A DNA stretch of 36,108 nucleotides from positions 1-36,108 of the forward strand of contig JAMOQJ010000093.1 of assembly GCA_027064065.1 (NCBI GenBank), in the 5' to 3' direction. Positions 1-36,108 of the stretch are shown piece by piece. The notes beneath the pieces are model-generated. The model made no database searches, had not been told where the DNA came from, and was given only the letters and a program-made list of their open reading frames with translations. This DNA is from Desulfurellales bacterium (GTDB lineage Bacteria > Campylobacterota_A > Desulfurellia > Desulfurellales > Hippeaceae). Made by a program: the position numbers and the translations under genes. Within the stretch, counting starts at the first letter, position 1, and every line of letters begins with the position of its first letter.

Positions 1-2
1 TA

Positions 3-410
3 GCAAAGAGATTGGGTTTAAAGATGGGAGAAAAGTTGCCAGAGCCAATTTTAGAGTTTTTCTATAAAAGCGATGAGCTTGATGACCCTATGATTAATGA
101 AAATCATATAAGGGTATTTAAGTGGGCTGATGAAGATACGCTTGCAAAAATGAAAGAGATTGCCTACAAGGTTAACGATTGTTTAAAAGAAAGATTCGAT
201 AAAGCCGGTATTTTGCTTGTTGATTTTAAGATAGAGTTTGGTTTTGATAACGAAGGCAATTTGCTTGTGGGAGATGAGTTTACACCTGATGGTTCAAGGC
301 TGTGGGATAAAGAGACGGGCGAAGTTTTGGATAAAGACAGGTTTAGAAAGGATTTGGGTGATTTGATAGAAGGCTACGAAAAAATTATGATGAAGATATC
401 CAGGATATAA
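3..410 (+). CDS. purC: Phosphoribosylaminoimidazole-succinocarboxamide synthase (SAICAR synthetase), C-terminal part
   Basis: This is the end of SAICAR synthetase, which joins CAIR and aspartate using ATP in de novo purine synthesis. The frame is open to the left edge, so the N-terminal ATP-binding part lies outside the window. The visible piece starts with AKRLGLK, matching the family's segment after the central domain, and continues with [16 protein letters not shown] and NENHI, which are strongly conserved in PurC. The segment DFKIEFGF and the late [12 protein letters not shown] complete the substrate-binding C-terminal lobe. One base separates its stop from purS, so purC-purS-purQ is an operon. 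The TTG at 12 is internal and not a real start. Confidence 0.95.
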
Positions 411-411
411 G

Positions 412-636
412 ATGAAATATACCGTTATAGTAAAACCAAAGAAGGCTATTTTAGACCCTCAAGGGAAAGCCATAAAAAAGGTTGCTGAAAATTACTTTGG
501 TAAAGATATAGGTGATATAAGAGTAGGGAAATATTTTGAGATTGAGAGTAGCGAACCTAAAGAAACGATAGAAGAGTTGGCTAATAAGATTTTATCTAAC
601 GATGTTACCGAAGATTACGAGGTTATAGAGTCTTGA
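412..636 (+). CDS. purS: Phosphoribosylformylglycinamidine synthase, PurS subunit
   Basis: PurS is the small structural subunit of the three-part FGAM synthase (PurS, PurQ, PurL) that makes FGAM from FGAR, glutamine and ATP. The 74-residue length is usual for PurS. The N-terminus YTVIVKPKKAILDPQGKAI is the typical family opening, and IGDIRVGKYFEIE forms the second beta strand region. A separate PurS implies that the organism has a small-type PurL elsewhere, since large single-chain PurL does not need it. The 3' end overlaps the purQ start by four bases, implying translational coupling. The call rests on these motifs, the length and the neighbours. Confidence 0.95.
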   Translation: MKYTVIVKPKKAILDPQGKAIKKVAENYFGKDIGDIRVGKYFEIESSEPKETIEELANKILSNDVTEDYEVIES

Positions 637-1301
637 AGGTTGCCATAATTCGTTTTCTTGGCACTAACTGCGATTATGATTGTAAATATGCCTGTGATGT
701 ATTAGGTATTAAATCGGAGTTTGTGTGGCATGAAGAGACAAGCCTGAAAGGATTCGATTGCGTAATTTTACCGGGCGGTTTTTCTTATGGCGATTATTTG
801 CGTTCGGGTGTTTTGGCTAAATTCTCACCCATAATGAATGCCGTTAGAGAATTTGCAAACAAGGGCGGTTATGTTATGGGTATATGTAACGGGTTTCAGA
901 TTTTAACAGAGTCAAGACTTTTGCCGGGCGTATTGCTAAAAAATAACAATTTAAGGTTTATACATAAGGATGTGTATTTAAAAACTGAAGGAAGTAGATG
1001 TTATTTTTTGAAAGACTCAAACAAAAATCTTCTTAAAATGCCTATCGCTCACGGTGAAGGAAATTATTTCTGCACCAAGGAACAGCTTGAGTATCTTAAG
1101 GACAACGATATGATTGTTCTTAGGTATGCTTCAGAAGATGGTAGTGTAGATGAAGATGCAAATCCGAACGGTTCTGTTTTTAATATAGCAGGCATTTGTA
1201 ATGAAAAAGGGAATGTGTTTGGATTGATGCCTCATCCTGAAAGGGCTGTAGGGCATTTGGGAATTGACGGAGAAGAAATTTGGAAAAGTCTTTTGGAATG
1301 A
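633..1301 (+). CDS. purQ: Phosphoribosylformylglycinamidine synthase, PurQ glutaminase subunit
   Basis: PurQ is the class I glutamine amidotransferase that supplies ammonia to PurL for FGAM formation. The 222-residue protein shows the family landmarks: LPGGFSYGDYLR near residues 45-58, the nucleophile Cys in GICNGFQIL near 83-91, and the catalytic His/Glu pair in MPHPER near residue 200. The start is TTG at 633, overlapping the purS stop in a TTGA arrangement; no better in-frame start keeps the conserved N-terminus VAIIRFLGTNCD. The same TTGA overlap recurs at the crotonase gene further on. No clear intrinsic terminator follows; the next signal is the promoter at 1350. Confidence 0.95.
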   Translation: MKVAIIRFLGTNCDYDCKYACDVLGIKSEFVWHEETSLKGFDCVILPGGFSYGDYLRSGVLAKFSPIMNAVREFANKGGYVMGICNGFQILTESRLLPGVLLKNNNLRFIHKDVYLKTEGSRCYFLKDSNKNLLKMPIAHGEGNYFCTKEQLEYLKDNDMIVLRYASEDGSVDEDANPNGSVFNIAGICNEKGNVFGLMPHPERAVGHLGIDGEEIWKSLLE

Positions 1302-1349
1302 AAGTGCCTTTATTTAAGGATTTATTATTCATTTCTTCGTTTATACATT

Positions 1350-1378
1350 TTGACAGAAAATCTGTTTTATGATATTAT
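1350..1378 (+). promoter_or_regulatory. Sigma70-type promoter for tRNA-Ser/tRNA-Arg/SRP RNA/dnaX
   Basis: A TTGACA -35 box at 1350-1355 is followed after 17 bases by TATTAT at 1373-1378. This is close to consensus with ideal spacing. The predicted transcript starts near 1385, about 18 bases before the tRNA-Ser. The spacer holds the small inverted repeat ACAG-AAAAT-CTGT. No other strong promoter is seen before dnaX, so the tRNAs, SRP RNA and dnaX likely share it. Confidence 0.75.
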
Positions 1379-1402
1379 CCAGCTTGAGTTTTTAGGATAT
1401 TT

Positions 1403-1496
<94 letters not shown>

Positions 1497-1515
1497 TAAA
1501 CCACAATTGAGTTTT

Positions 1516-1592
1516 GCGCCCATAGCTCAGTTGGATAGAGCGCAAGATTGCGGTTCTTGAGGTCAGAGGTTCAAATCCTCTTGGGCGCGCCA
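1516..1592 (+). tRNA. tRNA-Arg (anticodon GCG)
   Basis: The acceptor arms GCGCCCA and TGGGCGC pair perfectly, with discriminator G and encoded CCA at 1590-1592. The D arm AGCTCAGTTGGATAGAGC and the T arm GAGGTTCAAATCCTC are canonical. The anticodon stem CAAGA/TCTTG encloses TTGCGGT, so the anticodon is GCG at 1550-1552, reading CGC and CGU. The D loop carries the A20-type arginine identity base, and C35 supports arginine. Most bacteria read these codons with ACG deaminated to ICG instead. Confidence 0.95.
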
Positions 1593-1602
1593 GTTTCTTT
1601 TG

Positions 1603-1725
1603 GCGATGTCTACCCTCTGTGGGCCTGTATGACGTACACCCTACCGAACCCCGCCAGGTCCGGAAGGAAGCAACGGTAGGTAGGGTTGTATGAGCGTATA
1701 GTGTCCTGCTAAGGGTGGGCATCGC
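1603..1725 (+). ncRNA. ffs: Signal recognition particle RNA, small bacterial (4.5S) type
   Basis: The RNA forms the single long hairpin of a small SRP RNA. The ends GCGATG (1603-1608) and CATCGC (1720-1725) pair, then TACCCT pairs with AGGGTG further in. The tip holds the universal Ffh-binding signature CAGGTCCGGAAGGAAGCA near 1655-1672. At about 123 nt it is slightly longer than E. coli 4.5S RNA. It binds Ffh for co-translational targeting, and the receptor ftsY is at 24275 in this window. Only 13 bases separate its 3' end from the dnaX start, so the dnaX ribosome site lies immediately behind the RNA. Confidence 0.96.
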
Positions 1726-1738
1726 TAAGGGAGATGGT

Positions 1739-3025
1739 GTGTATAAAGTATTAGCAAGAAAATATAGACCTACTAAATTAGATGAAATTATAGGGCAAGA
1801 TGTTGCTGTTAGGATATTAAAAAATGCCATTTTAAGCAATAAATTACATCACGCCGTGTTGCTTGCTGGTCCTATGGGCACGGGTAAAACCTCAACGGCT
1901 CGTATAATAGCGAAATCTTTAAACTGCGAAAAGGGACCTACTATAGAGCCCTGTAACCAATGCGAATTTTGTATGTCCATATCAAAGGGCAACAGTGTTG
2001 ATGTGATGGAGATAGATGGTGCATCAAATAGAAAGATAGATGATGCGAGAGCCTTAATAGAAAGTGTAAAGTATCCGCCATTAAAAAGTAGATACAAAAT
2101 ATATATAATTGATGAAGTACATATGCTAACTCAAGAAGCTTTTAATGCAATGCTAAAAACTATAGAAGAGCCACCTGAATATGTTAAATTTATTTTTGCA
2201 ACAACTGCTATAGAAAAGGTTCCCGATACTATCTTATCAAGATGTCAAATTTTGAATTTGAAACGAATTCCGGAAGATTTAATAAAAGAAAAACTTAAAA
2301 TGATAGCAAAGAATGAAAATGTATCAATAGATGATGAAGCGTTGGATATTATAGCGTTTGCGAGTTTTGGTTCCTTAAGGGTTGCGGAAGGCTATCTTGA
2401 TAGATGCATATCTTATTCAACCGAGCATTTAACCCAAGAAGACGTATCTTTGGTTGTTGGTGTTACACAAACCAAAACTATAGAAACATATTTTGAGTGT
2501 ATAAAGAATAAAGAGTTAAATTGTGCTTTGAATATCATTAAAGAATTATACAAAAAAGACGTTAATTTTGAGATATTGATGCAACAATTTATTAAATATT
2601 TAATAGAAAGCAACATATCTGAAGAGTATAAAGCGGGACTTTTAAATGTTTATTATCATACTTTTCTTGACATAAAGAGTAAGGCAGACCCTTTAATATC
2701 TGTCAATATTGCAACGTATAAGGCTATTGCTATGACAAACTTGAGCAAGATAAGCGATGTTATAGAAAAAATAGCTTCGGGTGAAATTGGCGGGATTGAT
2801 GTCGAAAAAAGCGATATTTTAACTCATAAATACTCAAAGGAAAAACAATATACCAATAATATAGATAAAAAAGAAGACAGTAATGCACCAAGTAATAAAG
2901 CCAAATACGAGACTAAAACACCTTCCATAGACATAGAAAGCGAAATAAAAGGCAGCAAGGGGTTGGATGTTATCTTAAAGACATTTGGTGGCAAGATTGT
3001 TTCTGTTGAAAAAATAAATAATTAG
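1739..3025 (+). CDS. dnaX: DNA polymerase III subunit gamma/tau
   Basis: DnaX is the AAA+ motor of the clamp loader that places the sliding clamp on primed DNA. I chose GTG at 1739: it gives the family start MYKVLARKYRP and has AGGGAGA at 1728-1734. The GTG at 1715 would put the first codons inside the SRP RNA. Domains in order: Walker A GPMGTGKT (44-51), a four-Cys zinc module (C63, C72, C75, C78), Walker B IIDEVHML, the sensor 1 region FIFATT, the SRC segment LSRCQ, and a helical collar. At 428 residues it is gamma-sized and lacks a long tau tail; the last 60 residues are polar. An A6 run at 2867-2872 could permit slippage. It is followed by ybaB and recR, the usual order. Confidence 0.95.
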   Translation: MYKVLARKYRPTKLDEIIGQDVAVRILKNAILSNKLHHAVLLAGPMGTGKTSTARIIAKSLNCEKGPTIEPCNQCEFCMSISKGNSVDVMEIDGASNRKIDDARALIESVKYPPLKSRYKIYIIDEVHMLTQEAFNAMLKTIEEPPEYVKFIFATTAIEKVPDTILSRCQILNLKRIPEDLIKEKLKMIAKNENVSIDDEALDIIAFASFGSLRVAEGYLDRCISYSTEHLTQEDVSLVVGVTQTKTIETYFECIKNKELNCALNIIKELYKKDVNFEILMQQFIKYLIESNISEEYKAGLLNVYYHTFLDIKSKADPLISVNIATYKAIAMTNLSKISDVIEKIASGEIGGIDVEKSDILTHKYSKEKQYTNNIDKKEDSNAPSNKAKYETKTPSIDIESEIKGSKGLDVILKTFGGKIVSVEKINN

Positions 3026-3063
3026 TTTATAATTAAATTTAGTTTAATAGTTTAGGAGGTGAT

Positions 3064-3393
3064 ATGGCTAAGGGATTTGGTGGAATGGATTTAAATTCTC
3101 TTATGGCTCAAGCAAAAAAGATGCAGAAAGAGATAGCTAAGGCTCAAGAAGAAGCAGCAAAAGAAGTAACCGAAGTTAGTGTCGGCGGCGGCATGGTAAC
3201 AGTTAAAGCAAATGGAGCCGGCGAGGTGGTGGATATAAAATTGTCTAAAGATATAGTTGACCCTGATGATATAGAGACGCTTGAAGATTTAGTTTTGTCG
3301 GGTGTAAACGAAGCGTTAAGAAAATCAAAAGCTGCAATGGAGGAAAAGATATCCGCTTTAACGGGCGGGCTCAATATACCAGGGATGTTTTAA
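3064..3393 (+). CDS. ybaB: YbaB/EbfC family nucleoid-associated protein
   Basis: YbaB/EbfC is a small dimeric DNA-binding protein of the nucleoid. The 109-residue protein starts with the glycine-rich MAKGFGGMDLNSLMAQAKK, has a long first helix (about 13-35), then the conserved strand region VSVGGGMVTVKANGAGEV, and the IDPxD-like element IVDPDDIETLEDL before the C-terminal helix. The strong ribosome site AGGAGGTGAT lies directly before the ATG. It sits between dnaX and recR, an arrangement conserved widely, and its stop overlaps the recR start by one base (TAATG). Confidence 0.95.
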   Translation: MAKGFGGMDLNSLMAQAKKMQKEIAKAQEEAAKEVTEVSVGGGMVTVKANGAGEVVDIKLSKDIVDPDDIETLEDLVLSGVNEALRKSKAAMEEKISALTGGLNIPGMF

Positions 3394-3992
3394 TGGTGAA
3401 TTTGCAGATTATAGACGATATTGTGAGCAGTTTGTCTAAACTTCCGGGTGTTGGTGAAAAAACTGCCACTCGTTATGCTTTATGGCTTGTAGAGCACAAA
3501 AAAGAAGCTGAAAAGCTTTATCTTTCCTTAAAATATATGTTGGATAATGTTAAATTATGTAGTAGATGTAGATGTATAACAACCAATAAAGACGGTATTT
3601 GCGATATCTGCAAGGATACAAGAAGGGATAGTTCTATTTTGTGTGTCGTTGAAAATATGGAAAATTTTCTTGCAATTGAATCAAGTTCTGTGTATAATGG
3701 CACTTACTACATTCTTGGGGGGCTTGTTTCACCACTATACGGTATTGATTCATATAAGCTGGGATTAGACTATCTTATAGATAGAATAATCACAGAAAAT
3801 ATTAGAGAGGTTATCTTGGTTGTAAGTGCAACCTTAGAAGGTGATTTGACGACACAATATATTAAAGAAAGCTTAAAGGATGCATCGGTAAAAATTACAA
3901 AAATAGCTTTTGGTATACCTGTTGGCACAAACATAAGTTTTGTTGATAAAGATACGTTAATAGAAGCATTTAAGAGTAGGCATGCTGTATAA
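3393..3992 (+). CDS. recR: Recombination protein RecR
   Basis: RecR works with RecO (and RecF) to load RecA at gaps during recombinational repair. The 199-residue length is standard. Domains in order: helix-hairpin-helix LPGVGEKTATRYALWL (about 17-33), a four-cysteine zinc finger with C54, C57, C66 and C69, and a Toprim domain starting ILCVVENMENFLAIE and including YILGGLVSPLYGI. The C-terminal Walker B-like region ends in FGIPVGTNISFVDKDTL, close to the family pattern G(I/L)P(V/M)G...YxDxxTL. Its start overlaps the ybaB stop. Twenty-four bases separate it from porG with no promoter or terminator seen. Confidence 0.97.
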   Translation: MVNLQIIDDIVSSLSKLPGVGEKTATRYALWLVEHKKEAEKLYLSLKYMLDNVKLCSRCRCITTNKDGICDICKDTRRDSSILCVVENMENFLAIESSSVYNGTYYILGGLVSPLYGIDSYKLGLDYLIDRIITENIREVILVVSATLEGDLTTQYIKESLKDASVKITKIAFGIPVGTNISFVDKDTLIEAFKSRHAV

Positions 3993-4016
3993 ATAATTTT
4001 GAACGGGGGTTTTGAG

Positions 4017-4592
4017 ATGTCTAAGAAGTTGGATATTAGATGGCATGGTAGAGCCGGTCAAGGTGCTGTTACCGCTGCTAAAACCTTGGCTGAGTTGATT
4101 TCTCAGGAAGAGGGTGTTTATGCCCAGGGTTTTGCTGTTTATGGAGCAGAAAAAAGAGGAGCTCCGGTTATCGCTTTTACTAGGATAGACGATAAGGTTA
4201 TAAGGGACCACTCTGAATATATGGAGCCTGATATTGTCCTTTTGCTTGACCCTACTTTGCTTGGTCTTGTTGATGTTAAGGAAGGTTTGAAGGATAACGG
4301 AAAGGTTATAGTGAATACATCGTTTGATAAAGAACAGGTTATAGAAGAGTTGGGATTGCAGGGATATGATGTGTATGTAGTTGATGCAAATAAAATTAGT
4401 ATAGATGCTTTGGGTAGAGCAATACCCAATACGCCCATGATAGGTGCTTTGGCTAAGGTTACTGGATTGTTTAGTAAGGATGAGATTTCAAAGGGCGTTG
4501 TTGAGCTTCTTGAGCATGAAGGTAAGTTTCCTCAAAAAATAATAGATGGAAATAGAGAGGCTATAGAGAAGGCTTATGAGGAGGTAAAATAA
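4017..4592 (+). CDS. porG: Pyruvate:ferredoxin oxidoreductase, gamma subunit
   Basis: This is the gamma subunit of the four-part 2-oxoacid:ferredoxin oxidoreductase. I chose ATG at 4017 because GGGGGT lies at the right distance before it and the family start is SKKLDIRWHGRAGQG; the TTG at 3999 is upstream of that site. The hallmark HGRAGQGAVTAAKTLAE and YGAEKRGAPVIAF are both present, and IPNTPMIGALAKVTG follows. The length, 191 residues, is normal. The gene order gamma-delta-alpha-beta is the common archaeal/bacterial one. The stop overlaps the delta start by one base. Pyruvate is the likely substrate; other 2-oxoacids cannot be excluded from motifs alone. Confidence 0.92.
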   Translation: MSKKLDIRWHGRAGQGAVTAAKTLAELISQEEGVYAQGFAVYGAEKRGAPVIAFTRIDDKVIRDHSEYMEPDIVLLLDPTLLGLVDVKEGLKDNGKVIVNTSFDKEQVIEELGLQGYDVYVVDANKISIDALGRAIPNTPMIGALAKVTGLFSKDEISKGVVELLEHEGKFPQKIIDGNREAIEKAYEEVK

Positions 4593-4936
4593 TGGCTGAA
4601 AAATTACTTGACTGGAACGAAGTTCTAATTGGAGCAACAATTAAAGATCCTGGAAATAGTAGAAGTTACGAGACAGGTTCTTGGAGGGTTGAAAGGCCTG
4701 TATGGAATCCAGATGAATGTATTCAGTGTATGTTTTGCTGGGTTTATTGCCCCGATAGCTCTATATTGGTTGATGAAAATGGCAAGATGACAGGCATAGA
4801 TTATGACCATTGTAAAGGTTGCGGAATTTGTGTTGAACAGTGCCCTAAAAAATCTAAAGCTCTTACAATGTTGCTTGAAGCTGATGCAAAGGGTAAAAGT
4901 GAAGAAGAAATAAGAAAAGAAGCGTTTTCTAAATAA
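4592..4936 (+). CDS. porD: Pyruvate:ferredoxin oxidoreductase, delta subunit (2[4Fe-4S] ferredoxin)
   Basis: The delta subunit is the ferredoxin-like electron relay that takes electrons from the thiamine-bound intermediate. Two complete [4Fe-4S] motifs are visible: CIQCMFCWVYCP (about 44-55) and CKGCGICVEQCP (about 72-83). The N-terminal segment with YETGSWRVERPVW is characteristic of PorD rather than a free ferredoxin. Length 114 residues. It overlaps porG by one base and is followed by porA after 12 bases, with the site CAGGAGGATACG before porA. The reader should treat it as part of the complex, not as a soluble carrier. Confidence 0.94.
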   Translation: MAEKLLDWNEVLIGATIKDPGNSRSYETGSWRVERPVWNPDECIQCMFCWVYCPDSSILVDENGKMTGIDYDHCKGCGICVEQCPKKSKALTMLLEADAKGKSEEEIRKEAFSK

Positions 4937-4948
4937 CAGGAGGATACG

Positions 4949-6139
4949 ATGGGTAAAAAAGTAGCATTGACAGGAAATGAGGCTGCGGCTCATGCTATCA
5001 GGCAGATAAACCCTGATGTTGTTGCAGCTTTCCCTATAACTCCATCTACGCCTATTCCTCAAAATATCGCGCAATATATAGCCGATGGAAAGATGGATAC
5101 GGAACTTGTTACAGTCGAGTCTGAGCATTCTGCAATGAGTGCTTGTATAGGTGCTGCTGCAGGTGGCGGTAGGGTTATGACGGCAACAAGCGCTAACGGT
5201 TATGCATTGATGTGGGAAATGTTATATATAGCATCAGGTGCTAGGCTGCCTATAGTTATGGCTGTTGCAGCAAGGGCATTGTCAGGTCCTTTGAATATTC
5301 ATGGAGACCATTCTGATATAATGGGCGGACGAGATTCAGGTTGGATTGAGTTAGTTGCTGAGAATTCCCAAGAAGCTTATGATAATCTTATTCAAGCTGT
5401 AAAAATAGCAGAAAACAAGGATGTTATGACGCCTGCTTTAGGTGCTTTTGACGGATTTAATATATCCCACTCCATAGAAATTTGGGAGATGGAAGATGAT
5501 GATAAGGTTAGAGAGTTTGTTGGAGAATATGAGCCTCTATTTCCTTTGTTGAAAACGGAAGAGCCTGTAACCCACGGCGCATGGGCTCCACCTGATTGGT
5601 ATTTTGAGCATAGGATGAGCCAGCTTAAAGGATTGTTGAACGCAAAAGATGTTGTAGTTAATGTAGGTAAAGAATTTGGTAAAGCTTTTGGAAGAGAATA
5701 TGGAATATATGAAGCCTATAAAATGGACGATGCTGATTATGTAATAGTTGCGATGGGTTCTGTTTGTGGAACTACTAAAGACGTTGTAGATAGTTTGAGA
5801 GATAATGGCGTAAAAGCCGGTTTATTAAAATTAAGACTCTTTAGGCCATTCCCGTATAAAGAATTGGCTGATGTTTTATCGGGCGCAAAGGCGATTGCAG
5901 TTTTGGATAGGGTATCACCAGCGGGAGCTCAAGGTGGACCTTTATTTAATGAAATTAGAAGTGCTTTGTATGATGCAAACAATAGACCGCCCGTTATTAA
6001 CTACTCGTATGGTCTTGGAGGAAGGGATACTCAACCAGTTCATATCAATTCGGTATACGACACACTGAAAAAGATTGTCGAAACCGGAAAAGTTGAAAAG
6101 CAGTTTGACTGCTTAAACCTAAGAGGAGCATGGGGGTAA
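4949..6139 (+). CDS. porA: Pyruvate:ferredoxin oxidoreductase, alpha subunit
   Basis: The alpha subunit carries the pyrimidine-binding half of the thiamine diphosphate site and the CoA-binding region. The N-terminal signature AAFPITPSTPIPQ (about 26-38) and VESEHSAMSACIGAAAGGGR (about 54-73) are diagnostic, with TATSANGYALMWEML after them. The C-terminal transketolase-like domain holds VIVAMGSVCGTTKDVVD and LLKLRLFRPFP. Length 396 residues is normal for the separate subunit. It lies between porD and porB. In an acetate-using anaerobe the complex may run toward pyruvate synthesis, but direction cannot be read from sequence. Confidence 0.95.
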   Translation: MGKKVALTGNEAAAHAIRQINPDVVAAFPITPSTPIPQNIAQYIADGKMDTELVTVESEHSAMSACIGAAAGGGRVMTATSANGYALMWEMLYIASGARLPIVMAVAARALSGPLNIHGDHSDIMGGRDSGWIELVAENSQEAYDNLIQAVKIAENKDVMTPALGAFDGFNISHSIEIWEMEDDDKVREFVGEYEPLFPLLKTEEPVTHGAWAPPDWYFEHRMSQLKGLLNAKDVVVNVGKEFGKAFGREYGIYEAYKMDDADYVIVAMGSVCGTTKDVVDSLRDNGVKAGLLKLRLFRPFPYKELADVLSGAKAIAVLDRVSPAGAQGGPLFNEIRSALYDANNRPPVINYSYGLGGRDTQPVHINSVYDTLKKIVETGKVEKQFDCLNLRGAWG

Positions 6140-6142
6140 AAT

Positions 6143-7084
6143 ATGGCTCTTTTAAATGATTTAGCAAAGAAAAAAGAAGGTCTTGTTAATGGTCATAGAT
6201 TGTGTCCGGGTTGCACCCATTCCGTTATAATGAGACAGGCTTTAGCTGCTGCGGACACAGACAAATACGATATTGTTATAGCTGCCGCTACAGGGTGTTT
6301 TGAGGTTTCTACAGGACTTTATCCTTACACAAGCTGGAATGTTCCGTGGATTCATAGTGCTTTTGAAAATGCTGCAAGCACCATAGCCGGTGTTGAAGCT
6401 ATGTATAAAGTATGGAAAAAGAAGGGCAAAACAAACAAAGATATAAGATTTATAGCTGTTGCAAGTGATGGTGGAACATACGATATAGGCTTGCAGGCAC
6501 TTTCAGGCGCAATAGAGCGTGGACATCAGTTTTTATATATTTGTAACGATAATAATGCTTATCAGAATACAGGAAATCAGCGCTCAAGCGCAACACCGTT
6601 TGGTGCAAGTACAACAACAAGCCCTAATGGAACAATTATTCAAGGTAAGACTCAACCTAAGAAAGATATTATGAGCGTTTTGGAAGGTCATCATATGCAG
6701 TATATTGCTCAAGCTTCTCCTTCTAACTGGAGAGACTTGATGGATAAGGTGAAAAAAGCACTTGATGTCAACGGTCCTACATATATAAACGTTATAGAAC
6801 CATGCACCACCGGTTGGGGATTTCCTGCGCATAAAGCTATAGAAATCGCTCAATTGGCTGTAGATACCTGTGTATGGCCATTGTATGAAGTTGTTGAAGG
6901 CAAGGTTGTTATAAATTACAAGCCTAAAAATAAATTGCCTGTTGAAGAATATTTAAAGCCGCAAAAGAGATTTGCGCATCTGTTTAAGAAGGGTAATGAG
7001 CACTTAATTGAAGAGTATCAAAAACAGGTTGATAAACATTGGGAATGGCTCTTAAAAAGAGAAGAGTCCGGTATTTCATATTAA
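6143..7084 (+). CDS. porB: Pyruvate:ferredoxin oxidoreductase, beta subunit
   Basis: The beta subunit binds the diphosphate and Mg of thiamine diphosphate and the proximal [4Fe-4S] cluster. Cluster cysteines are visible in LCPGCTHS (about 21-28), ATGCFEV (about 48-54) and IEPCTTGWGF near residue 220. The thiamine-binding motif is SDGGTYDIGLQ with the later NDNNAYQNTGNQ. The 313-residue length fits PorB. Three bases separate it from porA. The last four bases overlap the stop of the convergent folC gene through a shared TTAA, and no plus-strand T-tract terminator follows; a strong hairpin lies at 7101-7130 inside folC. Confidence 0.95.
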   Translation: MALLNDLAKKKEGLVNGHRLCPGCTHSVIMRQALAAADTDKYDIVIAAATGCFEVSTGLYPYTSWNVPWIHSAFENAASTIAGVEAMYKVWKKKGKTNKDIRFIAVASDGGTYDIGLQALSGAIERGHQFLYICNDNNAYQNTGNQRSSATPFGASTTTSPNGTIIQGKTQPKKDIMSVLEGHHMQYIAQASPSNWRDLMDKVKKALDVNGPTYINVIEPCTTGWGFPAHKAIEIAQLAVDTCVWPLYEVVEGKVVINYKPKNKLPVEEYLKPQKRFAHLFKKGNEHLIEEYQKQVDKHWEWLLKREESGISY

Positions 7085-8286
7085 GGTAAAAAATCTATAT
7101 TAATAGGCGAGGCTTTGGCTTCGCCTATTAAATATAAAGAGCCTGTTATTACGGCTATGTTTTCTTTTTCTTTTAGAAATCTTTCTATGGCTTCATTTGT
7201 ATTGTTTGCTATGGATACTTTTTTGTTTTTTATATAGGTTTTGATATTTATAGGATTTTCAGATAGCTTGTGTTGAGATAGTGAAGTCAGTATTATTTTA
7301 TTGAAATGAGGGATAAGTATCTTTAAGACATTTTTCCAATCCTTATGTTTTAAAGCTGAAAATATCAATAGTTTTTCTTCTCGATAGTTTTTTAGAGATG
7401 ATACAAGTTTTAGTGCTGCGTTTATATTATGAGCTCCGTCCAATATAAATATCTTTTTACCTGAATGTATAACTTCAAATCTTCCTTGCCAAAAGCTTTT
7501 TTTGAAGGAATCGTAATCAAGATTAAATCCGTATTCATTATTCAAAACATCTATAGCAAGCATAGCTGTTGCAAGATTTTCTTTTAAAGCCAATCCTTGC
7601 ATTTTTGCGTTAATCTCTTTTGCTTTTTTTAGATAGTTATCATCAACGAAAAACAATCTTGCCTTTGTGTTTGTTTTTATTGTATTGGTAACGATTTTAC
7701 TATTTTTACCTATAACACCCAATGCCCTTATAATTTTCATTTTTGTTTTTGTTATTTCTTTATGTGTGTTGCCTAAATATTCTTTGTGGTCTAAGGATAT
7801 GTGCGTTAATATGCTTAGTATAGGATTTGTTGTGTTCACTGCATCAAATTCGCCGCCCATCCCAACTTCCAGAATAGCAATATCAACGCCCAATCTGCTA
7901 AATACAAGAAAGGCTAATACGGTTAAAAATTCGAAATATGTAAGTTGTGCTCTATCTATTTTTGATTTTAGATAATTTGCATACTCAAGCAATAAAGAAT
8001 AGCTTATCGGTTTATTATTCATCTTAAATCTTTCGTTTATTTGAATGAGATGTGGTGATGTGTATGTTCCAACATTTAAACCCGCATCAATAAACGCATC
8101 TGTTAAAAATTGACAAACGCTACCCTTGCCGTTTGTGCCGCCTACCACTATAGATTGAAAATTATTTTGTGGATTGCCTAAATTTTTTAAAACCGCTTTT
8201 ACTCTATCCAGTCCAAGTTCTATGGAATAGGGTTGAAGTTTGTTTAGTATTTTTGAAAATTGCCTGTATGCTTCGATTTCATTCAT
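7081..8286 (-). CDS. folC: Bifunctional folylpolyglutamate synthase/dihydrofolate synthase
   Basis: FolC adds glutamate to dihydropteroate and to reduced folates using ATP. The 401-residue protein belongs to the Mur ligase superfamily. Landmarks: the P-loop GGTNGKGSVCQFL (about 48-60), the segment YTSPHLIQINERF, then LTHISLDHKEYLGNT with the metal/ATP residues, the carbamylated-lysine region KTKMKIIR, and the C-terminal-domain motif ILDGAHN near residue 283. Folate supply links it to thyX and trmFO elsewhere in the window. Its start overlaps the acpS stop (ATGA), and it is the last gene of a minus-strand operon. Its final codons form a hairpin and its stop overlaps porB. Confidence 0.93.
   Translation of the reverse strand: MNEIEAYRQFSKILNKLQPYSIELGLDRVKAVLKNLGNPQNNFQSIVVGGTNGKGSVCQFLTDAFIDAGLNVGTYTSPHLIQINERFKMNNKPISYSLLLEYANYLKSKIDRAQLTYFEFLTVLAFLVFSRLGVDIAILEVGMGGEFDAVNTTNPILSILTHISLDHKEYLGNTHKEITKTKMKIIRALGVIGKNSKIVTNTIKTNTKARLFFVDDNYLKKAKEINAKMQGLALKENLATAMLAIDVLNNEYGFNLDYDSFKKSFWQGRFEVIHSGKKIFILDGAHNINAALKLVSSLKNYREEKLLIFSALKHKDWKNVLKILIPHFNKIILTSLSQHKLSENPINIKTYIKNKKVSIANNTNEAIERFLKEKENIAVITGSLYLIGEAKASPINIDFLP
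7101..7130. terminator. Strong hairpin between convergent porB and folC
   Basis: The arms 7101-7113 (TAATAGGCGAGGC) and 7118-7130 pair over 13 positions with one G-T pair and a TTTG loop. It begins 17 bases after the porB stop and lies inside the last codons of folC. On the minus strand a T6 run follows after about seven bases; on the plus strand there is no T-run. It may stop transcripts from one or both directions; this function is inferred. Confidence 0.5.
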
Positions 8287-8612
8287 GGTTTTATTGCTAC
8301 TGCCGTAGCGTATCTTCTTGAGTGGCTAATGGATAAAGATATATTTGTCTTGTGTTTTTTTACAAAAACTTCGGGTTTTCCGCTTTTTGTGTTTAGTATT
8401 TCTATATCCAAAAAGGTTATCTTTGCGTCTAATACCTTGATTATCGCTTCTTTTGAACAGAATCTTCCGCACAGGGAAGGGTAGGGGTTTTTCTTTCTAA
8501 AACAATATTCTATCTCTTTTTTTGTGAATATCCTTTTTAAAAATCTATCACCCCATTTTTTGTGGGCTTTTTTTATTCTTTCTATCTCTTCTATGTCTAT
8601 GCCTATTTCCAT
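8283..8612 (-). CDS. acpS: Holo-[acyl-carrier-protein] synthase
   Basis: AcpS transfers 4'-phosphopantetheine from CoA to acyl carrier protein and so switches on fatty acid synthesis. The 109-residue protein has the family's metal site residues in GIDIEEIERI (Asp near 6) and in GRFCSKEAIIKVL (Glu near 55), then the conserved SISHSRRYATAVAI at the C-terminus. It overlaps pdxJ upstream by ten bases and folC downstream by four, so translation is probably coupled. A pdxJ-acpS pair is common in bacteria, which supports both calls. Confidence 0.93.
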   Translation of the reverse strand: MEIGIDIEEIERIKKAHKKWGDRFLKRIFTKKEIEYCFRKKNPYPSLCGRFCSKEAIIKVLDAKITFLDIEILNTKSGKPEVFVKKHKTNISLSISHSRRYATAVAIKP

Positions 8613-9328
8613 CGTGCTTCATAAATCAATTGTCTCATCAATCTTACTGCTTCTTTTATGCCTACAAATACACTTTTTGCTATTATGCTGTGTCCGATAT
8701 TTAGTTCGGTAATTTCTTTTATAGCAGCAATGGGTTTTACATTTTCGTAGGTTAAGCCGTGTCCGGCGTGAACGGTTAGCCCTAACGATTTTGCATATTT
8801 TGCCGCGTCGATTATTCTATTTAACTCTTTTGCTTGTTCGTTTTTTGTTTTTGCGTTTGCGTAACTGCCCGTGTGAATCTCTATTGCATCGGCATTAACA
8901 TTTTTTGCTGCATCTATCTGTTTGTTGTCAGGGTCTATAAACAGCGATACAAATATGCCCTTATCTTTAAGTTCTGATACTACGTTTTTAGTTCTCTTTA
9001 AATCTTTAAGAACATCCAATCCACCTTCGGTTGTTATTTCCTGTCTTTTTTCGGGAACAAGCGTTGCTTGGTTGGGTTTTACATCCTTTGCAATCTCAAC
9101 TATCTCTTTGTTTAAGCTCATCTCAAGGTTTAACTTTATTTTAATGATTTCTTTTATTTGGTATACGTCTTTATCTTGTATGTGTCTTCTGTCTTCTCTT
9201 AAGTGAACCGTTATGCCGTCAGCAAGTGCTTCTTGAACAAGTAGTGCTGCATATATAGGCTCAGGCTCGTTTGTCATCCTTGCCTGTCTTATTGTTGCTA
9301 TATGGTCTATATTGACTCCAAGCTCCAT
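8603..9328 (-). CDS. pdxJ: Pyridoxine 5'-phosphate synthase
   Basis: PdxJ condenses 1-deoxy-D-xylulose 5-phosphate with 1-amino-acetone 3-phosphate to form pyridoxine phosphate (DXP-dependent vitamin B6 pathway). It is a 241-residue TIM barrel. Clear family motifs: LGVNIDHIATIRQAR at the start, ADGITVHLREDRRHI (about 37-51), the catalytic Glu region NQATLVPEKRQEITTEGG, IEIHTGSYA, and the late GHGLTYENV. The ribosome site GGGGGA lies just before the ATG. The gene sits 11 bases after the VanZ-like gene and overlaps acpS. PLP from this pathway serves the aminotransferase at 18675, among others. Confidence 0.96.
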   Translation of the reverse strand: MELGVNIDHIATIRQARMTNEPEPIYAALLVQEALADGITVHLREDRRHIQDKDVYQIKEIIKIKLNLEMSLNKEIVEIAKDVKPNQATLVPEKRQEITTEGGLDVLKDLKRTKNVVSELKDKGIFVSLFIDPDNKQIDAAKNVNADAIEIHTGSYANAKTKNEQAKELNRIIDAAKYAKSLGLTVHAGHGLTYENVKPIAAIKEITELNIGHSIIAKSVFVGIKEAVRLMRQLIYEARWK

Positions 9329-9339
9329 TTTTTATCCCC

Positions 9340-9747
9340 CTAAATTTTTTGTCCGTTTATTGTTAGTTTGTTTTTTGGGATTGCCAGTATGCCGAATATT
9401 ATTGCTCCGAGAGAATTTGCTATTATATCGCCTGTTGAGAAGCTTCTATATGGCAAAAAATATTGAATACATTCCATAATAATTCCATAAAGTATAGCAA
9501 ATAGCACCGAAAAAATTGTCAGTAATTTTTTATTTTTTATGTATTTTAAAAAATATAGGTAGCTGATAAATGACGTAAAAAAATAGATAATAAAATGAAC
9601 AAGTTTATCTGAATTTTCAGGAGCGTTTTGGTAGCTAAATTTGTAAGTAGATAAAAACAATACGGTTATAAGCCAACCGTACATCATATATGTTGCCGCT
9701 ATGTTAAATTTCTCTTTCAATAAACTAAAACCTTCGTTTATTTTCAT
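9340..9747 (-). CDS. VanZ-like family membrane protein
   Basis: A 135-residue protein with about four hydrophobic segments (roughly 22-34, 49-70, 77-92 and 107-123). It carries the VanZ-like pattern: DKLVHFIIYFF in the second segment, then YGIIMECIQYFLPYRSFSTGDIIANSLGAIIFG, i.e. conserved H, E, Q, P-R, D and N positions. VanZ itself gives low-level teicoplanin resistance, but most members like this have no known role and should not be read as resistance genes. No clear ribosome site precedes the ATG; M21 or M22 are possible later starts but would remove the first charged stretch. It lies between the EAL-domain gene and pdxJ. Confidence 0.75.
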   Translation of the reverse strand: MKINEGFSLLKEKFNIAATYMMYGWLITVLFLSTYKFSYQNAPENSDKLVHFIIYFFTSFISYLYFLKYIKNKKLLTIFSVLFAILYGIIMECIQYFLPYRSFSTGDIIANSLGAIIFGILAIPKNKLTINGQKI

Positions 9748-9779
9748 ATTTGCAATAATACATATAATTTAAATTTAGT

Positions 9780-12700
9780 CTATATTTTTGATTGGTTTTG
9801 TAGCATTTCTTTAAATTTTTCAGGTGTAAGCGGTTTTGATAAAAGATAACCCTGTAAATAATCGCAACCGATATCTATAAGCAATCTTTTTTGTTCTTCT
9901 GTTTCTACGCCTTCAGCTATGGTTTTCATATTGAGTTTATGAGCAAGGTATATTATCGTTTCAACGATTGATAAAACATTTTTGTCTTCGGTTATCCTTC
10001 TTATAAATGATATATCTATTTTTATATAGTCTACCAATAATTGAGATAAGTATGATAGGGATGAATAGCCCGTTCCAAAATCATCTATAGAAAATAAAAA
10101 CCCGCTTTTTCTTAACGTTTTTATTAGGTTTTTCATATATTCTATATCATCCATAAAAGAGCGTTCTATTATCTCTATGTTGATAAGATTGTGGTCTATA
10201 TAAGGTTTTGCAATAATTTTTGCAAGATTATCTTTAAAGGATTGTAGTTTACAGCTCTGAGGGGCTATATTAATTGATATAGGTACAGGTTGAATGTTTT
10301 GCTGTTTAAAAAATGATATCATATCCAACACTATATCAAGCACCTGAGAATCTACCTTTGATATCATAAGGGTTTCTTCTAAATAGGGTATAAATTCCAT
10401 AGGCGGAACTATCTTGCCGTTTTTACTCCATCTTAAAAGAGCCTCTGCTCCTTTGATGTTTCCATATTTATCGAAATAGGGCTGATAGTGAACAATGAAT
10501 TCCTTGTTTTCTATTGCTTTTATCATATTGTTTTTTAGCTGCAATTTGTTAAATGCTTGTTTTTCTAAGTCTTTTCTAAAGAATCCAAACGTGTTTTCTC
10601 CTTTTCTCTTTGCGTCAGCCAAAGCAGACTGTGCTTTGTTTATCAATATGTTAGAGCTACTTCCATCCTTAGGTATTAGGCTTAATCCTGTGTTGAATGA
10701 TATGTTTATCTGTTGATTATTGATTGTATATGGTTTTGTAAGTTCATCCAACACCTTTTCTATAATAATCAGTGCATCTTCTTCATTTTTTAGCTCTTTT
10801 AGTAGAATTCCGAATCGGTCTGACTCCAATTTTGCTACTATATCGTAGGTCCGTAAAGCATTTTTGATGCGTTTTCCTATTTCTATTAATACTTTATTGC
10901 CATTTTCAAAACCAAAAGCCCTGTTTATTTGAAAAAAGCCTGTAGGATTTATTATGGATACGCAACCCATAGTCTTATTTAGGGTTAAGATTCTGTTTGC
11001 AAAACTATCAATTGAGTTTGCAAATGAACTTCTGTTGGGCAGATTGGTTAGGCTATCAAAGTGTAAGAGCTTATCTATCTGTTCTTTGAGTTGAGACTCT
11101 TTTGTTATATCTTTGCCTGTAGCTATGTAGTATTTTGTGTTTTTATCAGCAACAAAAGGAACTATAACCGTATGGGCTGTTATATTTTTATTTGATTTTG
11201 CTTTATAGGTTATTATGCCTGAAAGCGCTCTATTTTCTTTGTCTACATCACAAATCAACTTATAGAACTGATTATTTTTTTCCTTACCCGCTATCATCTG
11301 ACAGGATTTTTTAATCAATTCTTCTTTGTTGTATCCAAAAAATTTTTCAGCAGAAGCGTTTATCCATTCAATTTTTAGATGTTTATTGAGTATTATAACA
11401 AAGTTATATCCTGCATCGAGAGCTGATATTGTCATTTTATTAAATTTGTCTTTTTCTAATTTATCCAATATGAACAAGGTATTGTTCATTATTACCTGTA
11501 ATAGATTATATACATCCTTGTTGAATATATTTTTTTTAGATGATGCCAGGATTAAAACACCATTGAAATTTCTTTTTGTTATGATTGGTATTGCGCATCC
11601 TGCGTGTATGTCGTATTTGTCCATATGTTTATTGACTAATCCCAAATGTTTTTTTCTTATATCATTTACTATATATATTTTTTTGTTTTTAATCGCCTTA
11701 TAGAACGGTAAAAGCTTAAATAAAGGCGTTTTTGAAGATTTTTTTAGTATTTTTATGTAATTTTCCAAGAATTTTTTGTGCGAATTTTTAGTTGTAGCTT
11801 TTTGCTCTATGTTTATTGTATTGTTTTTTAGGGTTGCTATAAACGCTATATCCATGCCCATATGCTCTATAAATGTGTTTGGTAGGTTGCTTAAGAATTC
11901 ATTCTGACTCTTTGAGGATATGTATAGCTTGTTTAGATTGTATAAAGTATTGTATATCTTTGATTGAAATTTAATCTGTTTTTCTTTTTCGATTGTATCC
12001 GTGATATTTCTTGATAGATTAACGAAGTGTGTAATTTGACCATCTATGATTATGGGTATGGTGATTGAATCTAAATAAAACCTGTTGCCGTGCTTATCTG
12101 TATTTACAAAACGCCCTCTAAATGTTTTGCCTTGTAGAAGTGTCTGTAAGATATGTTTGTTTTTGATTGTTTTGTCTATGGGTTTAGGTTTAAATATAAC
12201 AAATTTTTTACCTAAGAGCTCGCTATGCGTATAGCCTGATATAGTTAAAACCGCTTCGTTTGAATGCAAAATAATACCGTCTTTGTTGGTTATGATGACC
12301 CATTCGTGAGATTTTTCTATTGCTTTGTTTAGTATGGTAATATTTTTATCTTTTTCTATCTTGTTTAACGCAAATGACGTAATGGATTGTATCTCTTTTA
12401 ATAGTTCAATATTGTTCTTGTTGAATGAATCCGATATATTGTCGTGAATAAGCAATATATATTCTATTTTTCCGTTTTTAAATATAGGTATGGAACAGGC
12501 TGAGTATATGTTGTATTTTTTGTGATATTCCCACCACGGTTTCATGTTTTCATTGGCTAAAACATTTGAAAGTATTGCTATTTTGCCGCTTGAATAGGCT
12601 TGATGCACCGTGCCTTTTCCGTACGGCAGGCTTGGGTCTATAGATATCTTTATTGATTTTATATTATTTTCGAAACCTGGTATCTTTGTGCTTACATGCA

Positions 12701-13229
12701 ATATATTGTAGAGTTTTGTATTTTGATTTATTGTTCCTATGCTTGCTGATATATACCCAATACTATTTACCAAAATATTGCATATAGACCTTAATAGGCT
12801 TTTCTCATTTTTGGTTTTTGTTATGAGTCTGTTAATTTGGGTTATTGCCTTAAAAAGCTTTTCGTATGATTTTGCTTCTGTGTTATCTATAACAAAGACT
12901 ATGCCTGAAGGTTTGTTTTTGTAGGTTATTGTATACGCAAATACCTTTACCGGTTTTATTAAGCCGTCTTTTGCTTTATATACAAAATCTACGTACTCAT
13001 AATTAAAATGCTCATTCTTCAGTCTTCTTTCTATATTTTCTTTTATTTTTTCTGCATCTTTTTTATTTAGAAAATCAAGAAAACTTTTGTTAAGCAGCTC
13101 TTTAGTTGAATATCCCGTAATATTTGACAAGGCTTTATTTGCAAATACTATCTTACCATTTTCTTGATATATGTATATGCCTAATGACGATGAGTTGTAT
13201 AGTTCTTTAAAAAAATCTGATTCGTTCAT
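9780..13229 (-). CDS. PAS/GAF sensor protein with degenerate GGDEF and intact EAL domain (probable c-di-GMP phosphodiesterase)
   Basis: A 1149-residue soluble-looking signalling protein. Domains, roughly: PAS (1-120), GAF (135-295), PAS (300-415), GAF (430-590), PAS (600-715), GGDEF (720-890), EAL (900-1145). The GGDEF site reads ESDRF at 802-806, so two glycines and the glutamate are replaced and cyclase activity is not expected. The EAL domain keeps EALLRW (E929), the NIA and IEIIERSF elements, IDDFGTGYSSL (D1049, D1050) and IAEGVETEEQ, so c-di-GMP hydrolysis is plausible. No transmembrane segment or signal peptide is seen, suggesting that the PAS/GAF domains sense a cytoplasmic ligand or redox state. 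Thirty-two bases separate it from the VanZ-like gene. Confidence 0.93.
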   Translation of the reverse strand: MNESDFFKELYNSSSLGIYIYQENGKIVFANKALSNITGYSTKELLNKSFLDFLNKKDAEKIKENIERRLKNEHFNYEYVDFVYKAKDGLIKPVKVFAYTITYKNKPSGIVFVIDNTEAKSYEKLFKAITQINRLITKTKNEKSLLRSICNILVNSIGYISASIGTINQNTKLYNILHVSTKIPGFENNIKSIKISIDPSLPYGKGTVHQAYSSGKIAILSNVLANENMKPWWEYHKKYNIYSACSIPIFKNGKIEYILLIHDNISDSFNKNNIELLKEIQSITSFALNKIEKDKNITILNKAIEKSHEWVIITNKDGIILHSNEAVLTISGYTHSELLGKKFVIFKPKPIDKTIKNKHILQTLLQGKTFRGRFVNTDKHGNRFYLDSITIPIIIDGQITHFVNLSRNITDTIEKEKQIKFQSKIYNTLYNLNKLYISSKSQNEFLSNLPNTFIEHMGMDIAFIATLKNNTINIEQKATTKNSHKKFLENYIKILKKSSKTPLFKLLPFYKAIKNKKIYIVNDIRKKHLGLVNKHMDKYDIHAGCAIPIITKRNFNGVLILASSKKNIFNKDVYNLLQVIMNNTLFILDKLEKDKFNKMTISALDAGYNFVIILNKHLKIEWINASAEKFFGYNKEELIKKSCQMIAGKEKNNQFYKLICDVDKENRALSGIITYKAKSNKNITAHTVIVPFVADKNTKYYIATGKDITKESQLKEQIDKLLHFDSLTNLPNRSSFANSIDSFANRILTLNKTMGCVSIINPTGFFQINRAFGFENGNKVLIEIGKRIKNALRTYDIVAKLESDRFGILLKELKNEEDALIIIEKVLDELTKPYTINNQQINISFNTGLSLIPKDGSSSNILINKAQSALADAKRKGENTFGFFRKDLEKQAFNKLQLKNNMIKAIENKEFIVHYQPYFDKYGNIKGAEALLRWSKNGKIVPPMEFIPYLEETLMISKVDSQVLDIVLDMISFFKQQNIQPVPISINIAPQSCKLQSFKDNLAKIIAKPYIDHNLINIEIIERSFMDDIEYMKNLIKTLRKSGFLFSIDDFGTGYSSLSYLSQLLVDYIKIDISFIRRITEDKNVLSIVETIIYLAHKLNMKTIAEGVETEEQKRLLIDIGCDYLQGYLLSKPLTPEKFKEMLQNQSKI

Positions 13230-13274
13230 TATATTCTTCTTTTTCTGACCAAAGTTAATTACTATAGTATGATA

Positions 13275-13304
13275 ATTATATTATATATTTACCAAAAAAG
13301 TCAA
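13275..13304 (-). promoter_or_regulatory. Promoter for the PAS/GAF/EAL gene
   Basis: On the minus strand TTGACT (13304-13299) is followed after 18 bases by TATAAT (13280-13275). A second TATAAT overlaps at 13285-13280 with a poor 13-base spacer. The transcript would begin about 40 bases before the ATG at 13229. The short gap also holds the palindrome ACTATAGT at 13261-13268, near the expected start of transcription. Confidence 0.6.
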
Positions 13305-13345
13305 ATTATTTATACAGCAAATATGGTATTAATAGAAAATATATT

Positions 13346-14845
13346 TTACTTAATATTATCTATTATTTCATTTAAAATAGCGTTTATGTTGTTTTTAGGA
13401 TTTACCCTTATACAGTTTTTAGGTTTTTCAAGAATTTCTTTTTGTTTTATGTATATCTCAAATCTGCCGTCCGATACGCTTTTTTGAGACTCCCTTTTTT
13501 GAAAATGTTTTTTTGCAGTTTCATCGTCAACATCAACAAAAATTACAACGGGTTTTATATTTAGTCTTTTCATAAATGTTTCTACATCGTTTCTTTGTTT
13601 CTTTGTTAGGTATGTGGCGTCGAGTATAACATTTTTGCCATCTTTTAAAGTATCGTAAGCTTTGGTTTTTAATGTATTGTAAACAGTATCGGTTATTTCT
13701 TTCGAATATATCCCTTTTTGAAAATCCGATAAATCTTTTTGAAATTTATCCATACCCAAGAGCTCTTTTCTAATCGAATCAGAATTCAATACAACGGCGT
13801 CTATGCTTTTCGACAATCTGTCTGCTATATAGCTTTTACCCGAACCTGTTAACCCGCTCATAAGTATAAGTTTTGGCTTGAATTGTTTCGGCAAATATCC
13901 AAATGCCAAATCAAAATAGTTGTTTGCTTCTTTCTTATTTTGTTGAAAAAAAGCAATTTTTCCTCTTACATATGCTCTGTAGATTTTGTAAAATGTAACT
14001 ATATCGTAAAGGGTGTCGTCTTTTGAATATTCAAGGTAGTATTTCAAAAATAAATCCGATAGGTCGTATCTTGAATAGTTTTCCAAATCCATAAGCATAA
14101 AGGCAACGTCGCTTGCAACGTCTGAGTATCTAAATCGCTCATTAAACTCAATACAATCATAGATGTATATCTCTTCTTCGGATATTATGCAGATGTTCCT
14201 TGAATACATATCGCCGTGGCAATCTTTTATTTTTTTTGTTTTAATTCTATGTTGAAATAGATTCTCTTCTTTTTTGTAAAATTGATTTGTGTATGTGAAT
14301 ATTGAGTTGTATTGATATTCGGTTATATAGTCGCCTATTGCATTTTTTGTCTGCTCAAAATTTTCATCGGTATTTGTTTTGTTTGTTTCTATAGAGCCGA
14401 AAGATAGTATATAGTCGTTTGTTTCTGCGTTTTTGTGAAAATTGGCGATAATTTTTGCTAATGCATTTATGTGCGATTCTTCAATCTTGTTTTGTCTGAT
14501 TAACAAATCCATCATTCTGTCTTGCGGAATCTTTTTCATTTTTACGGCATATTCTATAATATCGCCTTCTTCATCTATGCTAATTTCGTTTTCCTGTTTG
14601 GTGATTTTTGATATGCCAAGGTACATATCTTTTGCAAGTCTGCTGTTGAGTTCAATTTCCTGTTTGCAAAACTTAAGCCTTTTTTCCAAGCTTGAATAGT
14701 CTAAAAAACCAAAATTTACCGGTTTTTTGATTTTATAGACCGTATCTTTGCCTATCAACACCCACGAAATATGAGTTTCTTCCAAATCAAACCCATATTT
14801 TTCAATCAATTTGTCTACCTGAGTTTTTTCCATAGCTTTATACAT
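13346..14845 (-). CDS. Fusion of aminoglycoside phosphotransferase-like kinase and P-loop (AAA_33-type) kinase domain
   Basis: A 499-residue two-domain protein. The N-terminal part (about 1-320) has a kinase-like fold with the phosphotransferase loop CHGDMYSRNI near residue 210, followed by YDCIEFNERFRYSDVASDVAF, which supplies the metal-binding Asp. The C-terminal part opens with LILMSGLTGSGKSYIADRL near residue 338, a Walker A loop, then SDSIRKELLG as in gluconate/polynucleotide-type small kinases. Such fusions are widespread in anaerobes and proteobacteria; the substrate is unknown and nothing here points to drug resistance. The start could also be the ATG at 14833 (MEKTQVDK), which has AGGA upstream. 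It lies directly after the terminator of the acyl-CoA ligase. Confidence 0.85.
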   Translation of the reverse strand: MYKAMEKTQVDKLIEKYGFDLEETHISWVLIGKDTVYKIKKPVNFGFLDYSSLEKRLKFCKQEIELNSRLAKDMYLGISKITKQENEISIDEEGDIIEYAVKMKKIPQDRMMDLLIRQNKIEESHINALAKIIANFHKNAETNDYILSFGSIETNKTNTDENFEQTKNAIGDYITEYQYNSIFTYTNQFYKKEENLFQHRIKTKKIKDCHGDMYSRNICIISEEEIYIYDCIEFNERFRYSDVASDVAFMLMDLENYSRYDLSDLFLKYYLEYSKDDTLYDIVTFYKIYRAYVRGKIAFFQQNKKEANNYFDLAFGYLPKQFKPKLILMSGLTGSGKSYIADRLSKSIDAVVLNSDSIRKELLGMDKFQKDLSDFQKGIYSKEITDTVYNTLKTKAYDTLKDGKNVILDATYLTKKQRNDVETFMKRLNIKPVVIFVDVDDETAKKHFQKRESQKSVSDGRFEIYIKQKEILEKPKNCIRVNPKNNINAILNEIIDNIK

Positions 14846-14857
14846 CCTAAATATTAT

Positions 14858-14884
14858 AAAAAAAGGAGCTTAAAGCCCCTTTTT
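14858..14884 (-). terminator. Rho-independent terminator after acyl-CoA ligase
   Basis: Directly after the ligase stop the minus strand reads AAAAAGGGGCT, loop TTA, AGCTCCTTTTT, then more T. One mismatch interrupts the stem. The hairpin with an A-run before and T-run after could work in both directions, but the genes on either side are both on the minus strand. Confidence 0.8.
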
Positions 14885-16577
14885 ATGCGGTTTCTATTTT
14901 TGCTACATCTTCTAATCCAAGCTCTTTGGTTGATATTTCTCTCATTTCGACTTTTCTTATCTTACCTGTAACCGTCATTGGGAATGAATCTGTAAACTTT
15001 ATGTAGCGTGGTATCTTATAGTGTGCAATCTTTCCTTTGCAGTATTCTTTAATTTCTTCTTCTGTTACACTTTCGCCTTCTTTAATCTTAATCCATGCAC
15101 ATACCTCTTCGCCATATTTTTTATCAGGCACGCCGATTACTTGAACATCAGCAATTTGTGGATGTGTATATAAGAACTCTTCAATTTCTCTTGGATATAT
15201 ATTTTGTCCGCCTCTGATTATCATATCCTTTATTCTGCCTGTTATCTTAAAATAACCGTCTTCTGTCATAACAGCCAAATCTCCTGTATGCAACCATCTT
15301 GATTCATCTATGGCATTTTTGGTTGCTTCAGGGTTGTTGTAGTAGTATTTCATTACGTTGTAACCTCTTGCGCAAAGCTCTCCCTGTTCACCAACCGGTA
15401 GTATTCTGCCTGTTTCTGGGTCTATTATTTTTACTTCTACAAATGGTAAAGGTTTGCCTATGGTTTCCGTTCTGTGTTCCATAGTATCATCTGCGGATGT
15501 TTGGGTTATGACAGGGCTTGATTCTGTTTGGCCGTATGCTATTTCAACCTCTTTCATATTCATTTCATTATTAACCCTTTTCATAATTTCAACAGGACAG
15601 GGTGAGCCTGCCATTATACCTGTCCTAAGGCTGCTTAAGTCAAATTTTTTAAATTCAGGATGCTCTAATTCTGCTATAAACATTGTCGGAACACCGTGTA
15701 GAGCAGTACATTTTTCCTTTTCTACAACAGTCAATGTTGTAAGCGGATTAAAATATTCAGACGGTATAACCATTGTTGCGCCCAATGATGTGCATGCTAA
15801 GTTGCTCATAACCATGCCGAAACAATGGTAAAATGGAACTGGTATACATAGTCTGTCTTTATCTGTAAACCTCATCTGTTTCCCAACAAAATATCCGTTG
15901 TTGAGTATGTTAAAGTGGGTTAGTGTTGCTGCTTTTGGAAAGCCTGTCGTTCCAGATGTGTACTGTATATTTATAGGGTCGTCAAAATCTAAAGACGCTT
16001 GTCTTGTTTTTAATTCGCTTGAATCAATCTTTTGAGAAAAATCATACAGTTCTTTCCATTTAAACATTCCACTGTAACTTTCATCGCTTATACATATAAC
16101 ATTTCTCAGATGTGGCAATTTATTTGAATGGATTTGGCCTGGCGTAGCGCCTCTTACAAACGGAGCAACTTCATAGAACATATGTATATAGTCAGATGTT
16201 TTAAAATTTTCAATCATGATAAGGGTGTGAACCTCTGATTGTTTTAATGCATACTCTAATTCGCTCGTTCTATATGCAGGGTTGATTGTTACAAGAATAG
16301 CTCCTATCTTTGCAGTTGCAAACTGTGTTAAGACCCACTCAGCATTGTTTGTTGACCATATAGCTACCTTATCGCCTTTTTTTACACCCAAAGCCATTAG
16401 CCCTTTTGCTATTGTGTTAACTTCTTCATTAAATTCTTTATATGTCATTCTTATATCTTGATGAACACTGATTAAACAATCGTTGTTTGCAAATTCCTTT
16501 GCATTATCATCCAGCATATCACCAATTGTTTTTGCTAAAAACTGCTCGTTTGAGCCTTCAAAGGCGTAACTTAACAT
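14883..16577 (-). CDS. Acyl-CoA ligase (AMP-forming), FadD-like
   Basis: An ANL-superfamily enzyme that activates a carboxylic acid, probably a medium- or long-chain fatty acid, to its CoA thioester through an acyl-AMP. The 564 residues show the P-loop YTSGTTGFPK (206-215), the aromatic/acid region IAYGQTESSPV, the hinge motif TGDLAVMTEDGYFKITGR with the following KDMIIRGGQNIYP, and a C-terminal catalytic lysine in VTGKIRKVEMRE. No transmembrane segment is evident. It follows another acyl-CoA ligase by 27 bases, with a ribosome site AAGGAGTATGT, so both are probably on one transcript. Chain-length preference cannot be told from the motifs. Confidence 0.9.
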   Translation of the reverse strand: MLSYAFEGSNEQFLAKTIGDMLDDNAKEFANNDCLISVHQDIRMTYKEFNEEVNTIAKGLMALGVKKGDKVAIWSTNNAEWVLTQFATAKIGAILVTINPAYRTSELEYALKQSEVHTLIMIENFKTSDYIHMFYEVAPFVRGATPGQIHSNKLPHLRNVICISDESYSGMFKWKELYDFSQKIDSSELKTRQASLDFDDPINIQYTSGTTGFPKAATLTHFNILNNGYFVGKQMRFTDKDRLCIPVPFYHCFGMVMSNLACTSLGATMVIPSEYFNPLTTLTVVEKEKCTALHGVPTMFIAELEHPEFKKFDLSSLRTGIMAGSPCPVEIMKRVNNEMNMKEVEIAYGQTESSPVITQTSADDTMEHRTETIGKPLPFVEVKIIDPETGRILPVGEQGELCARGYNVMKYYYNNPEATKNAIDESRWLHTGDLAVMTEDGYFKITGRIKDMIIRGGQNIYPREIEEFLYTHPQIADVQVIGVPDKKYGEEVCAWIKIKEGESVTEEEIKEYCKGKIAHYKIPRYIKFTDSFPMTVTGKIRKVEMREISTKELGLEDVAKIETA

Positions 16578-16604
16578 ATTACATACTCCTTGTCGTTTAC
16601 TTAA

Positions 16605-18275
16605 TTACATATAAGAGCCGTTCTTTTTGCCGCTCTTTTTCTCCAATTCCCTTCTTCTCAATACAGCTCTTTTTATTTTTCCACTTATTGTTTTTGGTAA
16701 TTCCTTAACAAATTCTATTTCTCTTGGGTATTTGTATGGTGCTGTTTTGTTTTTAACAAAATCTTGTATGTCTTTTATTAAAGAATCTGAAGGCTCATAT
16801 CCTTCAGCTAAGATAATAAACGCCTTTACTACATTGCCTCTTATTGGGTCAGGCGATGCTACAACCGCACTCTCCAAAACGGCAGGGTGTTCTTGAAGGG
16901 CGCTCTCAACTTCAAAAGGTCCTATTCTATATCCTGACGATTTTATAACATCATCAGCTCTTCCATAAAACCAGAAGTATCCATCGTTGTCTTTATACGC
17001 CCTGTCTCCAGTATAATAAAAATCGCCAACAAAAGCGTCTTCTGTTGATACTTCATCTTTATAATAATTTTTTGTTAATCCGTAAGGATGCTTAGGTTTT
17101 ATTTTAACGGCTATATGTCCTGGTTCTCCAATTGGCATATCATTTCCATCGTCATCAACAATTCTCACATCAAAACCCGGAACAGGTTTGCCCATTGAGC
17201 CGTATTTTATTGGCATACAAGGATAGTTTGCGACAATAAGAATCGTTTCGGTTTGTCCGTAACCGTCATAAATCAAGGTACCTGTGGCATTCTTCCATGC
17301 CTTGATTACCTCCGGATTAATGGGTTCTCCTGCCGATGTGCAATGTTTAAGCTCGGAAAAATCATATTTACTCAAATCTTCTTGTATCAACATTCTGTAA
17401 ACAGTAGGGGGGGCACAAAAACTTGTTACTCCCTGAGTGGTCAACAGTTTTAATGTTATTTTAGGATCAAATGCCCCCTCGGCGTTCTGCATAAATACTG
17501 CAGAGCCTATTATCCATTGGCCGTATAATTTCCCCCAAACGGCCTTCCCCCATCCTGTATCTGAGATAGTCCAATGTAGGTCTGTTGGTTTTAAATCGTG
17601 CCAATATTTGGCTGTGATTATATGTGCTAAAGCGTATGATTGTTCATGCATTACCATTTTAGGGTATTTTGTTGTGCCTGATGTGAAATAGATAAGAAGC
17701 GGGTCATCCGATTTTGTAGGTTCTATTTTATCTTTATCTAAGACTGAAGATACTTTATCCATCTGATTTTCAAAGGATAGCCATCCTTCAGCATCACCGT
17801 CTATTACCATTTTATGTTTTAGTGTGGGACAGCCTTCACTGCATGCGGATTCAACCTTATTAGCGCTTGATGCGCCTGCTATTACCATAACGACTTCGCC
17901 CTTATTTATTCTGTATTTTATGTCTTCCGGCATTAAGATGTTTGGAGCGGGTAGGGCAACTGCGCCTATTTTATTTAATCCAAGCATTACAGCATACCAC
18001 TCTACTATTCTTGGCACCATTACAAATACGTTATCGCCCTTTTTTATACCTAAGGATAGAAGGACATTTGCAAATTTATTAGACATTTTAGATATATCCC
18101 AGAAGGTATATTTTTTAATTATTTTGCCTGTGGTATCAGCCCAAACCAAAGCCAGTTTTGTTTTATCTTTTGCCCACTCGTCAACCACATCAAAAGCAAA
18201 GTTATAATATTCGGGTACATCCAAACTAAATTCCTTTACCTCTTTTTCATAATCTAACATGTTATGTTGATTCAT
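16605..18275 (-). CDS. Acyl-CoA synthetase (AMP-forming), acetyl/medium-chain (ACSM-like) type
   Basis: A second ANL-superfamily ligase of 556 residues, of the acetyl/butyryl/medium-chain group rather than the FadD group. Motifs: the P-loop YFTSGTTKYPK (196-206), WTISDTGWGKAVWGKLYGQW typical of ACSM-like enzymes, DGYGQTETIL, YTGDRAYKDNDGYFWFYGRADDVIKSSGYRIGP cut in two parts around the hinge, and the catalytic lysine in KTISGKIKRAVLR near 532. The start at 18275 has AGAGGTG five bases away. A promoter is present at 18313-18340. Together with the downstream ligase it suggests use of short or branched acids as growth substrates; the true acid is unknown. Confidence 0.9.
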   Translation of the reverse strand: MNQHNMLDYEKEVKEFSLDVPEYYNFAFDVVDEWAKDKTKLALVWADTTGKIIKKYTFWDISKMSNKFANVLLSLGIKKGDNVFVMVPRIVEWYAVMLGLNKIGAVALPAPNILMPEDIKYRINKGEVVMVIAGASSANKVESACSEGCPTLKHKMVIDGDAEGWLSFENQMDKVSSVLDKDKIEPTKSDDPLLIYFTSGTTKYPKMVMHEQSYALAHIITAKYWHDLKPTDLHWTISDTGWGKAVWGKLYGQWIIGSAVFMQNAEGAFDPKITLKLLTTQGVTSFCAPPTVYRMLIQEDLSKYDFSELKHCTSAGEPINPEVIKAWKNATGTLIYDGYGQTETILIVANYPCMPIKYGSMGKPVPGFDVRIVDDDGNDMPIGEPGHIAVKIKPKHPYGLTKNYYKDEVSTEDAFVGDFYYTGDRAYKDNDGYFWFYGRADDVIKSSGYRIGPFEVESALQEHPAVLESAVVASPDPIRGNVVKAFIILAEGYEPSDSLIKDIQDFVKNKTAPYKYPREIEFVKELPKTISGKIKRAVLRRRELEKKSGKKNGSYM

Positions 18276-18312
18276 AAAACACCTCTTGCTTAACTACTAA
18301 ATTTTAAGCTTT

Positions 18313-18340
18313 ATTCTACATGAAATGTAAAATAAGTCAA
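18313..18340 (-). promoter_or_regulatory. Promoter and possible operator for the acyl-CoA ligase pair
   Basis: On the minus strand TTGACT (18340-18335) and TAGAAT (18318-18313) are separated by 16 bases. The spacer and -10 edge carry the inverted repeat TACAT-GAA-ATGTA at 18317-18329, placed where a repressor would block RNA polymerase. The promoter call is from sequence; the operator role is inference. Confidence 0.6.
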
Positions 18341-18380
18341 TAGAGTATACAAGATTAAATTATATATTTTTGGTATTGTT

Positions 18381-18408
18381 AAGTAATAGTAACTAATTAC
18401 CTATTACT
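18381..18408 (-). terminator. Hairpin overlapping the end of the TMEM165-type gene
   Basis: The stretch 18381-18408 folds as GTAATAG(G)TAA against TTACTATTAC with one bulged base and a TTAG loop. It spans the stop codon of the small membrane protein. No T-run follows on the minus strand, so it is a weak terminator candidate or an mRNA-end stabiliser. Confidence 0.35.
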
Positions 18409-18675
18409 AATTATCAGTAGCAGCCCAATTACTATAAAACCAGCACCCGAGAGATAATTTAAGTATTTTGGATTTACATACTTTGAGACTACATCTCCAA
18501 GCAGGACTCCGATTGCACTTGTGGTAACCAAAGCTAAAGAAGCACCAAAGAATACAATCCATTTGTTTGTATTTTTATCTGATGCAAAAAGAAGCGTAGC
18601 GAGTTGGGTTTTATCGCCCAACTCGGCTAAAAAGATTGAAAAAAATACTACAAAAAATATTTTTATATGATGCAT
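18397..18675 (-). CDS. TMEM165/GDT1 (UPF0016) family small membrane protein, putative Mn/Ca transporter
   Basis: A 92-residue membrane protein with three hydrophobic helices (about 4-18, 38-60 and 70-90). The family signature E-x-G-D-K-T is present as ELGDKT at residues 18-23 in the first helix. Full-length members such as the Mn exporter MneA have two such halves; this protein has one, so it would have to act as a homo-oligomer or with a partner. No second half is adjacent. It overlaps the stop of the aminotransferase gene by one base (TAATG) and is probably translated with it. The ion is not determined by the sequence. Confidence 0.82.
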   Translation of the reverse strand: MHHIKIFFVVFFSIFLAELGDKTQLATLLFASDKNTNKWIVFFGASLALVTTSAIGVLLGDVVSKYVNPKYLNYLSGAGFIVIGLLLIISNR

Positions 18676-20021
18676 TATCTTTGATTTTCGTATTGCTTAA
18701 ACAGTTTTGCAAAAAGCTCAGGAACATATTTCATTTTTTCTTTTGGTGCTACGCAGGCTATTCTCATTTGAGTATGTCCCGGGTTTCTGCCTTCCAAGAC
18801 ATTATAGAATCCCCACATTGGGCTAACAAGCAGAGTCATTCTTTTTCCGTCTATTTCTACTTCTCCACGCTCTGCGCAAAACATAACAAAATCTTCGGCA
18901 TCAAAATTTGGTTTTGCTATCTCTCTAACGTCCAAAACCGTATATATAGACGCTTCAGGCTGGGACATAATAACGCCCGGTAGGTGCTTCTGAAAGCCTT
19001 CGTACAACTCTTTTAATATCTCGTTATAGTAATCCCTTAATTTTTTTATCCAATTTAGTATATCTTCTTTTGTTTCGTCGTATAAAGCTTCTATTATATG
19101 TTGGCTAATGCTTGATGGGCATAAATATGTCGTATTGGTATATGAAGCCTTATCTCTAAAATCCTTATTATCCGTAACTAAAGCGCCCATTCTTAAACCG
19201 CATGCATTGAATGTTTTTGAAAGGCTTTCAATGCTGATTCTGATTTTTGCTTCTTCAATACCAGGAACGTCTTTGTTCGTTACCTTCCAGATTGTGGGCG
19301 GCTCTTCATCGACATAATATAACCCTCTATAGGCTTCATCACTGATTATAAACATATTGTTTTCAAGGCAAAGTCTGGCATATTCGTTTATTGTTTTCTG
19401 TCTCATTAATTGGCCAGATGGATTGTCATAGGGAATAATAAGCAGTCCGCCGGGATTGTATTTTTTAATTGCTTCTTCTATTTCTTTTATGGCTACATTG
19501 CTAAAATTACCTTTTCTGTCAAGTGCTCTTGGGACAGATACGATTTTTCTACCTGTTTCATCTGCCACAGCTTTATAGTTTGTATATGTTGGATTCATAA
19601 CCAATAGCGGTCTTTCGTCGCTTCCTGCATCTCCACACACGCCGAGTATTACCGTTCTCATAACAGCAGAGCCGCCTTCTTGAACAACAGAATATAAAGC
19701 GGGATTGATATCGTCTGGTAAAAAGGCTTTTATTATTTTTATGAATACCTCGTTTGCCTTTTTTGTTCCCGGCGTTTCTCCGTATCTCCATATACCTTCT
19801 ATTAAATTTTTATCCTTGGGATTTAGAAATCTCTCAAGTAGCTTTGGATGTGTTTTAAGCGATACGCTACCAATCGCTACATTTATCGCTTCTATGGGAG
19901 ATTTATTGTTTTTTAGGTCTTTTTCAACCCTTTTTTCAAAAATTGTTTGAGCTAATCTTAAGCCCGATGGTCTAACCTTATTGAAAAAATTCGAAAACTT
20001 AGAATCCTGTTTATAATTCAT
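18675..20021 (-). CDS. PLP-dependent aminotransferase, class I/II
   Basis: A 448-residue fold-type I aminotransferase. The PLP lysine is K269 in SLSKTFNACGLRMGAL; N200 in YDNPSGQ and D228/Y231 in SDEAYRGLYY contact the cofactor, and a C-terminal Arg in MRIACVAPK would bind the substrate carboxylate. It is longer than the standard 390-400 residues, with an N-terminal extension of about 40. The subfamily is not one I can assign to a substrate; amino acid biosynthesis (aspartate-, alanine- or aromatic-type) is likely. The ribosome site AAGGAGAA precedes ATG, and a promoter lies at 20063-20090. It is followed by an overlapping TMEM165-type gene. Confidence 0.88.
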   Translation of the reverse strand: MNYKQDSKFSNFFNKVRPSGLRLAQTIFEKRVEKDLKNNKSPIEAINVAIGSVSLKTHPKLLERFLNPKDKNLIEGIWRYGETPGTKKANEVFIKIIKAFLPDDINPALYSVVQEGGSAVMRTVILGVCGDAGSDERPLLVMNPTYTNYKAVADETGRKIVSVPRALDRKGNFSNVAIKEIEEAIKKYNPGGLLIIPYDNPSGQLMRQKTINEYARLCLENNMFIISDEAYRGLYYVDEEPPTIWKVTNKDVPGIEEAKIRISIESLSKTFNACGLRMGALVTDNKDFRDKASYTNTTYLCPSSISQHIIEALYDETKEDILNWIKKLRDYYNEILKELYEGFQKHLPGVIMSQPEASIYTVLDVREIAKPNFDAEDFVMFCAERGEVEIDGKRMTLLVSPMWGFYNVLEGRNPGHTQMRIACVAPKEKMKYVPELFAKLFKQYENQR

Positions 20022-20062
20022 ATCGTATTCTCCTTTTTAACTCCCCCAAAAGTAGTTAGAGC

Positions 20063-20090
20063 ATTTTATTAAACTTTTTATGTTTGTCAA
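20063..20090 (-). promoter_or_regulatory. Promoter for the aminotransferase gene
   Basis: On the minus strand TTGACA (20090-20085) and TAAAAT (20068-20063) are 16 bases apart, about 42 bases before the ATG at 20021. The leader also holds a G5 run (20043-20047) of no known role. Confidence 0.6.
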
Positions 20091-20213
20091 ATGATTTTAG
20101 TAATATGGAAACGGTATGTTAAGAAAGTAAAAACGTTGATATGTCTGCAATATTGAGTATTGTTCATTTTTAAGATTTGAAATATCTAAGGTTTTAATAT
20201 ATTGTTAGATAGC

Positions 20214-20242
20214 TTGAAAAATTATTAACATAAAGATATACT
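20214..20242 (+). promoter_or_regulatory. Promoter for the HDOD gene and the long downstream operon
   Basis: TTGAAA (20214-20219) and TATACT (20237-20242) are 17 bases apart, and the ATG at 20271 follows about 22 bases after the expected start. It is the only good plus-strand promoter seen ahead of the 13-gene run. The rest of 20022-20270 is AT-rich with no gene or RNA motif that I recognise. Confidence 0.6.
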
Positions 20243-20270
20243 AAAGAGCAATGAAAATTGAGGTATGTAG

Positions 20271-21119
20271 ATGAAGATTCCAATTAAAGAGCTTGTTAAT
20301 AGTGTATCGGAAGGTGTTTCGTTTCCAAGGATTGCGGTTAGAATACTAAAGCTATTTGAGGACGACAGTTTAAGCGCTTATCAATTAGCAAAAGCCATAT
20401 CGTTAGACCCTGTATTGGCTGCATATATTTTAAAAATATCCAACTCGGCTTTTTATGGATTTAAAACGAAGGTAAAAAGTTTATCCGATGCTATTGCCTT
20501 AATAGGTTTTGAAGAAGTTAGAAAGATTGTTGTAATGGTTAGTATGAAAAACGCTTTTTCTGCAAGTGATGAGTTTGATAAGATTCTTTGGGAACATTCT
20601 TTAGCCGTAGCTGTTGCTGCATCTGAGTTTAATTTTAAGCTGAAGATAACAGGAGACGGAGCTGCTTATCTTATGGGTCTTTTGCACGATATAGGAAAGG
20701 TGGTTTTTAAGAAGAACGAAGAACTTAATTATGTAAAAATCCTTAAAAAGGCATATAACGAAAATGTGCCTGCGAAGTCGCTGGAAGAAGCAGAATATGG
20801 ATATAGTCATGCAGATGTAGGTGCATATCTTTTGGAAACGTGGAACTTCGACCAAGAAATAATAGATGCCGTAGGATTTCATCATGTAAATTTTGTTGCG
20901 TTAAAGAAGGATTTTTTAAAGGCTGCTGCATTGGTTTCTTTGGCTGATTATTTTGTTAATATGATGGGTATAGGAAAAAGGGAGCCTGTTAAGGATTTGG
21001 GTTTAATAAACGAATCTTGTGCAGCTAAGTTTTTGCAGTATAGAAACGATAACCCTGTCGAAATTCTAAATTCTATACATATGAAGTTTACTGAATTAAA
21101 GAAGGCTTTTGAGTCTTAG
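20271..21119 (+). CDS. HDOD domain protein
   Basis: A 282-residue protein with one HDOD domain (about 10-210), a divergent HD-hydrolase fold found in signalling and regulatory proteins. The opening matches the family: FPRIAVRILKLFEDDSLSAYQLAKAISLDPVLAAYILKISNS in shorter pieces, with the key DPVLAAYILKISNSAFYG. It keeps several HD-type residues (EHSLAVA, LLHDIGKV, GFHHVN), so a catalytic role is not ruled out, although most HDOD proteins are thought to be non-enzymatic. There is no second output domain. The ribosome site GAGG is seven bases before the ATG. It is the first gene of a long plus-strand run and precedes a zinc-ribbon protein. Confidence 0.88.
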   Translation: MKIPIKELVNSVSEGVSFPRIAVRILKLFEDDSLSAYQLAKAISLDPVLAAYILKISNSAFYGFKTKVKSLSDAIALIGFEEVRKIVVMVSMKNAFSASDEFDKILWEHSLAVAVAASEFNFKLKITGDGAAYLMGLLHDIGKVVFKKNEELNYVKILKKAYNENVPAKSLEEAEYGYSHADVGAYLLETWNFDQEIIDAVGFHHVNFVALKKDFLKAAALVSLADYFVNMMGIGKREPVKDLGLINESCAAKFLQYRNDNPVEILNSIHMKFTELKKAFES

Positions 21120-21134
21120 AAAGGGGTTTTAGTG

Positions 21135-21596
21135 ATGAAAAACAATCTATACTCCACAAACGAAAGACCGTATCTATCATCAAAAAAACATAAAGGGGCT
21201 GTTGTTTGCCCTAAGTGCGGGCTTGTGTTTCTTGATGGAAAGTGGAAAAAAGCCGAAAAACCCGATGAGTATAAAGAAATTTTGTGCCCTGCCTGCAAGA
21301 GAATAAGGGATGGTTATTTCGGTGGCATATTAAATTTAAAAAGCAGTTTGCTAAAAACAAAAAAGGATGAAATTCTTAACCTTATTAAGAATAAGGAAGA
21401 GTCTGCCCAAGTGTCAAATCCTTTAAGGCGCATAGGGAAAATAGAAGAAAAGAGCGATACGGAGATGATTGTTTATACAACCTTTGAGCATCTTGCAACA
21501 TCTATTGGAAAAGCCTTAAAGAGAGCCTATAAAGGAGATTTGATTATTCAATATAGGGAAAACGAAAAAGCCGCAAGGATATATTGGGAAAAATGA
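21135..21596 (+). CDS. BCAM0308-like zinc-ribbon protein
   Basis: A 153-residue protein of a poorly known family. Two CxxC pairs are visible, VCPKCGLVFLDGKW and LCPACKRIRDGYFGG (about residues 24-65), forming a zinc ribbon. These are followed by an alpha/beta part with the family-like elements DEILNLIKNKE, NPLRRI and TTFEHLATSIGKALKRAYKG. The ribbon plus following domain looks like the ribosome-export factor Nmd3 in outline, but function in bacteria is not established. I chose ATG at 21135; GTG at 21132 is also possible, both behind AAGGGG. The gene lies 15 bases after the HDOD gene and overlaps the epimerase by four bases. Confidence 0.75.
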   Translation: MKNNLYSTNERPYLSSKKHKGAVVCPKCGLVFLDGKWKKAEKPDEYKEILCPACKRIRDGYFGGILNLKSSLLKTKKDEILNLIKNKEESAQVSNPLRRIGKIEEKSDTEMIVYTTFEHLATSIGKALKRAYKGDLIIQYRENEKAARIYWEK

Positions 21597-22519
21597 GAAT
21601 ATTTATAACTGGAGCTACGGGTTTTGTCGGTATTAATACCGTAAATCGATTGAAAAACAAATATGAAATTTCCATACTTGCAAGGGATACGCAAAGGGCA
21701 AAAGAGTGTTTTGGTGATTTGGTTGATATACATAAAGGAAATGTAAACGACTATGATTCCATAGAAAATGCAATGAAGAATTCGTCTGCGGTTGTGCATA
21801 TCGCCGGTCTTGTTAAGAGTTACGATTATAAAAATTTGTATTATGTAAATAGAGATGGCTCAAAAAACGTGGCTTTGGCGGCAAAAAAATTAGGCATAGA
21901 TAATATAGTCCATATATCTTCACTTGCAGCAAGAGGTCCAGATAATCTAAACAGACCAGTTTCTCACTATGGATACTCAAAACTATTAGGTGAGTTTGAG
22001 TTTTTAAAATACTGCTATGATAGGGATTTGAAGATATTAAGACCGCCGATTATATACGGTCCTTACGAAAGATGGTTTTTTGATGTGTTTAAGATGGCAA
22101 AAAAAGGAATACAGCCGGTTTTAAAAGATATTCCCTTTAGCTTTTTGTACGTTGAAGATATGGTTTTGGCTATAGAAAAACTAATAGAGCATAATAATAA
22201 TAGGATAAAGATATATACGGTTTCAGACGGCAATAGATATACATGGAGCAAGATGTCTGAATATCTTTTTGATATAATGGGCATAAAGGGAAAGACAATA
22301 AACATAAATCCTTTTATAGCCAAAATTGTGGCTTATGCTACGGCATTCATGAAGGATAAAGCGCCATTGAGCATAGATAAGACTAAAGAGATGGATGTTG
22401 ATGGTTGGAGTTGTGGGTATGAAGAACTGCATAAGGATACAGGGTTTGTGCCAAAATATGACTTGAAAAATGGATTAAAGGAGACGTTTGATTGGTATGT
22501 TGAACATGGATGGCTCTAA
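21593..22519 (+). CDS. NAD-dependent epimerase/dehydratase family protein
   Basis: An extended short-chain dehydrogenase of 308 residues. The N-terminal Rossmann motif ITGATGFVG (about 5-13) binds NAD(P). The catalytic Ser-Tyr-Lys set is seen in HISSLAARGP and SHYGYSKLLGE (YxxxK near 127-131). RPPIIYGPYERW near 150 is the usual segment after the active site. Substrate could be a nucleotide sugar or a steroid/hopanoid-like intermediate; the family alone does not say. I used ATG at 21593, overlapping the upstream stop (ATGA), which gives the normal N-terminus. The 3' end overlaps mtnA. Confidence 0.87.
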   Translation: MRIFITGATGFVGINTVNRLKNKYEISILARDTQRAKECFGDLVDIHKGNVNDYDSIENAMKNSSAVVHIAGLVKSYDYKNLYYVNRDGSKNVALAAKKLGIDNIVHISSLAARGPDNLNRPVSHYGYSKLLGEFEFLKYCYDRDLKILRPPIIYGPYERWFFDVFKMAKKGIQPVLKDIPFSFLYVEDMVLAIEKLIEHNNNRIKIYTVSDGNRYTWSKMSEYLFDIMGIKGKTININPFIAKIVAYATAFMKDKAPLSIDKTKEMDVDGWSCGYEELHKDTGFVPKYDLKNGLKETFDWYVEHGWL

Positions 22520-23519
22520 ACCTTTGGTGGTTTTAGACGACCAAATATTGCTTTTAGACCAAAGAAGACTGCCGAAAGAAGTTTTTTATTACAAAGCAAA
22601 TAGTGTTGATGATGTATGCTTTGCAATAAAAGAGATGGTTGTAAGAGGCGCACCCTTTATCGGTATTGTTGCTGCGTTTGGTATGTATTTGGGCATTAAG
22701 GCAACCGAGAATAAAGATGAGTTTATAAAAAAAGCTGAGTATAGTTACGATTGCCTATCAAAAACAAGACCTACAGCGGTTAATCTTTTTTTTGCTTTGG
22801 ATAGAATAAAACAGGTAATAGACGAAAAGATAGACATATTGCCTACCCATAAATTAATAAACAAGATAAGAGCTACAGCCTTTTCTTTATGGGAAGCGCA
22901 AAAGGAGCAAGATACGGCGATAGGCGAACTTGGAGCGGAGTTTTTAAAAACAAGAAGGAATATACTTACGCATTGCAATACGGGAGAACTTGCAACGGGC
23001 GGTATAGGAACGGCATTGGGCGTTATAAAAACAATGCACAAAAAGGGTTATCTTGATATGGTTTATGTCGATGAAACCAGGCCGTATCTTCAGGGCGTTA
23101 GGCTTACAGCTTTTGAGCTTGAAAAAGAAGGTATAGATTACAGGGTTGTTACCGATAATTCCTGCGGTATACTAATGAAAAAGGGTTTGATTGACGCCGT
23201 TATTGTAGGTGCTGATAGGATAGCAAGAAATGGCGATACGGCAAATAAGGTAGGTACATACTGCCTTGCCGTTGTTGCAAAAAGGCACAACATACCATTT
23301 ATCGTTGCAGCGCCCGAATCAACCATAGATAGAAACATAGCTTCCTTAAATGAAATAGTAGTTGAGCAAAGAAGCGAAGATGAAGTGTTAAATTTTGGCG
23401 GCAGCCTAATATCGCCCAATAACGCAAAAGCCGTTAATTATTCTTTCGATTTGACCGATAACGAACTAATTAGCGCCATAATTACAGAAAAAAAAGTTTA
23501 TACGAGGTATGAATTTTGA
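22497..23519 (+). CDS. mtnA: S-methyl-5-thioribose-1-phosphate isomerase
   Basis: MtnA converts methylthioribose 1-phosphate to methylthioribulose 1-phosphate in salvage of the methylthioadenosine left by polyamine and other reactions. The 340-residue protein has RGAPFIGI, the catalytic Cys in HCNTGELATGGIGTALG, VDETRPYLQG, the acid in GADRIARNGDTANKVGT, and VAAPESTID. These distinguish it from eIF2B-like relatives. The start is uncertain: AAGGAGA at 22478-22484 sits rather close to TTG 22488 and rather far from ATG 22497. No mtnK, mtnB or mtnC is in the window, so the rest of the path is unknown here. It overlaps its neighbours on both sides. Confidence 0.92.
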   Translation: MLNMDGSKPLVVLDDQILLLDQRRLPKEVFYYKANSVDDVCFAIKEMVVRGAPFIGIVAAFGMYLGIKATENKDEFIKKAEYSYDCLSKTRPTAVNLFFALDRIKQVIDEKIDILPTHKLINKIRATAFSLWEAQKEQDTAIGELGAEFLKTRRNILTHCNTGELATGGIGTALGVIKTMHKKGYLDMVYVDETRPYLQGVRLTAFELEKEGIDYRVVTDNSCGILMKKGLIDAVIVGADRIARNGDTANKVGTYCLAVVAKRHNIPFIVAAPESTIDRNIASLNEIVVEQRSEDEVLNFGGSLISPNNAKAVNYSFDLTDNELISAIITEKKVYTRYEF

Positions 23520-24274
23520 AATATCTAAAATTTGACGAAACAGACAGGATAGGTCTTTTAACGCTCAATAGGGCAGAGAAGCATAACGCTATAAATAAAG
23601 AGTTTATGTATGAAATGGGAGAGATTTTATCCTATCTTGAAAAATCCGACCTAAAATCTTTAATAATTACTTCATCGGGCAAGAATGTATTTGCAGCCGG
23701 TGGTGATATAGAGTATTTTATTACTCTATCAACAAGGGAAGATGCCTATACTATGGCATTTAATATGCATACGGTTTTAAATAGATTTGAAGATTTGGAA
23801 ATTCCCACCATTTGTGCTATAAACGGTTCCTGCATAGGCGGAGGGGCAGAATTTATTTTAGCTTTTGATTTACTCTATTTAAGAAGCGACAGCTTTATTC
23901 AGTTTAAAGAAAAAGAACTTGGCGTAACCACCGGTTGGGGCGGAACATACAGGCTTGCCAAAAGAGTAGGGCATTCAAAGGCGTTGAGCTTTCTTTTGAG
24001 CGCTGAAAAGATTGATGCCAAAAAAGCTAAGGATGTTGGTTTGGTTGATGAAATATACGATAAAGATGTCGTGCTTGATAAGGCTTTTGAATTTTGTTAC
24101 AGCTTCAACGAAGAAGAGCTTGTTTTAATAAAATACATCAAGAAATTGTCAAGGTCGTCTATTAATTTATCAAGGGAAGAAGCTATGGATTTTGAAAGAA
24201 GACTATTTTCAAATAGCTGGATGCTTGGAAAAAGAAAATCTCAGATGGAAAGGTTTTTAAATAGGGTGAAGTAG
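23516..24274 (+). CDS. Enoyl-CoA hydratase/isomerase (crotonase) family protein
   Basis: A 252-residue crotonase-fold protein acting on a CoA thioester. The oxyanion-hole regions are AAGGDIEYF (about 63-71) and CIGGGAEF (about 105-112). The first catalytic Glu position is kept in GGGAE. The segment QFKEKELGVTTGWGG is shorter than in classical enoyl-CoA hydratases and resembles the KE(L/M)G...WGG pattern of ethylmalonyl-CoA decarboxylase-like members, so hydratase activity should not be assumed. The start is TTG at 23516 with GAGG before it, overlapping the mtnA stop. Fatty acid activation genes elsewhere in the window make a role in acyl-CoA metabolism likely. Confidence 0.85.
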   Translation: MKYLKFDETDRIGLLTLNRAEKHNAINKEFMYEMGEILSYLEKSDLKSLIITSSGKNVFAAGGDIEYFITLSTREDAYTMAFNMHTVLNRFEDLEIPTICAINGSCIGGGAEFILAFDLLYLRSDSFIQFKEKELGVTTGWGGTYRLAKRVGHSKALSFLLSAEKIDAKKAKDVGLVDEIYDKDVVLDKAFEFCYSFNEEELVLIKYIKKLSRSSINLSREEAMDFERRLFSNSWMLGKRKSQMERFLNRVK

Positions 24275-25186
24275 ATGGGATTTTTAAAGAGTGTATCTGA
24301 AAAATTATTTAAGACTAAAGAAGGCTTTACAAATAAAATACACGAAGAATCAAAAAAAGACGAGCCGATAACGGACGATTATCTTGAATTTATAGAAGAA
24401 TTATTAATAGAAGCCGATTTCGGCGTTAAGGTTACGCAAAGAATTATGGAAGAAATAGAAGAAGGCATAGATAATTCTTCTGTCAAAACAAGGCGTGATG
24501 TGGAGCAAAAGATTAGGGATGTGTGTCTTGATGTTCTTGAAAAGGTTGAGCAACCGCTTGAGATTAGAAAAAAGCCGTTTATCGTGCTGACAGTAGGTAT
24601 AAACGGCTCAGGCAAAACTACGACAATTGGCAAACTTGCAAGCATTAATACCGATAAAGCAAAAAGGGTTATGCTTGTAGCAGCCGATACATTTAGGGCT
24701 GCTGCTATTGACCAGTTGGAGATTTGGGCAAAAAGGGCTAATGCTTCAATAGTTAAACAGCAGGAAGGCTCAGACCCAGCTTCGGTTGCTTTTGACGGTG
24801 TTCATAGCGCTGTCAGTAGAAATATGGATGTTGTTTTTGTCGATACGGCGGGTAGGCTTCATACCCAAAAGAATCTTATGAACGAAATAGTAAAGGTAAA
24901 AAATGCAATAACGAAGGCGTATAAAGAAGCGCCACATGAAGTATTGCTTGTTTTAGATGCTACAATAGGTCAAAATGCTATCAACCAAGCAAGGGAATTT
25001 AATAAAATGCTTAATGTTACAGGTATTGTCCTAACAAAGATGGACGGAACGGCAAAAGGCGGGATTATTGTGGCAATTAGCGAGGAATTTAAAATACCGA
25101 TAAGGTATATAGGGATAGGAGAGCAGATAGAAGATTTAAGGGTTTTTAATGCGAGAGATTTTGTAGAATCGGTATTTTTACCATAA
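24275..25186 (+). CDS. ftsY: Signal recognition particle receptor FtsY
   Basis: FtsY is the SRP receptor GTPase that docks Ffh-ribosome complexes at the membrane. The 303-residue protein is a compact NG form with only a short charged N-terminus and no long acidic A domain. GTPase motifs: GINGSGKTTTIGKLAS (about 109-124), DTFRAAAIDQLEIWAKR, DTAGRLHTQKNLMNE, TKMDGTAKGG, and the closing loop YIGIGEQIEDLRVF. Its RNA partner is encoded at 1603. It directly follows the crotonase stop with no gap, the ribosome site lying in that gene's end. Confidence 0.96.
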   Translation: MGFLKSVSEKLFKTKEGFTNKIHEESKKDEPITDDYLEFIEELLIEADFGVKVTQRIMEEIEEGIDNSSVKTRRDVEQKIRDVCLDVLEKVEQPLEIRKKPFIVLTVGINGSGKTTTIGKLASINTDKAKRVMLVAADTFRAAAIDQLEIWAKRANASIVKQQEGSDPASVAFDGVHSAVSRNMDVVFVDTAGRLHTQKNLMNEIVKVKNAITKAYKEAPHEVLLVLDATIGQNAINQAREFNKMLNVTGIVLTKMDGTAKGGIIVAISEEFKIPIRYIGIGEQIEDLRVFNARDFVESVFLP

Positions 25187-25203
25187 TTTTTGGAGGTGTT
25201 TAG

Positions 25204-26731
<1,528 letters not shown>

Positions 26732-26770
26732 GGTTGTTGACGCCTTTAAATACACACGAAAGCAGCCTGC

Positions 26771-27913
26771 ATGATTGAAATAAACGGTGCATATTCAAAA
26801 GCCAAGATTTTTGCCGATGAGATTGAAGAAACGGCAAAAAATCAAATCATTCAATTGGTAAACCATCCTATATCAAAAAATGCCCACATACGTATAATGC
26901 CCGATGTTCACGCAGGATTAGGGTGTGTAATCGGTTATACGGCTTATCTTGGCGATATGGTTATACCCAATCTCATAGGCGTAGATATAGGTTGCGGCGT
27001 GTTGGCTTTTTGCTTTAAGGGTTTGGATTTGGGTAAGAGTGATTTTGTTGAGATTGACAATATAATAAGAAAAAACATACCAAGCGGCACAAAAGTAAGA
27101 TGCTCTTTTTCAAAAAACGTTTACGAAGTATCAAAACGATTGGGTTTGGATTTTGATAAATTTGAAAAAAAACTTGAAAGAATAGCAAAAAAGACCAATC
27201 AAGATATAAATTACGTGTTAAATTCCATAGGAACGCTGGGAAGCGGCAACCATTTTATAGAGATAGACAAATCGGATAAAAATATATGTTTTGTCGTTCA
27301 TTCCGGCTCGAGAAATTTTGGTTTAAGCATAGCCAACTATCATCAGAAAAAGGCTAAAAAGGTTTGTAGGGATAACGTGCCCAAGGGTATGGAGTATCTT
27401 GTGGGTATCGACGCTAAAGAATATATGGAAGATATGAAAACGGCTCAAATATTCGCAAAACTCAACAGATATACGATACTGCATACAATAATAAAAGAGT
27501 TTGTAGGCTCTTTAAACTTTGAAACGATAGAAAGCGTTCACAACTATATAAACTTTGACGATAAAATAGTTAGAAAGGGCGCAATTTCTGCCCACAAAGG
27601 CGAAAGGGTTATAATTCCTTTAAATATGGCAGAAGGCGTAGTTGTAGGTATTGGAAAGGGTAATAATGATTGGAATATGTCAGCACCGCACGGTGCGGGA
27701 AGATTGATGTCAAGAAAGCAGGCTAAAAAGAGTTTGTCTTTGAATGAATTTAAAAATAGCATGAAGAGTGTTTTTTCTACATGCGTAAACAAGAAAACGA
27801 TAGACGAAAGCCCGATGGCTTATAAGGATAAAGATTATATATTAAACAAATTGAAAGAAAATGTTGATGTTTTGTATATTGCAAAACCGATTTACAACTT
27901 TAAGGCGGTGTAA
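26771..27913 (+). CDS. rtcB: RtcB family RNA-splicing ligase
   Basis: RtcB joins RNA 2',3'-cyclic phosphate or 3'-phosphate ends to 5'-OH ends using GTP and Mn. At 380 residues this is the short bacterial form. Metal ligands are recognisable in PDVHAGLG, GVDIGCGV, GSGNHFIEI, VVHSGSRNFG and VESVHNYI, and the GMP-accepting His in MSAPHGAGR. SAHKGERVIIP is also typical. It encodes no archease partner or RtcA beside it. In bacteria it is linked to tRNA and rRNA repair after damage. No strong ribosome site is seen, but the ATG at 26771 gives the normal N-terminus. Confidence 0.93.
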   Translation: MIEINGAYSKAKIFADEIEETAKNQIIQLVNHPISKNAHIRIMPDVHAGLGCVIGYTAYLGDMVIPNLIGVDIGCGVLAFCFKGLDLGKSDFVEIDNIIRKNIPSGTKVRCSFSKNVYEVSKRLGLDFDKFEKKLERIAKKTNQDINYVLNSIGTLGSGNHFIEIDKSDKNICFVVHSGSRNFGLSIANYHQKKAKKVCRDNVPKGMEYLVGIDAKEYMEDMKTAQIFAKLNRYTILHTIIKEFVGSLNFETIESVHNYINFDDKIVRKGAISAHKGERVIIPLNMAEGVVVGIGKGNNDWNMSAPHGAGRLMSRKQAKKSLSLNEFKNSMKSVFSTCVNKKTIDESPMAYKDKDYILNKLKENVDVLYIAKPIYNFKAV

Positions 27914-27916
27914 TTT

Positions 27917-29212
27917 ATGGATATTAACATAGCAGGCGGCGGATTGGCAGGCGTTGAAGCAGCTTGGGCTTTAGCAAATAAGGGTTTTAGAGTCAATCTG
28001 TTTGAGATGAAGCCCGATAGTTTTAGCGAAGTGCATAAAGATAAGAATCTTGCAGAGATTGTATGCAGTAACTCTTTTGGCAATATGTCGTTGACTACGG
28101 CAAGCGGCGTTTTAAAAAAAGAGATGGAAATTTTGGATTCTTTAGTTGTAAAAACGGCTTATGAATCTAAAGTAGAAGCGGGCGGCGCATTAGCCGTCGA
28201 TAGGGTTATGTTTTCAAGGTTGATAACCGAAAAAATAACGGCAAATAAAAATATAAACGTTGTAAGAGAAAAAATCGAAAAACTAAACGATAGCGATATA
28301 TGGATTGTATCCTGTGGTCCATTGTGTGATAGGGCGCTTGTTGGGTATCTACAAGAGATTATCGGTGAAGAATTTTTGTATTTTTTTGATGCTATAGCAC
28401 CAATAGTTTATGCTGAAAGCGTTGATTTTTCTAAAGGGTTTTGGGCATCAAGGTATTCAAATGATACGGATTACTTTAACTGTATTTTAAACGAAGATGA
28501 TTACGATAGATTTTACGAAGCCTTGATGAGCGCAGAAAAGGTGGAATATAAAGAGTTTGAGAAAAATTATTTCGAAGCGTGTTTGCCTATTGAAGAGATA
28601 GCCCAAAGAGGCAAACAAACATTGCTTTTTGGACCGCTGAAGCCCGTTGGGCTTGAGTATAACTCAAAAAGACCATTTGCCGTCGTTCAATTAAGAAAAG
28701 AGAATAAAGAAGGAAGTCTTTTGGGATTGGTTGGATTTCAGACAAAACTTACATACCCCGAACAGAAGCGGGTATTTAGGCTTATACCCGCCTTAAAAAA
28801 TGCAGAATTTGCTAAACTTGGCAGTCTGCATAGGAATACCTTTATTAATTCGCCCAAAGTGTTGAACGGATTTTTACAGATGAAAAACAGAAAAAATATC
28901 TTTTTTGCTGGACAGATTACAGGCGTTGAAGGTTATATGGCATCTGCAGCAAGCGGCATTTATGTAGGTATGAATGTGGCGTTAATGTTAAATGGTAAGG
29001 ATATGCTACCTTTGCCCAAGGAGAGTATGTTGGGCGGTTTGATTAACTATGTATCCGAAAAAGATGGCGAATTTCAGCCTATGAGCGAAAATTTCGGATT
29101 TATAAGCGTAGGAAAGATAAGAAATAAAAAGGAAAAGAGAAAAAAACAGGCTGAAATTGCCATAAATAACATAAAACAATGGAGAGAACGATATGAAAGT
29201 AGTTTTGGTTAG
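27917..29212 (+). CDS. trmFO: Methylenetetrahydrofolate--tRNA-(uracil-5-)-methyltransferase
   Basis: TrmFO makes 5-methyluridine at position 54 of the tRNA T loop using methylene-tetrahydrofolate and FADH2. The 431-residue flavoprotein begins with the FAD motif GGGLAGVEAAWALA (about 7-20), then ALFEMKP-like NLFEMKPD, the conserved CSNSFGN with a catalytic-type Cys, PFAVVQLRKEN, VGFQTKLTYPEQKRVFR and GQITGVEGYMASAASG near the end. Both tRNAs in the window carry the TTC T-loop sequence it acts on. It overlaps thyX, another methylene-folate and flavin-dependent enzyme, by 20 bases. Confidence 0.95.
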   Translation: MDINIAGGGLAGVEAAWALANKGFRVNLFEMKPDSFSEVHKDKNLAEIVCSNSFGNMSLTTASGVLKKEMEILDSLVVKTAYESKVEAGGALAVDRVMFSRLITEKITANKNINVVREKIEKLNDSDIWIVSCGPLCDRALVGYLQEIIGEEFLYFFDAIAPIVYAESVDFSKGFWASRYSNDTDYFNCILNEDDYDRFYEALMSAEKVEYKEFEKNYFEACLPIEEIAQRGKQTLLFGPLKPVGLEYNSKRPFAVVQLRKENKEGSLLGLVGFQTKLTYPEQKRVFRLIPALKNAEFAKLGSLHRNTFINSPKVLNGFLQMKNRKNIFFAGQITGVEGYMASAASGIYVGMNVALMLNGKDMLPLPKESMLGGLINYVSEKDGEFQPMSENFGFISVGKIRNKKEKRKKQAEIAINNIKQWRERYESSFG

Positions 29213-29870
29213 GCATACCTACAACGCGGATCAGTTGGCGGCAATTGCTGCTAAGGTATGCTACAGCAATCAGTCTATTGAAGATATGGATATGGATGAA
29301 CAGTATCGGGAAAAGTTAATAAGACGTGTGGTAAAATCAGGACACCATTCTGTTTTGGAGCATGTTGTTTTTACTTATTCCATAGAAGGAATAAGCAGGG
29401 TTGCGACGCATCAGCTTGTAAGACATAGGATTGCAAGTTATTCCCAGCAAAGCCATAGATATACGGCAATAAAAAGGGAGAGTTTTGTTATTCCGCAATC
29501 GATAGCCGATAATGAAGAAGCGCAAAAACTTTATAACGAAATGCTCGATAAAACCGTAGAAACCTATGAAAAACTTGTCGAAATGGGTATAAAAAAGGAA
29601 GATGCTCGCTTTGTAATACCGCAGGGCGTTGCTTCAAATATTCTTGTAACCATGAACGCAAGGGAACTTATCCACTTTTTTAGGTTAAGGTGTTGTGTTA
29701 GGGCGCAGTGGGAGATAAGAGAAGCGGCTATCGAGATGCTTAAACTTGCAAAAAAGCATGCACCCGTCATCTTTGAAGATTCAGGTCCTGCGTGCGTTAA
29801 GGGAAGATGTCCGGAAGAAAATCCGTGCGATAACATACCCGAAATAAGGGCGTTCTTTAAATCGCTATGA
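29193..29870 (+). CDS. thyX: Flavin-dependent thymidylate synthase
   Basis: ThyX makes dTMP from dUMP with methylene-tetrahydrofolate and FAD/NADPH. The diagnostic motif RHR-x7-S is present as RHRIASYSQQSHRY near residue 79, preceded by the SGHHSVLEHVVFTY block that binds FAD. VIPQGVASNILVTMNARELIHFFRLRCC is the second family block, here given in part as NARELIHFFRLR. Length 225 residues. The ATG at 29193 has GGAGAG nearby inside trmFO. Use of ThyX is typical of anaerobes and microaerophiles. It overlaps rsmI by four bases (ATGA). Confidence 0.96.
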   Translation: MKVVLVRHTYNADQLAAIAAKVCYSNQSIEDMDMDEQYREKLIRRVVKSGHHSVLEHVVFTYSIEGISRVATHQLVRHRIASYSQQSHRYTAIKRESFVIPQSIADNEEAQKLYNEMLDKTVETYEKLVEMGIKKEDARFVIPQGVASNILVTMNARELIHFFRLRCCVRAQWEIREAAIEMLKLAKKHAPVIFEDSGPACVKGRCPEENPCDNIPEIRAFFKSL

Positions 29871-30541
29871 GCGGTAAGTTATTTATTGTCGCAACGCCCA
29901 TCGGTAATATGGATGATATAACGATAAGGGCTATAAATACCCTAAAATCTGTTGATATAATATTTGCAGAAAGCCCAAACCACTCAAAAAGACTGCTTTC
30001 ACACTACGAAATAGATAAAAAAATCCTAAAATATAACGACCATAACTACGAAAGAATGGTAGAGCGGGCTTTGGAGCTGGTAAGCGAAGAAAAAAATATT
30101 GCGCTTATAACCGATGCCGGAACGCCAACCATTCAAGACCCTGGATATAGGCTCGTTAAAGCCTTCAGGGATAACGGTTTTGATGTTGTGCCAATTCCGG
30201 GTGCAAGTGCGTTAATTGCTGCTATTTCTGCAAGCGGAATGCCTACCGATAGATTTGTTTTTTTGGGTTTTTTGCCAAAGGGTCCTATAAAAAAAAGAAA
30301 AATGCTTGAATCGTTTGATATGGATGCAACGATAATACTCTACGAATCGCCCAACCGTATTATTAAGACGCTTGAAGCTATCTGTGATGCACTTGGAAGC
30401 GATAGGTATGTTATGGTTGCAAGAGAGATAACGAAGATTTACGAAGAGTTTATAGGTGGAAGCGCAGAAGAGATTTTAGAAAATTTTAAAAGTAGGGATT
30501 CCATAAAGGGCGAATTTGTTATTCTTGTAAGAAAGCCTTAG
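29867..30541 (+). CDS. rsmI: 16S rRNA (cytidine(1402)-2'-O)-methyltransferase
   Basis: RsmI methylates the 2'-O of C1402 in the decoding centre of 16S rRNA. It is a tetrapyrrole-methylase fold protein. Motifs: VATPIGNMDDITIRA at the start, AESPNHSKRLLSHY, the SAM-binding LITDAGTPTIQDPGYRLV (about 81-98), PIPGASALIAAISASG, and FLGFLPKG. The VAREITKIYEEF block near residue 185 completes the family pattern. Length 224 residues, short of the E. coli protein because it lacks the C-terminal extension. It overlaps thyX and precedes murJ by four bases. Confidence 0.95.
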   Translation: MSGKLFIVATPIGNMDDITIRAINTLKSVDIIFAESPNHSKRLLSHYEIDKKILKYNDHNYERMVERALELVSEEKNIALITDAGTPTIQDPGYRLVKAFRDNGFDVVPIPGASALIAAISASGMPTDRFVFLGFLPKGPIKKRKMLESFDMDATIILYESPNRIIKTLEAICDALGSDRYVMVAREITKIYEEFIGGSAEEILENFKSRDSIKGEFVILVRKP

Positions 30542-30545
30542 ATTT

Positions 30546-31988
30546 ATGTTAAAAAACGCAAAAATTATCGCTTTCTTTACGCTGATAAGCAGATTATTTG
30601 GATATATAAGGGATTTTTTTATAGCAAGCTACTTTGGAACAAGCGTATATGCAGATATGTTTTTTATTGTATTTAGAATGCCCAATTCCTTAAGGAGATT
30701 TCTTGGCGAAGGTGCGGTTAATTCGTCCGTTGTTCCCGTTATTTCCAAACTTGAAGAATCCAAAAAACCAAAAGCAATATGGAATATAATAATTATTTTT
30801 GCTTTGGTTTTGTTTGTTGTGTCTGTTTTGGGCGTTATATTTTCAAAAGGGCTTATTGCTCTTTTTGCCGCCGGATTTTTACATTCCGATAAATTAAGCG
30901 TTATGGATAATATGACGAAACTTACCTTTCCATATATATTTTTTATAGGCTTAAGCGTTTTGTTGATGGGAATTTTGAATACCTACAACCGTTTTTCAAT
31001 TCCGGCTTTTGCTCCCACGCTTTTAAATATTAGCATCATAGGCAGTCTGGTTTTTTTCTATTCTAAATTTACCCAACCTGTTTATGCTTTGTGTGCAGGT
31101 GTTATTATAGGCGGTATATTGCAACTTGCTATATCGTTTTACGATTTTTTAAAGCTAAAATTGCCTTTTGAATTTCATTTTAAAATCGAAGATACAACAA
31201 AGGAAATCTTTAAACTTATGGCTGCTACGGCTTTGGGTGGCGGCATATTTCAGTTGTCTTCGATGGTTGATGCTTTTTTGGCATCTTTTATGGCTTATGG
31301 TAGTTTTTCGTATATATCTTATGCAAACAGGCTGTTTCAGTTGCCCTTTGCCGTTTTTTCCATCGCTTTAACCCAAAGTTCTTTGGTTGATTTATCCAAA
31401 CTTAAAACAGAAGAGATTTTACCAAAATCTTCACATTTGATAAAGTTTGTAAGTTTAATCTCTGTATTTGTTACGCTCTATTTTATTTTTTTTGGCAAAG
31501 ATGTTATAAAACTACTTTTTGAGCACGGAGAATTTAGCAGTGTATCGACAGACAATACCTATTATGCTCTTGTTTTTATGATTTTTGGTTTTTTTTTCTT
31601 TTCACAAACGAAGATACTCTCCAATATGTTTTATGCAATAAAGGATGTAAAAACGCCACTTAAAGCGTCCATTTACGCTGCTTTTTCTTCAATTGTTTTT
31701 TCTATTATTTTGGGTTTGGTTTTAGGGTTTAAAGGGCTTGCCTTATCTATGTCGATTTCCGGTTTTGTTAATATGTTGGTTTTGGTTTTTTACATAAAAA
31801 ACAAAATGGGCAGTTTAAAATTGTCTTGGTTTGTGGATTTATCGGTGGTTATTGTTTTTGTGATACTTATTTTTGTTTCGCTTTTTATTAGGTTTGTCGA
31901 TATAAACTATATTTTAAGGGTTGTTTTGTCGGCTTTTGCTTATATAATCGTTTTTTATCCGTTTTACAGAAAATTTAGCCATATTTAA
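30546..31988 (+). CDS. murJ: Lipid II flippase MurJ
   Basis: MurJ moves lipid II across the inner membrane for peptidoglycan synthesis. The 480-residue protein is strongly hydrophobic with about 12-14 membrane helices. The N-terminal segment RDFFIASYFG and the conserved MPNSLRRFLGEGAVNSSVVPV (in part RRFLGEGAVNS) are the family signature with charged residues facing the central cavity. FEHGEFS and the region around KILSNMFYAIKD also fit. It ends the long plus-strand run, and its stop shares TTAA with the convergent ygbA-type gene. There is no clear ribosome site within the four-base gap. Confidence 0.94.
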   Translation: MLKNAKIIAFFTLISRLFGYIRDFFIASYFGTSVYADMFFIVFRMPNSLRRFLGEGAVNSSVVPVISKLEESKKPKAIWNIIIIFALVLFVVSVLGVIFSKGLIALFAAGFLHSDKLSVMDNMTKLTFPYIFFIGLSVLLMGILNTYNRFSIPAFAPTLLNISIIGSLVFFYSKFTQPVYALCAGVIIGGILQLAISFYDFLKLKLPFEFHFKIEDTTKEIFKLMAATALGGGIFQLSSMVDAFLASFMAYGSFSYISYANRLFQLPFAVFSIALTQSSLVDLSKLKTEEILPKSSHLIKFVSLISVFVTLYFIFFGKDVIKLLFEHGEFSSVSTDNTYYALVFMIFGFFFFSQTKILSNMFYAIKDVKTPLKASIYAAFSSIVFSIILGLVLGFKGLALSMSISGFVNMLVLVFYIKNKMGSLKLSWFVDLSVVIVFVILIFVSLFIRFVDINYILRVVLSAFAYIIVFYPFYRKFSHI

Positions 31989-32305
31989 AAGAAGTAATGG
32001 AATATCCAATCGAGCCTTCCACGTTTAATCATATATATACCGCTAAATTTCATAATTTCTTTGATTTTTGCTCTCATCTCTTTGCTGTAGCAGTGGATTT
32101 TGCAGTGTTTACATTGTGGCTTTGGGTCAAGCGGGCATTTTTCGTTTTTTTGTTTTGCGTATAAAAATAGCTCGTAACATTCTTTGCACATACCATTATT
32201 ATGCTCTTTTATGCCTTTTTTTAAGTGATTTTCCTTACAGTATACCTGTATAAATTTTTTTAGTATTTTTTCGTCTTTTTTTATTCTTTTGGATTTTTCC
32301 ATCAT
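31985..32305 (-). CDS. ygbA: YgbA/nitrous oxide-stimulated promoter family protein
   Basis: A 106-residue Cys-rich protein. The core GMCKECYELFLYAKQK, EKCPLDPKPQCKHCKIHCY and MRAKIKEIMKFSG is the YgbA family pattern; cysteines are at 23, 40, 43, 57, 65, 68 and 72 and probably bind metal. In enterobacteria ygbA is induced by NO through NsrR and helps growth under nitrosative stress; the chemistry is unknown. There are two possible starts, 32305 and 32302, and neither has a ribosome site: the ATG lies directly on the T-tract of the flavodiiron-gene terminator. Expression by read-through from that operon is inferred. Its stop overlaps murJ. Confidence 0.85.
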   Translation of the reverse strand: MMEKSKRIKKDEKILKKFIQVYCKENHLKKGIKEHNNGMCKECYELFLYAKQKNEKCPLDPKPQCKHCKIHCYSKEMRAKIKEIMKFSGIYMIKRGRLDWIFHYFF

Positions 32306-32312
32306 AAAAATA

Positions 32313-32342
32313 AAAAAGGGCAGGGTAAAAACCCTAACCCTT
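32313..32342 (-). terminator. Rho-independent terminator after the flavodiiron gene
   Basis: On the minus strand AAGGG-TT-AGGGT pairs with ACCCT-G-CCCTT around a T4 loop, followed by TTTTTTATTTTT. It starts at the flavodiiron stop codon and its T-tract ends at the ygbA ATG. Confidence 0.85.
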
Positions 32343-33531
32343 AATCAACTATACCGATACTTTTGTGTTTTTCGTATATTTTTTGGGCAAGTTCGTCCAA
32401 CGCTTTGTAATCGTTTTCTTTGGGTTCGCCCTTTACCAATACCGGGTCGATGACATCTACCTTTAGGTTTGTAAGCAAACCCAAGATATGGTCGACGGCT
32501 TTTCCGCCCCAGCCATAAGATGCAATAATAGAAGCAAATTTTGCTTTAGGTCTCAAAGCGTTTGCAAGATAAGCCAAAGATGCTATGGATGGGTGAGCGC
32601 CGGCTAAAACAAACGGTGTTGCAAATACTACTGTAGCGTCGTTCACAAGCGCCATTGCAACTTCTCCAAGTGGAACTTCTATAATGTTGAATAATTTCAC
32701 ATCGATACCCTTTTCTACCAGTGCATCTCCCAAATGTTCAACCATCTTTTTTGTGCTGCCGTGCATAGATACATAAGGTATTAAAACTTCGTTATCCAGT
32801 CTATCAGAAACCCAATCCTTGTAAGCGTCTATGATGAATTTCGGGTTTTTATAAACAGAGCCGTGGCTTGGGCAAATCATATCAAAATCGAGTTCTTCTA
32901 TCTTTGCTATATGTTTTTTGATATGTGTCCTAAATGGCATCATAATTTCTGCGTAGTAGTGTTTTGCTCCTTCATATATGAGCATCTCGTCTTTTGGTCC
33001 AAATATCCTGCTTGTTGCTATGTGTGAGCCGAAAAAGTCGCATGTGAAGAGCATCTTTTTTTCTTCCAAGTAACTTATCATCGTTTCAGGCCAATGAACC
33101 CACGGCGTAAAAATGAATCTTAGGTGCTTATCGCCCAAATCCAGAATGTCTCCGTCTTTTACAGTGATAAATTTATCTTCGGCAATAGGCATCAAATCCA
33201 TCAAAAAGCCTTTGCATTTTTCGTTTGTTACGACCTTTGCTTCTGGGTATTTTTCTAAGATTGCAGGGATTGAGCCTGAATGGTCTTGTTCGGCATGGTG
33301 CGCTACTACGTAATCCAATTTGTCAACACCAAGCGTTTCCAAGTTCCTTATTAGTTCATAGGTTTTGTCCGGGTCTACCGTATCAAGTAGTGCCGTTTTT
33401 GTGCTACCCTTTATTAAATATGCATTGTAACTTGTGCCTTTAGGTAGCTCTACAAGTTCATCAAAGATGGGCCTATCCCAGTGGATAGCCCCGACAAAGT
33501 ATACATCGTCTTTAAGTTTTTGTACTGCCAT
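32341..33531 (-). CDS. Flavodiiron protein (A-type flavoprotein, O2/NO reductase)
   Basis: A 396-residue cytoplasmic enzyme that reduces O2 to water and/or NO to N2O. The N-terminal metallo-beta-lactamase-like domain (about 1-250) keeps the di-iron ligands: H79, E81, D83 and H84 in AHHAEQDHSG, then a His in WVHWPET, Asp in FTCDFFGSH, and His in CPSHGSVYK. The C-terminal flavodoxin domain has the FMN loop YVSMHGSTKKMVEHL and a later ASYGWGGKAV. No extra domain is fused, so it needs an electron donor; rubredoxin from the same operon (33965) fits. Eighteen bases separate it from the desulfoferrodoxin gene and a terminator follows. Confidence 0.95.
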   Translation of the reverse strand: MAVQKLKDDVYFVGAIHWDRPIFDELVELPKGTSYNAYLIKGSTKTALLDTVDPDKTYELIRNLETLGVDKLDYVVAHHAEQDHSGSIPAILEKYPEAKVVTNEKCKGFLMDLMPIAEDKFITVKDGDILDLGDKHLRFIFTPWVHWPETMISYLEEKKMLFTCDFFGSHIATSRIFGPKDEMLIYEGAKHYYAEIMMPFRTHIKKHIAKIEELDFDMICPSHGSVYKNPKFIIDAYKDWVSDRLDNEVLIPYVSMHGSTKKMVEHLGDALVEKGIDVKLFNIIEVPLGEVAMALVNDATVVFATPFVLAGAHPSIASLAYLANALRPKAKFASIIASYGWGGKAVDHILGLLTNLKVDVIDPVLVKGEPKENDYKALDELAQKIYEKHKSIGIVD

Positions 33532-33549
33532 TGTTTTTTGCTCCTTTTA

Positions 33550-33930
33550 TTATCCTTTCCATAGACCGTGAAGGTTGCAGTATTCTCTTGCTGATACATC
33601 TTTGCCTTCAGGCACTTCGAATCTTGCTTCAGGCGCATCACCAGGTTTTAGGAATTTGATATAGATTGCTCCGTCCACATTCAATTCAATCCATTCGATA
33701 TAGTGTTTATCTTCCATAGGGTGTGCCGTATTTTCGCCTACCTTTACTACATAGGCGTTTCCTTCTCTTTTAATGAAAGGAACGTGCTTTTCGGTTGATG
33801 AATCGGCAGTTTTTTCTTCAAATTTTACCATAGGTTTTCCGCAACATACCAATTCTCCTGCTCCACCGTGCAATACCTCTACGATATTTCCACAAACCTC
33901 ACATTTGTAAACTTCAAGTCTTTCAGCCAT
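33550..33930 (-). CDS. dfx: Desulfoferrodoxin (2Fe superoxide reductase)
   Basis: Superoxide reductase turns superoxide into peroxide without making O2, as used by anaerobes. The 126-residue protein has the N-terminal desulforedoxin centre with C10, C13, C29 and C30 (CEVC and VCCGKPM) and the catalytic mononuclear iron site with H49, H70, H76, C118 and H121 ([27 protein letters not shown]). Lys48 of the EKHVP loop, which helps catalysis, is present. It is thus the complete two-iron type. Rubredoxin, the usual electron donor, is 34 bases upstream. A good AGGAGGTATTG-type site precedes the ATG. Confidence 0.96.
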
Positions 33931-33964
33931 TTTTCAATACCTCCTTAAATAGTTTTTTCTTTTT

Positions 33965-34126
33965 TTATGTATATTCTTCAAATGAATCCTTGTCAACTCC
34001 ACAAATAGGGCATGTCCAATCATCGGGTAAATCTTCAAAAGCTACACCCGGCTCTACGTTGTTTTCAGGGTCGCCGATTTCTGGGTCGTAGATGTAGCCG
34101 CAGACTTCACATTGATATTTTTTCAT
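33965..34126 (-). CDS. rub: Rubredoxin
   Basis: A 53-residue protein starting [20 protein letters not shown] and ending KDSFEEYT. The four iron-binding cysteines are C6, C9, C39 and C42 in CEVCGYIYD and [11 protein letters not shown], and the conserved aromatic residues W37, Y11 and Y13 are in place. It carries single electrons to superoxide reductase and flavodiiron protein in many anaerobes, and both are encoded downstream on the same transcript. The ribosome site GGAGG lies four bases before the ATG. It is short enough to be missed by gene callers. Confidence 0.97.
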
Positions 34127-34139
34127 TTAGCCTCCAAAA

Positions 34140-34556
34140 TTATTTTAAACATTTTTTACAAATCCCGTAAGATGCGATATTGTAGCTGTTAATTTGATTG
34201 CCTTCCTTGTTTATACTGTTAAAGCATTGTAGGTCTATTGGAAACTTGTATATATTATTGCATATTTCGCACTTAAAGTAAAGATAGATATTTCCGTCGT
34301 TTAAGCAGTAGTATATTTCATCTTGGTTGAATATTATCTTGTTAAGTATATTATGCTTCTCAAATATCATTAAGTTATTATAAAGTGTTGCTTTTGAGAT
34401 TGTGGATGTTGTGTCGTAAAGTGTTTTGTATATTTCGTCAATCTTTAGACATTTTTTGCTTTTTATGATTTGCTCAAGTATGACTATTCTGTAGTAAGAT
34501 GTATTGATATTATGTTTTTCTAAAATCTCTTTAGAGAGCTTTTGATTTTTGTTCAT
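34140..34556 (-). CDS. Divergent Fur-family transcriptional regulator lacking the usual regulatory metal site
   Basis: A 138-residue protein with the Fur fold: a winged helix with recognition helix STISKATLYNNLMIFEKHNIL (here about 51-71, key part TLYNNL) and a dimerisation domain. The structural zinc cysteines are kept as C96, C99, C133 and C136 (KCEIC and ICKKC). By comparison with PerR of B. subtilis as I recall it, the regulatory ligands are changed: H37 to C36, H91 and H93 to Y91 and Y93, D104 to K104, and C84 lies near the D85 position. Only H15 and H68 exist. So it probably does not sense Fe/Mn in the usual way; a thiol or constitutive mechanism is possible. It overlaps the ogg gene by four bases. 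Confidence 0.85.
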   Translation of the reverse strand: MNKNQKLSKEILEKHNINTSYYRIVILEQIIKSKKCLKIDEIYKTLYDTTSTISKATLYNNLMIFEKHNILNKIIFNQDEIYYCLNDGNIYLYFKCEICNNIYKFPIDLQCFNSINKEGNQINSYNIASYGICKKCLK

Positions 34557-35194
34557 TTAAACACTTCCTTTGTTTCTTTGTACCAGAGAACGAAATCCAG
34601 ATGGTGCATTGGTATATTAATTTCCTTTGCCCAGTTTTGCATATCCTTTTCTATTGTTTTATATGTTTTTTCGTTTATTGTTTTTGGTATTTCTTTTAAT
34701 ACGCCGTAGTTTTTTAGATTTTTTAATATATGTCTATCAAGTATCGCCAAATCATACCCAAAACCCGTATTTCTTAAGAAGTGGCTTGCTTCTTTGTATC
34801 CGTAGCCCTTAATATTTTTTACAAGCCAGTCTCGTGCTTCATATACATCGTTAAAGTTGTTAATCGTCTTTTTAATATCTCTATTTTTAAATTTGGCTAT
34901 TGCTTCTTTTATGTATTTAGCTTTGTTGTTTTTGAATCTAACGTTGTTGATTGCGTTGGATAATTCCAAAACAGACGCTTTAAAAACATAGTCGTTTGTA
35001 AAAATATCGTCTGTAACCTTAGCGCAGGTTTTGGCTTTGGATTGTGGAGTCATTAAGCAAAACACCATTTCTTTAAGCATAGCTTTATTGTCTGCGGTTT
35101 CTTTAATATTGTTGAACTCTTTTATTCTGTTTTCTATAGTGTGTTTTATCGTTGAATAAATGCGTTTTAATTCTTCCATAACCCCAATTTCCAT
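34553..35194 (-). CDS. ogg: N-glycosylase/DNA lyase, Ogg2 type (8-oxoguanine)
   Basis: A 213-residue helix-hairpin-helix-GPD protein of the archaeal/Thermotoga Ogg2 group, which removes 8-oxoguanine and cuts the abasic strand. The hairpin and catalytic lysine are in GYGYKEASHFLRNTGF (K134), and the catalytic aspartate in DLAILDRHI (D153). The early CLMTPQSKAKTC is the family's damage-pocket region. No iron-sulfur cluster Cys set is present, unlike endonuclease III. The start may be ATG 35194 or 35179 (MEELKR); neither has a convincing ribosome site. A strong promoter lies upstream at 35238-35265, and the gene heads the oxygen-stress operon. Confidence 0.9.
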   Translation of the reverse strand: MEIGVMEELKRIYSTIKHTIENRIKEFNNIKETADNKAMLKEMVFCLMTPQSKAKTCAKVTDDIFTNDYVFKASVLELSNAINNVRFKNNKAKYIKEAIAKFKNRDIKKTINNFNDVYEARDWLVKNIKGYGYKEASHFLRNTGFGYDLAILDRHILKNLKNYGVLKEIPKTINEKTYKTIEKDMQNWAKEINIPMHHLDFVLWYKETKEVFK

Positions 35195-35237
35195 AAAAAT
35201 TTACATAGTCAAGTTTTACATAAAATCTACATTTTGA

Positions 35238-35265
35238 ATTATACTTTAATTATAATATTTGTCAA
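35238..35265 (-). promoter_or_regulatory. Strong promoter for the oxidative-stress operon
   Basis: On the minus strand TTGACA (35265-35260) and TATAAT (35243-35238) match consensus fully with a 16-base spacer. The transcript would begin near 35231 with a leader of about 37 bases. The plus-strand element AATTATA occurs at 35237 and again at 35248, one helical turn apart and over the -10/spacer, where a regulator could sit. Confidence 0.8.
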
Positions 35266-35322
35266 CTAAAAAATTTTAGATAAAAAAACTAAATTTATAG
35301 TAATAAGAGCCGTTAAAGCAAT

Positions 35323-35340
35323 TTATAAAAGCTTTTATAA
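35323..35340. promoter_or_regulatory. Perfect 18-bp palindrome, candidate operator
   Basis: TTATAAAAGCTTTTATAA is its own reverse complement. It lies six bases upstream of the -35 box of the response-regulator promoter and 57 bases upstream of the -35 box of the stress operon. The TTATAA arms match the half-sites of the known PerR box but are separated by six bases instead of three. Binding by the Fur-family protein or the response regulator is inference. Confidence 0.5.
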
Positions 35341-35346
35341 TTGTTA

Positions 35347-35373
35347 TTGACAAAATTGTTTATTTTGTATAAT
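35347..35373 (+). promoter_or_regulatory. Promoter for the response regulator gene
   Basis: TTGACA (35347-35352) and TATAAT (35368-35373) match consensus; the spacer of 15 bases is short. Only nine bases lie between the -10 box and the ATG at 35383, and no ribosome site is present, so the mRNA may be nearly leaderless. Confidence 0.65.
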
Positions 35374-35382
35374 TTGTAAACA

Positions 35383-36108
35383 ATGAATAGAGAGCTTTTG
35401 GATAAAATAATCAAGATTAAAAAATCGATAAACATAAAAGTTCTATATGTTGAAGATAATAAAGATGCAAGAGATGAAACTCTTGGTTTACTTGAGCAAT
35501 TTCTTAGTAATATAGATACTGCTTGTGACGGGATAGACGGTCTTGAGAAATTTAAAAATAATAGATATGACCTTATAATTACCGATATTAATATGCCAAA
35601 AATGAACGGCATTGATATGATAAAAGAGATTAAGAAGATAGATAAAAGAGTGCCGATAATTGTTATTACGGCGTTTAACGACTTTGAGTATTTAATGGAA
35701 AGCATTAAAATAGGCGTTTACGGCTACATATTAAAACCTATAGATATGAATCAACTGCTTGAGTCGATTTATCGCGTTGTTGATAAAATAAGGTTAAGAA
35801 AAGAGAGAGATGAAGCCTTAAGTCTGCTTGAGCAATATAAAAATATAATAGACGAAAGCGCTACGGTTACAAAAACAGACCCAACAGGCATTATAACCTA
35901 TGCTAATGATGCTTTTTGCAAAAGCACCGGCTACACAAAAGAAGAGCTTATAGGCAAGCCTCACAACATAGTCAGGCATCCGGATATGCCCAAGTCTGTG
36001 TTTAAAAATCTTTGGGATACAATTAAAAGTAAAAAAATATGGTACGGTATTATTAAGAATAGAACCAAAGATGGAAAAGCAATTTATATGAAAGCCACCA
36101 TAGCTCCT
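35383..36108 (+). CDS. Response regulator receiver-PAS protein, C-terminus outside the window
   Basis: The frame is open to the right edge; 242 residues are visible. The receiver domain (about 17-133) is complete: acidic pair E24/D25 in YVEDN, phospho-acceptor D68 in ITDINMPKMNG, T96 in VITAFND and K118 in ILKPID. A helical linker (135-158) leads to a PAS domain (about 158 to beyond 240) with TDPTGIITYANDAF and the segment KPHNIVRHPDMPKSVF, which resembles PAS domains of energy-taxis and diguanylate cyclase proteins. The output domain (GGDEF, EAL, histidine kinase or other) is not visible. The start ATG has no ribosome site. It is divergent from the stress operon and shares its 188-base control region. 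Confidence 0.92.
   Translation, partial: MNRELLDKIIKIKKSINIKVLYVEDNKDARDETLGLLEQFLSNIDTACDGIDGLEKFKNNRYDLIITDINMPKMNGIDMIKEIKKIDKRVPIIVITAFNDFEYLMESIKIGVYGYILKPIDMNQLLESIYRVVDKIRLRKERDEALSLLEQYKNIIDESATVTKTDPTGIITYANDAFCKSTGYTKEELIGKPHNIVRHPDMPKSVFKNLWDTIKSKKIWYGIIKNRTKDGKAIYMKATIAP

Follow-up and report, generated by a model that had tools for sequence, protein, structure and literature searches.

A PerR-derived Fur-family regulator with replaced regulatory ligands and a possible dithiol switch in an oxygen-defence operon of Desulfurellaceae

An oxygen-defence operon and its Fur-family regulator

The window, i.e. the whole stretch of DNA analysed here, comprises 36,108 nucleotides of a Desulfurellales bacterium (assembly GCA_027064065.1, contig JAMOQJ010000093.1). 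Its relevant features are listed in Table 1. The second open reading frame of the operon, which overlaps the preceding ogg gene by 4 bases, is a real gene and its product belongs to the Fur superfamily, reaching 52 bits with the FUR profile against a cut-off of 23. The best PDB matches by sequence are PerR chains, and none of the NCBIfam subfamily cut-offs is reached, the best PerR models scoring 37.7 and 36.8 bits versus the required 200 and 180.

Table 1 Features of the operon, its promoter and the regulatory site of the regulator
Feature	Position	Strand	Basis and remarks
YgbA_NO family protein	31985..32305	minus	PF11756 9.4e-23; after fprA in four of four genomes; operon membership uncertain
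FprA-type flavodiiron protein (O2/NO reductase)	32341..33531	minus	PF19583 3.7e-25; NF008887 1.4e-76, below equivalog cut-off
Desulfoferrodoxin (superoxide reductase)	33550..33930	minus	TIGR00320 3.6e-56, above cut-off
Rubredoxin	33965..34126	minus	PF00301 1.1e-24; NF045768 above cut-off
Fur-family regulator gene, 138 aa	34140..34556	minus	PF01475 7.1e-14; clade of four orthologues
K104, codon AAG	34245..34247	minus	PerR D104 position; K, K, R, R across four orthologues
Y91 and Y93, codons 91-93 Tyr-Leu-Tyr	34278..34286	minus	PerR H91/H93 positions; both invariant in four orthologues
C84, codon TGC	34305..34307	minus	PerR D85/Fur E81 position; HMM alignment, invariant in four orthologues
C36, codon TGT	34449..34451	minus	PerR H37/Fur H33 position; alignments, invariant in four orthologues
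N-glycosylase/DNA lyase (8-oxoguanine glycosylase, Ogg), first operon gene	34553..35194	minus	PF22175 4.7e-56; NF002305 above cut-off
Sigma-70 promoter TTGACA-N16-TATAAT of the operon, upstream of ogg	35238..35265	minus	12/12 match; conserved in four operons
Candidate operator AAATATTATAATT in promoter spacer	35248..35260	minus	Contains PerR-type half-site TTATAAT

Three orthologues of the regulator were found, all of them in Desulfurellaceae MAGs, one from the same genus (59% identity) and two from a second genus (48-49%). The gene order ogg, regulator, rubredoxin, desulfoferrodoxin and FprA flavodiiron protein is common to all four genomes, and a profile search detected no metal-uptake or efflux gene in the operon. 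The regulator probably controls the oxygen-defence operon that contains its gene. Arrangements of this kind are known for PerR, since the rbr1-perR-rbo operon of C. difficile is PerR-repressed and autoregulated and PerR of C. acetobutylicum controls flavodiiron and superoxide-reducing genes (PMC11841134).

Within the class, a canonical PerR-type gene adjoins the same kinds of enzymes in other genera (L073, L074, L075). At L074:1026-6744 (genus g7), for instance, the neighbouring oxygen-defence genes encode rubredoxin-domain, multihaem-cytochrome-like, flavodiiron, rubrerythrin-like, peroxiredoxin-like and desulfoferrodoxin proteins. Two genomes of genus g5 possess a longer oxygen-defence operon, also headed by ogg, with no Fur-family gene inside (L076:2162-6272 and L081:1993-6076); it includes flavodiiron, peroxiredoxin-like, ferritin-like, rubredoxin and desulfoferrodoxin genes.

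In all four genomes, fprA is followed by a gene for a YgbA_NO protein, also called 'nitrous oxide-stimulated promoter' protein. Since flavodiiron proteins reduce O2 or NO, the two genes could together serve NO defence, and the thiols of the regulator, or iron bound to them, would then respond to nitric oxide. However, the superoxide reductase and Ogg indicate oxygen rather than NO, and a terminator-like stem (32336-32321) separates fprA from ygbA in the window, so that we regard a nitric oxide sensor as very improbable.

Two further observations concern the surroundings. Divergent from ogg, a gene that continues beyond the end of the window (35383-36108) appears to encode a response-regulator domain and, after it, a PAS domain; its apparent homologue at L035 encodes a protein of 663 amino acids and is likewise divergent from ogg. 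Elsewhere in the same genome, NiFe hydrogenase-like genes for small, large and cytochrome subunits and a maturation protease are directly preceded by a second Fur-family gene, whose product has full ligands (L102:2639-4430, G000:C43).

The promoter and a candidate operator

The element AAATnTTATAATT is present between the promoter hexamers of all four regulator-bearing operons, its first A being the last base of TTGACA, and farther upstream of the promoter the four operons are much less alike. For comparison, we inspected eight ogg genes without an adjoining regulator, in seven of which a similar promoter can be recognised; TTATAAT does not occur within the spacer of any of these seven. At L114 this string arises only through overlap with the -10 box, and at L119 there is no good promoter. 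Since the four regulator-bearing promoters represent about three lineages, this contrast is suggestive rather than proof. In each of the four genomes, the ogg promoter site is also the sole perfect match to the full operator pattern.

Compared with the PerR 7-1-7 box TTATAATnATTATAA, the promoter of the regulator's operon exhibits one conserved half-site, TTATAAT, and no clear second one, although the -10 box could act as the second half-site, with 3 bases between the two. The simplest reading of the sequence is that the regulator would act as a steric repressor of the very strong promoter of its own operon, repression and autoregulation both being inferred.

A wider regulon found no support, since in the regulator's own genome the operator pattern occurs at two to three mismatches about as often as control patterns. 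The best second sites there (L125 and L129) have no recognised oxidative-stress gene nearby. In another genome, an operator-like site with two mismatches was noticed just upstream of a ferredoxin-like gene, which is followed by an apparent carbon monoxide dehydrogenase gene (L127:1501-2191, G003:C72); it was not seen as a target common to the other genomes.

The remodelled regulatory site

PerR and Fur are the textbook examples of sensing at a metal site built from histidines and carboxylates. In the regulator described here, the five regulatory ligand positions are occupied by C36, C84, Y91, Y93 and K104. The initial annotation of the locus had already read C, Y, Y and K at the positions of PerR H37, H91, H93 and D104, which our alignment confirms, and it had noticed C84, which it located merely close to the D85 position. 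In most sequences of the HMM alignment of about 50 homologues, C84 falls into the column of the D or E that serves as the PerR-D85/Fur-E81 ligand, and the offset by one is due to a loop gap. C84 therefore replaces this ligand, and consequently none of the five regulatory ligands is left, cysteine standing in for two of them. Throughout the four orthologues the PerR set H37, D85, H91, H93 and D104 reads C, C, Y, Y and K/R. The ligands of the iron regulator Fur (H33, E81, H88, H90, E101) are likewise replaced, and Asn is found instead of the helix Arg of Fur. The site does not correspond to Zur either, since it shares the cysteine (C84) but has Tyr instead of His at the H91 and H93 positions.

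As annotated, the protein has only two histidines; these are H15 and H68. Neither is invariant in the clade, and no invariant His was found across the four orthologues. Since the clade thus lacks any conserved His, at the site or elsewhere, the Fe-catalysed histidine oxidation of PerR is very unlikely to be the mechanism, and the dismissal of this mechanism in the initial annotation appears well supported. A rebuilding of the site by other histidines is rejected, since H15 and H68 are not conserved. The basic residue at position 104, a charge reversal relative to PerR D104 in all four orthologues, together with the loss of both His argues against a divalent cation at this site. Two further candidates were rejected: C111 as a third thiol partner, since it is absent in L036/L037, and heme sensing via a Cys-Pro motif as in Irr-type proteins, since there is no Cys-Pro.

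Both C36 and C84, as well as Y91 and Y93, are invariant in the four orthologous regulators (K or R at 104), so the cysteines that the annotation had singled out are kept in every orthologue found; because two of the four sequences are near-identical, this conservation rests on three lineages. The clade contains seven invariant runs of at least three residues, among them CLK (36-38) and YCLNDG (83-88). The latter, which includes the invariant D87, is the second-longest run after TISKATLYNNL of the recognition helix. There is strong purifying selection on the close pair L036/L037 (dN 0.017 and dS 0.35 by NG86, dN 0.019 and dS 0.23 by YN00), whereas dS is saturated or not computable in most of the wider comparisons. 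The purifying selection, the conserved operon and the conserved runs rule out a pseudogene or random drift.

In a maximum-likelihood tree, the four regulators form one clade (support 100/100) on a long stem of 1.1 changes per column. This clade falls into a group (90/93) whose remaining members carry PerR-type ligands; the exact sister is not settled by the tree. The recognition helix is of the PerR type (YNNL), and N60 (PerR N61) is invariant. Such an Asn marks PerR-box binders (PMC8638851). Because of the company in the tree and the helix Asn, the regulator is best described as PerR-derived, even though its site is not that of PerR. Other intact homologues (about 50 distinct ones were retrieved) retain most or all of the standard ligands, with a few showing single departures or gaps and divergent ones such as L030 and L034 lacking the H37 equivalent; the combination C/C/Y/Y/K was found in none of them outside the clade. 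The regulator's own genome encodes two further Fur-family members with full ligands, one of which clusters with the C. jejuni peroxide regulator of structure 6dk4. A single-protein scan of genome contigs gave no match to the regulator, and neither did viral contigs; plasmid matches are below 40% identity, and the annotated ones are named PerR or Fur-family/transcriptional repressor.

The structural cysteines C96, C99, C133 and C136, which form two CXXC motifs of a Zn(Cys4) site, are present as annotated and invariant in the four orthologues. The protein would be expected to bind zinc there and to be a dimer. AlphaFold2 predicts a Fur fold (pLDDT 84, pTM 0.75) from the four-sequence alignment, the best of five models being far above the others. 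This one good model is nearest to the closed, metal- and DNA-bound forms of Fur and PerR (4rb1_A, TM 0.76, rmsd 2.8; 3f8n, PerR-Zn-Mn, TM 0.69, rmsd 4.0) and distant from the open forms (2fe3, rmsd 14.6; 4ray_A, rmsd 13.4).

The closeness to closed forms is what one would also expect of a dead regulatory site, in which K/R104 and the other new side chains would hold the DNA-binding form closed without metal, C36 and C84 would be packing residues, and oxidation of the Zn(Cys4) site would eject the zinc. The intact Cys4 site would allow this, and oxidation or persulfidation of Zn(Cys4) is indeed the switch in PerR of S. oligofermentans and Synechococcus (PMC7380579, PMC9952342). In B. subtilis-type PerRs, however, these cysteines are inert to H2O2 (PMC7380579, PMC4866751), and few parts of the protein match the remodelled pocket in conservation, a finding that packing alone explains poorly. 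We therefore consider it doubtful that the site is dead.

In the closed form of Fur and PerR, a single metal is coordinated from both the H37 and the D85 position, and for this reason C36 and C84 should be close in space. A pair of cysteines at two positions that share a metal might as well form a sulfur-donor site for a soft metal such as Zn2+, Cu+ or Fe, perhaps with Y91, Y93 or D87, the invariance of the last being in keeping with such a role. The metal would then, as in Zur, link the DNA-binding domain to the dimerisation domain, and the metal or its oxidative loss would be the switch. The position of C84 is that of a regulatory zinc ligand in B. subtilis Zur (PMC4866751). Against a metal site of this kind stand the positive charge added by K/R at the D104 position, the Tyr residues in place of both metal-binding His and the lack of a metal-uptake or efflux gene in the operon. 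Moreover, the few next-best operator-like sites that were checked lead to no recognised zinc gene. Altered metal sensing is therefore unlikely in our view.

A proposed dithiol switch and its relation to known systems

With the ligands lost, two cysteines conserved and the gene placed in an oxygen-defence operon, it is probable that the regulator senses oxidants by sulfur chemistry and not by iron. Our favoured, though tentative, reading is that the regulator derives from PerR and represses superoxide/O2 defence genes including its own, with a dithiol beside a Lys/Arg in place of the Fe/His peroxide site. This reading fits the operon, the conserved Cys pair and the charge reversal, and it is favoured by the PerR-type helix, by the occurrence of the spacer element only in regulator-bearing operons and by the resemblance of the model to closed forms. 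Points against it are the small number of lineages behind the Cys pair and their shared long stem, the zinc-binding Cys of Zur at the C84 position, the shallow alignment behind the one good model and the lack of a clear second half-site in the candidate operator. With slightly more reserve, one could assume that the pocket has turned from metal sensing to a Cys36-Cys84 dithiol plus Lys/Arg and senses oxidants or polysulfide on behalf of the superoxide-reductase operon. We hypothesize that the switch consists of the C36/C84 dithiol and that oxidation of these thiols by ROS or polysulfide would operate it. Polysulfide is a plausible signal, since Desulfurellaceae respire sulfur or polysulfide (PMC5317093). 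The initial annotation had named the right alternatives, thiol-based or altered metal sensing, but missed the Cys precedent in Zur, the possibility of sensing at Zn(Cys4), the basic residue at 104 and the operon with its candidate operator.

Under anoxic, reducing conditions, a dimer stabilised by Zn(Cys4) would bind the candidate element in the spacer and block RNA polymerase at the very strong sigma-70 promoter. C36 would be located in the DNA-binding domain and C84 at the hinge/dimerisation domain, and the Lys/Arg at 104 might keep the thiols reactive by favouring thiolates. Peroxide derived from superoxide, products of O2 or polysulfide would then oxidise C36 and C84, which would become joined across the hinge by a disulfide or polysulfide, and this bridge would alter the angle of the DNA-binding domains, so that the promoter is released.

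If this is true, the hinge of a Fur-family protein can be switched by thiol chemistry. The clade, with its Fur fold, PerR helix and PerR-type operon but swapped ligands, also represents a natural test of what purpose the metal site serves. Moreover, it suggests how sulfur-reducing anaerobes exposed to sulfide and polysulfide may do without an iron-based sensor of peroxide in running this oxygen-defence operon. A word search of open-access papers, which is weak evidence, found no published member of the Fur family in which the H33/H37 and the E81/D85 position are both Cys; C84 alone has a precedent in Zur.

There are similarities and differences in regard to several known systems. Zur likewise carries a Cys, there a zinc-binding sulfur donor, at the D85/E81 position (PMC4866751). 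However, it has His at the H91/H93 positions, where the regulator has Tyr, and the regulator differs further by the Cys at the H37 position and the PerR-type helix. Zur controls zinc uptake genes; the operon described here is one of oxygen defence without zinc genes. Within the Fur family, H2O2, sulfane sulfur or thioredoxin are known to act on cysteines of S. oligofermentans PerR, Synechococcus PCC7002 PerR and Anabaena FurA. In contrast to C36 and C84, their sensing cysteines are described in the CXXC or Zn(Cys4) motifs (PMC7380579, PMC9952342, PMC8229018), and S. oligofermentans PerR retains the regulatory His positions (PMC7380579), which the regulator does not.

With PerR of B. subtilis, C. 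difficile and C. acetobutylicum, the regulator shares the fold, the Zn(Cys4) cysteines and the YNNL helix as well as the location inside an operon with superoxide reductase and related oxygen-defence genes, whose promoter carries a candidate site. The ligands of these proteins are H37, D85, H91, H93 and D104, whereas the regulator possesses C, C, Y, Y and K/R and no conserved oxidisable His. Canonical PerR-type genes are also found at L073 and L074 from genus g7. Like the regulator gene, they lie beside superoxide reductase, in their case together with rubrerythrin and, at L074, a flavodiiron protein. The PerR-type gene of the class also has its box between the -35 and -10 elements of its own promoter, as seen at L074, where it is a perfect 7-1-7 palindrome of 15 bases, TTAGAATAATTCTAA. 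L073 and L074 differ from the regulator in this perfect PerR-like box and in the ligands H, D, H, H and D.
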